Below the pieces are notes generated by a model, which was not told the origin of the DNA, searched no databases, and was given only the letters and a program-made list of their open reading frames with translations. The position numbers and the translations under genes are program-made. Of a DNA stretch of 64,000 bases, positions 1 to 64,000 are shown piece after piece. Source of the stretch: Petasospora fabianii (lineage: Eukaryota > Ascomycota > Saccharomycetes > Phaffomycetales > Wickerhamomycetaceae); assembly GCA_022641835.1 (NCBI GenBank), contig CP048724.1, positions 310,001 through 374,000 of the forward strand, written 5' to 3'. Positions within the stretch are counted from its first letter, which is position 1. Each line of letters opens with the position of its first letter.

Positions 1-3000
1 CAACTTTTGTTGGCTTATTATCATCATTTGGATAAACAACAAATGATTGCTTCAAGAATACAATCAATTCACCTGGAATAGATGCAAGGGAACTGATACT
101 TGTCAAATCAACATCACCAATGAATTCAATCTTACCATAACCTTCACGGCCAACAGTCAATCCTTTAACTTTACGCAAATCCAATAATGACATCTCCTCG
201 AGCTCCTCCAAACTTGGTGACATCCAGTATCCTTCCTCATCCAGAACATTAGTATCCTTCACACGAGAAGCAGTAACTTTAGTAGAAATAGCCTCCTTAA
301 CAACAACCTCAGGTTCAACCTCGGTAATATTAACATTCTCCTTTAAAATCTCAGGCTGCTCAATAGCCTTCTTCTTCTTCTCGTCATCTTCACCAATACT
401 CGATCTAATAGCAGTACTGAAAACCTTACGATCAATCTTAGCACCATGGGAGAAGGCTAAATCCTGTAAGATAGCCTCATCAGTAGCACCATTTAACAAC
501 GAAGTCTTCTTACCACCCTCAATAGCCTTAACCTGTGATGAGCCAAGGTTCTCCACGGGACTCGATTTACCGCTAGACTTATCATCTTTCTTAGCCACAA
601 ACAATGGCTTAGGGGCAAGACGGTATGCACTACTCAAATTTGGTTGTTTCAACTCAGCAACAACTGGTTTAGCAAGTGGTTCCACTGGTGGAGTAACATT
701 CATCGTAATGTTCACAGAACCACCGTTAAACAATGGATTGTTACCATATGGGTTCTGATCAATGGTAGCGACAAGTTGATAAGATTGTGGACCTTGTGCC
801 GTTTGACCATTTTGTGAGTTTCCAAATAGACCATTCTGTTGCGTTTGTTGTGTCTGTTGTGTGTTACCAAAGAGTCCACCTGTTGTACCTGGTGTGGTGG
901 ATGTATTGGAACCAAGTCCACCAAATAGTGATGGTTTTTGTTGTGTAGATGCACCAGCGTTATTACCAAATAGACCACCTGTTGTAGAAGATTGATTAGT
1001 CGTAGAATTGTTGTTTCCGAAAAGACCACCAGTGGATCCGGTATTACTAGCACCAAATCCAGTTGTTGTGGCTGGCTTGGCTCCAAAGAGACCACCACCG
1101 GTGTTTGAACCGAATCCTGTGTTGGTAGATCCAGTGTTGTTGGCATTGTTGTTACCAAAGAGACCACCTCCAGTGGAGCCTGTGTTGGTAGCACCAAATC
1201 CTGTAGATGTGGCTGGCTTAGCGCCAAAGAGACCACCAGACGTATTGTTGTTAGTTGCACCGAATCCAGTAGAGGCAGCGCCATTGTTGGTATTGTTGTT
1301 ACCAAAGAGACCACCACCAGTGGAGCCTGTGTTGGTAGCACCGAAACCGGTAGAGGTGGCAGGCTTTGCACCAAACAAACCACCTGATGAGGCAGTATTA
1401 TTGTTATTATTGTTACCGAACAGTCCACCACCAGTGTTATTAGTAGCAGTATTGTTGTTGTTGCTACCAAATAGACCACCACCAGTAGAATTTGTGTTGT
1501 TGGAAGTGTTACCAAAGAGACCACCGCCTGAAGCTGGCTTGTTACCAAACATGTTTGTAGTGCTGTTGTTCGATGGCGTTGAAGGGTTACCAAACAGTCC
1601 ACCTGATGTGGCATTGTTGGTGTTGTTGTTTCCAAAGAGACCACCACCTGTGTTGTTGTTGGTGTTATTGTTGGCACCGAATCCAAATCCGGTGGATCCG
1701 GTATTGGATGTGTTATTGTTGGCACCAAAGCCGAATCCTGAAGATCCAGATGCAGTATTATTGTTGTTGGAACCAAATGGAGATGGATTGGATGCACCAA
1801 ATGCGTTGGTAGTGTTGTTGTTGGTGTTACCAAAGAGACCACCACCAGTATTATTGTTGGAACCAAAGGCAGAGCCGGTATTATTGTTGGACCCAAAGAG
1901 ACCACCACCACTAGTATTGTTGTTGGAAGCACCAAATGGAGATGTAGTGTTGTTGTTAGCTCCAAAGAGACCTCCTGATTGTGTGTTATTGTTGTTGTTG
2001 GCACCGAAAGGAGATGTGTTGTTAGTGTTGGTGCTACCAAAGAGACCACCACCTGTGGAGCTACCAAACCCAGTGGTGGCAGGTTTGTTTGCACCAAATG
2101 AAGATCCGAACCCTGTAGATGCAGTATTGGTAGAGCCAAACCCGGTGGATGTGTTGTTTGTGTTACCAAACAACCCACCGCCTGCAGGTTTGTTGTTTGA
2201 TCCGAATGCTGAGCCACCGAAACCGGTAGATGTTGTGTTATTGTTGTTGGAACCGAAGAGACCACCACCAGTGTTATTGTTTGTAGAGCCAAAGCCCGAG
2301 CCGAATCCAGTATTGGTATTGGTAGTAGAAGCACCAAATGGAGAAGATGAAGTTGCACCAAATCCAGTGGATGCCTGTTGGCCATTACCAAATCTTCTAC
2401 CTTGTTCGTAATCGGCCATTCTGAGCTCTTCGAATGAGTAATTCTTGTACTCAGGCATCGATGAGATATTCTCGTAGACGTTTTGAGCTGATGATGCAGT
2501 ATCCTTCTCAGTGAATGGTGCAAATGGCTTCACGGCAGTACCTTGATTCTGATTAGCACCCATACCACCAAATCCTGAGTTCATGGTGCTACCAAATGGA
2601 GAAGAAGTCTGTGTTGTTGTTGATCCCATACCAAAACCACTTGATGCTGGCTTAGCACCAAAGAGACCACCTGTAGAAGCGGTATTGGTGTTGTTGTTGG
2701 AACCGAATGCAGATGATCCGAATGCACCTCCTGTGGAAGCGTTGTTGTTGGACGCACCAAAGGGGGATGTGGAATTGGTTGTAGATCCAAACATACCACC
2801 AGTGGCTGGCTTAGCGCCAAAGGCACCCGCGGTCGAAGAAGATCCAAATGCAGAAGTCGTGTTGTTGTTGTTCTGAGATCCAAAGAGACCTCCTGATTGA
2901 GGTGAAGATGTTCCACCAAATCCAGTTGGCTGTGTGGATCCGAATGCAGAGCCAGACTGGGACCCAAAGCCTCCGAATCCGGTGCTGTTGTTGGTTCGAC

Positions 3001-3007
3001 CGAACAT
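1..3007 (-). CDS. NUP116: NUP116/NUP98-type FG nucleoporin (partial, C-terminus beyond left edge)
   Basis: Nuclear pore FG nucleoporin forming part of the permeability barrier. The frame starts at the ATG at 3007 (MFGRTNNSTGFGG) and stays open for about 1002 codons to the window edge. About twenty GLFG repeats in Asn/Thr-rich spacers lie mainly between 780 and 2300. Near residues 172-206 (about 2390-2490) is a Gle2-binding (GLEBS) motif, PEYKNYSFEELRMADYEQ, found in NUP116/NUP98 but not in NUP145N or NUP100. At the left edge the NUP98-type C-terminal domain begins (YWMSPSLEEL, then VGREGYGKIEFIGDVDL, about 1-240). The autoproteolysis site would lie beyond the edge, so a cleaved NUP98-NUP96 form cannot be excluded. 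Divergent from FEN1, sharing a 297-bp promoter. Confidence 0.9.
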   Translation of the reverse strand, partial: MFGRTNNSTGFGGFGSQSGSAFGSTQPTGFGGTSSPQSGGLFGSQNNNNTTSAFGSSSTAGAFGAKPATGGMFGSTTNSTSPFGASNNNASTGGAFGSSAFGSNNNTNTASTGGLFGAKPASSGFGMGSTTTQTSSPFGSTMNSGFGGMGANQNQGTAVKPFAPFTEKDTASSAQNVYENISSMPEYKNYSFEELRMADYEQGRRFGNGQQASTGFGATSSSPFGASTTNTNTGFGSGFGSTNNNTGGGLFGSNNNNTTSTGFGGSAFGSNNKPAGGGLFGNTNNTSTGFGSTNTASTGFGSSFGANKPATTGFGSSTGGGLFGSTNTNNTSPFGANNNNNTQSGGLFGANNNTTSPFGASNNNTSGGGLFGSNNNTGSAFGSNNNTGGGLFGNTNNNTTNAFGASNPSPFGSNNNNTASGSSGFGFGANNNTSNTGSTGFGFGANNNTNNNTGGGLFGNNNTNNATSGGLFGNPSTPSNNSTTNMFGNKPASGGGLFGNTSNNTNSTGGGLFGSNNNNTATNNTGGGLFGNNNNNNTASSGGLFGAKPATSTGFGATNTGSTGGGLFGNNNTNNGAASTGFGATNNNTSGGLFGAKPATSTGFGATNTGSTGGGLFGNNNANNTGSTNTGFGSNTGGGLFGAKPATTTGFGASNTGSTGGLFGNNNSTTNQSSTTGGLFGNNAGASTQQKPSLFGGLGSNTSTTPGTTGGLFGNTQQTQQTQQNGLFGNSQNGQTAQGPQSYQLVATIDQNPYGNNPLFNGGSVNITMNVTPPVEPLAKPVVAELKQPNLSSAYRLAPKPLFVAKKDDKSSGKSSPVENLGSSQVKAIEGGKKTSLLNGATDEAILQDLAFSHGAKIDRKVFSTAIRSSIGEDDEKKKKAIEQPEILKENVNITEVEPEVVVKEAISTKVTASRVKDTNVLDEEGYWMSPSLEELEEMSLLDLRKVKGLTVGREGYGKIEFIGDVDLTSISSLASIPGELIVFLKQSFVVYPNDDNKPTKV

Positions 3008-3153
3008 AGCGCTCAATTGGGTGAATTCAGGTGGATCTTATACTGATCTATTGACCTTTATTTCAATCTTTAAGTGGCGCTTGTTTTGATGAGGGAGCCC
3101 TGTTGTTTTTTCTTTCTCCATCGCCGACCCGAATACGGGAACTTCCGGAAGGC

Positions 3154-3242
3154 TCACGTGATTGTACTCAAACTAAAATAATAACCGAGGGCTCCACGGT
3201 TCGTCTCCGCTGAGCTGACGCGAAAAGACCAAATCAACGCGT
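3154..3242. promoter_or_regulatory. Bidirectional NUP116-FEN1 promoter: CACGTG and MCB-like sites
   Basis: The 297-bp gap holds the palindrome TCACGTGA (3154-3161, Cbf1-type E-box), ACGCGA (3218-3223) and ACGCGT (3237-3242). ACGCGT is the MluI cell-cycle box bound by MBF in S. cerevisiae, where RAD27 is induced at G1/S. That the box acts here is inference from motif and position. Confidence 0.5.
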
Positions 3243-3304
3243 CGCTCTACTCATTGGGAGACAATATATGTAGGTGTTACTGATCTATAAAACTATCTGA
3301 TACA

Positions 3305-4511
3305 ATGGGTATCAAAGGTATGATATACTCTGTTGGATTATCTACTTTGAGACAATCTTCTAACACTTTAGACAGGCCTCAACAAGCTTCTTACGGAGAA
3401 CGCCCCGCTTGCCTCCAAGTCCTCAGACATAAAGTCATTCTTTGGAAGAAAAGTTGCCATCGATGCCTCCATGTGTCTTTATCAGTTCTTGATTGCCGTC
3501 AGACAGCAGGATGGTCAACAATTGACCAACGACAATGGTGAGACAACCTCGCATCTCATGGGTATGTTCTATAGAACTCTTCGAATGGTGGATCACTCTA
3601 TCAAGCCAGTTTACGTGTTTGACGGAAAGCCACCTGTGCTTAAAGGTGGTGAGCTTGAAAAGCGTCTTGCCCGTCGTGCAGAAGCTAACAAGAGCATGGA
3701 GGCTCTTAAGGAGACCGGTACTGCTGAGGAACTTGCTAAATTCGAGAGAAGAACCGTTAGGGTAACAAGGGAACAAAACGATGAAGCTAAGCATTTGTTG
3801 AAACTTATGGGTATCCCATACGTTGAGGCCCCATGTGAAGCTGAGGCTCAATGTGCTGAGCTTGCTAAAGCTGGTAAAGTATATGGTGCAGCCTCCGAAG
3901 ATATGGATACTCTTTGTTACAAGACCCCATTCCTGCTTCGTCATATGACTTTCTCTGAGCAGAGAAAGGAACCAATCCAAGAGATTGATATCAACAAGGT
4001 TCTCGAAGGTCTTGAAATGGATCAAAAACAGTTTGTCGATTTGTGTATCCTCCTAGGTTGTGACTACTGTGACTCAATTAGAGGTGTTGGTCCTGTCACT
4101 GCATACAAATTAATCAAGGAACACGGCACCATTGAAGGTGTCATTGAGCATATTGAAAGTCTAGGGGAAGATACCAAATACAAAGTGCCCGAAGAGTGGC
4201 CATACGTTGGTGCTAGAAACTTGTTCCTTAACCCAGAAGTTATTCCAGGAAATGAGGTTGAGTTGAAATGGTCTGCCCCAGATGAAGCAGGTTTGATCAA
4301 GTTCATGGTTGAAGAGAAGGGATTCTCCGAGGAACGTATCAAGAGTGGTATCGAAAGACTTAAAAAGGGTCTCAAAACAAGTGCTCAGGGAAGACTCGAT
4401 GGTTTCTTCTCTGTCAGACCAAAGACACCAGAGCAGATCGCTGCTGCCAAGAAGAAGAGACAGGCCGAGGAAGCCGCTAAGAAGAAGGCCAAGAAGATGA
4501 AAAAGAAATGA
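3305..4511 (+). CDS. RAD27: Flap endonuclease FEN1 (one intron)
   Basis: Structure-specific 5' flap endonuclease for Okazaki-fragment maturation and long-patch base excision repair. Exon 1 is 3305-3317, intron 3318-3375 (GTATGA donor, TCTAAC branch, GACAG acceptor), exon 2 3376-4511; joined length 382 residues, as usual for the family. The join restores the invariant N-terminus MGIKGLNKLL. Visible motifs are [51 protein letters not shown] and [14 protein letters not shown], which carry the metal-binding acidic residues and the helix-hairpin-helix. Near the C-terminus GRLDGFF is the PCNA-binding region, followed by a basic tail ([10 protein letters not shown]). A CTG codon falls on the conserved Leu of PFLLRH, supporting CUG = Leu. 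Confidence 0.97.
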
Positions 4512-4592
4512 ACAGTAAATAGTAATGATAGTATTGATGTGTTACGTCTTGATCTAAGACTTACTACACGTAATTTGACACATTTTAGTCAA

Positions 4593-4609
4593 ACGCGAAA
4601 AGTACGCGT
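4593..4609 (+). promoter_or_regulatory. Paired MCB-like motif upstream of APN1
   Basis: The 177-bp gap between FEN1 and APN1 contains ACGCGAAAAGTACGCGT, pairing ACGCGA (4593-4598) with the MluI box ACGCGT (4604-4609), 80 bp before the APN1 start. The same pairing precedes FEN1 (3218-3242), which suggests shared G1/S control of the two repair genes (inference). Confidence 0.45.
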
Positions 4610-4688
4610 CCTGATTTTTTGAACGTGCCGACTTTATGGGTTCGGAGTTGTCTCTTGATACTTCGACCTTTAATCAACTTCAATCATA

Positions 4689-5950
4689 ATGCCTCCGTAT
4701 GTCTGACCCTCTCTCCCTCTCTCTCTAATCACTCAAACTAGAACTCTAACACACTCACCAGAAAGAAACTTACCACTTTCCAGTACACAAAGGTTGCTGG
4801 TCTTAAGCACAAGTTTGGAGCTCACGTTAGTACTGCTGGAGGTAAGTTTCCACATCAGCAATCACGTACTCTCAAAATTGAATGACAAACTAACTCTACT
4901 ACAGGTGTCTCTAACTCTGTTCTGAATGCTAGAAACATCGGTGCCAACAGTTTTGCCCTCTTCCTTAAAAGCCCGAGAAAATGGGACTCACCACCAATAA
5001 GTAAAGAAGAAGAAGACGAGTTCAAAAGACTCTGTGATCTTCACGGATATGACCCCAAGACGTACGTTTCACTATGGTTTACATCCTCCTCTGTCAATTC
5101 TTACTAACCTGTTTTCCCAAGTGATATCCTTCCACACGGATCATATCTCTTGAATCTTGCCAACCCTGACTCTGAGAAGGCTGATAAAGCATACGGTGGT
5201 TTCCTTGACGATCTTCAAAGATGTGAACAGCTCGGCATTGGTCTATACAACTTCCATCCGGGCTCCTCTTTAGACAGTGATCATTCTCAGGCCCTCAAGC
5301 GCCTTGCAGGAAAGATCAATGAGGCCATCGCCGCAACGAGTACTGTCAAGATTGTGCTTGAGAACATGGCTGGTAAGGGGAATTTGATTGGGTCCGACTT
5401 GCAAGATATTAAGGATGTAATCGATATGATTGACAATAAAGATCGTGTTGGTGTGTGTCTGGATACATGTCATGCCTTCTCCGCTGGATATGATATCAGA
5501 ACAGAAGAGTTATTCGACAAGTTCATTGAAAAGTTTGATACTATTGTGGGGAAGGAGTATCTATGTGCTATACATCTTAACGATTCAAAGGCTCCATTTG
5601 CTGCTAATGTGGATCTCCATCAGAAGCTTGGTTTGGGATTCCTTGGTTTGGAGGTGTTTAGGGTTATTAGTAACCATCCACGTCTCGAGGGAATCCCAAT
5701 TGTACTGGAGACACCAGTGGGTAAGGATGAGACATACTGGGGTGAGGAGATTAAGCTCCTGGAGAGTATGATAGGCGCAAAGGCTGATGATAAGGTCGTC
5801 TTGGAGAAGAGTGAGGAATTGGCCAAGCTTGGTGAGAAGGAGAGAAAAGAGCATATGAACAAGTACGAAAAGAAGCAAGAGACCAAGAAACGTAAGGATA
5901 TCAAGGCCGCTGCAGCTCTTGGAGGTGTTAAAAAGAAAGCTAAAAAGTGA
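4689..5950 (+). CDS. APN1: AP endonuclease IV, Apn1 (three introns)
   Basis: Zinc-dependent apurinic/apyrimidinic endonuclease and 3'-diesterase of base excision repair, Nfo family. Four exons: 4689-4696, 4762-4841, 4905-5061 and 5122-5950. All introns are GT-AG (GTATGT, GTAAGT, GTACGT donors; TACTAAC branch in the third). The join gives 357 residues starting MPPKKLTTFQYTKV. Family motifs are FGAHVSTAGGVSNSV, FLKSPRKWDSP, ILPHGSYLLNLANP, YNFHPGSS, LENMAGKG, VGVCLDTCHAFSAGYD, IHLNDSK and PIVLETP, providing the His/Asp/Glu zinc ligands. The lysine-rich C-terminal tail (KRKDIKAAAALGGVKKKAKK) fits the nuclear signal of yeast Apn1. It lies head-to-tail behind FEN1, so two base-excision repair genes are adjacent. 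Confidence 0.96.
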
Positions 5951-5953
5951 ACA

Positions 5954-6593
5954 TCAGTCCTCTTTGGTATTCTGATAGTGACGTAGACAGTTCAACAAGT
6001 CCGCCTGTCCCACACCTAGTTTCAGCCGGGTGTTAGCGCATGAGATTTGCGACTCTATAGCTTGCACTGCACGTTGTGTTTTATATGGCATGTACAACTT
6101 ATCAGTCAGTGATAAGTTGAATAATAAATTCCTCTGATCTATGTAGATCTTTGCTGAGCGGACTTGTGCTGCAGGAGCTGGGGATGTCGGGTGTGCAGTT
6201 TGAGGTCCACATGTCCGTTGAAAGAGGAAGGGAGGGATCAACATCACCTCCCATGCTTCTCTGAAGATCCCCCAGCAAGAAGTGTCGTACCAATGTCTAG
6301 TCTAAAAGTTAGTTTTGATGATTTGACTGATCTTCAAAGCGATCTAATGCGCTGTCTTGAGAGACAATGTGAGGAAGAATGAGTACTTCATCTCAAGATC
6401 CAATCTGACTGGAGGATACCCTTGCGCCTCCACCTGACTTATTTCCAGGGTTCAAATAATTATCTGCATCAGTCCTGGATCCAATAGAGAGAAATCAATC
6501 CCTTACCTCTGGGCACTGTACCGCAGCTAACTCCCACTCCGACTCGAGTATAAATTTCCAGCTATAATCCTTCTTTTCGAAACGGTGAATCAT
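5954..6593 (-). CDS. Possible two-exon unknown protein (weak)
   Basis: An open frame of 115 codons runs from 6298 down to the stop at 5954, three bases past the APN1 stop. Just upstream is a textbook 3' splice end (AACTAACTTTTAG). A small candidate first exon with an ATG at 6593 (MIHRFEKKDYSW) ends in GAG/GTAAGG near 6507 and joins in phase, giving about 144 residues (ending RHYQNTKED). I recognise no family. Against it: exon 1 would overlap the TATA box of the 6626 gene and leave only 32 bp between divergent starts. It may be chance. Confidence 0.25.
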
Positions 6594-6625
6594 CTCGGTA
6601 TCAATTGCTCAACCAATATCAAACA

Positions 6626-7165
6626 ATGAGGTTTTCTACTGCTCTTATTTCCACTGCAATTGCCTCTTTTGCCGTTGCAGCTCCTTCCGCTGAGTCCTTG
6701 CCATGGGCCAGGGCCAATCCAAAGGCCATGGCCGCTGCTGAGGCTTATGCTGCTGCTTACGCTGAAGCCGAGGCCATCGGACACGCTGATCCAGAGGCAT
6801 ATGCCCTTGCTGCTTCTGCGGACGACTGTGCCAGTGTCACTTGTCACATGGCATGTGGTTTGATGATTATTGCTGGTCAAGGCTGCTCTGAGAACACCGA
6901 AAACAACTACAACGGACCATACGAGGATGGCTGTCTGTGTGGAAACACCATTACCAGCTTTAAGACCTGGTACAACTCCTGCATGGACTGTGGTTGGACC
7001 TTGTGGAAGTACTACTCTGGTTACTTGGAGAATGCACTTATTCAGTGTGCTGCTGAGAACCCTGACTACCCAGCCACTGAGCCAACTGGTACTTCGAGAT
7101 GTTCCACCACCTTGACAGACTCGTACACAGTGGACACAAACATCAACTACTCCACTTATATCTAA
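6626..7165 (+). CDS. Small secreted ten-cysteine protein, family member A
   Basis: 179 residues; no named family recognised. The signal peptide is MRFSTALISTAIASFAVAAPSAES. An alanine/glutamate-rich pro-like segment follows (LPWARANP, AEAYAAAYAEAEAIGHADPE), then a ten-cysteine domain with landmarks [42 protein letters not shown] and [12 protein letters not shown], ending NYSTYI. There is no GPI signal, transmembrane helix or dibasic site, so the product is probably released or held in the wall by disulfides. The start at 6626 is chosen because it begins the signal peptide; a TATA box (TATAAAT) is near 6550. Paralogues are at 8043 and 15609, a decayed copy at 26408, and the same module caps the adhesin at 9563-12460. 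Confidence 0.85.
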   Translation: MRFSTALISTAIASFAVAAPSAESLPWARANPKAMAAAEAYAAAYAEAEAIGHADPEAYALAASADDCASVTCHMACGLMIIAGQGCSENTENNYNGPYEDGCLCGNTITSFKTWYNSCMDCGWTLWKYYSGYLENALIQCAAENPDYPATEPTGTSRCSTTLTDSYTVDTNINYSTYI

Positions 7166-8042
7166 GCTAGAGCATGTGTATTTCTGTATGAAAGTTTGAT
7201 CTGGCTGTTAAAACACAAATGTAGTACAAACTACCCCTTTCACTAACTTAATGCGCAGGAACAAGGCCCAACTGCATTATTTGTATGTATCTGGGTGTCC
7301 TCCATCACTAGTTCCCCGAGAAGACCGAGCGTACACCTCACGCGGAAACATGCTTGTACAGCACAGAAGGTACTGTCACTGTGTCAATTCTATGAAACAA
7401 GGGTTCTATACAGCAGGTCTCCGAAACCCCCGATAGGTAGCTCGAGGAGAGGAGATAATTGCCGGTGGTGCATATTGGTGCTCGAGCCCATGCGGGTGTC
7501 TTAAAATGAGGTCCCTTGTCCGCTCTTTATCTCCAATTCCCCGATCATACAGAGATCAATTGGAGCCATTGATAGATAGTAACTATACGGAACACTCTAC
7601 TTCATGTCATTAGTCAGTCTCATAATCTATCCAACTGTCAGTGTGGTCTAATTCCCTTCTTTAAGATGGGTCCCGATCTCATCAACTCCGCTGTCACCCA
7701 AGGACACATGTACACCTCGATCCGTTCCTGGTCTTCTCCGCTTCCTCAGCCCCACAGGTAGCATTCATGGATCCGACGCATCTGTGGATGTCATAACATG
7801 CATAATAATGCGTTGTCCACCAGGAGAGGTAGGCCTCGAACTCCAAATTACACTAACTGGAGATTATAATGGGTGCAAAGATCTCCGTCGCCTATCTTGT
7901 ACTACTCAAGGACGGCCCAATTGACACTACCCGGTTAAACACCCGACATTACCCATCTTTGATTATAAAAGGGGGTTCAGAGTCCCCTTTCTTGAAGACA
8001 TCTTTAGCACCTTTTGTCACTCACTATCATCACCACAACATA
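7166..8042. other. Intergenic region and promoter of family member B
   Basis: No convincing gene. The last 100 bases hold a TATA-like element (GATTATAAAAGGGG, about 7961-7974), about 70 bp upstream of the 8043 start. Short open frames lack homology or credible codon use. Confidence 0.5.
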
Positions 8043-8579
8043 ATGAAGTTCTCCACTGCTATCCTCACCGCTGCCATCGCTGCCATCGTCACTGCTGCTC
8101 CATCTGCCGAAGCTCTCCCATGGGCCAAGGCAAACCCACAGGCCTCTGCTGCTGCTCAGGCCTATGCTGATGCCTTTGCTGAAGCTGTCGCCATCGGCCA
8201 CGCTGACCCAGAGGCCTACGCTCTTGCCGCTTCCGCTGATGACTGTGCCACCATTGCCTGTCACGCTGCCTGTGGTCAGATGATCATCGCTGGTCAGGCT
8301 TGTTCCCAGGGTGGAGATGATACCTATACTGGCCCATACACCGAGGGTTGTCTCTGTGGATCATCTGGCACTGACTTCTTGTCCTACTACGACGCATGCA
8401 TGGACTGTGGTTGGACTTTGTGGAAGTACTACTCTCCTTACTTGTCCGATGCTTTGGTTGAGTGTCACTCTGAGGACTCCCAATACTCTACTGAGCCAAC
8501 CGGTACCTCGAGATGTTCCACCACCTTGACTAATTCTTACACTAAGGACACTAGTATCAACTACTCAACTTACGTTTAA
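8043..8579 (+). CDS. Small secreted ten-cysteine protein, family member B
   Basis: 178 residues, same architecture as the 6626 gene: signal peptide MKFSTAILTAAIAAIVTAAPSAEA, spacer with LPWAKANPQ and [17 protein letters not shown], and ten cysteines in the same order ([51 protein letters not shown]), ending NYSTYV. The frame is open further upstream, but the ATG at 8043 is chosen because it starts the signal peptide and follows a TATA box at normal distance. Bases 8127-8299 are identical to 15693-15865 of member C, while the 3' halves differ. No catalytic motif is seen; a structural or binding role outside the cell is inferred. Confidence 0.85.
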   Translation: MKFSTAILTAAIAAIVTAAPSAEALPWAKANPQASAAAQAYADAFAEAVAIGHADPEAYALAASADDCATIACHAACGQMIIAGQACSQGGDDTYTGPYTEGCLCGSSGTDFLSYYDACMDCGWTLWKYYSPYLSDALVECHSEDSQYSTEPTGTSRCSTTLTNSYTKDTSINYSTYV

Positions 8580-9562
8580 ACTTGGTGTAAATGACCCAGT
8601 CATTGGATGCTGATAGATAACTGACTTGCGCCTACTTGTTGTCTAGTCTTGTTTAGCAATACAGAACCCTAATTGGTAGGGTATTCTCACACACTGAGTA
8701 GATATATAGTAAGTGTAACTTGAGATCAAATACCAAACATGAAACGAAGACCACCAAAATACACCAAAAATAGCATCTAGCATATATTACAAAGCAGAGA
8801 CAGCAGTGTGGAAGCACGAGTCTAAGCAAGTAACACAACCATCAGATGCTCAGCAGCAACATCAGCAGCGCCAAAGGCACCCTACCTTGTAAGTTGAAAT
8901 ACATCAATGATTGGTTTAGGCTGTGTTTCCTCCACCAACCCCAGACTTCGGATCCTTAGACGGGGTGCCTAATCTCGGCATAGTAAGTATTGTTTTTTTC
9001 GATTGAAACTGATCAGCCCTTGACATCACACAAATAATCAGCATAGGCGGTAACTCTATGCAATATTCTGTGGACTTCTGGAGGATTATGAGAAGCTACA
9101 TAACTGCCAATGGTTACCGATATCAAAAGCTTGCGTGGAACTTACTCTTCATCTAGTCCAATGCTAGAGCTGTATGGCCCAGTAGTTTGTGCGACCTACC
9201 TTCAATCCCGTATGTAATCTCCGCAAATGGCACGTTAAGTGCTCAAACATCGCTGGAAGACCAGGTTTATGGCCTTATAGCCCGCATCATCGATCGATGC
9301 GACTATCACCAAATGTGAGCTTAGCTGCAACAGTACATATATGGTGCTTCAAAGATTCGTGACAATTCAAAAGAGTAAAAGAGTATGGCGATCCACCTCA
9401 CATGTCCCAAGCTCACTGGAGACGAGGATTCACGCATATACAGGGCCTAAGAAATAGTAAAAAGAAAATAAGTAAGTATTCCTCGAAACGAGGCACACTT
9501 GGTCCACAACACGAAGTCATGTTCAGGACCATCAAAGAAGGTTCCAGTTCCGAAGTCACACT
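8580..9562. other. Intergenic, no gene recognised
   Basis: The gap between convergent member B and the adhesin. It is fairly AT-rich; no tRNA, element or credible coding frame is seen. Confidence 0.5.
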
Positions 9563-12460
9563 TCAAGCAAGGAACAAAAGGGCCAAAACACCAGCGACAG
9601 CAGTACTGACAGCACTCAGCTTAACACCAGCGCCTTCAAATGTAGACACCGTGGCCACAGTAGAGCTAGGGCCAGAGCCATGGCCAGAGCCAGAGGTAGT
9701 AGCCTCACCAGAAGAGGCGCCACCTGCTGGTGTGATGGTGGACGTAACAGCAATAGTGGCCGTTGATGTTCCCTCCTCTTTACCACCAGTGGTAACAGCA
9801 GAAGCACCAGTAGAGCCAGCAGCATGGGTAGACTCACCGGTAACCTCAGAACTCAATGGGCAGTAAGTGGTGTAAACAGTCTCAACACCACCCTCAGTAG
9901 TGGTGACAACAGTGACTCCAGTAGTCACAGCTGTCTCGGTACAGCTGTCAGCATCACAGGATGTCACGGTCACAACAGTGGTAGATGGCTCATCATTGCC
10001 CTTCTGGCCGTCTGTGCTGGTAGGCAATGGGCAGTATGTGGTGTACTCAGTGACGACACCGCTGGATGTGGTGGTCACAACGGTGACACCGGTCGTGACT
10101 GGGGCCTCGGTACAAACATTATCAGAGCAGGATGTAACGGTGATCACGGTAGTGGAAACCTGGTCCTCGGTAGTGGTGGATGTGGTATTGCTAAAGCCGG
10201 GGGAAGACTCAACAGTTGACGACTCAGCGACTGAAGACTCTGACTCAGCAGCAGAAGACTCAACGGCAGAGGATTCAGCAGCAGAGGACTCGATAGCAGA
10301 AGACTCAACAGCAGAAGACTCGATAGCAGAAGACTCAACAGCAGAAGACTCAACGGCAGAGGATTCAGCAGAAGAGGACTCAACAGCAGAAGACTCAACA
10401 GCAGAAGACTCAACGGCAGAGGATTCAGCAGCAGATGAAGGTGTGATATCAGAAGCAGTGGAGGAAGAAGAACGCTCCTCAGATGAAGCGATGCCATCTG
10501 AAGAAGAAGCATCAGCTGTGATGGTGTCGGACAAGTCAAAGGAGATGGTGGCTCTCTTGACGAGCTTCGTACCGTCTGCTGTGGTAACCTCGATGTGACC
10601 ATTGATGGTCCAAGCACCTCCGCCCGTGGCCAACGCAGAAATGTCAATGGTTACCGGATCGTTTGGACCAACAGCGTAATCAATGGTGATGCTCACAGAA
10701 TCATCAGTGATGGTGATATCAGTACGCGACGTGACATCGATACCACGAACTTCAACATCGGTAGACTTGAAGTCAAATTCTGGGTTCTCTTCACCCCTAG
10801 AGAGAGCAACGGTAACAGATGTCCATGGCCCAAGCTGGCCCGGAATAGTAAGAATCCAATTCAAATTGTCACCATTGCTGGAACCTTCAAATGATGGCTC
10901 AACAGCTGCAGAGGAAGAGACAACGGCAGAAGAAGAGGAAGCCTCATCAGCAGAGGACTCAATAGCAGAGGACTCAATAGCAGAGGACACAACAGTAGAA
11001 GAGTCGGCAGCAGAAGAGGAAGCAGCGGAAGAAGATGAGACCTCAACGGAAGATGAATCGGTGGCAGAAGAAGAGGTCTCAACAGAAGAGGAAGTAGCTC
11101 CCGTGGATGACGATAACGATGTGGAAGATGACTGCTCTGAGCTGAAAGATGAGATTGACGCACTAGATGTGTCCATCGATGAGAACTCAGAAGACTCAAT
11201 GGCAGCATTCGGCCTGAAAACAACGTCCTGTGACCATTGCTCCTGACTATTACAATTATACCAGTATCCATAGACTCCGATTGCAACACATGAGTCGTAA
11301 CCTCGATCGTATGTAGTCAAGGTGAGAGTGAGTCTGGATGTTGAACAAGAGTATGAGTACAACACAACGGTTCCATTAGCCAACTCAACTCTAAACATGT
11401 AACCTGAGGCTAGTGGAGTGGATGCATTTGTCTCCATAATGAAATAAGCACCTTCTTTCAAGTTGACGTAGAACTCGCCGTCAAGGAGTCTTGCGTCATT
11501 GATTGCGTTAGTGATTTTCTTGGTCCCTGTCAACCATTGGATATCGACAACATCATCACGGTCCTCAGTGAAGTTTGCAAACATGTAAACTCTGTAAGTA
11601 TTCAGTTTAGTCTCAGGGTTCGTATGCTGGATAGTCCAAGAGGTAAAGATGACTGGGATGTCACCATCCATTTTAGTAGAGGCTGTGACAAAACAATCGG
11701 AATCTTCACCACCAGCTGTGTACTCGTAGTGGTAAGAGAGCGGTGTGGTAACGGTGTGAGTCTCAGCAGTGTAGGTAGTATCTGTGAGAGTGTTTGTGTA
11801 TGACGTAGTCGACGATGAGGAAGAAGAGGATGACGAGGATGAGGTGGAAGAAGAGGAAGAAGAGGAAGACGAGGAAGCCGAAGACGAGGAAGACGAGGAA
11901 GAGGTCGTAGTTGTGGTCGTACAGCCACCAGTGTATTCACATGCTTGCAAACCAGTATCAATGGTGTATGAATCAGTCAATGTAGTAGAGCATCTCAAAG
12001 TACCAGTTGGCTCAGTAGAAAGAGTACCACAAGCGGCAAGAGCAGAAGAAACGTAACCACCATAGTACTTCCAAAGTGTCCATCCACAGTTCATACAAGA
12101 TGGGTACTGCTTGACAAACTTGGAGTCATCAGCGCAAAGACAAGTCGTGTTGTAAGGACCAGCGTACTGGTTCTCTTTGTTCTCGGAACAGGCAGAACCG
12201 TAGATGATGAGCATACCACAAGAAGCGTGACATCCGATAGTAGCACAGTCATCCTCGGACGCAGCGAGAGCATAGGCCTCTGGATCTGGATGGGCAATAG
12301 CAACAGCCTCAGCATAGGCGTCAGCAAAGGCGACAGCTGCGGCTGCTGCTGCTGGGTTAGCGTTGGCCCATGGGAGTGCCTCTGGCTGAGGAGCAGGAGC
12401 TGCAGCACCAAGAGCCATGGCTCCTGATACTGCAACACCAATTAAGCGAGTGAATAGCAT
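9563..12460 (-). CDS. GPI-anchored adhesin-like wall protein with ten-cysteine N-terminal module
   Basis: 965 residues. Order of parts: signal peptide ([21 protein letters not shown]); the same spacer plus ten-cysteine module as the small secreted proteins ([51 protein letters not shown]); a poly-Ser/Thr stretch; a globular region of about 200 residues ([17 protein letters not shown] to [10 protein letters not shown]); Ser-rich linker; a second folded region ([18 protein letters not shown] to [11 protein letters not shown]); an [10 protein letters not shown] repeat stalk; two flocculin-like repeats (VTSC...[10 protein letters not shown]...VYTTYCPL); and a C-terminal hydrophobic tail ([12 protein letters not shown]) typical of GPI attachment. 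This is adhesin/flocculin architecture on the cell surface; the ligand is unknown. A TATA element on this strand lies near 12530. It sits between members B and C, in opposite orientation. Confidence 0.88.
10205..10440 (-). repeat. ESSA(V/I/A) 15-bp coding tandem repeat
   Basis: About fifteen copies of a 15-bp unit encoding Glu-Ser-Ser-Ala-Val/Ile/Ala form a serine-rich stalk in the adhesin. Such intragenic repeats commonly change copy number in yeast adhesins. Confidence 0.85.
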
Positions 12461-12923
12461 GTTTCAGCGGTAGTGGGTGAAGATTGAAGAGCTTCTCGCA
12501 TTGGAAGATAACATTATGGGGAATGTGGTGTATATAAAGGGTTGGCATCTTGTTGTATGTACGACGCGAGCTCGAGACCGGGTGTGTTTTGAAGAGATGC
12601 ATAATGGCACCTTTGTATCCTTGGCAACTAGGGTTAACCGATAAAGACGAAAAAATTCAACTCACAGAAGTTACAGTTCAAACCTGGGCAATACATTACC
12701 AGTTCACGAAGCTAGCTTGTCTCCAGATTTCCATCCGTCAGCTGCTTTTTCGAGCTTCGCTTACCCCACATAACACATAGCGACGCCCATATCCTGGAGG
12801 CTGGTTAGAAAAGCAGCAAGCCCTGGGCTTGCGAGTGTCAAGTGCCAAAAGACGGGACTGCCTCCCAACTTACAAACGTGCTTACTCATGCGCAGCCACT
12901 CTCCTACCTTGGCAGATGGTCGA

Positions 12924-12983
12924 GCCTATCGCATTCCCGGTGAGTGTGGTTTCGGGTGTGCTTTAGGGAATCTTATCGGTCTT
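12924..12983. repeat. Duplicated adhesin-upstream segment, copy 1
   Basis: 60 bp running from GCCTATCGCATTC to GGAATCTTATCGGTCTT, matched with few differences at 14379-14435. It lies about 465 bp upstream of the adhesin start; copy 2 lies about 415 bp upstream of the adhesin relic. Confidence 0.8.
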
Positions 12984-13084
12984 TGTTAGGAGTTTTTACG
13001 AGAAAGGGCTGACTGGCCGCCGCAGTGTTTTTGCATCTGAAGGGGGAGTCTCAAAAGGTGGTTCAGTAGTACAGATATCTGAGA

Positions 13085-13965
13085 CTCTTGTATGTAAGGT
13101 TGTATAGGTAGAGGTGGTGGTGATTCCATCCTCTGTGTACGTTATTGAATCGGATCAACACCCGAGCCCCGAAGCTAGGTCGGACCATTTAGGGTGATCT
13201 AGGTATAAGATCTAGAACCGATTAAACTTGCTAGGATTATTTGTATGTGAGAGGTGGCTTTTATTATCGAGGGGAATGTTGATATAGCTTTGAAGCAGCC
13301 ACCAGTTGTGGAGAAAGCAAGAGTTACGCGTCAATCTTGCCTTTAGGGGTGCAGCTGCATCTCTGAACCGCAGTGCATGCCACGGGCTCATAACTTTCCG
13401 CTCCCCACATCACTTAACATAACATCAGTTTTTGATAATTCAAGGTATTGCTGATGATTTCAAGTATCATTCTACCTCGTTTTTATCTTGTACAGCAGAT
13501 CACTTTTACCGCTACGTACTCATTAGCACTTAGGAAACGCCAACCAGTGGGCCTGCATTCGTTCTAGATCGTAATTACACTTCATCTATTTATACTCTAT
13601 AAAATCTAACCGTACACAGCTTCATACCAGATATTTGGCCTTTGAAAGTCAATTCGTGAGGATGCAGAAGAACGACAAGAGAAGACAAAATGTAACCACA
13701 GTAGTCCAGACAGTTCATCCTCGGCTCAGAACAATGTTGGGCACTGCTTAGGAAAACTGAGACCTTCTGAGCAGAGACGAGTAGTATCCACCGCACTGGC
13801 TCTCACTATTCTAGGAGCACTCAGAGCCATAACTGATTAGCAACCCACAAGCAGAGTGGGAACCGACAGCGCAGTCATCCTCGGAGGCAGACTGACAGTT
13901 GGCCCAGAATTTGGGTGGGCAATAGCAACAGCCTCAGCATAGGCATCAGCAGAGGCAATGGCACC
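13085..13965 (-). pseudogene. Decayed tandem duplicate of the adhesin gene
   Basis: Three patches match the intact adhesin in the same order and strand. 13870-13963 matches the spacer and first cysteines, including 28 identical bases (13917-13944 versus 12292-12319). 13685-13715 resembles the CMNCGW...GGYV part. 13085-13150 reads like the flocculin-type repeat (SITYTEDGITTTSTYTT). No long open frame survives. With the duplicated upstream segment, this points to tandem duplication of adhesin plus promoter followed by decay and internal loss. The first patch is firm; the 3'-most patch is weaker. Confidence 0.65.
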
Positions 13966-14378
13966 TCTAGAAAAACTTCACCACACGAACGGCATCAGCA
14001 ACAGTAAGTTGAGGTTATCGAATGTATCATGAAGAGAGACTCATCAATGAGGAGCTTGTATGCGAAAGCGAGCGCAGGAGTGCCTCCAAGAATGGAGGGT
14101 GCTTTGAGGACACGCTGGAAAGACCTTGGAAGTTGAGGTAGCTTATGGAAGCTCTCATATTTCCATATTAATGTAGATGGAGAACATTTCAGATTATGAA
14201 AGAGTTGCTAACTTCGAAGACGGTTTGCAAGCTGTGTTCTTCACTCATAAACTGTGTTGACCCCCACCTGACGGCACACATGACTGGATAGACAATTCCT
14301 CAGGCATTCACTTACAAATTTGGCGTGCTGAATTACTGGCCTGGTCACATATCATTGCCCACATTTGCAGGATTTCCA

Positions 14379-14435
14379 GCCTATCGCATTCTTGTGGACG
14401 ATTTCGGGTGTGCCTTGGGGAATCTTATCGGTCTT
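14379..14435. repeat. Duplicated adhesin-upstream segment, copy 2
   Basis: 57 bp matching 12924-12983, with ATCGCATTC, TTTCGGGTGTG and GGAATCTTATCGGTCTT conserved. It marks the promoter side of the decayed adhesin duplicate. Confidence 0.8.
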
Positions 14436-15608
14436 CGGCTGCAACCCTTAGACAGCGTCTAAAATCCGATTTCTTGGCCTGTTTTAGAAGAACCTTAACT
14501 TAGAAGTTAGTAGGTGAGGTTAATCTGCAGCCCTTTCCTAGATGGCGATGGCCGGCCTATGCTAAATGATATCTATGTACAACTTGAAGCGCGAGGAGCA
14601 CTACAGTGACAGTGTGTTGTACGACCTATACGCTCTTCTAATCATTATTCAGTCTACCGAAGGTATATTTTCCTATGCTTCCTACAGTAGGACAACCAAG
14701 AACTGAGGTGGGAGTTGAGACAGTGGAGTATTGGGTGTGCTAGGAGATATACACCTGAGACATCCCCCCGCGCCCTTCCCTCTCTTTCCCGATCTTGATC
14801 AGATCCTACTGTAACGCACCCAAGTCTTACCTTTGCTCTAGATTACAAGGCTTGGTCTCGAGAGTCGAACATATTTGAAGCTTCACAGCATTCAGATTAG
14901 ACAAGATACGCTGGTATCGGCATCTCGACTAGATTCTTCAATGCACTAATTCCGGCCCTGCAGCTACTGTTTAAACCACTAAGGTTAGTTCCTCAATATT
15001 TGAGCCCAATTGAGGCGGAACTGACTGATCTACTGCGTTATTTTGGGATGCTTAATCTGACTGTCAGATCGAGCCGTGAGCTCATACAGAACACGCGGCC
15101 AAGATATCATCTTTAACTACTTGGCCCATGCATGAAGGGTCGTGGGTAAATGGCACACTCTTATTGTCTGGTAGTAGCTCGACATTTCGTATAATCAGCT
15201 GTGTGGTACACTCTCTTTTTAGATAATGTTTTGTGTCAGTTGTTTGTATCACTGAAGTATTAAGTACTCAAGTAATCCTGAATGTTTATCGTACGATGGT
15301 TCACCAGTCATCCCCTTGCCTTCGACTGGATCAGGGTTCATGAGCTGCAGGCTGTAGTGCAGATCTTTGACGCCATGCGCTCCTAATTTCGAGCCAGTGA
15401 TAGAACGTTTCAAGAAACTGTTAGTGGTATACTCTGTATAACCCGTCCTCCTGGGTGTTACACCTCTTCCGAGATCATTGAACCATCTCCCATTGAAATG
15501 TGGGTGTGCACCCAGACAGAACTCAGATATAAATATGTGGTATTATCCCTTTCAAAATAGCCCTGTTACTTACTACACTAAATCTCAACTTACATCATCC
15601 AAGAAACC

Positions 15609-16142
15609 ATGAAGTTCTCCACTGCTATTCTCACCGCTGCCATCGCTGCCATCGTCACTGCTGCTCCATCTGCTGAGCCTCTTCCATGGGCTAAGGCAAA
15701 CCCACAGGCCTCTGCTGCTGCTCAGGCCTATGCTGATGCCTTTGCTGAAGCTGTCGCCATCGGCCACGCTGACCCAGAGGCCTACGCTCTTGCCGCTTCC
15801 GCTGATGACTGTGCCACCATTGCCTGTCACGCTGCCTGTGGTCAGATGATCATCGCTGGTCAGGCCTGTTCCGAAGGTGAAAACACCTTTGCAGGCCCAT
15901 ACGATGGCAGTTGTCTCTGCGGATCACCTGACACTGAGTTCCTGTCCTTTTATGAGTCCTGTATGGACTGTGGTTGGACTTTGTGGAAGTACTACTCTCC
16001 TTACTTGTCTGCCGCCTTGGCCAAATGCCACGCCGAGGACTCCCAGTACTCCACTGAACCAACTGGTACCTCCAGATGTTCCACCACCTTGACTGATTCT
16101 TACACTATGGACACTGGTATCAACTACTCCACCTATCTCTGA
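15609..16142 (+). CDS. Small secreted ten-cysteine protein, family member C
   Basis: 177 residues: signal peptide MKFSTAILTAAIAAIVTAAPSAEP, spacer with LPWAKANPQ and [17 protein letters not shown], then ten cysteines ([51 protein letters not shown]), ending NYSTYL. The N-terminal half is almost the same DNA as member B (173 consecutive identical bases, 15693-15865). The second half differs at many sites between CSE/CSQ and DCGW, as expected from partial gene conversion or recent duplication with a faster-changing 3' half. No anchor or known domain. Function unknown; extracellular location inferred from the signal peptide and cysteines. Confidence 0.85.
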   Translation: MKFSTAILTAAIAAIVTAAPSAEPLPWAKANPQASAAAQAYADAFAEAVAIGHADPEAYALAASADDCATIACHAACGQMIIAGQACSEGENTFAGPYDGSCLCGSPDTEFLSFYESCMDCGWTLWKYYSPYLSAALAKCHAEDSQYSTEPTGTSRCSTTLTDSYTMDTGINYSTYL

Positions 16143-16259
16143 GTGTCATAGCGCTATAGTTTACGGACGTTATACTGTCCCCCACACACACAAATAAAAC
16201 GCTACTTTTAGCTCTAGCTCTCAACGTATAAATGAATGCGACTCCGCTTTAATCCGAAT

Positions 16260-16312
16260 TTCGCGAATTTCGCGACTTTATGCAAACCCCGACTTTTCGC
16301 GAAGTTCGCGAA
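16260..16312. promoter_or_regulatory. Four spaced TTCGCGA(A/C) palindromes upstream of IDH1
   Basis: TTCGCGAA or TTCGCGAC occurs at 16260, 16269, 16296 and 16305: two pairs with 9-bp start spacing, the pairs 36 bp apart. This looks like a multi-site operator about 225-280 bp before IDH1. The cognate factor is unknown to me. One more TTCGCGAA is in the SRX1 promoter (36922-36929). Confidence 0.5.
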
Positions 16313-16345
16313 CTCGTTTTGTGACTCGTCCATAGAGGTCAAAGG

Positions 16346-16352
16346 TCACGTG
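16346..16352. promoter_or_regulatory. TCACGTG E-box upstream of IDH1
   Basis: GTCACGTG fits the Cbf1 consensus RTCACGTG, 186 bp before the IDH1 start. Function is inferred from the motif only. Confidence 0.35.
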
Positions 16353-16537
16353 CACCGAGTTTTCCGTATTCGGCTCCTCTGCGTGATCACTCTCTGATTC
16401 TCGGTCCCGAGTTTGCGAATAGTCGGTGGAGCATCCCCAAGGAGTTTTAAAAGACACACACACACACAAATCTTCTGCTCAGGCCCACCCTGCGATCCCC
16501 GTTCCCCACGCACCACACACGACCGTAACATACCACC

Positions 16538-17623
16538 ATGCTCAGATCCTCCCTCAAGACGCAGTCCAAGAGATCTTTTGCCACGGTCTCCGAGAGCCTC
16601 TTGCCAAAGAAGTACGGAGGCAGATACACCGTCACCCTCCTTCCAGGTGATGGTATCGGAAAGGAGATCACTGGCTCAGTTGTTGAGATCTTCAAGGCCG
16701 AGAAGCTTCCAATCGACTGGGAGACTATCAATGTCACCGGTGCCGAGGGCTCCAAGGAAGGTGTCAAGGAAGCTGTTGAATCCTTGAAGAGAAACAAGGT
16801 TGGTCTTAAGGGTATCTGGCACACTGATGTCACCCAGTCTGGACACGGTTCTTTGAATGTCGCTTTCAGAAAAGAGCTCGACATTTACGCCTCTTTGTCC
16901 TTGATCAAGAACATTCCAGGTGTTAAGACTAGAATGGATGGCATTGACCTCGTCTTGATCAGAGAGAACACCGAAGGTGAATACTCTGGTTTGGAGCACG
17001 AATCCGTCCCAGGTGTCGTCGAGTCCTTGAAGATCATTACCAAGATGAAATCCGAGAGAATTGCCAAGTTTGCCTTTGACTTTGCCAAGAAGAACAACAG
17101 AAAGACCGTCACCGCTGTGCACAAGGCTAACATTATGAAGTTGGCTGATGGTCTCTTCAGAGAGACAGTCAAGACCATTGGTGCTACCCAGTACCCAGAG
17201 ATTAACGTCAAGGACATTATTGTCGACAACGCCTCCATGCAGGCTGTCTCTAACCCACAGCAATTCGACGTGCTGGTCACTCCAAACTTGTACGGTGCTA
17301 TTTTGTCCAACATTGGTACTGCCCTCATTGGTGGTCCAGGTTTGGTTCCAGGTGCTAACTACGGTAGAGAGTACGCCGTCTTTGAGCCAGGTTCTAGACA
17401 CGTTGGTTTGGACATTGAAGGTAAGGGCGTCGCCAACCCAACTGCCATGATCTTGTCCTCTGCTTTGATGTTGAGACACTTGGGTCTTGACGAGTCTGCT
17501 GACAGAATCTCCGATGCCGTCTACAAGGTTATTGCTGAGGGTAAGACCACCACTAAGGACATTGGTGGTTCTGCTTCTACCCAAGAGTTCACCAAGGCCG
17601 TCATTGACAAGTTGAACGCCTAA
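16538..17623 (+). CDS. IDH1: NAD-dependent isocitrate dehydrogenase subunit 1, mitochondrial
   Basis: 361 residues. Regulatory subunit of the TCA-cycle NAD-isocitrate dehydrogenase octamer, partnered with IDH2. A basic mitochondrial presequence (MLRSSLKTQSKRSFATVSE) precedes the conserved start LPKKYGGRYTVTLLPGDGIG. Motifs: HTDVTQSGHGSLNVAFRK, IRENTEGEYSGLEHESVPGVVESLK, AVHKANIMK, IIVDNASMQ, FDVLVTPNLYGAILSNIG, GPGLVPGANYG, FEPGSRHVGLDI and NPTAMILSS. The VTQSGHGSLN version of the substrate loop (Gly/His where catalytic subunits have Ser/Arg) and overall closeness to yeast Idh1 choose subunit 1 over IDH2. A CTG codon encodes the conserved Leu in FDVLV. Confidence 0.96.
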   Translation: MLRSSLKTQSKRSFATVSESLLPKKYGGRYTVTLLPGDGIGKEITGSVVEIFKAEKLPIDWETINVTGAEGSKEGVKEAVESLKRNKVGLKGIWHTDVTQSGHGSLNVAFRKELDIYASLSLIKNIPGVKTRMDGIDLVLIRENTEGEYSGLEHESVPGVVESLKIITKMKSERIAKFAFDFAKKNNRKTVTAVHKANIMKLADGLFRETVKTIGATQYPEINVKDIIVDNASMQAVSNPQQFDVLVTPNLYGAILSNIGTALIGGPGLVPGANYGREYAVFEPGSRHVGLDIEGKGVANPTAMILSSALMLRHLGLDESADRISDAVYKVIAEGKTTTKDIGGSASTQEFTKAVIDKLNA

Positions 17624-18072
17624 GTATGATGCTATCTGAAGACACCCCTAACACCAAAAAAAAAAACTCCCTTACTCGAACGCACATCTATAGATCCCAT
17701 CCTACACACTTGGTTCTTCCAAGTGTGCTATTTATGTTACATTAGTGATTTATTCTACGACTCCGTTACACCTCATGAACTCATATAGAATTCATTAGCC
17801 ACCTGAGGGACTCCTAACGCCCCTTGGATCACAATCGGATCATCTCCTCGCTCATAAGCAGAGCCTCTCCTAAAGGCTCCCATCGCCGACTCCGGACTTG
17901 TTCAATAGCGAAGAAAAAAAAGTGTGTCCGCTACCAATTGGTCCGCGAACTCGTTGTGGACGCGTTCTCGATCTTTCTTTCGGTCAATGAGATCAAAGAA
18001 GCGACTGCAAAAGAGAAATGGTGCGATGAGCTTGTGAACCCTTCAAATCAATCTCTCAGTATCTTTAACGAC
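17624..18072. other. Intergenic IDH1-FMC1
   Basis: Contains an A-run near 17656 after IDH1 and probable FMC1 upstream sequence. The FMC1 frame is open upstream to about 17824, but with no ATG. Confidence 0.5.
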
Positions 18073-18510
18073 ATGTCAGTTGCCAAGACCGCCTACGAGA
18101 GTCTTCACAGACAATTGCTCATCAACACAAAGGCTGCTGCTAAGAAACAGAACGCCCAGGATGTGAAGAAGAGAATCGCCCTGCTGTCCTACCAACGAAT
18201 TAACGCCATCAAGGACAACCAGACGGAAAAAGTTGCAGACATCAATACTAAGCTTGCAGACTTAAAGAAGCAGACAGAAGACCCTGTCGTAGAAGTGGAC
18301 AGCAAGTTGTTAGAGGCTCTCAAGCCAACGCAAGAGACCGCACACAACGTCGAGCACATCAACGACATTGCTAACTTTTTGTCATACCAGAGAACTTACA
18401 ACGAGCTCATAGAGAGATACAATCCAGGTCTTTCCATGACACAAGAGGATAAGATCAGAAAGACGGCACACAGAGTTGGTTTCGAGCTTCCTCCAGATTA
18501 TGCGGAATGA
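18073..18510 (+). CDS. FMC1: Mitochondrial F1-ATPase assembly factor Fmc1
   Basis: 145 residues. Fmc1 acts in the mitochondrial matrix with Atp12 in assembling the F1 sector of ATP synthase, chiefly under heat stress. The C-terminal signature FLSYQRTYNELIERYNPGLSMTQEDKIRKTAHRVGFELP matches the family (an Arg-Thr-Tyr-x-Glu-Leu-x-Glu-Arg-Tyr-Asn-Pro-Gly-Leu core). The N-terminal half is helical and lysine-rich (KKRIALLSYQRINAIKD). The ATG at 18073 is the first in frame and gives a family-typical length. No classical presequence is obvious, as in S. cerevisiae Fmc1. It lies after IDH1, so two mitochondrial energy genes are adjacent. Confidence 0.82.
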   Translation: MSVAKTAYESLHRQLLINTKAAAKKQNAQDVKKRIALLSYQRINAIKDNQTEKVADINTKLADLKKQTEDPVVEVDSKLLEALKPTQETAHNVEHINDIANFLSYQRTYNELIERYNPGLSMTQEDKIRKTAHRVGFELPPDYAE

Positions 18511-18843
18511 TTATTAATGGCGGGCCCTTGTACATATAAATATCTCGTACTTATGAATTATTTTACCTTACGTTTGTGTTTTTTTGGGTACACATGTTGT
18601 TAGTATAATCCTGTCTTGTAACTTGTAAGACAATCGTTTGGCGTGTTTACAGGTCGGAGATATGAAACCCCGACTCGGTACTTCAGCGACCGATGCCCTC
18701 ACATTAGCCCCTGAGTGTCTTCAACCACACTGAGTGTGCACCATAGGCGTACACTTATCTCGTGGTTCATATAATGACTTTAAAGAGAAGACAAGCGAAC
18801 TGTTTGCTAATTAGTTAAGCAACCTCGGTTGCAATGCCGACTA

Positions 18844-18850
18844 TTACTAA
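18844..18850 (+). promoter_or_regulatory. Yap1-type response element TTACTAA upstream of OYE copy 1
   Basis: TTACTAA is a known S. cerevisiae Yap1 site; it lies 100 bp before the ATG and about 25 bp upstream of the TATA box (TATATAAA, about 18876). OYE2/OYE3 are Yap1 targets in S. cerevisiae; function here is inferred. Confidence 0.45.
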
Positions 18851-18949
18851 TCTTGATTGCGACAGTGGCGCGCTTTATATAAAGGGAGTTCCAAGTCCCC
18901 ATCGGCATCGGCACCCAAGTTACGTTTCCGATTATTATATACTACAATA

Positions 18950-20131
18950 ATGTCGTTCAGCACAAGATTGACACCAATTCCACTCAAGAACACGGATCTC
19001 TTCAAGCCCGTTAAGATCGGCTCTATTGAGCTCGATCACCGCGTTGTACTTGCGCCGCTCACCAGATTCAGAAACGACGATGCCGGTGTCCCAACTGAGA
19101 TCATGGCAGAGTACTATTCCCAGCGTTCTTCAAGACCAGGTACCTTGATTATTACGGAGGCCACCTTCATTAGTAAACAGGCTGGTGGATACCCACATGC
19201 TCCTGGTATTTGGAGCAAAGACCAGGTTGAGGGCTGGAAGAAAGTCCATGAAGCTGTCCACAAGAACAAGTCGTACTCCTTCCAACAGCTTTGGGCTATC
19301 GGAAGACAGTCTAATCCTGAACAATTGAAGAAGGAAGGATCTCCTTTTGTTAGTGCAAGTGACATTTATATGGATGATGCCTCCAAAAAGGCCGCTCTGG
19401 AGGCTGGTAACGAGTTGAGAGCTTTGTCCAAGGATGAGATCAAGCAGTACATCAAGGACTATGTCACTGCTGCCAAGAACTCCCTCGAAGCTGGTGCTGA
19501 TGGTGTTGAGCTCCATTCTGCTAATGGTTACTTATTGAACCAATTCTTAGACTCCTTGTCCAACAAGAGAACTGATGAGTATGGTGGAAGCATTGAGAAC
19601 AGGGCTAGATTTACCCTCGAGGTTGTTGACGCCTTGATTGAAGCTGTCGGTGCTGACAAGGTTGGTATCCGTCTTTCACCATTCGGTACCTTTGGTACAA
19701 TGTCTGGTACCAGTGACCCATTGTATCTTTCCGTGTATGCTTACGTTGTCGGTCAGTTGGAGCTTAGAGCACAGAAGGGAAACAGACTCGCATACATCCA
19801 TGTTGTAGAACCAAGAGTCGCTAACTTGGCTTTCCAAGAAGGTGAAGGTATTTCTGATGGTTCAAGTGATTTCATCTACGACATTTGGAAAGGACCTGTG
19901 ATCAGAGCTGGTGACTACGCCTTGAACCCTAAGCTTGCCGCTGAGCACGCTTCCAAGGGAAGTACGCTCATTGCTTACGGAAGAATGTTCATCGCCAACC
20001 CTGATCTCCCAGACAGATTGTACAATGGATGGGATCTTAATGAATATAACAGAGGTACTTTCTACAGCCCTGGTCCTGTTGGTTACACCGACCTTCCAAC
20101 TTACGAGGAGGCTAAGAAGCAACAAGAGTGA
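18950..20131 (+). CDS. OYE2: NADPH dehydrogenase, Old Yellow Enzyme (copy 1 of 3)
   Basis: 393 residues. FMN-dependent NADPH:enone reductase that reduces activated C=C bonds and detoxifies electrophiles such as acrolein. FMN-binding barrel motifs: LAPLTRFRN (Thr38, equivalent of OYE1 Thr37), PGTLIITEATF, QQLWAIGRQ, GADGVELHSANGYLLNQFLDSLSN (His189/Asn192 for substrate, Tyr194 proton donor), RTDEYGGSIENRARFTLEVV, IRLSPFGTF, GDYALNP and YGRMFIANPDL. All catalytic positions are intact. The frame is open upstream to 18857, but the ATG at 18950 matches family N-termini and sits correctly behind the TATA box. First of three tandem paralogues on the same strand. The symbol is by family; S. cerevisiae OYE2/OYE3 are not one-to-one. 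Confidence 0.93.
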   Translation: MSFSTRLTPIPLKNTDLFKPVKIGSIELDHRVVLAPLTRFRNDDAGVPTEIMAEYYSQRSSRPGTLIITEATFISKQAGGYPHAPGIWSKDQVEGWKKVHEAVHKNKSYSFQQLWAIGRQSNPEQLKKEGSPFVSASDIYMDDASKKAALEAGNELRALSKDEIKQYIKDYVTAAKNSLEAGADGVELHSANGYLLNQFLDSLSNKRTDEYGGSIENRARFTLEVVDALIEAVGADKVGIRLSPFGTFGTMSGTSDPLYLSVYAYVVGQLELRAQKGNRLAYIHVVEPRVANLAFQEGEGISDGSSDFIYDIWKGPVIRAGDYALNPKLAAEHASKGSTLIAYGRMFIANPDLPDRLYNGWDLNEYNRGTFYSPGPVGYTDLPTYEEAKKQQE

Positions 20132-20789
20132 TGGAGTGATGAATATGATCATTTAGACCTTAATAGAAACAAATAGATTGCATTTCAATGTATTAGAGTA
20201 TTATTTGTAGAAGGCAAGGCTTTTCAGGGGGGCACTGCAAATCCTGAAAGCGGATTTGTAGAAACGCGGCACGTTTCTTTTGACTACGAGCGGGATTATG
20301 CTCCGCAGTGGTGGGTCAAAGTATAGGAGCACACCCGAACCGGGGTTCTGGAGTGTTAAGATAGCTTTAGGGGCTTAGAAATAAATATACATGTTTTATA
20401 GCTACTGCTTTCTAAGATTATGTAGTTTTAATCCCGAAGTCTTGCTCCTTTCCTTTTTAATTAATTGCTATACAAACATGTCTCTGTTCAGGTTCGAACG
20501 GGATGGCCATTTTTTACGAGAGCGCCCAATTGCGAGATGAAATGGAGGCGCATATCCTTGCATAAGTCTTTTGTCAGCTTGCAATAGCGCCACTCTAGAG
20601 ATGCTCTTCATTGGCCAGAGTGGTGCTGTTGTCTGCAGCTCTTTGCAAGTCCCATCGGTCTTCGGTCCGAAGATGATTCCACCGACAGGGTGCTCTTAAA
20701 CTCATTTAAACCTCAAGGTTGCCCTCTTTGGGCCTGCAGACCTTCCTTATTTCAAACTAGAATCACACGCAATTCATACACAACACACA
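20132..20789. other. Intergenic OYE copy 1-copy 2
   Basis: No gene seen. AT-rich stretch near 20380-20480; promoter of copy 2 presumed within the last 200 bases. Confidence 0.5.
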
Positions 20790-22043
20790 ATGTCTATGAA
20801 CTTCAGAGAGGGTTTCGAGCCTGTTGCACTTAAGGACACAAATGTGTTCAAACCAATCAAGGTCGGTAACATTGAACTCAAGCACAGAGTTGCCCTTGCC
20901 CCACTGACAAGACTCAGAAACACAAATAACCTTCCTGGCCAGTGGTCAGTGGAGTATTACGATCAAAGATCCAAATACCCAGGAACCCTTATCATCACTG
21001 AAGGAACCCTCATATCTCCAGAGTATGGTTCTGGTCCACCAAACGTTCCAGAGATTTCAACTGATGAGCAAGTTGAAGCTTGGAAACCAATCCATGATAA
21101 GATTCACGAGAATGGCTCTTATTCCTTCCAGCAACTCTGGGCCTTAGGTAGACAATCCTACCCACAAATTCTCAAACAGAGAGGATTGCAGTTCATATCC
21201 GCTTCTGATGGAGTTTACATGGATGAGGAGACCGAAAAGGCTGCGAAGGAATTCGGTACTCCATTGCACGGTTTGACCAAGGCTGAAATCAAAGAGTGTG
21301 TTGAACACTATGTCAGAGCTGCTAAGAACTCTTTGAAGTCCGGTGCTGATGGTGTTGAGCTGCATTCTGGTAACGGCTACTTGCTCAATCAGTTCATTGA
21401 CCCAATGTCAAACAAGCGTACCGATGAGTACGGTGGTTCCATCGAGAATAGAGCTCGTTTGACCTTGGAGGTCCTCGATGCTCTTATTGATGCAGTTGGA
21501 CCAGACAAAGTCGGTATCAGATTCTCTCCATGGGGTACTTTTGGTGACATGACCGGCCACAAAGATCCAACTATCTTTGCCCAGTATGCCTACCTTATTG
21601 CTGAGATTGAGAACAGAGCTCGTAAGGGTAAGAAAATCGCATACATTCACCTCATTGAGCCAAGAGTTCCAGATATGAGTTATGCTGAAGGTGAATACAC
21701 TGTTCCAACTGGTTCCAATGATTTCATCTACTCCATCTGGAACGGTACTGTCATCAGAGCCGGTGACTACGCTCTCCATCCAGAGCAGGCCAAGATCGAC
21801 ACTGAGAAGCACGAGACTTTGCTTGCCTACGGAAGAATGTTCATCTCCAACCCAGATCTTCCAAAGAGACTCTACGAGGGCCAGCAACTCACACAATATG
21901 GCCGTGGACACTTCCACAGTGCTGAACCATACGGTTACATTGACTACCCAACCTATGAGGAAATTGAGAAGAACGGGTTCCCACAGCGTGAGAAGAAGGA
22001 GGATGGTCCAGGTTACACCGAGGCACTCAAGGCCGTTCAGTAA
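20790..22043 (+). CDS. OYE2: NADPH dehydrogenase, Old Yellow Enzyme (copy 2 of 3)
   Basis: 417 residues, an FMN-dependent ene-reductase like copy 1, with a longer C-terminal tail (about 20 extra residues, EKKEDGPGYTEALKAVQ). Motifs: LAPLTRLRN, PGTLIITEGTLIS, QQLWALGRQS, GADGVELHSGNGYLLNQFIDPMSN (His192, Asn195, Tyr197), RTDEYGGSIENRARLTLEVLDAL, IRFSPWGTFGDM, HLIEPRVPDMSYAEGE, GDYALHPEQ and YGRMFISNPDLP. The active site is complete, so the enzyme should be active. Spacing to its neighbours is 658 and 375 bp, so each copy probably has its own promoter. Confidence 0.93.
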   Translation: MSMNFREGFEPVALKDTNVFKPIKVGNIELKHRVALAPLTRLRNTNNLPGQWSVEYYDQRSKYPGTLIITEGTLISPEYGSGPPNVPEISTDEQVEAWKPIHDKIHENGSYSFQQLWALGRQSYPQILKQRGLQFISASDGVYMDEETEKAAKEFGTPLHGLTKAEIKECVEHYVRAAKNSLKSGADGVELHSGNGYLLNQFIDPMSNKRTDEYGGSIENRARLTLEVLDALIDAVGPDKVGIRFSPWGTFGDMTGHKDPTIFAQYAYLIAEIENRARKGKKIAYIHLIEPRVPDMSYAEGEYTVPTGSNDFIYSIWNGTVIRAGDYALHPEQAKIDTEKHETLLAYGRMFISNPDLPKRLYEGQQLTQYGRGHFHSAEPYGYIDYPTYEEIEKNGFPQREKKEDGPGYTEALKAVQ

Positions 22044-22418
22044 CGACACAACTCAAGTTTACACCATTTATATTTCTTATGGAGTCAACACAATACAATA
22101 TAGCAGATTTGAATCATACTTAATTTTGTTTGTACTCAATCTCGGATTTCACGGCGATAGGCAACAAATTCCGTGAACTCCGATCTCTTCGCCTGACTAA
22201 TTTGGTCGGTATTAGATATGATCTGTGGCTTCAGGCTCTCAGATCGAACCATAACCCCGCTTCGATCCCCGTTTTTGGAGTGTTCATTGATAAGCCATTG
22301 TTACTTTACGACAGATGAGGACAACTATTATAAAATGGCACCTTCATCTCTCAGTTTCGTTGGTAACTAATGGCGCCCTTCGATATGAGATCTGTCATAC
22401 AAAGTTAGCAACAACACC
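22044..22418. other. Promoter region of OYE copy 3 with AP-1-like site
   Basis: No gene. TGACTAA (22194-22200), a form of the Yap/AP-1 site TTAGTCA, lies about 220 bp before the copy 3 start. A TATA-like ATTATAAAATGG is at about 22327. Confidence 0.4.
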
Positions 22419-23621
22419 ATGGCCTTCGTTGAAGACTTTAAGCCAATTCCCCTCAAGGACACTACACTCTTAACTCCAATTACAGTGGGCGCAGTAACTC
22501 TCCAAAACAGAATCGCATATTCCCCATGCAACAGGCTTAGAAACCCCAACTACATCCCATCCGACTTGACCGTTGAATACTACGCTCAGAGAGCTGTCAC
22601 ACCTGGTACGCTACTCATTGCAGAGGGTACTACTGTTTCTCCAAGCGCTGGAGGATACCCTGATTCCCCAGGTATCTGGTCCGATGAACAGATTGCTGCC
22701 TGGAGACGGGTATTTGATGGTGTTCACGCTAGGGGCTCTTTCATCTTTCATCAGATCTTCCATATGGGTAGACAGGCCAGCAGTGCTGATCTTGCGGCTA
22801 AAGGATACAAGTTTGATGGCGTTACAGATGACTTGTACATGGATGAGGCTTCCAAGAAGGCTTCTTTAGCGGCAGATAACCCTCTGAGGGGTCTTACTAA
22901 AGATGAGATCAAAGAAGTGATCAATGACCACGTCCAAGCTGCTAAGAACTCCTTGAACGCTGGTGCTGACGGCATTGAGTTGCATGCTGCGAATGGATTT
23001 TTACACAACCAGTTCCTTGACCCAATCTCCAACCAGCGTACTGATGAGTACGGTGGAAGCATTGAGAACAGGGCCAGGTTTGTATTGGAGACAGTCGACG
23101 CTATTGTTGAAGCTATTGGTGCTGAAAAGCTTGGTTTGAGAATCTCCCCATATGGAACATTTGGCAATATGTCTGGTATTAGTGACCCAAACTATCTAGC
23201 TCAGTATGCTTACCTTGTGGGTGAGTTGGAGAAGAGAGCTTTGAAAGGTAAGAGGCTTGCTTATATCCATATCCTTGAACCTCGTGCTCTGGCTGCCGCT
23301 AATTCAGATGAGGTGGATCCTTCTCTTGAAAACTCTACAGAATGGAGTGACTTCATTTACACCGTATGGAAAGGTGTTGTCATCAGAGCGGGTGATTACG
23401 GCCGTAATCCAGAGGTGGCACAACGTCACTCTGAGAAGCCAAATACTATCATTGCTTATGGAAGATTCTTCATCTCTAACCCAGATCTTGTTGAAAGACT
23501 TCAACATGGTTATAAGTTGACGGCCTACGATAGAAATACATTCTACACTCACACTAAGGAGGGTTACACCGACTACAAGACCTACAAAGAAATCTTGGCT
23601 GATCAGACTGCTGCCAACTAA
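22419..23621 (+). CDS. Old Yellow Enzyme family, copy 3, altered active site
   Basis: 400 residues with an intact OYE barrel: PGTLLIAEGTTVSPSAGGYP, GADGIELHAANGFLHNQFLDPISN, RTDEYGGSIENRARFVLETVDAI, LRISPYGTFGNM, GDYGRNPEV and YGRFFISNPDLVERL. FMN and substrate anchors are kept (His189, Asn192, Arg in LRISP). Three active-site positions differ from copies 1-2 and from OYE1. Tyr196, the proton donor, is Phe194. Thr37, which tunes the flavin, is Asn38 (YSPCNRLRN for APLTR). Trp116 is Phe in HQIFHMGRQ. The family knows the Tyr-to-Phe change as slowing alkene reduction while leaving flavin reduction, so a different substrate or oxidase-like use is possible (inference). The frame shows no sign of decay, so it is probably a functional divergent paralogue. 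Confidence 0.9.
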   Translation: MAFVEDFKPIPLKDTTLLTPITVGAVTLQNRIAYSPCNRLRNPNYIPSDLTVEYYAQRAVTPGTLLIAEGTTVSPSAGGYPDSPGIWSDEQIAAWRRVFDGVHARGSFIFHQIFHMGRQASSADLAAKGYKFDGVTDDLYMDEASKKASLAADNPLRGLTKDEIKEVINDHVQAAKNSLNAGADGIELHAANGFLHNQFLDPISNQRTDEYGGSIENRARFVLETVDAIVEAIGAEKLGLRISPYGTFGNMSGISDPNYLAQYAYLVGELEKRALKGKRLAYIHILEPRALAAANSDEVDPSLENSTEWSDFIYTVWKGVVIRAGDYGRNPEVAQRHSEKPNTIIAYGRFFISNPDLVERLQHGYKLTAYDRNTFYTHTKEGYTDYKTYKEILADQTAAN

Positions 23622-23872
23622 TCGAGTCGGTGCCTCCATTGAAGTCTTCCAGTCAGTAGTGCTTATCGACATATATATATATATAAGATCTTAATGCGAT
23701 TATGTAAGCTGGTGCAAATTCGCGAGGGCGACTCATAAAGAAGCGCCCGCCTAATTCATGGTGCCTGTCATGTCTTTCAACTGAATTTACGGGACAGAGT
23801 TTTGAGAGACACCATTTGATCCTCTCCAATTCGATACTCATCTGTGCTTCTACTTCTAACGCTTATCACACG

Positions 23873-25168
23873 ATGTCTCTCAACGAACCGTCGGTGGACA
23901 TGCACGTCCGCATGCTGGAGTCGTCGTTCCGGATACCCCACGAAGCAATCAAGCGTAACCTCAAGACCGTGCAAAAGCTCGATGAAAAGCAGTTCAAGAA
24001 GACTGATGAGCTAGTGAAGAACCTATCCAAGTGCAAAACACAGAAGGACAAACTTGCCAAGCTAAAACAGATGATCACCAATGCCAAACAGTATGAGAAG
24101 AAGATGAAGGCCCGTGTCGCAGTTGAACAGGATCACCGTGAAAGAATCGAAGCCAGAATTGAGAAGATCAAAGAACTCAAAGAACTGAAAGAGGCAGAGA
24201 ACTCTGATGAAGAAGATGCAAGCTCCACTGAACTCCATCAGAACAGGCTACTGAAGTGGTACAGAGATCGCACAAATCTGCTGATTGCAGACTACCTCCT
24301 TAAGAACCATGAATCGATCGAGAACAACCCAGGCATACTTCTTTTGAAAAATCTGGGTTTTGAGAAACTCGTCGACTCTGATATGATACTCGTTTCCAAC
24401 AGGATCTCCAAATCTATCCTTAATAAGGACCTTTCACAACTCATTACCTGGATCAATGACAACAAGTCCTACTTGAAGAAGATCAAATCCAATCTCGAGT
24501 TTGAGGCACGATTCCAGCAATACATTGAGCTTATTAAGGCCAATGACATCTCATCTGCTCTATCAGTCTTCTCTGAAAACTTGACACCGTTCACAGACTC
24601 CAATTTTGAAGAGATTAAGATAGCAGCCGGTATGCTTGTCTTCACGAAGAAGATCATCAACGCCCCAACATCAGGAAACTACGACCGTTATAACCACCTT
24701 TTATCGCCAACACGCTACAAACGAATCTCTGATCTCTTTCTCAAGATATTCTACCGTCTTCACTGCATCCCTGAAGATGATCCACTGCTTGTGTACCTCT
24801 CCATCGGTATATCCTCCCTCAAGACCAGATCCTGTATATGTGTTGATGAGTCCACCGCCCCAATGGACCTCGAAACAATCCTCACACAGAAGCTCAACAA
24901 TTCCCAATGTAAAACCATGCAGCACAACTCATGTCCCGTCTGTGCACTCGAATTCCAACAACTGTCTGGACAACTACCATACTCGCACAATGTCAATTCA
25001 CACTTGTTCGACGACCCAGTCATGTTGCCAACTCACAATATCTTCGACAAGGCCAAGCTAAGTGCATACACTGAAACACTTTTAGGGCCAGATAGTGGTG
25101 AAGTGGTGGATCCTATCACTGGTGACCAATTTGACATTGGGTCTCTTGAAGTTATGTATCCTGCTTGA
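23873..25168 (+). CDS. FYV10: GID/CTLH E3 ubiquitin ligase subunit Gid9 (MAEA family)
   Basis: 431 residues. Catalytic-core subunit of the GID ubiquitin ligase, which marks gluconeogenic enzymes for degradation when glucose returns; pairs with Rmd5/Gid2. N-terminal coiled coil (about residues 20-110, KTVQKLDEKQFKKTDEL), then LisH-like, CTLH and CRA segments (LLIADYLLKNH, LITWINDNKSYLKKIKSNLEFEARFQQYIELI, EEIKIAAGMLVF, LLSPTRYKRI). The C-terminal degenerate RING has CPVC, SHNVNSHLFDD, MLPTHNIFD and DPITGDQFDI. The LEFEARFQQYIELI core and ISSLKTRSC identify MAEA/Gid9 rather than Gid2. The start at 23873 (MSLNEPSVD) is the first in-frame ATG. Convergent with BMT5. Confidence 0.9.
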   Translation: MSLNEPSVDMHVRMLESSFRIPHEAIKRNLKTVQKLDEKQFKKTDELVKNLSKCKTQKDKLAKLKQMITNAKQYEKKMKARVAVEQDHRERIEARIEKIKELKELKEAENSDEEDASSTELHQNRLLKWYRDRTNLLIADYLLKNHESIENNPGILLLKNLGFEKLVDSDMILVSNRISKSILNKDLSQLITWINDNKSYLKKIKSNLEFEARFQQYIELIKANDISSALSVFSENLTPFTDSNFEEIKIAAGMLVFTKKIINAPTSGNYDRYNHLLSPTRYKRISDLFLKIFYRLHCIPEDDPLLVYLSIGISSLKTRSCICVDESTAPMDLETILTQKLNNSQCKTMQHNSCPVCALEFQQLSGQLPYSHNVNSHLFDDPVMLPTHNIFDKAKLSAYTETLLGPDSGEVVDPITGDQFDIGSLEVMYPA

Positions 25169-25247
25169 TCTACAAATGTTGGTCCCGTATACATTCGGCC
25201 CCCTGTGTAATGCCATAATGAAATGCTATGCTATTATGAATTATTCG

Positions 25248-26189
25248 TTACTCATCATCACTGTCACTATCAGCAGCCTTCTTCTTTGATGCCCTTTTAA
25301 ACTTCTCAAAGACATAGATACGTGCCTTTCTCTCGTTGGCCTTCTTAGTCGTATCTTGTTCACTGTTTGTTCTTCTGTGATGGTAGTGTGGGAACAGCTC
25401 CCATTGGAAGGCACCCGACCTCTCAACATGTAATCCAAGAGTCTTTGAAAGAGATTTGATGGCCCACGAGTCATAGGGTTCACCTTCGAATACCGATAAG
25501 ACGATCTTTGGTTCCGTGGCCGTGTGTTGCGTCACGACGTTCAAACTAACATCGTTTTTCATGGCCGTAGAGTTATATAGCTTGAAAAGTTCAATACTGG
25601 ACTTGAAGTATCCAAGCACAAGCATCTGGTGATCTCTGATGTTTCTATCTTGGTCTTTCATACCACGGCCAGTGTGTGGGAAGTTAAACATAATGACATC
25701 GATCTTCGGCACACCTAGGGTCTTCCAGACTGTCTTCGGCGTGAGTTTCAAAGACTTGAGAATGGACGTAGCGTCAACTTTGAAGAACATCTTGACTTTA
25801 TGAATATTCAGAAGATCGTTGTAGTTCGATTCAAATGTGTGTGGATACTTGAGTTTGAGCTCTGATGGGGAGTTATCAAAACTCGTAACGATGAGCCTCG
25901 TAGGTTTGACATAACCTTGCTCCACAATACTCAGAGCAAACGAGAAATCACCCTCTCCGACAAGCATGACATAATCGTCCTTCGTGAACGGCAAGAACTC
26001 CTTCTGATTCTGCTTCTGGGCCTCCTGGTTCTCCCTTACCTTCTTAGGCACTGACTTTTTCTGCTCGGCAACTTTTGCCTGTTTGGCAACGGTGTCCTTG
26101 TGCACTTTCTCTGCGGCCTGGTGACGGGCAAGAGCATTCGCAAGCTTCCCTGAACCCTTTCCAGCTTTGGCTTTGAGTCTTTTTCCCAT
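25248..26189 (-). CDS. BMT5: 25S rRNA (uridine-N3)-methyltransferase
   Basis: 313 residues. S-adenosylmethionine-dependent nucleolar enzyme making m3U in 25S rRNA (DUF2431 family). Motifs: basic N-terminus (MGKRLKAKAGKGSGKLANAL), Rossmann entry DYVMLVGEGDFSFALSIV, VTSFDNSPSELKLKYP, KVDATSILKSL, and FNFPHTGRGMKDQDRNIRDHQ, which carries the family's FNFPHxG signature. The C-terminus is lysine-rich then acidic (ADSDSDDE). The start at 26189 gives the usual length. Confidence 0.93.
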   Translation of the reverse strand: MGKRLKAKAGKGSGKLANALARHQAAEKVHKDTVAKQAKVAEQKKSVPKKVRENQEAQKQNQKEFLPFTKDDYVMLVGEGDFSFALSIVEQGYVKPTRLIVTSFDNSPSELKLKYPHTFESNYNDLLNIHKVKMFFKVDATSILKSLKLTPKTVWKTLGVPKIDVIMFNFPHTGRGMKDQDRNIRDHQMLVLGYFKSSIELFKLYNSTAMKNDVSLNVVTQHTATEPKIVLSVFEGEPYDSWAIKSLSKTLGLHVERSGAFQWELFPHYHHRRTNSEQDTTKKANERKARIYVFEKFKRASKKKAADSDSDDE

Positions 26190-26407
26190 TAGATTGACGC
26201 TTTATGGCTGATATCTGGTATCGAAGTGCCATGATGGTGGTTTGGATCCTTTGTGTCAAGTTTTTTTTTGTGTCTCGGCCGAGCACCGCGGAGCCTGGGG
26301 ATCATAGGGCGATGGAATTATGATCTTTCTAGAAGCTACATCGTCTCTAGAGTGGAATAGTTTTCAATATACTACATGGTATAGATATTCTGTTCAACTT
26401 CAATAAC

Positions 26408-26914
26408 TCAGACGTAGGTGGAATAGTTGATGTTTGGATCAACAGTATATGAATCTGACAAGGTGGTGGAGCATCTAGAGGTACCAGTTAACTCTGTAGC
26501 GGTGTAAACAGTGTTTTCAGAAGCACACTCGACCAATGCATTTTCCAGATAGCCAGAGTAGTATTTCCATAAGGTCCAGCCACAGCTCATCCAGTTGTCA
26601 TAGTAGGACAAGAAGGTGGTGTCGTCCGAGCCACAGAGACAGCCTGCTTCATATGGGCCGGAGTAATTGTCTGTGGTGTTCTGGGAGCATTCAGAATCAG
26701 CAGATATCATCAAACCACAGTACATGTGACAGAGAAGGGAAGCACAATCGTCTTCGGAGGCGGCGAGAGCATAGGCCTCTGGGTCGGCATGGCCGATTGC
26801 CTCGGCCTCCGCGTAGGCTTCAGCATAAGCATCAGCAGCGGCAGCAGCAGCTGGGTTTGCCTTAGCCCCAGGAAGCAACGGCCAATATCCGGTACTGTTA
26901 GCATCGACATTCAC
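26408..26914 (-). pseudogene. Decayed member of the ten-cysteine secreted family
   Basis: About 160 codons align with members [81 protein letters not shown] and SRCSTTLSDSYTVD, ending NYSTYV. Two defects are visible. The frame has no in-frame ATG before the homologous part and no signal peptide (a TAA lies just upstream), and the seventh cysteine of the pattern is Trp (DNWMSCGW), leaving an odd nine. The closest relative by motif is member A. Either a pseudogene or, less likely, a gene whose signal exon I failed to find. It lies 10 kb from the main cluster, between BMT5 and tRNA-Glu. Confidence 0.65.
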
Positions 26915-27146
26915 AGGTTAACTAAGCTTCCATAGAATCGCATGAGGTCTCAATCAATTGCTGACTCTGACTACAAAACCTATTTCATCCTGATGTGAAA
27001 ATGTATGGAGTCGAGCCCATATATGACAAATAAAAAAGTATCCCAATGTTATATTTAATAAATAATATCATTAGAAATGATGTACCAATAACATTTGTGC
27101 AGTTCTCATAACTGCTGCTACTATGATGGTAAAAAAAATAAGAATA

Positions 27147-27218
27147 TTCCGGTACGGGGAATCGAACCCCGGTCTGCTCGGTGAGAGCGAACTGTGCTAG
27201 CCACTACACCATGCCGGA
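27147..27218 (-). tRNA. tRNA-Glu(CUC)
   Basis: The minus strand folds as a cloverleaf. Acceptor TCCGGCA pairs with TACCGGA, with one C-A mismatch at pair 6-67. The anticodon stem is GTTCG/CGAGC with loop CTCTCAC (anticodon CTC), and the T arm CGGGG-TTCGATT-CCCCG. B box GGTTCGATTCC is present. A run of T on this strand (27131-27138) is a Pol III terminator. TCACGTGA lies about 53 bp upstream. No intron. Confidence 0.95.
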
Positions 27219-27681
27219 TTAAGTTGTACAGTTAAATTTTGCTTTCTTTGTAATGATACCACTAAGGCCTTCACGTGACATCTTTCTATAAACTACTCTA
27301 TTACTTCATGGGTTTGATTATATACCACTCTTTGGCTTTCAGTAACTTTAGTGGAGTACAGTCCTAGTAAAGTGGATCTCTATTCCAAACTGCTTCTCAC
27401 TTGACAACTCTTCTAAATGAATACGACCGACTGGCCGAACCACTCTTGTTAAGACTGAGTACGGCTAACAATGGCAAAGCCCCATCGAGCTTAAAACCTT
27501 TACGCGCCATTCAGGTCGACTATGCTACAATTGGATCTTTATCAAATACAGCGTGAAACACAAAGGGCTTACTATAAGAAAAGTCTGCAGCGTTTAAGTA
27601 GAGTGATGAAAGATGTCCTGAATCCCCTGTGAAACGTAACAGTAGTGGAAGACTCCACACCAAATCTCTCTTTTCCTTGTA

Positions 27682-28654
27682 TCACTTGGAGTACTCTGCC
27701 AGTGCGTCATCGTTGTATCTCAAGTACTTTCCATTGATGTTTGCGTTGATTCCCTTAATTGCAAGATTGGCATAGATTGTAGCAGGGACGATTGGATCGA
27801 GAAGTTCTTGGTTACGCTTGAGATCTGTGAAACGCTTATGGCCCTCTGGAGTCATATTCTTTCCGACTGGTATTGATGTTAGTAAAAATTCGGGTGCAGG
27901 AAATTGGTAAGATACTTACACTTGTCTCTGATATCCTCTTGCATCTGTGTATCAACAACACCTGGTGCAACTGCAACACATTTGACGTCTGTCTCTTCGG
28001 AAGCGAGCTGTAATGCAAACTGATTGATAGCAGCCTTTGAAGTTCCATATGCACCCCATCCATAGTATGCCTTTGTAGAAGCTCCTGATGAGACGAGGAT
28101 AACGTTTCCCTTTGATTGTTTGACGTAAGGAAGTGCTTGAGCTACTAGAGAGACAATAGAGAAGAAGTTGATATCAAAGAGCTTCTTCCAAGCAGGGATA
28201 TTGGCAAGAGAAATCTGTTCGACGGGTTCCAAGACACCAGCATTGGCAATGATGTTGTCTATGCGTCCAAAGCGCTCAATACATGTGCTGATGATCTGCT
28301 TGACTGTCTCCTCCTCTGCTAGATCACCCTGAACGGTCACAACACGTTCTTCACCATACTTAATTCGAAGGCATCGAAGAGGCTCCTCAGAACGAGCAAC
28401 GGCCACAACGTGGCTCTTGGGGTCCTTCAAGAGAATATCTGTGATGCAAGCACCGATACCTATGGCATCCATTAGTATTAGATCTGCAAGGAAAGGCATT
28501 CCTTTCTCTCTCTCTCAGAAGATGGGAAGTTCATCAGGAGTCCTAGCTAGGTGGGGAAGATCGGAGAATAGAACACATCCATCACCATGAGAGTATAGAA
28601 TGCTGGCGATAAAAACGTACCTCTGGATGCACCCGTAACAATTGTAACGTTCAT
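27682..28654 (-). CDS. IRC24: Short-chain dehydrogenase/reductase, IRC24/YIR035C family (two introns)
   Basis: 252 residues after joining exons 28654-28621, 28459-27920 and 27866-27682. Introns are GTACGT...TACTAAT...ATAG and GTAAGT...TACTAAC...CCAG. Joining exons 1 and 2 rebuilds the cofactor motif TGASRGIG (MNVTIVTGASRGIG). The rest shows NAGV, SSGAS, the YGTSKAAINQFA catalytic Tyr-x3-Lys and APGVVDTQMQ. The third exon (PEGHKRFTDLKRNQELLDP to YLRYNDDALAEY) matches the yeast Irc24/YIR035C benzil-reductase group rather than generic SDRs. It reduces carbonyls with NADPH in the cytosol; the natural substrate is unclear. Confidence 0.88.
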
Positions 28655-28914
28655 TATTGTTCTTCTTCAGTAACAATACAATCCTTAACCCTTGCGTAGC
28701 AAACCAATGACACTCAGTCGCCAAAAAAAAGCTTTAAATGTCCAACGCCTCCCCCGGGTACCCCTCGCGGTATGTTGTGGGGGCATCGAACGTGTTCGCG
28801 ACAATCGCGAAAGTTAGCCCAAATTGTAAACAGAAGCCACGGACAACAGAAACGAAGACGAGCTCCGCCACCAGCGCTTCCGCCAGACATTGCAATCACA
28901 TTATCGTTGACGAG

Positions 28915-31015
28915 ATGGAGAAAGGTGAGTTTGCAATAATTTGGTTTCTGGAGGCTTGAATTACTGGGGTCCGCGCCCGCTGCATGCACGGTTGCCCCTC
29001 GTCTTACCGCGTTGCCCTTCATTTCCGGTGAGACAACATCATGGACACACGACTAACACACCGCTCAAGCGCCTCCAGCAAATCTGGACTGGGCCAAAGA
29101 TGTACCATGTCGTAACATCACCATCCATGGCTTTTGCAAGTATGAGGGCCAAGGGTGCTCGTTCAATCACGACAGAGGTACGAGCAAACCTAAGGCAGAT
29201 GTTCCATCAACGCCCACATCGGCCACTGTTGGAAGCATCAACGGCGCTTTAGATGATCTTGAAATTGATTCTAGACAGACTAAATCAGCAGGTGATAAGA
29301 AGAAGTTTAATCCAGCAGCATCATCGGTCTTTATGCCTACAGGTTCCGCTGCATTGCCAAAACCATCTGCCAATAAGTTTTCCGCTCTTTCACCAAAGCT
29401 TTCCAACATTCCATCATTTGTTCCATCTGTTGGTCAGGACGGTGATCATGAACAGAGCTCTACCAACTTGAAGCAGTTCAACGTGATGGAAAGCTCGACT
29501 TTCCAGCCAACTTCTGCAACACCTTTGGGAGGTCCATCGCCAACACTTCAGAACCCATATCTTCATCACGATACCCCAGTTCCTCCCCCACAGATCAACC
29601 CTTACACTGCTCCACCTGAGTCTATTAACCCATACGCTGGAATGGGCGGCTCAGCTGGTCCGGACTTCATGTACCCGCCACATCCTCAATCTGCCTTTCC
29701 ACTACAATATCATCTCTACGCTCCGACCCCACCACCTCATTTGCAGATACCATTGAAGGGCAACCAACAGAACGCTGAGACGTTATTCATCCCAAACAAA
29801 CTTCGTGAAGCTCTTCTCCATAAAAATGAAGCAACATTGAAGACCTTGGGACCTTCAAACCTTCCTAATGTTGTCGGTGTCTACTACGATCTTGTCCCTC
29901 TCGATACGGCATTGGAGAAGACAACAAGATCATACAACCATACCAGCTCCATCTACAAAGCCTTCTCCAACACAAATGGCCGTGCGTACGCTCTTCGTCG
30001 TATTGAAGGTGTTAAAATCTCGAAGGATAAGAGTTTGTCAACCATTCATCAGTGGATAAAACTCAAGAATTCGAACATTGGTCAAGTTGTTGATGCATTC
30101 ACGTCAAGAAGCTTCGGTGATAACTCTTTAATCGTTGTCTACGACTACTATCCAGACTCCAAGACGCTCTATGAGAACCATTTCCGCTCTAATATCTCGA
30201 AACCGGAACCAATAACGACAGAGGACTTGTGGACTTACATGTGTCAGATATCTGCAGCTATTGCTGCCGCTCATTCCAAGAATTTACCTGTCAGATCCTT
30301 GAGTCTCCAAAAAGTTATTCTTACAAGCAAAAACCGTATTCGCTTGTCTGATTGTGGTGTGCTTGACATCTTGAACTATGAGAGTGAGTTAACCCCGGAT
30401 CAGACGAAGGATCTCATGGCTCAAGACATCACTATGTTTGGTAAGCTCATATTCCAGCTCGCCTCAATCAGACTTCCAGCTGAGATGAGAGCTAGACCAG
30501 AGATACAATTGGTGCAACATCTTGATCAGACTGATGACTTCAAGACTGCCTTGAACTACCTTCTTGATTCCACTAACGCTGGCCGTTCCATCTTTGAGTT
30601 CCAAAAACTCATATGCACACGTCTCTTTAAGGAGCTCGACAAGGAGCAGTTAAGTGCTGACTATTATGAAGCACAGCTCACTCGTGAAATAGAGAACGCT
30701 CGCCTTTTCCGCCTTGTCTCCAAGATCAACTTTATTATCGATCGTGCAGAGTATGAGCATAACCCAATGTGGCAACAGAGTGGGTCTAGATACCCAGTCA
30801 AACTATTCCATGAGTTTGTCTTTCACCAAGTTGATGAGAAGGGCAAACCAGTACTCGATTTGTCTCATGTTTTGCGTACGTTAAACAAACTGGATGCTGG
30901 TATAGATGAGAAGATCCTGTTGGTGTCAAAGGATGAACAGAGTTGTTTGATTGTGTCGTACAAGGAGATCAAAGACCTCATTGAGAAATCATTCAGGGAT
31001 CTCACGAAGGATTAA
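28915..31015 (+). CDS. PAN3: PAN2-PAN3 deadenylase regulatory subunit Pan3 (one intron)
   Basis: 651 residues from exons 28915-28924 and 29070-31015 (GTGAGT donor, GACTAAC branch, CAAG acceptor). Pan3 brings the Pan2 nuclease to poly(A)-binding protein for first-phase mRNA deadenylation. The join creates MEKAPPANLDWAKDVPCRN and a CCCH zinc finger (Cys17, Cys26, Cys33, His37). A disordered Pro/Asn-rich linker follows (residues about 80-200, containing NKFNP/NPYAG-like poly(A)-binding-protein contact motifs). Next come the pseudokinase (about 235-510: FSNTNGRAYALRRIEGVKI, VVYDYYPDSKTLYE, RSLSLQKVILTSKNRIRLSDCGVLD) and the C-terminal coiled coil plus knob (HEFVFHQVDEKGKPVLDLSHVLRTLNKLDAGIDEKI). 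The CCCH finger lies mostly upstream of the first ATG of exon 2, so the intron is needed. Confidence 0.95.
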
Positions 31016-32467
31016 TCAATATCATTAAATGTCAAATCAAATGTAGAAATCAGCACCATTCATAAAGGTCCTCTCTGCCTTAAAAGTAATGCTACACACC
31101 TGGACACCTCTGTAAGACCTAGACCGGACATCAGTGTATAAAGAAACCGGGACACCTCAAATTCTTCTTCTCCTATGAGTCCATAAAAATAGGTTTGAAT
31201 AATATTCAGATCTCTTCTATCGTTTGGAGCTAAAATTGAACTATATTTCAAGTAGTTTTGAAGCAAATCTGAGAATCCATAGTGGATCGTAGGGCAGGTT
31301 TTATAGGACTGACTTTACCTTCCTAATGTACTTAAAGATCTCAAGATAATCCAAATCTAAAAAAAAAACTTCTATTTAGGGTGTTTTAATAGCATCAAAA
31401 ATTACATTAATTTATGTTTATCCCGTCTGATTATTTCCAGATTTTTCACAGGTGTGATTGCGTAGCTATGCGTAAGTTAATGCTATTCAATATGGGCACA
31501 GCTTAGCGTTAAAACCTCACTCTTATCGCGGATAAGCAATATTTGATCTAAGCGCACTACCTCATCGGTATCATCGGTATGAGGCGTATACGTCATATGC
31601 TGTTGATGTGTAACTTTTCTTTTGGTAACAGTGAGACAGACGGGTAAAAGTCTAATAAGAATCACAACTTTATGACCGTTATCGTTCTCGGAAGCGATAC
31701 CGGAAAAAGGTATCCAGAGATGCATATTATAGACATCGCATATACAGAAGAATGATGATCTTTCCTCACTACGAGTGGCCTCGGTGCGCTTCGATCAGCT
31801 GCGGTCATCTTTCGAAGAGTAGACAGAGACAAGTAAGTACCCTTTAATAAATGATTTAACTTGTAAACTGCGATCTCGATGAAGTCTCGTCGAAAAAACT
31901 CACTATCAGTCACTATGACATCATGCAGTTTGTCACGTAGCTCTTCCCATCGCCACCATCGGCACCATCGCAAATGTCATCCCGATCTGTGAGCCTGATG
32001 CTTTCACAGAAATCCTCTTGGATAAGTGTTCTTGGAGCAAGACGACTGCGTTCATTTCTATGGAGAACAAAGAACTGTTTGGGTGATTAAGTGCTTAGGA
32101 GTAACCTGTGTGCTCTCATCCGAGATGTCTATTTAGAAAGTCTCGCTATAACAACAACTGATACTATCATATAGCTTTGAGTATATGTTTAAAGTTATGA
32201 AAACGTACTGTGGGGTAGCATCGGATCAATCGTAATAGCGTCGGATCAGAGAACTGTACATTTGCATTTCGGACACAAAAGCGTGATCATGTTTGGTTGG
32301 ACAGTAGTATTATAACAGGAGTGAGGATACCCAGTATGTGAATACCTTGCCTTAAAGAGTATCAAGCTACTCTCATAAGCACAATAAAAACTCTCGTGTG
32401 TAACCAGGCCCTCTGAGTGCAGTTTGTTCGGCATTCATCCAGCACAACAAGTCGACACCGATTCAAT
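31016..32467. other. 1.45-kb gap with unrecognised protein-like frames
   Basis: No gene can be named. Three stretches on the minus strand read like protein but are short. At 31308-31060, 82 codons end VSRCVALLLRQRGPL. At 31973-31483, two overlapping frames occur (KLHDVIVTDSEFFRRDFIEIAVYKLNHLLKG, then GHKVVILIRLLPVCL). At 32434-32246, MPNKLHSEGLVTHESF ends with a CPKC knuckle. They could be exons, a decayed gene or chance. Confidence 0.3.
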
Positions 32468-34006
32468 ATGGATGGCATCTATATTCCTCAATGGAGAAAC
32501 AAGTTTAAACGTTTGATGATTGAGTTCCACCATCATAAGAATAGTACAAGTTATAATGATCGCGTTATACATAACCCAGATCGATCAAGACCTCTCTTTT
32601 CCTTAAGAACACCGCCGATAGATCAGGATCCAGATCGTTTAACGTCTTTGAACATAGATCAAGAGCAGTTTGAAGGATTCTCGGATATTGCGGAGCAAGA
32701 TACTGAGGTTGAAACCATTTCTGAGAGTAATAGCGATGGTAATGTGGTGAAGAAACTCCACCGTGGAGTTTCAGGGACTTTGAGGGCGTACACTTCCGAA
32801 AGAGCGCCGTCTTCATCGCACCCAGAAGGGGTACCCCAACACGATTGTACTTGTAATGTTTCTGCATCGTCACATAGTGGTGGTGATCTCAAAGACTGCA
32901 ACAACCATCAAATTGCCTGTCCTGTTCATCCTGACTTATCACATTGCTTACCCCCTACAGAGGTAATGGCAAGACTCATGGAAGGAGGTGTCAATTACAT
33001 CGAGGTGGAGGAGAAACCAACTAAATTGCAGAGGTTCTTCAGGCACTTTTCACATCAATTTCATTTCCTCAGGATCCACTGGAACTCATCAGTTTCTGCC
33101 TCAGGAAATGTGATTGTACCAAAAGAAGATATGCCAGTAGAACCTAGTGATAATTCAGTGTTGGGTCCAATTGAGATCATTGCACTGTCAAGTGCCACAC
33201 CAGGACTGGATGTGCACCATGCGGAGTTTGATCCAATTAAGGAGCATGATAAGATATTTGGACAAGAAAATCATGAGATAGAGGAGATCCCAGGTGCAAA
33301 TAAGAGCTCATCATATGCCAGGAGATGTCAGAAGCCACTTTCATCGATGATAAGTCTTGCTAAGGTTGATTCGGAAACAGCACTGGAGAAGAAGATGCAA
33401 AAGAAACCAGAATCATGGAAAGTTGTCTTGAATGAAGTTTCATTGTATGCTGCATTACTTTCAACTGGAGCCAGACCTCTGGTATATTCCAAGTCGGAGT
33501 TGCATTTGGTTGCAGACTTTACAAGATCTCAACATCACGAGGCTTCTTCTCTAAGACAGGACCTCTTTGAGGAAGCAAGCACAGTTAGAACAACCCAAAA
33601 CAATGAGAATGAGGATCAGGATGATGTAAACCTCTTGGATATGACTTCTGAGGTTGATATTTCTCACAAGGTTAAAGATATGGGATACCCACTACTCGAG
33701 AGAGTCAATGGGGACAATCAGTCCATCAACACTACTACTGCTCAGATTCATAATCTCTTGAAGTCTGAAAAGCTTGGTAGTACCGAGTTGAGGGATCACT
33801 CAATTGATAACGATTCTCAAAACGAATGTGGAGGTTATGGTGATGTGTTTTTGGACTATGCATACTCAGAGGACGAGGAAGGGTATCTTGAAGATGCAGA
33901 TACTGCGGATGATAAAGCTGGTAGAGGTCAAATTGGTAACAATTCGCAAGCATCTGTTGTTCTCCCACTCAACCTTGAGCATAAGACAGTAACGAGGCTC
34001 TTTTAA
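32468..34006 (+). CDS. Hypothetical acidic protein
   Basis: 512 residues, family not recognised. Mostly hydrophilic and predicted disordered, strongly acidic at the C-terminus (DYAYSEDEEGYLEDADTADD). Visible landmarks: a Cys/His-rich patch near residues 120-160 (HDCTCNVSASSH, KDCNNHQIACPVHPDLSHC) that could bind zinc; a basic/aromatic helix (KLQRFFRHFSHQFHFLRIHW); and PSDNSVLGPIEIIAL. No signal peptide or transmembrane helix. The ATG at 32468 is used because upstream codons to 32417 lack an ATG. Long open frame with normal codon use, so probably a real gene. Confidence 0.7.
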   Translation: MDGIYIPQWRNKFKRLMIEFHHHKNSTSYNDRVIHNPDRSRPLFSLRTPPIDQDPDRLTSLNIDQEQFEGFSDIAEQDTEVETISESNSDGNVVKKLHRGVSGTLRAYTSERAPSSSHPEGVPQHDCTCNVSASSHSGGDLKDCNNHQIACPVHPDLSHCLPPTEVMARLMEGGVNYIEVEEKPTKLQRFFRHFSHQFHFLRIHWNSSVSASGNVIVPKEDMPVEPSDNSVLGPIEIIALSSATPGLDVHHAEFDPIKEHDKIFGQENHEIEEIPGANKSSSYARRCQKPLSSMISLAKVDSETALEKKMQKKPESWKVVLNEVSLYAALLSTGARPLVYSKSELHLVADFTRSQHHEASSLRQDLFEEASTVRTTQNNENEDQDDVNLLDMTSEVDISHKVKDMGYPLLERVNGDNQSINTTTAQIHNLLKSEKLGSTELRDHSIDNDSQNECGGYGDVFLDYAYSEDEEGYLEDADTADDKAGRGQIGNNSQASVVLPLNLEHKTVTRLF

Positions 34007-34442
34007 ATGAACATCATGACATGATTTAAATGCAAAAATAAAATCACCTTCATGTAGATTCGAACCAATGACTAAAAAAAATTGACGCGTTAGTGCTGCA
34101 GAGCGCATGGGACTTTTTGAGGCTCAAGCAGATCCAAGACGAAACAACGGTTAGGGAATGGCTAGGGGTTTTGGGTCCTCACGAATTATGAGATTTGTAT
34201 TTCATTATTCCTTGACTCATATAGTAGTCTTGGAATCTCATTATCAACTTATCTCACCTTGAAACCCCTCTGTTTCACACTTGATAAGCCATCCATTGTA
34301 CAACTGATCACACACTCTCTTTATCTACTATCACTCACTACACATAGCTTTATCCTTGTCGGACTGTATACACACAACAGACCCACATATTGATTTGATT
34401 AACGCCTTCCTCCCTTTTTTTTGATTGAGAGAAGAGATAAAG
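34007..34442. other. GPA1 upstream region
   Basis: No gene. ACGCGT occurs at about 34085. A pyrimidine-rich leader (CCTCCCTTTTTTTTG) precedes the GPA1 start. Confidence 0.45.
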
Positions 34443-35813
34443 ATGGGTTGCACAGCGAGCACACCAGTGAGCGACGAATCTGACCCATTCCTTCAGAGGA
34501 AGAAGGCTAATGCTGCTATTGAGAAGAGGTTACAGATGGAGAAACAACGAGAGAAGAATGAAGTAAAGTTGTTATTACTTGGTGCTGGAGAGTCAGGAAA
34601 GTCCACAGTGTTGAAGCAGATGAAAGTCTTGCATCAGAATGGATTTACTCATCAAGAACGTTTACAATATTCTCAAGTGATTTGGGCAGATGCTATTCAA
34701 AGTATGAGGATATTGATCTTACAAGCTAGAAGACTTGGGATTAAGCTTGATTCCGATGTTCCAGGGTCAAATTTGGCTGCGTATAAACAAGCTATCTTGA
34801 GAGCCAAAGTACTTGATCAAGTGGATACCGGTGCTGCTGGTGGAAGTAGCTTTTTGAATGAGTATGTGTTAAAGTACAGTGAACGTTCGCAGGCTAAGAG
34901 ACGTGTTCAGAGCACAGGTATGACTGGATCTATTTGGGATTCATCTGAGAAGTTTGGGTCCATAAGGGAGAAAGAAGAGGAAGTGGAGGAACAAGAAGAA
35001 TTGGATCTTGAAGGATTGAATGAGAGTGTTAATGGTTCAAGTATACGGCCTGGTGTATCTGCTGTTGATAGTACTGTGTTACAAAGCACACAACAGAGAA
35101 TATCTCGAGATGATATGGCTGTTGCTATATCTCAGCTTTGGTTAAATGACACTGGTATTCGTGAATGTTTCAATAGGGCTAACGAGTTCCAATTGGAAGG
35201 TTCAGCACAGTATTATTTTGAAAACATTCAAAAATTTGCAGATCGTCATTATCTCTGTACTAATGAAGACATATTGAAAGGTCGTATCAAGACTACTGGA
35301 ATCACAGAGACAACTTTCAATATTGGGTCTTCGAGGTTTAAAGTGTTGGATGCCGGTGGACAACGTTCTGAGAGACGTAAATGGATTCATTGTTTCCAAG
35401 ATATAACTGCAGTGTTATTTGTATTTGCCGTATCGGAGTATGATCAGATGCTTTTTGAAGATGAACGTGTTAATCGTATGCATGAGGCCATCATGCTATT
35501 TGACTCTCTTTGCAATAGTAAATGGTTTATTAACGTTCCCTTCATCTTGTTTTTGAACAAAGTTGATATATTTGAACAGAAGGTGAAGATGTCATCAATT
35601 AAACAGTATTTCCCAGACTATACTGGACGCATGGGAGATTCTCAAACTGGGTTAAAGTATTTTGAAGATATCTTCTTATCGTTAAACAGAACCAATAAGC
35701 CAATCTACGTACACAGAACTTGTGCCACTGATACACAGAGTATGAGGTTTGTGTTGACTGCAGTGACAGATATGATTGTGCAACAGAACTTGAAGAAGAG
35801 TGGACTATTATGA
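34443..35813 (+). CDS. GPA1: Heterotrimeric G-protein alpha subunit (pheromone pathway type)
   Basis: 456 residues. Gpa1 couples mating-pheromone receptors to the Ste4/Ste18 dimer at the plasma membrane. MGCTAS gives the myristoylation Gly2 and palmitoylation Cys3. Nucleotide motifs: GAGESGKST (47-55), the switch I region RIKTTGITET, DAGGQRSERRKW, FILFLNKVDIF and TCATDTQ; the C-terminus QQNLKKSGLL is the receptor contact. The helical domain carries a long extra segment (about residues 140-220, SQAKRRVQSTGMTGSIWDSSE through an EEEVEEQEE run to QQRIS), the insert typical of yeast Gpa1 and absent from Gpa2. The frame continues five residues upstream, but only the 34443 ATG gives the lipidation motif. 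Confidence 0.96.
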   Translation: MGCTASTPVSDESDPFLQRKKANAAIEKRLQMEKQREKNEVKLLLLGAGESGKSTVLKQMKVLHQNGFTHQERLQYSQVIWADAIQSMRILILQARRLGIKLDSDVPGSNLAAYKQAILRAKVLDQVDTGAAGGSSFLNEYVLKYSERSQAKRRVQSTGMTGSIWDSSEKFGSIREKEEEVEEQEELDLEGLNESVNGSSIRPGVSAVDSTVLQSTQQRISRDDMAVAISQLWLNDTGIRECFNRANEFQLEGSAQYYFENIQKFADRHYLCTNEDILKGRIKTTGITETTFNIGSSRFKVLDAGGQRSERRKWIHCFQDITAVLFVFAVSEYDQMLFEDERVNRMHEAIMLFDSLCNSKWFINVPFILFLNKVDIFEQKVKMSSIKQYFPDYTGRMGDSQTGLKYFEDIFLSLNRTNKPIYVHRTCATDTQSMRFVLTAVTDMIVQQNLKKSGLL

Positions 35814-36140
35814 TTGTGATGCGGAGATGCGGAGGAGATTATATGTGCAGCCACAAGATGGCTGAGAGATCTCTTGAGCTTCACATTAATCTCCTCAGAA
35901 GATGCTAATTAGTTAATTATATGTGTTTTTTGTACCTTTCTACTTATCATAAGGCCAAAAGCCACCATAACTCTTGGTATATTTGTAAAACATTGTCTTA
36001 TCTAAAATTCTCTTGGTTATAAGCATCCCCCGGATTCCCACCGCATTTTGATCGACAACAAAAATAAACTTTTTTCGGCTCTGGAGATAAGCCCCACAAA
36101 CATACATTAGTTTTTGTACTCACTGAAGGATACTGATCAA

Positions 36141-36169
36141 GAGACAGAGAGAGAAAGAGAGAGAGAGAT
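36141..36169. repeat. (GA)n simple repeat
   Basis: GAGACAGAGAGAGAAAGAGAGAGAGAGAT-type purine tract, just before the unknown frame at 36182. Confidence 0.8.
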
Positions 36170-36181
36170 ATAGACATATAT

Positions 36182-36790
36182 ATGCCTAACAAGACACTCA
36201 GAGGCATTGCCACTTTTGGGTTTGGTGTGATAATCCCACTTCAACTGGCTTCGCCTGCAGAGCCAGGAGCTCTGGATAGCAGGACCGACGACTCCACATT
36301 TGGTGACGATAAGGAGATGGAACAAGATACACGATCTGTCTTCACTCAAGGATCAAGGACTCATGTGTGCTCACCGCAGTTAATAGGTTCCACAACACCG
36401 ACACCTGCCCAGACCCATACACAGACTCCGATACAGAATACGTCGTTCCCCATACAACAGTTTCAGTTCTCTTCTGCTACTGAATCATTGCATCGCCATC
36501 TACAAACATCGGGTAGAGATGTTGGCAGTCGACGTGGCTCACTTGCTGTGTCATCTTTTCACTCACGGGACTGCTCACCAAACCAGGGAGTTGTAGATCC
36601 ATTGAATCCAATGGGGAAGAATTACACTGCAGAGTCTAGACCTCAAGCACAGATACAGAAAGAGATACAGACACCGACACATGTACATGGTCATAATCCT
36701 CCACAAATCCTCTTCACAGAGCAGATGATTGAACAAGTTGTACAAAAAGCCGAACTGGGACGTGTCATGATGGATATTGAAAACATTTGA
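36182..36790 (+). CDS. Hypothetical Gln/Ser/Thr-rich protein
   Basis: 202 residues, no family recognised. Low complexity with PTPAQTHTQTPIQN, SFPIQQFQFSS and GSRRGSLAVSSFHSRD (a possible basic phosphosite, RRGS), and a short C-terminal helix ILFTEQMIEQVVQKAEL. No signal peptide or membrane helix. It lies between GPA1 and SRX1 on the same strand. It could be a small regulatory protein or one exon of a larger gene. Confidence 0.45.
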   Translation: MPNKTLRGIATFGFGVIIPLQLASPAEPGALDSRTDDSTFGDDKEMEQDTRSVFTQGSRTHVCSPQLIGSTTPTPAQTHTQTPIQNTSFPIQQFQFSSATESLHRHLQTSGRDVGSRRGSLAVSSFHSRDCSPNQGVVDPLNPMGKNYTAESRPQAQIQKEIQTPTHVHGHNPPQILFTEQMIEQVVQKAELGRVMMDIENI

Positions 36791-36846
36791 GCTAATATAA
36801 AAGATGTATATATCTATAAGTCATTATGTAATCTTACCACAGTTCC

Positions 36847-36929
36847 ATCAGATTACATAATCAAAAATGAGATTATCAGATTACATAATCATAACACTAC
36901 TATCAGATTACATAATCATCCTTCGCGAA
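36847..36929 (+). promoter_or_regulatory. Three phased Yap-like palindromes plus TTCGCGAA upstream of SRX1
   Basis: The 17-mer ATCAGATTACATAATCA occurs exactly three times (36847-36863, 36875-36891, 36902-36918) at 28- and 27-bp steps. Its core GATTA-CA-TAATC is palindromic and resembles Yap-family half-sites (TTAC..TAA). TTCGCGAA follows at 36922-36929. The cluster ends about 210 bp before the SRX1 start. In S. cerevisiae SRX1 is under Yap1/Skn7 control. Confidence 0.6.
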
Positions 36930-37141
36930 AAACAAAAAGAAACGTTTCCTTTTGGCACCCGAGTTTAAGTCCAGACTCAACTTTTGATACATAAGCAATA
37001 GTTATTAATGATTAGTGCTTAGTTATCAGTTATCCAGCAATATAAGAGTAGACTTTCCGTTCATTGATACAAAGATTGGTACAACAGTTCAGTAGACAAA
37101 ACAGTCAGACAAACAGACACACACACAAGCAAACACACACA

Positions 37142-37531
37142 ATGTCAATTCAATCAGGTCATATTGGTCAGATTTCATACCTTCCTCTTGACGATATCAA
37201 ACGTCCAATCCCACCAGTACTTGATTATTCAAAGATTGATGCTATGGTTTCACAACTTGGTGGTAAACCAATGGCATCATCAACATGTACAATTGAACAA
37301 GCACGTGATTTAAACGGTGAATTACCACCAATTGACGTTATGGCAATTAGGGATAATGGTAAGACTCATTATTTTGCATTTGGTGGATGTCATAGATTTC
37401 AAGCATATGAAAAATTTGGTGGTGAAAAACTTGTCAAGTGTAAGATTCTTCCTGCTACAAAGAGACAATTGAAATTATATCTTGGTGGGTCCGTTGGTGC
37501 CTTCTTTGAGGATGAAGATAAGAAGGACTAA
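37142..37531 (+). CDS. SRX1: Sulfiredoxin
   Basis: 129 residues. ATP-dependent reductase that repairs overoxidised (sulfinic) peroxiredoxins in the cytosol. Signature YFAFGGCHRFQAYEKFGG with catalytic Cys83; LPPIDVMAIRDNGKTHYF and the C-terminal KLYLGGSVGAFFE also fit. The frame is open upstream to 37064, but the ATG at 37142 follows a CACACACAA leader and gives family length. Three palindromic elements upstream suggest oxidative-stress induction. Confidence 0.95.
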   Translation: MSIQSGHIGQISYLPLDDIKRPIPPVLDYSKIDAMVSQLGGKPMASSTCTIEQARDLNGELPPIDVMAIRDNGKTHYFAFGGCHRFQAYEKFGGEKLVKCKILPATKRQLKLYLGGSVGAFFEDEDKKD

Positions 37532-38898
37532 GCTATAGCTTACTCCTCACTGTTTTGCTTAATGATTGATGATACTGTTATAGATTTTAAGAAGATAACA
37601 TTTGAACTATCCTAAAGGGTTGTAGATATGATCTACACTTAAGTGGCATCCTCAAGAACTCTAAGAATCCACATTACCCCAGATTCGACTTATTCCTATG
37701 GTTCAGAATGATCATTAATGATCTACTATATTCGATAAAAAGTCCTTATGCATGAAATGCCTGTCAAATCAATTAATGCCTTAGACACCACGGGGGTATA
37801 CAATTACGATCAACCCCCGCATATTAAACCTTGGGTACAGATAAACTGTAGAAGTGATATTGATTATGCAGATGACTACAGATTATATCGTACACGGTCT
37901 TTTCTTGTAAATCTCTAGATTGGTGTAGCGTGGATCAAGCACCAAGCAAGTTATTGATATTACCAGATGCTCCCATAACATGACTGAGTGTAGTCGTAGA
38001 CTCGTGTACACAAACCACACCATACCCATGATAGTAGTATACAGATAGACCACTATCTATCTGAGTAAATCACCATACGGGGCAGTGCCACTGGAGAAAC
38101 GTGGGCTGCAGGTAAAAGCGCTGTACAATAGAGTAATAACTACCAAGCCCAGCCCAAACGGTCTTATACTGAGGGGGGGCAAAAAAGAACTTTCGACCGA
38201 GACGCCCCGTGGGCCCAGCGGCACAAACCAATGGATAAGAAAAAAAAAAAAGGATCGTGTGCCATTTTGCCATGTGCGTATGCTAAGCGTGTGCCCTATT
38301 CCTTATGCCCTGTGCCATGTGCCATGTGCCATGTGGTAGAGGCAGACGATCAACCCTCGGGACTCCGTGGACCCTGCGCCCGCGCGTTAGGGACAGGGTC
38401 CTTGGGGGGATGAACAAGTGGTAATGATACTCTATCATAAGACTATATAGAGGTTAGTACGACAATAGTAATCAAAATGAAAGCTGGTAACACCCTAAGA
38501 AGACTGGGAACACTATACCCAAACACAACCGCAATAAACGAGAGCCCACATGGGCTGGGTTGTCGCCAAGCCCAACGCTGACGCTTACTCTTGGCTCTGA
38601 CTTGTTGCCTCTCCCACCCACACAATGTTAATCACCGGGCACACGCCAAAACTGGAGGTTCGCTGCTGGTAAAAGTTTCCAGCTTACAATAAAGCCAAGA
38701 CAAAAGTGCCCATGTGTTTGGAAATTTCTTTCTGTATATCCCCGTGGGATGTGTGCGTGTGCTGCTAATGGGTGATCGTCCCCCTCTATAAGAACCCACC
38801 ATATCCCACTACATATCTACCGCATCAAAACCAAAATGTAATCTTATCTCTTGCCCACGCCTCTCAAAGACATCGTCAGACACACACACATAATCAAA
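37532..38898. other. 1.37-kb SRX1-PHO89 intergenic region
   Basis: No gene recognised. Contents: a GC-rich inverted repeat GGACCCTG...CAGGGTCC (about 38370-38396); tandem TGTGCCA heptamers (about 38310-38333); a 12-base A-run (about 38240); ACGTGGG-type near-matches to Pho4 sites (about 38099 and 38206) but no exact CACGTG; and a start-stop uORF at 38836. Confidence 0.55.
38836..38841 (+). other. Minimal start-stop uORF (ATGTAA) in the PHO89 leader
   Basis: An ATG followed immediately by TAA (AAAATGTAA, good upstream A context) 63 bp before the PHO89 ATG. Start-stop elements stall initiating ribosomes in known eukaryotic cases; relevance requires that transcription begins upstream of it. Confidence 0.4.
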
Positions 38899-40695
38899 AT
38901 GGCGAAACTTCATCAGTTTGATTACATCTTCGCCATCACCATGATCTTTGCGTTCTTGGACGCTTGGAACATTGGTGCTAATGATGTCGCTAACTCTTTT
39001 GCCTCATCTGTCTCATCTCGTTCCCTTAAATATTGGCAAGCTATGATCCTTGCTGCAATGATGGAATTCCTTGGTGCAGTCCTCGCTGGTTCTCGTGTCT
39101 CTGATACAATTAAATCTAAGATTATCGACGTTAGTGTCTTCTCCGAGGACCCAGCTACGCTTATGCTTACTATGGCTTGTGCCCTTGTTGGTTCCTCTGT
39201 GTGGTTGTCTATTGCCACTTCTATCGGTATGCCAGTCTCTACTACACATTCGATTGTTGGTGCCGTTATTGGTGCTGGTATTGCCGCTGTTGGTGCTGAT
39301 CATATTCATTGGGGTTGGGGTGGTTTCTCACAAATCGTTGCCTCTTGGTTCATTGCCCCACTTATTGCTGGTGGTTTTGCATCTATTATCTTTTTGGTGT
39401 CTAAGTATGGTGTTCTTGAGAGAAAGAACAGACTTAGAAATGGTTTATTCTTTTTGCCAATCTTGATATTTATCACTTTTGCCATTTTGACTATGCTTAT
39501 CGTTTGGAAAGGTGCTCCAAACCTTAACTTGGATGATTTGTCTGAAGGTGCCATTATTGGTTCCATCTTTGGTGTTGGTGCTGTTGCTGCCACTTTGCAC
39601 ATGATCTTCTTGCACCCATACTTGAAGAGAAGAATTATTCATGAGGATTGGAGACTTAAATGGTACCACGCCTTTGCCGGTCCAATTTACTACTTCAAAT
39701 CCACTGATGACATCCCACCAATGCCAGAAGGTGTTGATATCGTTCCAGATTACTATAAGGGTAAGAGACATCTTCAAGAAGATGGTAGTACCACTGGTGA
39801 AACTGATGCTGATTCTGTTAACAAGAACAATGCTCAAGTTGATGTTTCATCCGAGGATAAGAATGTTGCCTTTGACCAAGATTTGGAGAAATTGCAATCT
39901 AAGTATGAATCTGTCGATTCCACTAATGCTGCTAATGCTAGATCTGGTGATGATAAGACAAATGTTTCCCCATTGGAGAAGAAGCAAACCACAAGACAAC
40001 TTTGGTGGTCTATGCTTAAGGTTCCATCCCAGTGGCCAAAGCTTATTTGGTTGGTTTTGATTCATGGTTGGACTCAGGATGTTATTGGAAGTCAGATGAA
40101 TAACAATGCTCTTTCTGGAAACATGGCTGATATGCATGGAAGAGCCAAGTATTACGATAACAAGGTTGAATATCTTTTCTCCTTGCTTCAGGCTGTTACT
40201 GCTTGTACAATGTCCTTTGCTCACGGTTCTAACGATATTGCTAACGCTGCTGGTCCATTGTCTACTGTTTATCAGATTTGGACTACCAACGTTGTTGACT
40301 CTAAGGCTCAAGTTCCAATTTGGGTTCTCTGTTACACCGCTGGTGCACTTGTTATTGGTATCTGGACTTATGGTTACAACATTATGAGAAATTTGGGTAA
40401 CAGATTGACTTTGCAATCTCCATCTCGTGGTTTCTCTATTGAACTTGGTGCTGCTGTTACTACTGTTATGGCTACACAATTGGCTATTCCAGTCTCCACT
40501 ACACAATCTGCTGTTGGTGCCACTGTGTTTGTTGGTATTTGTAACAAGGATCTTAAGGCTGTTAACTGGAGAATGGTTTCCTTCTGTTACTTGGGTTGGT
40601 TTGTCACATTGCCATGTGCTGGTCTCATTGCTGGTATCTTGAACGGTATCATTTTGAATGCACCAAGTGCTGGTGAGCAGTACACTATGTCCTGA
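38899..40695 (+). CDS. PHO89: Plasma-membrane phosphate transporter (PHO89, PiT family)
   Basis: 598 residues. Sodium-coupled inorganic phosphate symporter, normally induced by phosphate starvation. Two inverted PiT halves: the first with FLDAWNIGANDVANSFASSVSSRSL and IGMPVSTTHSIVGAVIGAG, the second with CTMSFAHGSNDIANAAGPLSTVY and AIPVSTTQSAVGATVFVG; these GANDVANSF and HGSNDIANA motifs define the family. About twelve transmembrane helices flank a central hydrophilic loop (about residues 290-380, QEDGSTTGETDADSVNKNN). The ATG at 38899 (MAKLHQFDYIF) is the family-type start; the frame upstream has no ATG. Confidence 0.95.
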   Translation: MAKLHQFDYIFAITMIFAFLDAWNIGANDVANSFASSVSSRSLKYWQAMILAAMMEFLGAVLAGSRVSDTIKSKIIDVSVFSEDPATLMLTMACALVGSSVWLSIATSIGMPVSTTHSIVGAVIGAGIAAVGADHIHWGWGGFSQIVASWFIAPLIAGGFASIIFLVSKYGVLERKNRLRNGLFFLPILIFITFAILTMLIVWKGAPNLNLDDLSEGAIIGSIFGVGAVAATLHMIFLHPYLKRRIIHEDWRLKWYHAFAGPIYYFKSTDDIPPMPEGVDIVPDYYKGKRHLQEDGSTTGETDADSVNKNNAQVDVSSEDKNVAFDQDLEKLQSKYESVDSTNAANARSGDDKTNVSPLEKKQTTRQLWWSMLKVPSQWPKLIWLVLIHGWTQDVIGSQMNNNALSGNMADMHGRAKYYDNKVEYLFSLLQAVTACTMSFAHGSNDIANAAGPLSTVYQIWTTNVVDSKAQVPIWVLCYTAGALVIGIWTYGYNIMRNLGNRLTLQSPSRGFSIELGAAVTTVMATQLAIPVSTTQSAVGATVFVGICNKDLKAVNWRMVSFCYLGWFVTLPCAGLIAGILNGIILNAPSAGEQYTMS

Positions 40696-41913
40696 GTTTT
40701 TGAGTGTCATCCTTTATACTTTTTGTCTTTTTTTCAATTCTTGCATCATTACGAGGCAGCTAATGCCTCTGTGATGTATATTCATTCTTTGTCTTGTCAG
40801 ATTTGTTTCATTTCGTTCACTTACTCACTCACTCACTCACTCACTCACATATATACTGACCTCGCCAAATTTTCACATGGGGGTTTTCTTTCTTATATAA
40901 CACACAAAAGGTTGATGTTTAATTCCTATAGATTTCCTTGGGTTTACTTTATATCTTGTAGTTTGTTGAAGAACCCTATACTAAGCTAAGCCCTAGTTTA
41001 TTTCGGCTATAATCGGAGTATACACTTTAGCTTATGTAAGCTCGCGACTACGCGACTACGCGAAAACGTTTTATGCCTGTGCAATGGCCTGATGGGATCC
41101 GCTGCAGGGCGATAACGGCTGAGACGGAGGGATAGGCCAATGGAAGCAATGGGAAATATAAGCGTGTGTGTGTTTATATATTGTAGAGTTGTGTTGATTG
41201 TTTATTAGTTGGTTGGTGTTTGACCGTAGTCAATGGCATCAGAGACCAAAGAGACTGTCCGATATACCCAGTACATCACACCCAAATCATACTCTCAAAA
41301 TAGTGTATATAGCGCACAGCGCACGTCAGGAAGTAAGTCCTCCATCCAGGCGAGGGGTCACGTAACCATCACATCAGCCGATGGGGGAGCGAAGGGCTCC
41401 CCCAATGGCCATACTACGTTAGTCTGTATCTGTGTCTGTATCGTGTTTGTCTCATTGACACCCATATATCTGTTCAATACATATAGACTTTTAACTCATC
41501 GGAACTTTCTTGCCGAGGTTCACGTTAAACGGTTAAAACTCTCCTCTTTCTTACTCCTTCTTTCCTCCCCCCCACGTACAGTTAGGATTCAATGTGGCCG
41601 TAGGGTTGCGAGCCGGCCCCGTTTGAAGAGTTCGCGATTACAGAGAAAGCGATATGATTGGCTCATAGTCAAAGTGTTTACGTAAGCAGTATACTATAGC
41701 TTACACTATGGTGACATAAGCATATCAGGGCTCACAACGCTGGGGTGCAGCGGGAGGTCATTCAACCTTAGGATTTGGACGGCTCGATTATATAAAAGGG
41801 CAGCGTCGGATCCATGCGTTGAAATATCATAACAAAATACATAGAAATTGTCTTGTTATCCCATCACCAACCCAACTCTTGTCGGATCCCACCACATAAA
41901 CACAACCAACACA
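40696..41913. other. Intergenic PHO89-MDH1 with simple repeat, CGCG sites and a doubtful 150-codon frame
   Basis: An (ACTC)n tract lies at about 40819-40848. ACGCGACTACGCGACTACGCGAAAA-type repeats (three CGCGA cores, about 41042-41064) resemble MCB/SCB sites. An ATG frame at 41233-41685 (MASETKETVRYTQYI, one hydrophobic segment LVCICVCIVFVSLTPIYLF) matches nothing I know and contains a GTAAGT at about 41331; confidence that it is a gene is low. The MDH1 TATA box (ATTATATAAAAGG) is at about 41788. Confidence 0.4.
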
Positions 41914-42921
41914 ATGTTCAGTAGAATCGCAAAGAGATCCTTCTCCTCCTCCGCCGCCGCTAACTACAAGGTTGCCGTTCTCGGCGCCGCTGGTGGTATT
42001 GGTCAACCATTGTCCCTTCTCCTTAAGCTCAACCACCGTGTTACCGATTTGTCCCTTTACGATATTAAGGGAGCTAAGGGTGTCGCAGCTGATATCTCTC
42101 ATATCCCAACAAACTCTAAGGTTGAAGGTTTCAGCCCAGAGGAGCAAGAGGGCCTCTCTAAGGCCCTCTCTGGTGCCGACGTTGTTCTCATCCCAGCTGG
42201 TGTTCCAAGAAAACCAGGTATGACTAGAGATGATTTGTTCAACATCAATGCCTCTATCGTTCGTGACTTGGCTTCTGCTTGTGCTGACTCTTGTCCAAAC
42301 GCTGCTGTTCTCGTGATTTCTAACCCAGTTAACTCCACTGTTCCAATTGTTCGTGAAGTCCTTAAGCAAAAGGGTGTTTACAACAAGGACAAGCTCTTTG
42401 GTGTCACCACTTTGGATGTTCTTAGATCCTCTCGTTTCCTCTCTGAGGTCGTCGGTACTGACCCAACCACTGAGAAGGTTACCGTTGTCGGTGGTCACTC
42501 TGGTCTCACTATTGTCCCATTGCTCTCTCAGACTAAGCACAAGGACCTTAAGCCAGATGTTAGAGATGCTCTTATCCACAGAATTCAATTCGGTGGTGAT
42601 GAAGTTGTTCAGGCTAAGAACGGTGCCGGTTCCGCTACACTCTCCATGGCTCAAGCTGGTGCTAGATTTGCCTCTGCTGTGTTGAAGGGTCTTGATGGTG
42701 AGAGAGATATCATTGAGCCAACTTTTGTTGAGAACCCAATCTACAAGGATGAAGGTATTGACTTCTTTGCTACTAACGTCACTTTGGGTCCACACGGTGT
42801 TGCTAAGATTCACGACCTCGGTAACCTTGCTGACTACGAGGAGGAGATGATTAACACCGCTAAGGAGACTTTGAAGAAGAACATCGTTAAGGGTCAGGAG
42901 TTTGTCACTGCTTCCAAGTAA
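41914..42921 (+). CDS. MDH1: Malate dehydrogenase, mitochondrial
   Basis: 335 residues. NAD-dependent TCA-cycle enzyme. The presequence [17 protein letters not shown] leads into the dinucleotide fold [20 protein letters not shown]. Substrate/catalytic motifs: [43 protein letters not shown] and [15 protein letters not shown] (catalytic His). The presequence and lack of a C-terminal SKL select the mitochondrial form. The C-terminus GQEFVTASK is normal for Mdh1. Confidence 0.96.
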
Positions 42922-43274
42922 ACTGATTTCAACAAGACAAAAGAAAAAATTAGATTTGCTTAATGATGCTTGATGACTTATACACATGGCTTACAAAGAA
43001 AGAAATCATATGATTGATTCTTTTATTTATATTCCAATTTACTCCTACTTTTTTTTCCCTTCCCCCCATTTCTTCAGATGGGTTGAGAACACTTTCAACC
43101 TTTCATATTTATTGGGTATCAAGATTCAATCTTGAGTATTCTTAACTGGGGGTTCGCAAGAAGACCCAGTTTGTACTTGGATAACTGGATACCAAAATTC
43201 ACACTGTTCATAGGTTTACACACTGTTAATTGTAGCTGAATGAATTAGAGAGTATCATATAAGACATGTAATAT
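42922..43274. other. Convergent 3' region
   Basis: 353 bp between MDH1 and the unknown gene on the other strand. AT-rich with T- and C-runs near 43050-43070; no gene seen. Confidence 0.5.
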
Positions 43275-44621
43275 CTATATCTTGCTACCATTTAGATCAC
43301 GGCATGAAATTTGACCTGATTCGATCTTCAACTTGTGAAATTTATTCATCATGCTCTCCATTCGTGAGGCAAAGTCAGGGATGAGATTGACCTGTTGAGT
43401 TGTCGGTGCTTTTTTGACACCTGGAAGTCTTGAAGGAATCATGATGAAAGGCGAGGAGTCCACAACCATCATTTCCGGAGTAGGCGAGCTAATAGAAGAC
43501 TCTGTCTCTATAGGACTCATAAGAGGAGCTCCCGACGATGAACCTTGAGACTGAAAGTCAAAAGATGTTGGACTAGTAGACTTTGCCCGATACTTCAGAC
43601 TGTCAAAGGGACTATAAACAGATGAGGCCGGTAAAGGTTCATGCTCCAGAACAACCGTCAATCGAGATGCAATCAGCTTGGGCAGATGCTCATCAAGAAT
43701 CAATTCGTGACTACTTTGAATAGACCCAGAGAATTCACCAGAGATAATCAGTGGTGAGATGGAACTCGACAATAAAGCGCTATCAAAATGTGATATTGCA
43801 GTCGGTAGCATCGGTATCATCGAAACATCATCTTTCTCATCTAATGTTACCGAGTGTAGATCTAATTCATCATCTTGTTTCTCCTCAAGATGGTCTGCTT
43901 CATCAGTAACACTTATATCAATATCTGATCCGGCACTGATTACTGGTAGATCAAAGATTTGCTGTGATAACAGATTGAGTTGTTCCAAGTCCAATTCGTG
44001 TAAGGGGGCAAATATGGGTATCTGTTGTTGCCTCAGTTGTACTTGAATACCGGACTCCATCTTTTGCAGTTCAACAACGCTTTGTACTTCTTCAAATAGT
44101 TGTTTCATATTGCGAGTCTTGTATTCGTTATAGCAAGAGAGAGCATCACTCAAGGATGCCATGTTCAACTCACACAGCTTATCATCTTCTTGTTTACGGA
44201 ATTTCTGGAAAATGTTAAGCTTTTGGAACCAATGCTGTCTTTGTCTTGGATGCAGCTGAGTGTTATCCTTGTTCCCAGACTCACCACTACGGAGTGTGGT
44301 ATCGATTCCCTGGACTCCATGATCTCGATGGAAAAGACTGAGCTGTTGCCATTGCAGTTGCTGCAGTTGTTGATGTTGCCAATTTGCAGAATGAATGGCT
44401 CTAGTGGAGGCACATGTACTTGTCAATTCGCATTGTGAAGAGCCAGAGGATGAAACAGGGGAGAGCCCTTGAATGTTCAAAGTGGCCAAGACGGTTCGAT
44501 TAGGATTCACGGGGGACACCAGGGGCTTTAGCTGGATCGGTGATTGGTTCTCGGCATCTGATACTTCCGAAGGAGGATCCTCGAAGAAGATCGGTGGCCT
44601 TGAGCCACGAAGATGTGCCAT
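43275..44621 (-). CDS. Hypothetical Ser/Gln-rich protein
   Basis: 448 residues, not recognised. Mainly disordered: an N-terminal acidic/proline part (FFEDPPSEVSDAENQSP), a Gln-rich stretch (NWQHQQLQQLQWQQLSLF), a helical centre with basic then leucine-rich character (QHWFQKLNIFQKFRKQ; FEEVQSVVELQKMESGIQ), an acidic segment, then Ser/Pro-rich patches (SSISSPTPEMMVVDSSPF) with several SP sites. No membrane or signal segment. The pattern fits a regulatory or transcription-related protein, but no domain supports a call. Divergent from MOCS1. Confidence 0.6.
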   Translation of the reverse strand: MAHLRGSRPPIFFEDPPSEVSDAENQSPIQLKPLVSPVNPNRTVLATLNIQGLSPVSSSGSSQCELTSTCASTRAIHSANWQHQQLQQLQWQQLSLFHRDHGVQGIDTTLRSGESGNKDNTQLHPRQRQHWFQKLNIFQKFRKQEDDKLCELNMASLSDALSCYNEYKTRNMKQLFEEVQSVVELQKMESGIQVQLRQQQIPIFAPLHELDLEQLNLLSQQIFDLPVISAGSDIDISVTDEADHLEEKQDDELDLHSVTLDEKDDVSMIPMLPTAISHFDSALLSSSISPLIISGEFSGSIQSSHELILDEHLPKLIASRLTVVLEHEPLPASSVYSPFDSLKYRAKSTSPTSFDFQSQGSSSGAPLMSPIETESSISSPTPEMMVVDSSPFIMIPSRLPGVKKAPTTQQVNLIPDFASRMESMMNKFHKLKIESGQISCRDLNGSKI

Positions 44622-44988
44622 GGTCTTATGAAGTCAGGGAGCAAAACACTAAGAGACAGTAAGAAGTAACTCTCTCATCTCATCAAACCATAATCACCCA
44701 TCTCCCATCTCCCAGGTGCACCCATCCACTCAAGAACCACTCGAGATTATAGTTTCTCCACAAAAACCAATCTATTACTTTATCAATCATCACCATGGTA
44801 ACACCCCTTCAAATCTATTACCATGACGATTATTTGCCCGTGAATCTGTCATTTCGGACTTTCAGCGGAGATTAAACAAATCAATGATTGTGACTCGAGT
44901 TTTCCATCTTCGCCACTTTTCTCCCTTGTGCCAAACCCGTTAATTAGCAGCGACGATAGAGAGAGAGAGAGAGAGGATCATCAGAAGT
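44622..44988. other. Divergent promoter between unknown gene and MOCS1
   Basis: 367 bp, no gene. A (GA)n tract (about 44958-44974) is in the MOCS1 leader. No nitrate-regulator site could be asserted. Confidence 0.4.
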
Positions 44989-46740
44989 ATGAAACCAACA
45001 AGTCTCCTGCGACACGCTTCTGCGGCAGCACAGAGTTCACTCACAAATACCGCCTCACGTCGTTGGGACGCTATCAGGAACGCCAAACCGTTATCGCACT
45101 TCCTTACAGACTCGTTTAACCGCACGCACGACTACCTTCGAATTAGCATCACAGAACGTTGCAACTTGAGATGTCTCTATTGTATGCCAGAGGAAGGTGT
45201 TCCGCTTCAGCACGAGGATAAGATCTTGAAGACGGATGAGATTGTCGAGCTGGCGAAGATCTTTGTTAAGCAAGGTGTGAGAAAGATCAGACTCACTGGT
45301 GGTGAGCCTACGATTCGCAAGGATATTGTTGAGATCGTGACGAGATTGGGACAGATCCCAGGTGTGGAGGAGTTGTGTTTGACTTCTAATGGAATCGCAT
45401 TGCATAGAAAGTTGCCAAAGTTGGCACAGGCAGGGTTGACTGCTGTGAATCTATCGCTTGATACTCTTGTCGAGGGAAAATTTGTGATGATCACTAGAAG
45501 AAATGGATTGCAAAATGTGATGAAGAGTTTGGAAACGGCTCTGCAGTTGGGGATCCCAAAAGTGAAGTTGAACGTTGTGGTGATAAAAGGGCTCAATGAT
45601 GATGAAATTCTAAAATTTGTCAGATTGGCTCAGTATTACCCATTAGAGATCAGATTCATTGAATATATGCCATTCGATGGTAACAAATGGGAACTTGACA
45701 AAGTGATGAGCTTCAGTGCAATCATGGATATTATCAGATCCGAGTATCCTGTTGTGAACAGACAGACACACAAGTATGGAGAAACTTCCAAAGTGTTTGA
45801 TATTCCCGGATTTCAAGGCCGTATTGGGTTTATCTCATCCATGACTGATGATTTCTGTGCTGATTGCACCAGATTGAGACTCACATCAGATGGTAACTTG
45901 AAAGTTTGTCTGTTTGATAACGGTGAAGTGTCATTGAGAGACATGCTTAGATCTAATGCTAGTGAGGATGAGATTTTGAACGTTATCGGCAGGGCCGTAA
46001 AGGGTAAGAAGGAGAAACATGCAGATTTAGACGAACTTCATTTGCAAAAGAATAGACCTATGACACTCATTGGTGGGTGAGTTTCCGAATAACAGATAAT
46101 TTTTCCGACAAACTGGTTACTAACAAACATTTTTGCAGGTAATGCTGGACACTACACCACCAAAAGACCAATTACACGTACCCTACCACCATTCATGTTG
46201 GGTGCCATGACCATTAACAACAGTGTTGGGGGTCAACACCTCCGTTTCTACTCTACCAAGCCTCAACTTACACATATAAATGAGAAGGGTGAAGCACGCA
46301 TGGTTGATATCTCCTCGAAGGAGATCACCAAGCGTCGTGCTAGTGCTGAAGGGTTCATTCGGTTTTCCACAACTTTGGCAATCTCTCAAATCACAGAGAA
46401 CACAAACAAGAAGGGCGATGTCTTAAGCATTGCTCGAATCTCTGGAATCTCAGCGATTAAAAAGACCCCAGATCTCATTATCCTATGTCATCCATTACCC
46501 TTGACCAAAGCTGAGATCTCTGTGGAGATTTTATCAGATACGGAGATGAGAGTGCTCAGTACGGCTCATTGTCAGGGAAAGACAGGCGTGGAGATGGAGG
46601 CACTTGTTGGGTGTACTACGGCGCTATTGAACATCTATGACATGTGCAAAGCCGTTGATAAACACATGGTGATTCATGGTGTGAGGGTTTTGAGTAAAGC
46701 TGGTGGAAAGAGCGACTTTGATGTTGCACAGGATAGTTGA
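44989..46740 (+). CDS. MOCS1: Molybdenum cofactor biosynthesis MOCS1/cnxABC-type protein (MoaA + MoaC), alternative splice junction
   Basis: Makes cyclic pyranopterin monophosphate from GTP, the first step of molybdenum cofactor synthesis, in mitochondria. The MOCS1A part (44989-46080) has a presequence (MKPTSLLRHASAAAQSS), radical-SAM cluster Cys58/62/65 (CNLRCLYC), TGGEP, and second cluster Cys290/293/307; it ends LIGG-stop. The MOCS1B/MoaC part (46139-46740) has KGEARMVDIS, LCHPLPLTK, TGVEMEAL and YDMCKAVDK. Acceptor TACTAAC...TTTTTGCAG ends at 46138. The donor GTGGGT at 46073 gives one 561-residue fusion (LIG-NAGHY). The canonical GTGAGT at 46077 gives LIGG then TAA. Unspliced RNA gives LIGG then TGA. 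Presequence-like LRFYSTKPQ starts the MoaC part, so internal cleavage or separate initiation at 46195 is possible. Confidence 0.9.
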
Positions 46741-48115
46741 GGGTGGGGGGATCAATTACGAGATCACTTTATTGAGTGTTATGATTGTAGATATATACGA
46801 CCCAAGGACCAGCCCCAATGGAAATCAAATATAGATTCCGATGATTTTGTTTTGCATTGACAAGCGAGGAGGTGGGCAACCGATCGTTTGTGGAATGTGG
46901 AGGTCTTGAATAACATACGAACGCGGTATTTGGTGCAAGAATGGCAATTGAAGCTGTTTACGGAGCCAGCATGCCCCTTAGGGTGCCAACTATCCCGCGC
47001 GGGATATGGCCAACCGGGTCGGCAAGGTTCCTTGATGAGGCAGCGGACGCAGAGACGCAGGGTACGTAAATGGATGTCTGAAAACGGAAACAACAGAAGA
47101 GTCAGATGATTACAAACAAACATTGACCCTAGTTTTAGGGTTTGACAGCCTAGACAACCCGGACAACTTTAAGCTCAAGCTCAAGCTCATGTTCTTAGTA
47201 GTGACCTTACCTTCACGCATTACGAAAACAATGACATTCTCTGTAGCGATGAGAATGTTGTTGTTTAGTAAAGACCTAAAGATCATCGGGTGTTCGGGTA
47301 ATTATCCTTCCGCGCACGGAAAACCCCGAGGGGACCACTTCCCGGGACCCCATTTCCGGTTAAAAATGAGGACCGAACTTTATTATGCATATTGACGCAG
47401 GTTTCAGCAGAGATTTAAATTTAGCCTTATTGTTGCCAGCCCTCAAGTGTCATCGAGCATCTCTTGAAACGGACTTCCGGTGCTTGGATAGCAACGGCGA
47501 GTAGTTCGTAAGGAGGCTAAAAAAAGAATCTGTCGGAGATTCCCCCATCAGGGGGAATCATTGTGCAGTTAGCTGTTGCTCAGGGCGGCATGAGGTGGGG
47601 CCATTCCATCACTCGTGGTGTGTTTGTGGTCTCCGTACATATGTTTGTATCAATTTATAGGGCTACTAGTGGTAGCCTTGATGCGGATGCGCGCGCTTCA
47701 TACGCTTCTTTGATCTCGAGTTCGTACACGTGTGGAAGACGAGCTTGGATGTTCATCTCATCAATGTCTACATATGATCACTCATGAACTGAAACCAGCC
47801 TCCTCATTACTCAACGCCTTGCAGATTTGGTTCGTAATGACGGACAAGGGGAAAAATAAACTGCCGCACCAATGCAGGACAACGAAAAGAAATGTGTAAT
47901 TCTGCAGGGTGCATGCAGGCATTACGTTTGGAGCCACACTACCAGCGTGGAAAAACATTGACATCACCTCCCGAAATTTTGGGGTATAAAGAGAGCATTG
48001 AATCCCCCCATTTTGATTTCCGAAACTCCGACTGTTTTTGTCTTCTCCTTCATCATCAGCAACACCAGCTTTCCACTCGCTCAAAAACAAAGCAATCAAA
48101 CAAAACTCTTATACA
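46741..48115. other. 1.37-kb intergenic region
   Basis: No gene recognised; the short frames (for example 46888-47109) look random and have overlapping counterparts on the other strand. CACGTG occurs at about 47728. The last 170 bases are the CWP1-like promoter, with a TATA-like GGGTATAAAGAG at about 47981. Confidence 0.5.
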
Positions 48116-48682
48116 ATGTTCACCAAGACTCTTGCCGCCCTTTCCTTCGCTGCTATTGCCCTCGCTGACTCCGAGACCTTTGGTTTGGTCATCATCAGAT
48201 CCGGTTCCCAGTACCAGTACTCCTCCATCTCCGTGAAGGATGGTAAGCTTGCTATCGGTACTGACAACTACGTTGAGGGTGTCATCACCGACTCTGGTCT
48301 TTTCAAGTTGTCTGACGGTTCTTACGCCGTTGTTAAGGATGATGGTATCTACACCGGTTCTGAGGGTTCATCTCCATTCTCCATCTCTGGTGGTTACTTG
48401 GCTTACGATGGTTCCCAGGCTTTCACCATCAACAACAACGACCTTGTTGCCGGTTCTGGTAACACCCCAGTCGCTTTGAGAGCTGCTCTTTCCTCCGGTT
48501 CTGCCGCTCCTGACTTCTCTCCAAAGGGTGGTGACTCCCCAAAGAAGCCATCTTCTAACTCTTCTAACGACACCACCACCACCACACACACTATTACCTA
48601 CCAGACCGCGAACGGTGCTAACGCCTTGACTGGTGCTGGTATGGGTGCCGCTATTGCCGCCGCTGCTGCCTTCTTGATCTAA
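48116..48682 (+). CDS. CWP1-like GPI cell-wall mannoprotein
   Basis: 188 residues. Signal peptide MFTKTLAALSFAAIALA, then a beta-rich domain related to S. cerevisiae Cwp1 (DSETFGLVIIRSGSQYQYSSI; GVITDSGLFKLSDGSYAVVKDDGIYTG; PVALRAALSSGSAAPDFSP), a Ser/Asn/Thr linker, and a C-terminal GPI signal (NGANALTGAGMGAAIAAAAAFLI). Shorter than Cwp1 (239) because the Ser-rich stalk is reduced. It should be linked to beta-1,6-glucan of the wall. Strong codon bias suggests high expression. Family call is firm, exact orthology less so. Confidence 0.85.
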   Translation: MFTKTLAALSFAAIALADSETFGLVIIRSGSQYQYSSISVKDGKLAIGTDNYVEGVITDSGLFKLSDGSYAVVKDDGIYTGSEGSSPFSISGGYLAYDGSQAFTINNNDLVAGSGNTPVALRAALSSGSAAPDFSPKGGDSPKKPSSNSSNDTTTTTHTITYQTANGANALTGAGMGAAIAAAAAFLI

Positions 48683-49816
48683 ATCAATTAGTATCTAGCT
48701 AACGCAAATAACGAACTCATAATGCCCGGTTTTTTCTCTTCTCTTTACTATGTTAAACTATTATATTTACTTCTTCGAATGTCTTTTTAGATTAAACGTT
48801 TTTGTCCATTAATTCTCTTGCAGTAGTGATCCTTTATATCAAACGCCTTTCCAATTCATCATCAACACCAGTAGGTCTCTTGCAGTAGCGCACTCGCCTA
48901 TTACCTTCATATCTCGCTTATTCATCAATCTCATAAGGAGAACTGGAAAACCCTAGCTCTAAACCACACCATGCTAACATTCTAAGGTGTACAAAGAAGG
49001 TCTCAGATGTGCAGCCAGTAAGCAATTTCAGGCGTCCTATGTCCTATACCCAACCAGGTACACGGCCAGCACATCATCAGTAGATCTACATCTGCCTAGA
49101 CTTTTCAAACAATAACCAAAAACAATAACAGCCAGCACTACACCCCAAGTACGAAGGAAGAACTGCACAACGGGGTATACGTATTACCAACCACTGAAAA
49201 ACCATGAATAGAGGAAGACTCACCAGGTGACTGGAATGCGACCAAAAATAAATTTTCGGGAAAACAAACAATATGCAGGACCCCGACGCGCTGTGACGTC
49301 ACACTAACGTCAAAATCTCCCGAGTGCGGAGTAGCGGACTTTGAGGAAGAAAGGGTTTTGAAAAAAGACTCTTCATTTTTTCGGGTGGTTCATCTCGAGA
49401 TGGCTCTCTTAAGCGAAATGTTAGCAAGTACTCGGTTATGGGGTTGAGCATTGGGTCGTATAATCTGTATTTACAGCAGTAAGTACACTCCACTGGCGGT
49501 ATCGTCATACTCGCATCTCAGCAACTGCCGAAAATAGTACATCAGCCAGCACTAAGCACGTTAAATGCATCATCCCACTTTAATCACCTGCATGAATCGC
49601 CTCAGTGTTTACAAATTGTACAGGGGTTACGCCCTGGATGATCATTTTATCTTCCTTGCTTAATAAAAATAAACTGCAACCGACCAGCGAACAATTTCAT
49701 CGTCTTGTATATATAGTTATCATCCTCAACTGGCTTGGCCTCGAGGTCTGTACTACCTCTCTTCTATCAATCTCTATACTCTCAACACCCACTCATTCAC
49801 AACTCACATAGTGAAA
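48683..49816. other. 1.1-kb intergenic region
   Basis: AT-rich, no gene seen. A TATA-like TATATATAG near 49708 precedes the secreted-protein gene at 49817. Confidence 0.5.
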
Positions 49817-50395
49817 ATGCTTCCCATCAGAGTAGCCCTTCTCTTGATAAATCTCATAGTGGCTGTGCTTGCCCTTCCAACAAAGCAGCTCAGGTACTCT
49901 CTCATGGTGGAAAGAGAATTCCACTTCTTCAACCAGGAGTCAGTTTTCCTGAAAGATGACCTACTCCTCATCGACTCGACTAAGGAAACAGGCATAGAGA
50001 TACCACAAGAAGATTTGTTCTCCGCTCTCTTTGACAAGACCGGCCAGTTCCATCTCACAGACAAGACCCTCCACTTTTCAGACACCGGTAATCTTGAACT
50101 CACACATGACAACAACTTCGACGATGACGACAAGAAAGCCAAATCCATATTCTCCATCAAAGATGGTAAACTCTGTCATGATTCCGTCTGCTACTTCACA
50201 CTGTGTCCAGCATACAACATCGTTGGACCAGACTCTTCTGCCTTCAGCATCCACCATCCTCATCTAAATCAGGCAAACTGTGAAGGAAAGATCAAAAACA
50301 TTGAACTCGTCGTGTTGAACCAAATCGGAATGAAAGCTAAGGATTTTGAAGCCCCTGAGTTCCTCTATGATCAGGGCCACAGAAAGTTCCTTTAA
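49817..50395 (+). CDS. Secreted protein of unknown function
   Basis: 192 residues. Clear signal peptide MLPIRVALLLINLIVAVLALP; no GPI tail or membrane segment. The body reads FHFFNQESVFLKDDLLLID, GQFHLTDKTLHFSDTGNLEL, an acidic stretch FDDDDKKAK, then FSIKDGKLCHDSVCYFTLCPAYN and a fourth cysteine in QANCEGK: four cysteines in all, enough for two disulfides. The alternating short strands (GQFHLTDKTLHFSD..FSIKDGKL) resemble the repeated beta pattern of Cwp1-type proteins, a weak similarity only. Convergent with POM152. Confidence 0.7.
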   Translation: MLPIRVALLLINLIVAVLALPTKQLRYSLMVEREFHFFNQESVFLKDDLLLIDSTKETGIEIPQEDLFSALFDKTGQFHLTDKTLHFSDTGNLELTHDNNFDDDDKKAKSIFSIKDGKLCHDSVCYFTLCPAYNIVGPDSSAFSIHHPHLNQANCEGKIKNIELVVLNQIGMKAKDFEAPEFLYDQGHRKFL

Positions 50396-50742
50396 TCAAG
50401 TCACAATACGAACTTCATCGCAATATTTCAGACGCTTCATTGACGATGTAATCTGTTGTTACGTCGAATCTTAGGATTGGACCTACACATCATTTATACC
50501 CCACCAACCTTTAACGATCCTTACGACTTTTACACTGCATAACCACTCTTTAATCTAATTTACAACACTTGCATTCACACAGTCAACTTCCACAAGTCGT
50601 AGCATCACTATCTTATGCATGCCCCCCCAGCACTACTCTCTCTTAGTAATCAAAGTAGATAGATATCAATTAGTAGTATACAGTGGTTCGTAACATTTTT
50701 TTTTGTTCAATTTTTTCTTTTTCTTTTTTGGATCACTCAGCT
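50396..50742. other. Convergent 3' region
   Basis: 347 bp between the secreted protein and POM152 stops; AT-rich with a C-run (about 50624) and T-runs near 50700-50730. No gene. Confidence 0.5.
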
Positions 50743-53700
50743 TCACTCGTTTCTAGCAACACAATAAGCATCAGAAACTTCAATAGCCTCATAAGTACCT
50801 TGCAAGCTCGTCAAAACCCTATACTCATGTGTGTAGATATCCGCAACCTTATGCGTCTCAACAACCTGCGTCTTCTTCTTTCCTCTTCTCACCTCAACCT
50901 CTTCTGTACGCACATATGTGAGTGTGAATGGTGGTGTGCCTTCAAACGAGAAAATAATCTCAGCCTGGTCACCTTCATGGATATCCTGGATGATAGAATC
51001 ACCTTGAGAAACTTCAACAGATGGGATTGGATGCACTGGGATCGAGAGTCTCTCGGACTGTTCAAAGTTCTCTGGAAGCGTCAAGTTCACAACACAGTTG
51101 GATGAAGAGTCCTCGATAGATCTAATAGAGATAGTTCCAGGTTCAGAAGCCAAACGCACAAATTGAGTCGATTGTTCAGTGGTCTTGAGTTGAAGGCCAT
51201 TGAAATCATAGACAATCGTGAATGGTGCCGTTCCGATGAGCTGATAGCCAACGTGGTCTCCAACACAATAGTTAGCACTGGAATCGAGCTGATGGATCTT
51301 TGGGGTATCGGTGATAGAGATGGAAATGTAGTTGTTGTCTGCAAATTCATCACGGAAACAACCATCTGCATCAACAATCTTGACTATTGTCACCAGGTGG
51401 TTACCAAGCTTTAAGTCACGATAGAGCTCTTTGAAATCAGAAGTTGAATCAATGTTGTTCAAAGTGACATACTCAGACTTTGAACTACTCTCATGGAAGA
51501 CTTCGAATGTGATACTGAATGGCGAGGCACCCTCAAGTTTCAAGCCAATTGGTTCAAGCACAGAAGGCTCCAACAAGTTGGTTGTGCATGTTCTGTAAGA
51601 TTTTCTTTTGCTTTTGAATGAACCATTTGGAGAGGCGTTAGCTTGCTGTTTCACCACAATCTCATCAGGTCTGTGATGTATCATCTCAAGGTCCTGTTTA
51701 GAGTAGATTGCATCAGAGACACGAGTGATGAAGTATTTGTACTCACCACCCTTATCGTTAGGCAATATCAAAGAAGCAAACTTGGTGGCGACAGACAAGG
51801 ACTTGGAAACACGGCGTTTATCAGGCGAAACAATAGTATAATCAACAACAAAAGGTGGTGAGCCTTGAAGGACCAAATCAATGGAGTCCTCCTGATACTG
51901 ACAGACGCTCTTCTTCTCGAAAACGTTGGAGCTGACCTTAGTGATTTTACCCTGTTCAGCAATGGAGACAGTTGGCTTTGGAAGATAGGAAATCTCAAAC
52001 ACATCAGAAGCACCAACGATACCAGAACACTGAGAGTCTTTAACGGACTTCAACTTGTAAACACCAGCCTTGGAAACACTGATAGATGACTTATGAGTGC
52101 CTCTAAAGTTGCTTTGGTGACTGGAAATAAAGTTACCATCAAAGTCGTAGAGATCGTAACTGACCTCAAAGGAGCCATCACCGAGCAATCTCAATGGAAG
52201 ATCAAGAGAGTCACCTTCCTTGATCTTCAACTTGTTACTCTTCTCCTGAGTACCGAAACTAACAGATGGAAGCTCACGTCTTACCTTGATATTGGCATCA
52301 GCACCATTCAAGTTGACCAAACAGCCAGTGTTATCTTCAACTGCGGTCAAAGACACAATGTACTCACCACCAATCTTGAACTCTGGTGTCTTGATGTCAA
52401 ATTTGTTAGATTTGATATCCTTCACAGTGTATGGAGTTCTCTTGTTTGTCAATGTTTCAATGATGTCATAGTCCAAGGTGAATGGTGCTTCACCTTTCAA
52501 ACTCACAGGCACAGTAGCACCAATACCAAGACAGAGATGCTTGAAGTACTTCGGGTCGGCAAGCTCAGCATTCGACTTGACTCTCATTGAGGTGGTGAAC
52601 GTGTAGTCGGAGGATGGGTCAAGAGTGATTGGATCGGAGTAAACACTGTCGCGTAAACTTGTGAAGGCAATCTCATAGCTGCCTTCCATTGATGGTTCGT
52701 AGGTGAAGCGGTATCTTGTACCCTGGGAGTGGATATTCTTGGTACTGTGTAACAAACGTTTGTCGTTCTGAATACGATAAACTTTTTGCTCAAGGCTAAA
52801 TGGTGGGGTACCAACAAAGGAGAGGTCGAACACGAGGCCGACTTGACCAACGCAGGAGTCAGTGACTGGCTTAGACACAACAGTCAACTGTGGGACAACT
52901 GGCAATGAGACAGACACAGAAGAACGGCCGTTGATGAGGGCTGTGCAAAACTTGGACTTGACAGAAACCAAAGTATAAGTACCTGGGGCCTCAACCTTGA
53001 ACTCGTCATTAGAGTCTTTGAAAACGTGCTTAATCGTCTCAGTCTTGGACTCATCTTCACTGACAAACTTAATCTCGGCCTCAAATGGACCCGACTCCTC
53101 ATCAGAGTGGTCAATGGCAAGGAAGAGAGATCTCTTAGTAGCGGTCTTCTCATTCACTCTCTCATCCAAATGGACCTTTGGCAAATCGTGAGAGAAGAAG
53201 CTTTGTGAAAGACCGTACTTCTTGAAAAGATCGTCGTTGTCCTTCAAGTACTCAGCATAGTTAACAACATTTCCAAGACCGTCAACAATCTCATCAATTC
53301 TGAATGTGTAGTCACCGACGTGGTTCACTGGATTTTCCAACTCAACATCAACCACCTGAGTCTTGGCCCAAGATAAGTCACTCAAGTGCTCTCTAGAGAT
53401 CATCTTTGTGCTGGTATAACTCAACAGTGGACTCTGGAAGAACTCAGGCTGCAAGGACTGGTCGTTGAACTCTTGGACATCGTGGTTGATGAGCTTCTTG
53501 TATTTCAACTTGAGAGGTGGGACACCTTCAATGCTGAATTTAACATTGTAGGACTCACCAAGGCACTTATCAGCGGCGAGCTTGTCAAAGTTCTTGATCT
53601 CAGCAGTTGGACAGTATGGAACAATAAGTGGGGAGCGATACGTCCTCAAGCCAACCTTCTTAGAGTCGGCAGCCTGTGTGATCTCATAAAGGCCAGTGGA

Positions 53701-54621
53701 CTTGATTGGGAGGTTGAGATAGTGAATGTTTGGACCAGAAATAGTGTCTCTCTCGTAAAGCGAGTTGACGTTTCTGCTGTCAAATCTCTTGATGTCCTTT
53801 TTAGTGTAGTTCATGTAGACTGGGGTATTGGTGTCAAAGTCGGTGTATTTGACCTGGAGGAAATCAATTTCAGAACTAGAGTTGAGTCTTATTGGTACAT
53901 TTAGCTGGTATGTGGAAGCATCTGGCTGTAAACAGAAGCTGTCCTGGAATGGGTTCAGTTGAAGTGTATTCTCTGGAAGGATTTTGATTGTGTGAGAGCC
54001 CTTAAAGTGTTTTCCAGTATCAAGCTTACCAACCTTGACGGAGCTACCTAAGACTGTGAGATCCTTACTGGTGAGTTTCTTCCATGAAGCTAGCAGCACA
54101 GAAGTTATAGGGAAACTCATTTCGCTGGCAAGGAACAAGTTGACGAGGATCATGGTGATGATCTGCAGCATGACGAGGGGTCTCTTAAATGTGAGCGATG
54201 GGATTCTCAATGCAGGAAGGAAGTAGATGAGTGCCGAGTCGTAGACAATGTGCTTTGTGATGAAATTGAAATGCTGACTTGGAAATGCAATGCCCAACAG
54301 TGGTGAGATTGGGAGGTTGTTCTTGAAGAGGATGAGATCGTACAGCTTGTACGCTTGACTGATGGCGATGAGAGCGAGCACGAACGCCCTTTGGGACCCG
54401 ACATCCAATATTGTGGTCGGGATCAGCGGCTGCTGTGTATTAAGGAACACTTTTGGTACCTCAGATGTCTTGGTCTCCTCTGTCTTTACGGTAGAACGAC
54501 GCGGTCTATCACGCTCAAGCTCTTCCTTAGCGAGACGTTGACGCAGTGATCCCGGCGTGCCGGCGTAACCCACGGGCTGCCCGTACAACTCACTGAGTCG
54601 TTGTCGTCTGGATCTCTCCAT
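50743..54621 (-). CDS. POM152: Nuclear pore membrane ring nucleoporin Pom152
   Basis: 1292 residues (S. cerevisiae 1337). Integral membrane protein forming the lumenal ring of the nuclear pore. The short basic N-terminus (MERSRRQRLSELYG) is followed by hydrophobic segments within residues about 85-190 (ALIAISQAYKLYDLILF, IVYDSALIYFLPAL, MLQIITMILVNLFL). The remaining lumenal part consists of Ig/cadherin-like repeats with the recurring motif PPF-(T/S)-x-x-Y (GTPPFSLEQKV, GEAPFTLDYDI, GSPPFVVDYTI, GTAPFTIVYDF, GTPPFTLTYV). The ATG at 54621 is the first in frame; codons upstream to 54645 lack one. Divergent from SMF3. Confidence 0.95.
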   Translation of the reverse strand: MERSRRQRLSELYGQPVGYAGTPGSLRQRLAKEELERDRPRRSTVKTEETKTSEVPKVFLNTQQPLIPTTILDVGSQRAFVLALIAISQAYKLYDLILFKNNLPISPLLGIAFPSQHFNFITKHIVYDSALIYFLPALRIPSLTFKRPLVMLQIITMILVNLFLASEMSFPITSVLLASWKKLTSKDLTVLGSSVKVGKLDTGKHFKGSHTIKILPENTLQLNPFQDSFCLQPDASTYQLNVPIRLNSSSEIDFLQVKYTDFDTNTPVYMNYTKKDIKRFDSRNVNSLYERDTISGPNIHYLNLPIKSTGLYEITQAADSKKVGLRTYRSPLIVPYCPTAEIKNFDKLAADKCLGESYNVKFSIEGVPPLKLKYKKLINHDVQEFNDQSLQPEFFQSPLLSYTSTKMISREHLSDLSWAKTQVVDVELENPVNHVGDYTFRIDEIVDGLGNVVNYAEYLKDNDDLFKKYGLSQSFFSHDLPKVHLDERVNEKTATKRSLFLAIDHSDEESGPFEAEIKFVSEDESKTETIKHVFKDSNDEFKVEAPGTYTLVSVKSKFCTALINGRSSVSVSLPVVPQLTVVSKPVTDSCVGQVGLVFDLSFVGTPPFSLEQKVYRIQNDKRLLHSTKNIHSQGTRYRFTYEPSMEGSYEIAFTSLRDSVYSDPITLDPSSDYTFTTSMRVKSNAELADPKYFKHLCLGIGATVPVSLKGEAPFTLDYDIIETLTNKRTPYTVKDIKSNKFDIKTPEFKIGGEYIVSLTAVEDNTGCLVNLNGADANIKVRRELPSVSFGTQEKSNKLKIKEGDSLDLPLRLLGDGSFEVSYDLYDFDGNFISSHQSNFRGTHKSSISVSKAGVYKLKSVKDSQCSGIVGASDVFEISYLPKPTVSIAEQGKITKVSSNVFEKKSVCQYQEDSIDLVLQGSPPFVVDYTIVSPDKRRVSKSLSVATKFASLILPNDKGGEYKYFITRVSDAIYSKQDLEMIHHRPDEIVVKQQANASPNGSFKSKRKSYRTCTTNLLEPSVLEPIGLKLEGASPFSITFEVFHESSSKSEYVTLNNIDSTSDFKELYRDLKLGNHLVTIVKIVDADGCFRDEFADNNYISISITDTPKIHQLDSSANYCVGDHVGYQLIGTAPFTIVYDFNGLQLKTTEQSTQFVRLASEPGTISIRSIEDSSSNCVVNLTLPENFEQSERLSIPVHPIPSVEVSQGDSIIQDIHEGDQAEIIFSFEGTPPFTLTYVRTEEVEVRRGKKKTQVVETHKVADIYTHEYRVLTSLQGTYEAIEVSDAYCVARNE

Positions 54622-54901
54622 TATTATGTACGAGGGCCTGCTCAATTGGTGTCAAATGCAATAGCACTGGAAAGATGAGCTCCAAGAGACAAGATCCAGC
54701 TTGTTGACACTTTGATTTTTTTTGCCCTGTGCAAAAAACACACCAAAACATCCTTAAACGGAAGTTTCCTGTTTCGGAATATAACCTCGCGGCTCTCGAA
54801 TTCCGTGATGGCGATTTATACGTGGAGCAACGTCTTCTCTCTCCCTTCCAAGGTTTATTGTATCATTAAAACCTTGAATCAACTCGCAGAAGTCTTCACA
54901 A
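54622..54901. promoter_or_regulatory. Divergent POM152-SMF3 promoter
   Basis: 280-bp shared upstream region. A T-run (54715-54722) and CAAAAAACACACC motif are visible; no named site is certain. Confidence 0.35.
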
Positions 54902-56365
54902 ATGGGGATTGTTCAGCAGCTGTCACCACACATCGTGCGGAAGGTCCTTTCGAAGTACCTGAAGTTCGTGGGGCCCGGTATCATGGTTTCGGTCGCATAT
55001 ATGGACCCTGGTAATTACTCCACATCGGTTTCGGGAGGTGCCAACTACCAGTACAAGCTGCTCTTTGCAGTGTTTATCTCCAACATCTTTGCGGTTATAT
55101 TGCAGAGTCTTTGTATCAAGCTCGGATCTGTGACTGGTCTTGATCTTGCTCAGAATTGCCGCAAGCACCTCTCCAAGAGACTCAACCTCATACTCTACTT
55201 CTTGGCTGAGCTCGCCATCATCGCCACAGATCTCGCTGAAGTTGTCGGAACGGCAATTGCTCTGGAGATTTTGTTCAATATACCTCTCGAATACGGTGTG
55301 GTCTTGACAGTGCTAGATGTGCTCATCATTCTCATTGCATACAACACAGAGTCCAACTCAATGAGAAGTGTACGAGGATTTGAGATGTTTGTCTCTATTT
55401 TTGTCTTCCTAACAGTCGGTTGTTTCGTTATGGAGCTTTTCAGAATCGATGTTCCAAACAAATGGGAAGTCTATCGTGGCTTCTTCCCTTCAAAGGAGCT
55501 CACTGAAGAGAAGGGTACATACCTTGCGCTTGGTATCCTCGGTGCCACTGTTATGCCCCACTCACTCTATCTCGGATCGTCTTTGGTGCAACCAAGACTT
55601 TCAGAGTACGATCAAAAGAATAATAGCGAGAGAGTTGACCCTAAAAGACCATCAGTCCAGGCAATTGAGTACTCACTAAAGTATTCCTATGCTGAACTTA
55701 TCATCTCACTCTTCTTCATTGCTACTTTCGTCAACTCTGCCATTTTAATTGTTGCAGGTGCCACACTGTATGGTCAGCCAGACGCAGATGATGCTGACCT
55801 TTTATCTATCTATGAAATGCTTACAAGGTACATCTCGCCAGCTGCTGGTCTCATCTTTGCCCTTGCAATGTTGTTCAGTGGACAGAGTGCAGGTATTGTC
55901 TGTACCATGGCTGGCCAAATTGTTAGTGAGGGATTCATCGAATGGTCGTTCTCCCCATGGGTCAGAAGAATCGTCACCAGACTCATTGCTATTGCTCCTT
56001 GTCTTGTGGTTACGCTCACTATGGGAAGAAAGGGAATTGCTGATATATTAAATGGTAGTCAAGTTGTCCTGTCCATGATCTTACCGTTTGTTTCTGCTCC
56101 ACTGATCTACTTCACATGTAAGAAGGAGTTCATGCAAGTTGATGTCCTCGATCAGGGAGGTAACGGCGAAGCTGAACACCTCGTGACTGATGATAGCCCA
56201 AGCTATGCTGCTGCTGGTCAGCCTGCCTTTAGATCTAAGAAAACCAAGGATTATACCAACGGTACATTCCTCGCATACGCCGGTATCATCACATGGGCCA
56301 CCATTGGATTCTTAAACTTCTATCTCATCATTTCATTTGCACTCGGCAAGGATGTTCATTTTTGA
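54902..56365 (+). CDS. SMF3: NRAMP divalent metal transporter, Smf3 type
   Basis: 487 residues. Proton-coupled Fe2+/Mn2+ exporter from the vacuole lumen. The metal-site motifs are DPGN (VAYMDPGNYSTSVSGGA, TM1) and MPHS (GATVMPHSLYLGSSLV, TM6). The family loop GQSAGIVCTMAGQIVSEGF is also present. About eleven transmembrane helices. The short N-terminus with no long cytosolic extension, AIIATDLAEVVGTAIAL, and the C-terminus ALGKDVHF match Smf3 much better than Smf1/Smf2. Confidence 0.94.
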   Translation: MGIVQQLSPHIVRKVLSKYLKFVGPGIMVSVAYMDPGNYSTSVSGGANYQYKLLFAVFISNIFAVILQSLCIKLGSVTGLDLAQNCRKHLSKRLNLILYFLAELAIIATDLAEVVGTAIALEILFNIPLEYGVVLTVLDVLIILIAYNTESNSMRSVRGFEMFVSIFVFLTVGCFVMELFRIDVPNKWEVYRGFFPSKELTEEKGTYLALGILGATVMPHSLYLGSSLVQPRLSEYDQKNNSERVDPKRPSVQAIEYSLKYSYAELIISLFFIATFVNSAILIVAGATLYGQPDADDADLLSIYEMLTRYISPAAGLIFALAMLFSGQSAGIVCTMAGQIVSEGFIEWSFSPWVRRIVTRLIAIAPCLVVTLTMGRKGIADILNGSQVVLSMILPFVSAPLIYFTCKKEFMQVDVLDQGGNGEAEHLVTDDSPSYAAAGQPAFRSKKTKDYTNGTFLAYAGIITWATIGFLNFYLIISFALGKDVHF

Positions 56366-56550
56366 ATAGCATCTGATCAAGCAGAGGAAGCACAGAGCCA
56401 TTGACATACACTAACCGTGCAGCTACATGCATGTAGTAAACAACTTTATAGAATACAGTCATTACATTGAAACAACTAAAGATAAAAACAGTCACCAGCG
56501 CCACCCGTACTATATAAAGTCAACTAAAGTCAACCTCAAAAATGGATCGT

Positions 56551-58195
56551 TCATCTCACTCTCTTTTGATACTTTCTCTTTTGAGGTTGTGTGTTCTGTT
56601 GAGCCACTGGTAATGTACCTGGATAGATAAACTGTTCCACTGGCAAAAGTGCTGATGGTTTCACATCTGGGACAGTGTCCTGCACGTAAATGATCTCCTT
56701 GAGAAGTCTTGAGCATGTGTAATACACCTTCTCCTCTTCTTTTGAAGGAAGTCTCAATCCCTTTGCGTATCTCTCCTTTCTCAATGATTGAAGTTTGGCT
56801 AATTGTTTATTGAGATAATCTTGTTCCGTGGAGTTTTCAAATGCCTCAACCTCCTCTTCTTCGATGTCATTCTGTGGTGACCATTCGTACAAGTTGAAAA
56901 AATCGTCTTTACTTAGTTCTCCATATGTCTCGTCAATGGCGGTGTCCTCAGTGATTTGGGTCGCATCTGTACCATTGACATCTTCACTTGCAATATCTTG
57001 TGTGGAGGCACTGGCCTCAACGGAGTCGGTCATAACATCATCCTTCGGAGCCACTTCTTTTCTCCATTTTTCAAGTTTCTTGTGACCAATGGTTTCGAGC
57101 CAAAGGCGGCTCTTATCAGCAGAGGACACAACAAACATTTGTTCATCAACAAGTGGGGCAAAACTTTGCAAGTCACTTGTCTCGAGCCACTTGGAAGTAG
57201 GTAGCGAGTACCAATTTGGATGTAGGAACCTACTCAAGATTTCACCTGATTGTGCGTTTGCCTGAGGGAGTCTTGTGATGTGTGGTGAGAGGTCACCTAA
57301 TGGACCCGATGTTGCTGATGTTGTTGTTGGGATAACTTTCGTGGACTGGACATTATCAGGAAGAATCACTTGTCTTTCATCCAGGGCCGAGCGTTCGTTC
57401 AAGGATGTGAATACTGGGATGTTGTTTTGTGTGAGTACGACATAGGCCTCGGAATGACCAATGTTGTAAGATGTGCTGATTCTATCAAAGTCAGCCGTTA
57501 GCATCTCTTCGAATCCGGACGCTTCGTGCTTCTCTGATTGAGTCTCGCTGGAGGCCTTTAGCTCATCGATTGTGATATGGAGACGGTAGCATTCTCTGAG
57601 GAAAAGCTCAGTGGAGAACTTGTAAAAGCGATCAACTTCAACGTAGTCCTTGGAGCCAATTTCCAAGCTGTTGATCTGGATGTAGGCCACCACCAGGAGG
57701 TCATGGTAGAGTTGATATGGTCTTGTATAAAGCGAATTGTTATGTTTCTCTAAGATGGTAGTCTTGGCGAAGTCGTTGTTGGATGTGATGTACTGGTTGT
57801 ATGCTGATGTGATAGCGAGTGGTTCGGGCTCGAAGAGATCGGCCGGGATCTCTGTCAAGAGGACTTCCTTCTTGTCAGCACTGCAAACTTGTGTTAGTAT
57901 ATTGGTGTCGGTGTGTGTGTGTGTGTGTGTGGGGACTATCTCACCCCAGGAGGAAACTGTTTGTGAACATACCTTGTGAGCACATCGATGACGGCCTGAA
58001 GAGTCTGCTTGAAGACCTGAGTCGGCTTTCCTAGTTGCATTGTGTTAGTGCATCGCGGAGAAAGAGAGACGCGTTAGCGGGCTTAGGTCTTCGAGGAGCT
58101 AGCTTCTGATCCAATGCGCTAAAAAGCGCCCCTAAAAAGCCTGCGCGTGTGTTGTCAGTGGTAAACTTACCCGCTTTGGAACCGTTTCTCGCCAT
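56551..58195 (-). CDS. RSC58: RSC chromatin-remodelling subunit Rsc58 (two introns)
   Basis: 470 residues from exons 58195-58171, 58030-57973 and 57880-56551. Introns: GTAAGT...CACTAACACAATGCAACTAG and GTATGT...ACTAACACAAGTTTGCAG; a (GT)n tract lies in the second. N-terminus MARNGSKAGKPTQVFKQTLQAVIDVLTSADKKE. Matches to yeast Rsc58 as I remember it: VDRFYKFSTELFLRECYRL (bromodomain-like helical region), RFLHPNWYSLPTSKWLE, SRLWLETIGHKKLEKW, LYEWSPQNDIEEEEVEAFENST and LRKERYAKGLRLPSKEEEKVYY; basic C-terminus (PQKRKYQKRVR). It belongs to the RSC complex that positions nucleosomes at promoters. Convergent with SMF3. Confidence 0.9.
57909..57931. repeat. (GT)n microsatellite in RSC58 intron 2
   Basis: About eleven GT units on the + strand, inside the second intron of RSC58. 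Confidence 0.9.
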
Positions 58196-58452
58196 TTTTG
58201 CTCGTGCGTCCAACTGCGCTGCGTTGTTGTTTGTTTCTTCACTGATCCAAGTCTTCGTGCTTTCACGTCTTCGACTTCGTTTTCGTTGGCAGCTAATAAT
58301 TCATGGGAAAAGCGCGAAAATAAGGGAAAATGGCCGGATGTGGTAAGTTACTAAAAAGAGAGATAACTCTTCCTTTGGGTTATCTACTTGTTTTCTACAA
58401 CCAAACAGTCTCTCTTTATCATAGTCGTGAAACATACATTATAATTATGTGA

Positions 58453-61400
58453 TCATTCGTTGACCCACTTTCCATTGACACGGTTCTGGATAACCTTGAG
58501 TGGCTTCAGATCCCAGCCAACTCCACCGTTGCCAATCAGAGCACCATATCTTGGAACAACATAACACTCTCTCTTGGTAGATGTGAGCAGCTTTGGAGCA
58601 TATGGAGGTCCTAATGGCTTCGAGTATGTGATCATGCCACTATTCTTGGCAACATTGGCAAGTCCAACAGCAGTTATATTGCAAAGAGATCTCATTCTGC
58701 GTTTTGGAAGAGTAGAAGAGTCAGGGTTGTTGTTGGCACCCATTGTGACAGATTCATAAACGATGTAGGAAGGTGGGACTTCACCTGTTGTGCACATGAT
58801 CGACGAAGGGTGAATGTAGACAAATGGAGAATCTCCGTCTTCATCACCCTTGGTTGGAGTCACGGAAACGTATGGGATGTTTGTGATGTCAGTCTTGCTT
58901 GTGAGCTTGGTGTCTGGGTCAATGAGATCTGCTCTAATGGCAACATGGTCCACAAATCCAGCAGCGACAACCTGCTTCAAAAGCTTGACCTGCTCATCCT
59001 TTGGCAAACCAACCTTCAGGTCCTTCTCTGTGACATTGGCCGCAACATTCTCCTTGGTGGTGAGAGACTTGACGATGTAGGTCACCTGCTTTCTGAGCTT
59101 CTTGATTTCCTCCATGATCTTCGGTCTCAAGAAATTACCACTCAAGAAGTCATCCTGTTTCTCCATCTTGACCCAGTCAAAGGCACAAACAACACTCAAA
59201 ACTCTCAACACATCACTGTACTTGTCCAACTTGCCAAACATTTGTCTCGACGAATAGTACTTGGAACGAAGCTTACGCTTGGCCTCAACATCTCTCAGGT
59301 CTTCTGGCTCCTGCTCAACTTCTTCTCCTTCCTCATCATGCACAACCTTCTTCACCTCAGCAATACCGAGCTCATTCTCGTTAATAAATGGATCACCAAC
59401 TGATAAGGCAGAGACAATGGCAACAACATATGGCATACATCCCCTCTGATTACCTAGCATCAGCATCTTGGCGAAACGTGGACTCATTGGGAATAAACTC
59501 ATGTTTTTACCAAGTTCAGTGATTTTGTTTTCCTGCGTAAGAGCACCAAGAACTTGCAATAGCTTCTCAGCCTTGTGTAATTGGAGTCTCTCTGGCGGTG
59601 TTGGGAATGGGAAATTGACAACCTGATGAATACCCATACTCTTCATCGTCAATACAACACTCTCAATTGGCATTCTCAAAATCTCAGGAATAGAGAACTG
59701 TGGGAAATCTCTTTCGAACACAGCTGAGGAATACAATCTATAACAGTGTCCAGGACCTGTACGACCAGCTCTACCAGCTCTCTGGTTGGCACTGGCCTTA
59801 CTGACCCAATCAATCTCATAACTTTGAACACCTGTAGTCATATCATACTTTCTCTCTTTCGATCTTCCGGCATCAACGACATATCTGATACCTGGAATAG
59901 TCAAAGAGGTCTCTGCAACGTTAGTGGCCACGATACAAAGACGAGAACCCTTTGGTGGATCGTTGAACACCTTCATTTGCTCCTTGGTAGGCAAAAGAGA
60001 GTACAATGGCAAGACATAGAGCGGATCTCTATCAGTTTGACCCTCTTCCAAAGTCTCATCGAAACCTTCCTCCTCATCATCACCATCTAAGTCGGAAATA
60101 TCACCATCATCAATCTCCTCACCATCATCGTTGACCTTGACACTGAAATCAATATCTTCAGCTTCAGTGTCAGCATGCTTAGCACTGATACGCACATCAG
60201 CGATTTCATCATCTTCTAGAGAGTGGGAAGACTTGATCCCCTTCTTCTTCTTTTCTGGGAATGGGAATTCATTTCTGAGACGCTTAACAAGACCCGTGAT
60301 TTCATTCTGGCCTGTCATGAAGATCAAAATACCACCAGGTGGCAGCTTCTGATGAATCTTGCACGTCTTTCTGAACACCTCATCAATGTAGTTGGGCACA
60401 GTACGTTTGTTGAAGTGAATGGAAACTGGGTATTGACGGGCCTGGACTTCCAGGATTGGTGGTGGGGTTTCAAAGAGTGTGGTGTTCTCACTAAAGTCTG
60501 AGACACGAAGTGTGGCAGACATGATGATGAGTTTGAGTCTCTTGTACTTAGCTGGATTTTCATCACTGAGCTTGCGACGAAGACGAACGACACGACTGAG
60601 CATACCGATAAGAATATCGGTGTTGATATTACGCTCGTGAGCCTCATCGATGATGATGGATGAGTACTTCTCCAAGATGAAGTCGGTCATCATCTCACGG
60701 AGGAGAACACCATCTGTCATGAACTTCATCCGTGTGTTGGATTTGGTGGTGGAGTCGAAACGGATCTGATAACTGACCTTGTCACCGTGGTCACCGAGTT
60801 CGTTGGAGACACGGTTGGCCATCGACACAGCAGCAACTCTTCTTGGCTGGGTGATACCAATCATGCCCGGATTCTCTGGACTCTCTGGTGAACCATACCC
60901 GGCCTCGTAAAGGAACTGAGGAACTTGTGTGGTTTTACCGGAACCTGTCTCACCGCAAATGATGACGGTGTCGTTATGATGGATAGCCTCCATGATTCTG
61001 TGTTCTTCACCAAACACTGGTAATTGCATTCTTGTCTCCTGGATCTCATCTGGTCTATTGACAGTCACGAAGAAAGCTTTACGTTTGCTGTTCTCGTCGA
61101 TTGGGATATATTCCTCTTTCAAGTCATCTTCAAGATCTTCTGGACGCACAACACGCTCATACTTGGACGGGTCGTAGTTAGGAAGGTCGACACCATCAGC
61201 TTTCTCACGTCCCTCCAGCTTTCTGATCTGTTCATCTGCCCACTGTTTGAAATCATCAGCTCTTGCAGTGTGGGTAAATTTCCCAGTATCGAGTAGTTCT
61301 TCTTCAGATTCATCTTCGGATTCCACTTGACTTGGGGATTCTTCATCCTCGGAGGCATTATTGTCGTCTTCTTGTTCCACATCCTCGTCAATGGACTCGA

Positions 61401-62265
61401 CCTCCTCTTGTTCTTCTGCTTCAGAACCAGACTCTAATGATCCCATATCACTGTCATCTTCGCTTGACTCAAAATCTCTCTCGTCCTCAACCTCGTCCTT
61501 CTTCTTATTCTTAGACTTTTTCAGATCCTCCTGCTCAACCTTAGCTCTCCAGGTGTACTTCTTCTTTGGAGCCCTCTTGATCTTGGTAGCGTTGGCAAAG
61601 CCGAATCCCGAGGCCATACCACCTATAGCAGGTCTCATATCGATGAATCCTGAACCTCCTGAGGGACCAAAGGAGCCAAACTTGTCTTCATTGTCCTCAT
61701 CACCATCAGAAGCTGATCCACTTTCGTCATCTTCCATATCCTGATCCCAATCACGGACCTCACGTTTCTCGTAAAGGATCTCGTTGGTCTTATCGGATGC
61801 TCTTCCTTGCTTCTCTAACGACAGGGCCTCAGCAAACTCTTCCTTCCTTGTCTGCTTACCGGTACCAAGCAATCTTGATGACTTCAAGAGTGATGTGTCG
61901 AAGGAGGACTGGTTGAGTTTCTCAATGAGGACTTTCTTCTCCTCCCTCTTGAGTTGATGATCAATGTACTTTTCAAGTCTCTTCTTCTTCTGTCTCGACA
62001 TCTTGGTCTCCTTTTCCGGCTTTAGCTGTTCTTCGAGCTTTCGCTTTTTGGCCTCACGTTCCTCAGCAGTCATTGGTTGGAGGATCTCGGCATTTGGATC
62101 CTGTTCCTTGTGCTGCTCTGGCTGGGGTTCTGGTTGTGTCTCTGTCTCTGTACCGTCTTCAAGATGACGGTAGAACTGCTTCTGACGCGCCTTCTTGAGC
62201 TTCTCCTGCTTGGCCAGCATGCCTGCACGGGCCTTCTCATTGAATCTGGGTCTGTATTTACCCAT
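58453..62265 (-). CDS. ECM16: DEAH-box RNA helicase Dhr1 (DHX37), 18S rRNA maturation
   Basis: 1270 residues (S. cerevisiae 1267). Nucleolar helicase that removes U3 snoRNA from pre-18S rRNA in the small-subunit processome. The family N-terminus is MGKYRPRFNEKARAGM. Long charged acidic/basic region to about residue 420, then helicase motifs GETGSGKTTQVPQFLYEAG, TQPRRVAA, DEAHERN, IIMSATLR, IFMTGQ (with an acidic insert of about 60 residues after it), ATNVAETSLTIP, QRAGRAGR, then helicase-associated winged-helix/ratchet (LGALTQENKITELGKNMSLFP) and OB fold (YIHPSSIM...PPSYIVYESV). The ATG at 62265 is the first in frame. Divergent from SAS2 by 201 bp. Confidence 0.96.
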   Translation of the reverse strand: MGKYRPRFNEKARAGMLAKQEKLKKARQKQFYRHLEDGTETETQPEPQPEQHKEQDPNAEILQPMTAEEREAKKRKLEEQLKPEKETKMSRQKKKRLEKYIDHQLKREEKKVLIEKLNQSSFDTSLLKSSRLLGTGKQTRKEEFAEALSLEKQGRASDKTNEILYEKREVRDWDQDMEDDESGSASDGDEDNEDKFGSFGPSGGSGFIDMRPAIGGMASGFGFANATKIKRAPKKKYTWRAKVEQEDLKKSKNKKKDEVEDERDFESSEDDSDMGSLESGSEAEEQEEVESIDEDVEQEDDNNASEDEESPSQVESEDESEEELLDTGKFTHTARADDFKQWADEQIRKLEGREKADGVDLPNYDPSKYERVVRPEDLEDDLKEEYIPIDENSKRKAFFVTVNRPDEIQETRMQLPVFGEEHRIMEAIHHNDTVIICGETGSGKTTQVPQFLYEAGYGSPESPENPGMIGITQPRRVAAVSMANRVSNELGDHGDKVSYQIRFDSTTKSNTRMKFMTDGVLLREMMTDFILEKYSSIIIDEAHERNINTDILIGMLSRVVRLRRKLSDENPAKYKRLKLIIMSATLRVSDFSENTTLFETPPPILEVQARQYPVSIHFNKRTVPNYIDEVFRKTCKIHQKLPPGGILIFMTGQNEITGLVKRLRNEFPFPEKKKKGIKSSHSLEDDEIADVRISAKHADTEAEDIDFSVKVNDDGEEIDDGDISDLDGDDEEEGFDETLEEGQTDRDPLYVLPLYSLLPTKEQMKVFNDPPKGSRLCIVATNVAETSLTIPGIRYVVDAGRSKERKYDMTTGVQSYEIDWVSKASANQRAGRAGRTGPGHCYRLYSSAVFERDFPQFSIPEILRMPIESVVLTMKSMGIHQVVNFPFPTPPERLQLHKAEKLLQVLGALTQENKITELGKNMSLFPMSPRFAKMLMLGNQRGCMPYVVAIVSALSVGDPFINENELGIAEVKKVVHDEEGEEVEQEPEDLRDVEAKRKLRSKYYSSRQMFGKLDKYSDVLRVLSVVCAFDWVKMEKQDDFLSGNFLRPKIMEEIKKLRKQVTYIVKSLTTKENVAANVTEKDLKVGLPKDEQVKLLKQVVAAGFVDHVAIRADLIDPDTKLTSKTDITNIPYVSVTPTKGDEDGDSPFVYIHPSSIMCTTGEVPPSYIVYESVTMGANNNPDSSTLPKRRMRSLCNITAVGLANVAKNSGMITYSKPLGPPYAPKLLTSTKRECYVVPRYGALIGNGGVGWDLKPLKVIQNRVNGKWVNE

Positions 62266-62466
62266 CTTGCCGTGTGTGATTCGTGAGTGGCGAGCCAAAG
62301 GACGTGTGGAGAGAGACCGAGATGAGCTTCACGGAATTTTTTTTGTAAAGAGGACGCGGGCACGTAACCGGTTTTTGGGGGAGAACGTATAACCCAAAAC
62401 AATGGGACCCAGGCAATAATCCCGGTTCAACAGGTTCCCAGTTCAGCCATCTCTGCACGTCTTCCA

Positions 62467-63408
62467 ATGGACCATAAGCTCGATGTGGAGGAGGGCAGCT
62501 ATGGCCTCGTCGAGTCCCCGAACATCGCACGCGTACGCTTCGGGCCGTACGAGCTTAACACATGGTACGGCTCGGCCGTCTACTTCGCCAAAGACCACAA
62601 ATCCATGGGCTTTCGATACTCCAATCAGGAGCCTGCCTCCAAGAAGAGACCGTCGGTTAACACGAACACCACGTGGCTTGACAAGCTGTTTATCTGTGAC
62701 CGCTGCTTCAAATACACCGAGCTGAAAGAGGAGTTTGATCAGCACATCCTCGCATGCCAACTAGTTGACAAGCAGACGGGCAAGATCGTCTACCAGGACG
62801 AGCCTCACACGATACGACGTGTTAGAGGAAGCACGCACAAGCTGTTCACACAAAACCTCTGTCTCTTCACAAAACTTTTCCTCGATAACAAGTCTGTGTT
62901 CTTCACAGTAGACTACTTTGAGTTCTACATCATATACGACAACAAAACTAGCAAACCCATGGGTTTCTTCTCCAAGGAGCTTCTCTCACCAGATCGCAAC
63001 AACCTCGCATGCATCCTCATCTTCCCTCCATATCAACGACGCCGGCTCGGTACCCTGCTGATTGCGTTTTCATACGAGCTCTCAAAGGCAGAAAGGCTCG
63101 TCTCTGGCCCTGAGAAGCCACTCTCACCATTTGGTCTTGTGGGATACCTCAGATATTGGAGCAACGTTGTCACACGAGAGCTTGTATTTGGGAATTTTAA
63201 GAAGTACACAACAGTCACACTTGAAGAACTCTCAAATTGGACGGGTATACGACCGGAAGACATCACCATGACGCTTAAGTACATGAACGTGATAAAGACC
63301 AAGGACAATATACTATACATCGAAAGGGACAAACTACACAAGTGGGTGAAGGATAATAATGTCAACATGAGACCTCTATGTAAACGTGAATGTCTTTTGA
63401 TTGATTAA
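62467..63408 (+). CDS. SAS2: MYST-family histone acetyltransferase Sas2
   Basis: 313 residues. Catalytic subunit of SAS-I, which acetylates histone H4 Lys16 and bounds silent chromatin. A C2HC zinc finger (FICDRCFKYTELKEEFDQHILAC) precedes the MYST fold: CLFTKLFLDNKSVFFTVDYFEFYI (Lys that is autoacetylated in the family), ACILIFPPYQRRRLGTLLIAFSYELS (acetyl-CoA loop) and SGPEKPLSPFGLVGYLRYW (catalytic Glu region). No chromodomain or long C-terminal tail, so Sas2 rather than Esa1 or Sas3. KYMNVIKTKDNILYIERD closes the domain. Confidence 0.9.
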   Translation: MDHKLDVEEGSYGLVESPNIARVRFGPYELNTWYGSAVYFAKDHKSMGFRYSNQEPASKKRPSVNTNTTWLDKLFICDRCFKYTELKEEFDQHILACQLVDKQTGKIVYQDEPHTIRRVRGSTHKLFTQNLCLFTKLFLDNKSVFFTVDYFEFYIIYDNKTSKPMGFFSKELLSPDRNNLACILIFPPYQRRRLGTLLIAFSYELSKAERLVSGPEKPLSPFGLVGYLRYWSNVVTRELVFGNFKKYTTVTLEELSNWTGIRPEDITMTLKYMNVIKTKDNILYIERDKLHKWVKDNNVNMRPLCKRECLLID

Positions 63409-63430
63409 TGACAATGCAAGGGAAATATAA

Positions 63431-63467
63431 CAAACAAACAAACAAACAAACAAATAAAAAAAAAAAA
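63431..63467. repeat. (CAAA)n and poly-A tract
   Basis: About six CAAA units followed by a run of A, between the convergent SAS2 and RAD5 stops. Confidence 0.85.
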
Positions 63468-63507
63468 TGATGCATAAAAACAGTACTATCATGATGTATG
63501 ACACTCT

Positions 63508-64000
63508 TCAGTCAGCCTCGAACAACACCTGAATCTCCTCAACTCTTCTCTTTCTTCTCTCCTCCTCATCAGCCTCAACAGCTTCACCTATCGTTCTCTT
63601 CCTCTCCTGGATTCTCAACATCTTCTCCTCAATACTTCCCTCCATGATGAATCTCACTACCTTCACATTAGAAGACTGACCAATTCTGTGGATACGATCA
63701 ATAGCCTGATCCTCGACACTTGGCGACCACCATGGATCACACATAAACGCCCTTGAGGCCTCAGTCAAGTTCAAACCAACACCACCTGCCTTCAGCGATA
63801 GTAATAACACTGTAATGGAGTCACGCTGAGCCTTAAACTCCTTCAAAATCGCACTCCTCTTCTCCAAACTCATACCACCATGGAACTTCAGCACAGTCAC
63901 ACCATGCTCCTTTGAGATTTCCCTCTCCATCACATCCAAGAACGTGGAAAACTGGGAGAACACAACAACTTTTTCATTCGGACTTGTATCTCTAATGATA
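63508..64000 (-). CDS. RAD5: DNA repair helicase/E3 ligase Rad5 (partial, C-terminal 163 codons)
   Basis: Frame open to the right edge. Only the end of the SNF2 helicase C-lobe is present: VVVFSQFSTFLDVMEREI, FHGGMSLEKR, LLLSLKAGGVGLNLTEAS, DPWWSPSVEDQAIDRIHRIGQ, then EGSIEEKMLRIQERKRTIGEAV and a charged tail ending EEIQVLFEAD. The tail RKRTIGEAx7EERRKRRxEEIQxLFE is that of Rad5, which polyubiquitinates PCNA and promotes template switching, rather than Rad16 or Uls1. The RING and HIRAN domains would lie beyond the edge. Confidence 0.9.
   Translation of the reverse strand, partial: IIRDTSPNEKVVVFSQFSTFLDVMEREISKEHGVTVLKFHGGMSLEKRSAILKEFKAQRDSITVLLLSLKAGGVGLNLTEASRAFMCDPWWSPSVEDQAIDRIHRIGQSSNVKVVRFIMEGSIEEKMLRIQERKRTIGEAVEADEEERRKRRVEEIQVLFEAD

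Follow-up and report, generated by a model that had tools for sequence, protein, structure and literature searches.

How one gene might supply both a MoaA-type protein ending in Gly-Gly and a MoaA-MoaC fusion in which that end is lost is the question raised by a locus within a 64 kb stretch of DNA (44.9% GC by computed base composition), referred to here as the window, whose genes and introns read as those of a budding-yeast-like genome. The original prediction placed the choice in a single intron with two overlapping donors at the codons for Gly-Gly.

Domain organization of the locus

The upstream open reading frame (44989..46080, + strand) encodes a MOCS1A or MoaA-type protein of 363 aa that ends in Leu-Ile-Gly-Gly-stop when the intron is retained. 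It scored 368.5 bits against the TIGR02666 moaA equivalog model (cut-off 284.05), with model positions 1-336 of 336 aligned to residues 39-363. Exon 2 (46139..46740, +) encodes a linker followed by a MoaC domain (MOCS1B), which was matched by the Pfam MoaC model at residues 416-551 of the fusion with 165 bits. An in-frame ATG at 46195 is a candidate internal start for a MOCS1B ORF of 181 aa (46195..46740, +), and the ORF from this ATG spans the whole TIGR00581 moaC equivalog model (1-148 of 148; 183.9 bits, cut-off 141.5) and matched PDB 1ekr/4pyd at E = 1.3e-41. The domain order along the fusion is Radical_SAM, Mob_synth_C and MoaC. Within a 23-row alignment, consisting of the window protein and 22 loci from the best 80 of 485 bacterial relatives, residues Cys58, Cys62 and Cys65 (CxxxCxxC) and the C-terminal Cys290, Cys293 and Cys307 are invariant, and we take these to be the cluster ligands of a radical SAM protein. 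The promoter stretch (44622-44988) contains one GATAA-type site, which is uninformative. A scan of viral contigs returned four pattern matches and no relative of the locus.

Two candidate donors overlap the Gly-Gly end

Catalysis by MoaA needs a free Gly-Gly end, and the motif is maintained among the bacterial relatives. Both glycines are invariant in the 23-row alignment, and MoaA ends in Gly-Gly-stop at 80 of 80 bacterial loci (the best 80 of 485 relatives); with a stricter pattern 66 of the 80 were readable, all of them Gly-Gly, and 14 were missed by that pattern. The Gly-Gly motif has also been described as functionally relevant (PMC7232280). In the predicted structure of the A form, confidence is low along the C-terminal tail (block pLDDT of 66, 53 and 44), and the model is therefore uninformative about Gly-Gly.

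Read base by base, the end of the A frame consists of ATT (46069-71), GGT (46072-74), GGG (46075-77) and TGA (46078-80), the last three being Gly362, Gly363 and the stop (46072..46080, +) and overlapping both candidate donors. Donor D1, GTGGGT (46073..46078, +), lies in phase 1 as G|GT within the first Gly codon and would give the fusion, while donor D2, GTGAGT (46077..46082, +), shares two bases with D1 and would give Gly-Gly-stop. The two GT donors are mutually out of frame. The coordinates originally predicted for ATT GGT GGG TGA (46069-46080), the donors at 46073 and 46077 and the acceptor end at 46138 proved exact at each base.

Translation of the isoforms reproduced the predicted outcomes of retention or D2 (363 aa ending in Gly-Gly) and of D1 (a 561-residue MoaA-MoaC fusion). 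The retained form is a 363-aa protein ending in MTLIGG, as is the form spliced from D2 to 46139, in which the stop is a TAA at 46140-46142, and the C-terminal Gly-Gly is thus present in both. The form spliced from D1 to 46139 is a 561-aa fusion containing MTLIGNAGHYTTKRP, with Gly-Asn replacing Gly-Gly, and D1 splicing would, as had been proposed, drop the second Gly and fuse MoaC. The further proposal that 46138 is the only acceptor did not stand, as an alternative AAG (46164..46166, +) also works on paper, joining D2 in frame with MoaC to give a 553-aa fusion that retains an internal Gly-Gly. With full-length moaA and moaC models, an intron placed on Gly-Gly-stop and a D1 frame that fuses A to B, the assignment to a MOCS1-type locus was upheld; as judged from its sequence, this is a MOCS1/nit-7-type gene with A and B at one locus.

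Intron signals and chance expectation

Sequence signals delimit a predicted intron of 66 bases from D1 (46073..46138, +) or 62 bases from D2 (46077..46138, +). Both contain an exact TACTAAC branch site (46118..46124, +) and end at a pyrimidine-rich acceptor, TTTTTGCAG (46130..46138, +), whose terminal CAG is followed by exon 2 at 46139. The frame opened by D1 is exactly that of MoaC, whose model is matched from end to end, and codon usage scored the start of exon 2 as coding in the D1 frame alone (+2.1, vs -2.2 and -3.5), a weak measure at 18 codons. The combination of TACTAAC, a pyrimidine-rich CAG no more than 66 bases from D1 and the MoaC frame would be hard to get by chance.

Taken singly, the motifs are common. 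TACTAAC on its own is not rare, with nine exact copies on both strands of the window against a mean of 5.1 in shuffled sequence, where 10 of 100 shuffles reached nine. Of the 985 GTRA sites on both strands of the window, 74 (7.5%) have a GT directly after them, and a D2-like site is therefore expected about once in 13 given D1. The rarity of the motif was rejected as evidence because the decamer GTGGGTGAGT has a second copy in the window, at 23217 within an uninterrupted ORF (22419-23621), and because GGTGGGT occurs at the Gly-Gly site in 5 of 80 bacterial moaA genes (best 80 of 485 relatives), which are without such introns. The ORF carrying the second copy, with its frame intact, is the third of three tandem ORFs at 18950-23621, presumably old-yellow-enzyme-like. 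Elsewhere in the window, a run of GTGA repeats (40819-40848, -) mimics stacked donor sites.

Within 46069-46163, the donor region could form a duplex with the part of exon 2 immediately downstream of the acceptor (UUGGUGG with CCACCAA). A 101-base stretch picked post hoc from the fold gave z = -1.79, with 9 of 200 shuffles folding as well, and a 171-base stretch gave z = +1.25, with 184 of 200 shuffles folding as well. Given that the fold of the wider stretch is not significant against shuffles, RNA structure over the donors was dropped as evidence.

Donor strength and the constraint of the Gly-Gly codons

Six further introns were read in the window through protein continuity, in genes that we take to be FEN1 (3318-3375, donor GTATGA), APN1 (intron 1, 4842-4904, GTAAGT; intron 2, 5062-5121, GTACGT) and a short-chain dehydrogenase (28620-28460, -, GTACGT; 27919-27867, -, GTAAGT), together with one of a further gene (57972-57881, -, GTATGT). 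The FEN1 intron apparently skips an AG near its branch site, and APN1 intron 2 has an apparent AAG acceptor. An intron candidate at 7186 was dropped, as it made no sense as coding sequence. Four secreted-looking proteins (6626-7165; 7869-8579; 9563-12460, -; 15609-16142) share LPWA close to the N-terminus along with a similar domain that bears Cys, and one of them has a long Ser-rich, wall-protein-like tail.

All six of these introns carry A at the +3 position of the donor, whereas D1 and D2 both carry G. Pairing with the U1 5' end was computed with pseudouridine treated as U. D2 paired more strongly than D1, both in a fixed register (-8.8 vs -5.1 kcal/mol) and as the best duplex (-10.1 vs -9.2 kcal/mol). 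The fixed-register value of D1 nonetheless lies inside the range of the four window donors scored beside it, those of the six introns other than the two GTACGT sites (-2.9, -5.7, -6.3 and -10.2 kcal/mol). Because D1 pairs with U1 more weakly than D2 and lacks A at +3, its usage may be low.

The sequence of D1 is constrained by what it encodes. Being placed within G|GT GGN TRA, the donor must read GT-GG-N-T, with the G at +3 and +4 taken from the second Gly codon and the T at +6 from the stop, and it cannot carry A at +3 because the same bases must also spell Gly-Gly-stop. The sole free base is the third of the second Gly codon, here G, and D1 is therefore as good a donor as the protein allows. 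GGG, the final Gly codon of the MoaA ORF, is rare (32 of 558 Gly codons, 5.7%, in 18 window ORFs) and is the only Gly codon that places G at both +5 of D1 and +1 of D2. The choice of this codon would fit selection on splicing, a single codon at 5.7% being weak proof.

N-terminal extension and linker

The MoaA model begins at residue 39 and leaves uncovered an N-terminal extension (residues 1-34; 44989..45090, +), a putative mitochondrial targeting sequence. Residues 1-26 contain no Asp or Glu and four Lys or Arg, and pLDDT in the structure model falls below 50 at residues 1-27 and 31-34. The hydrophobic moment of the N-terminus was not significant, with 672 of 1000 shuffles as high. Mitochondrial targeting by this extension is possible.

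The linker of the fusion (residues 363-403; 46141..46263, +) lies within a stretch of 60 residues without Asp or Glu (fusion residues 350-409), which overlaps the first residues of the MoaC homology (QLTHIN). The longest acidic-free run elsewhere is 50 residues, among the 17 other ORFs in a scan of 19 window ORFs (9,476 residues) that counted the A and B halves. Just before the MoaC homology is RFYS (46243-46254, +), which resembles a mitochondrial processing site. The hydrophobic moment of the linker was not significant, being matched in 187 of 1000 shuffles. Cleavage of the linker may release B, as it does in Neurospora and, according to excerpts of PMC9607355, in human MOCS1AB.

A model for the switch and alternative readings of D2

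It is probable that the gene works as a MOCS1/nit-7-type locus, in which retention or D2 yields MOCS1A, D1 yields MOCS1AB, and B is freed in the mitochondria. With the intron retained or cut at D2, translation would stop at Gly-Gly to give an active MoaA-type GTP 3',8-cyclase (MOCS1A), and a cut at D1 would take out the stop together with the second Gly, joining MOCS1A to MoaC (MOCS1AB). Lacking a free Gly-Gly end, the A half of MOCS1AB should have no activity and would carry the fusion into mitochondria; cutting of the acidic-free linker there would free MOCS1B. D1 would be the functional donor and an old one, its position and phase homologous to those of the Neurospora nit-7 donor, and its lack of A at +3 may leave some RNA unspliced. 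D2, if used, would be a second route to the Gly-Gly product. The frames, domains, conserved Gly-Gly and intron signals are read directly from the sequence, and we infer that splicing occurs, that the fused A half has no activity, that the fusion is imported and cleaved, and any regulation. D1 splicing against retention is most likely the working switch, and D2 may be fortuitous, leaky or a genuine switch.

Within this model, that retention and D1 form the whole switch, as in Neurospora, with D2 a chance by-product that is little used or inconsequential, falls just short of an even chance in our estimation. Any GTNNGT donor always supplies a GT four bases later, and the frequency of GT after GTRA in the window (74 of 985) and the recurrence of GTGGGTGAGT in the uninterrupted ORF at 23217 show how readily such sites arise; the second Neurospora donor (delta1469), moreover, is dispensable for Moco synthesis (PMC7232280). 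Among human minor donors, according to excerpts of PMC8055015, the commonest shift is one of four bases and GYNNGY sites increase under an NMD block, and almost half of the tissue-specific coding minor sites break the frame. The sole use of D1 would, however, be hard to explain with D2 the better U1 match. A second version of the model, a true tandem-donor switch with competition between D1 and D2, abundant junctions from each and a ratio set by a factor such as Hub1/Snu66, is tentative and somewhat unlikely. It finds its parallel in Saccharomyces cerevisiae SRC1, whose tandem overlapping 5' splice sites shift the frame (excerpts of PMC8431670 and PMC3983031) and follow the same order, the weaker upstream and the stronger downstream. 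In these excerpts, the upstream SRC1 donor is not used without Hub1 (PMC8431670), or its product drops three-fold (PMC3983031), the wild type shows a 60/40 ratio of short to long form with neither targeted by NMD (PMC3983031), and the legend of Figure 2 gives a distance of 4 nt, though naming a 3' site (PMC3983031). Against control by such a factor, the staggered donors of S. cerevisiae GCR1 are unaffected by Hub1 in the same source (PMC3983031), and tandem donors therefore need not be controlled by Hub1. A regulated two-way switch whose spliced products both function as enzymes is unlikely; MOCS1A would there come mainly from D2 in place of retention, D1 would give MOCS1AB, and GGG, as +5 of D1 and +1 of D2, would hold Gly-Gly and the splice choice in the same bases.

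Two further readings give D2 the leading part. D2 might be the main donor and MOCS1B be made unfused, with translation starting internally, or restarting, at the ATG at 46195 and with the linker as its targeting sequence. The in-frame ATG and its 181-aa ORF, the absence of acidic residues from this ATG to the MoaC homology and the RFYS near the MoaC start are consistent with this, as are the bicistronic expression discussed for Aspergillus nidulans cnxABC, as described in PMC7232280, and the trace re-initiation reported for a human MOCS1 mutant in excerpts of PMC9607355. In Neurospora, however, NIT-7B on its own stayed outside the mitochondria, and its combination with NIT-7A fell short of wild-type-like growth (PMC7232280); here the D1 frame has no stop ahead of the ATG and scores there as coding, which makes an unfused MOCS1B improbable. 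Joining D2 to the AAG ending at 46166, to give the 553-aa fusion with its internal Gly-Gly, would be in frame and would use an acceptor like that of APN1 intron 2, but a CAG suitably positioned downstream of the branch site would have to be skipped, and in APN1 intron 2 the AAG is the first AG past the branch site; this arrangement is very improbable.

Comparison with known systems

The closest precedent found is Neurospora crassa nit-7 (PMC7232280), a single locus for A and B in which Gly-Gly is encoded at the start of intron 1. Unspliced RNA gives NIT-7A, removal of 1460-1696 gives NIT-7AB, and 1469-1696 is missing from a third form; Moco synthesis depended on the 1460 form and could do without the 1469 form. 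Nitrate induction raised unspliced nit-7 RNA. Wild-type-like growth was restored by NIT-7A with NIT-7AB and not by NIT-7A with NIT-7B. B was freed from AB in mitochondria after import, and separately expressed NIT-7B failed to enter them (PMC7232280). Table 1 of that work lists NIT-7A as 1-1467, its eGFP fusion as 1-1464, and the donor mutants 1461T>C and 1470T>C. From these coordinates it can be deduced that the nit-7 donor at 1459|1460 is G|GT GGN stop, in the same codon and phase as D1, and that the 1469 donor, like D2, leaves Gly-Gly-stop intact.

Both genes encode Gly-Gly and the stop in the first bases of an intron whose retention gives, or here would give, the A form and whose splicing the AB form, and both have a second, downstream donor, a candidate one here, that keeps Gly-Gly-stop. 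They differ in the spacing of the donors, nine bases apart in Neurospora and four, with overlap, here; in the intron, 237 bases compared with 66; and in the linker, about 135 residues by coordinates compared with about 41. The idea that the arrangement is new for fungi is accordingly set aside, since intron position, phase, outcomes and second donor are all present in Neurospora (PMC7232280). The match in position and phase suggests a great age for the Gly-Gly-stop intron in fungal MOCS1; it perhaps arose before Saccharomycotina and Pezizomycotina separated, and would then have persisted in a lineage noted for intron loss.

In mammalian MOCS1, splicing at the end of the A frame likewise gives MOCS1A or a MOCS1AB fusion, which is cleaved to free MOCS1B, as described in excerpts of PMC9607355 and PMC3034695. 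The mammalian gene differs in having many exons (ten in human) and another exon structure, and the passages on splicing in these two sources describe no intron retention. A. nidulans cnxABC, through its description in PMC7232280, is a nit-7 homologue that also supplies both domains from one locus. Moco genes do not imply nitrate use, because Komagataella phaffii has homologues of six of them and yet no nitrate assimilation, according to excerpts of PMC8709784. Among the matches listed, titles and abstract openings contained no report of MOCS1 splicing in a budding yeast.

SRC1/HEH1 resembles the present locus in that overlapping tandem 5' splice sites alter the frame and the end of the protein, and in SRC1 the wild type uses both (excerpts of PMC8431670 and PMC3983031). 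It encodes an unrelated protein, with no Moco enzyme, Gly-Gly end or domain fusion. Each half of the arrangement, the Gly-Gly intron and the tandem donors, therefore has a precedent; what is new is that the two meet at one codon. Should both donors be used, the locus would join SRC1 as a natural budding-yeast tandem-donor switch with two functional products, and would offer a small, easily mutated case for how the spliceosome chooses between donors four bases apart.
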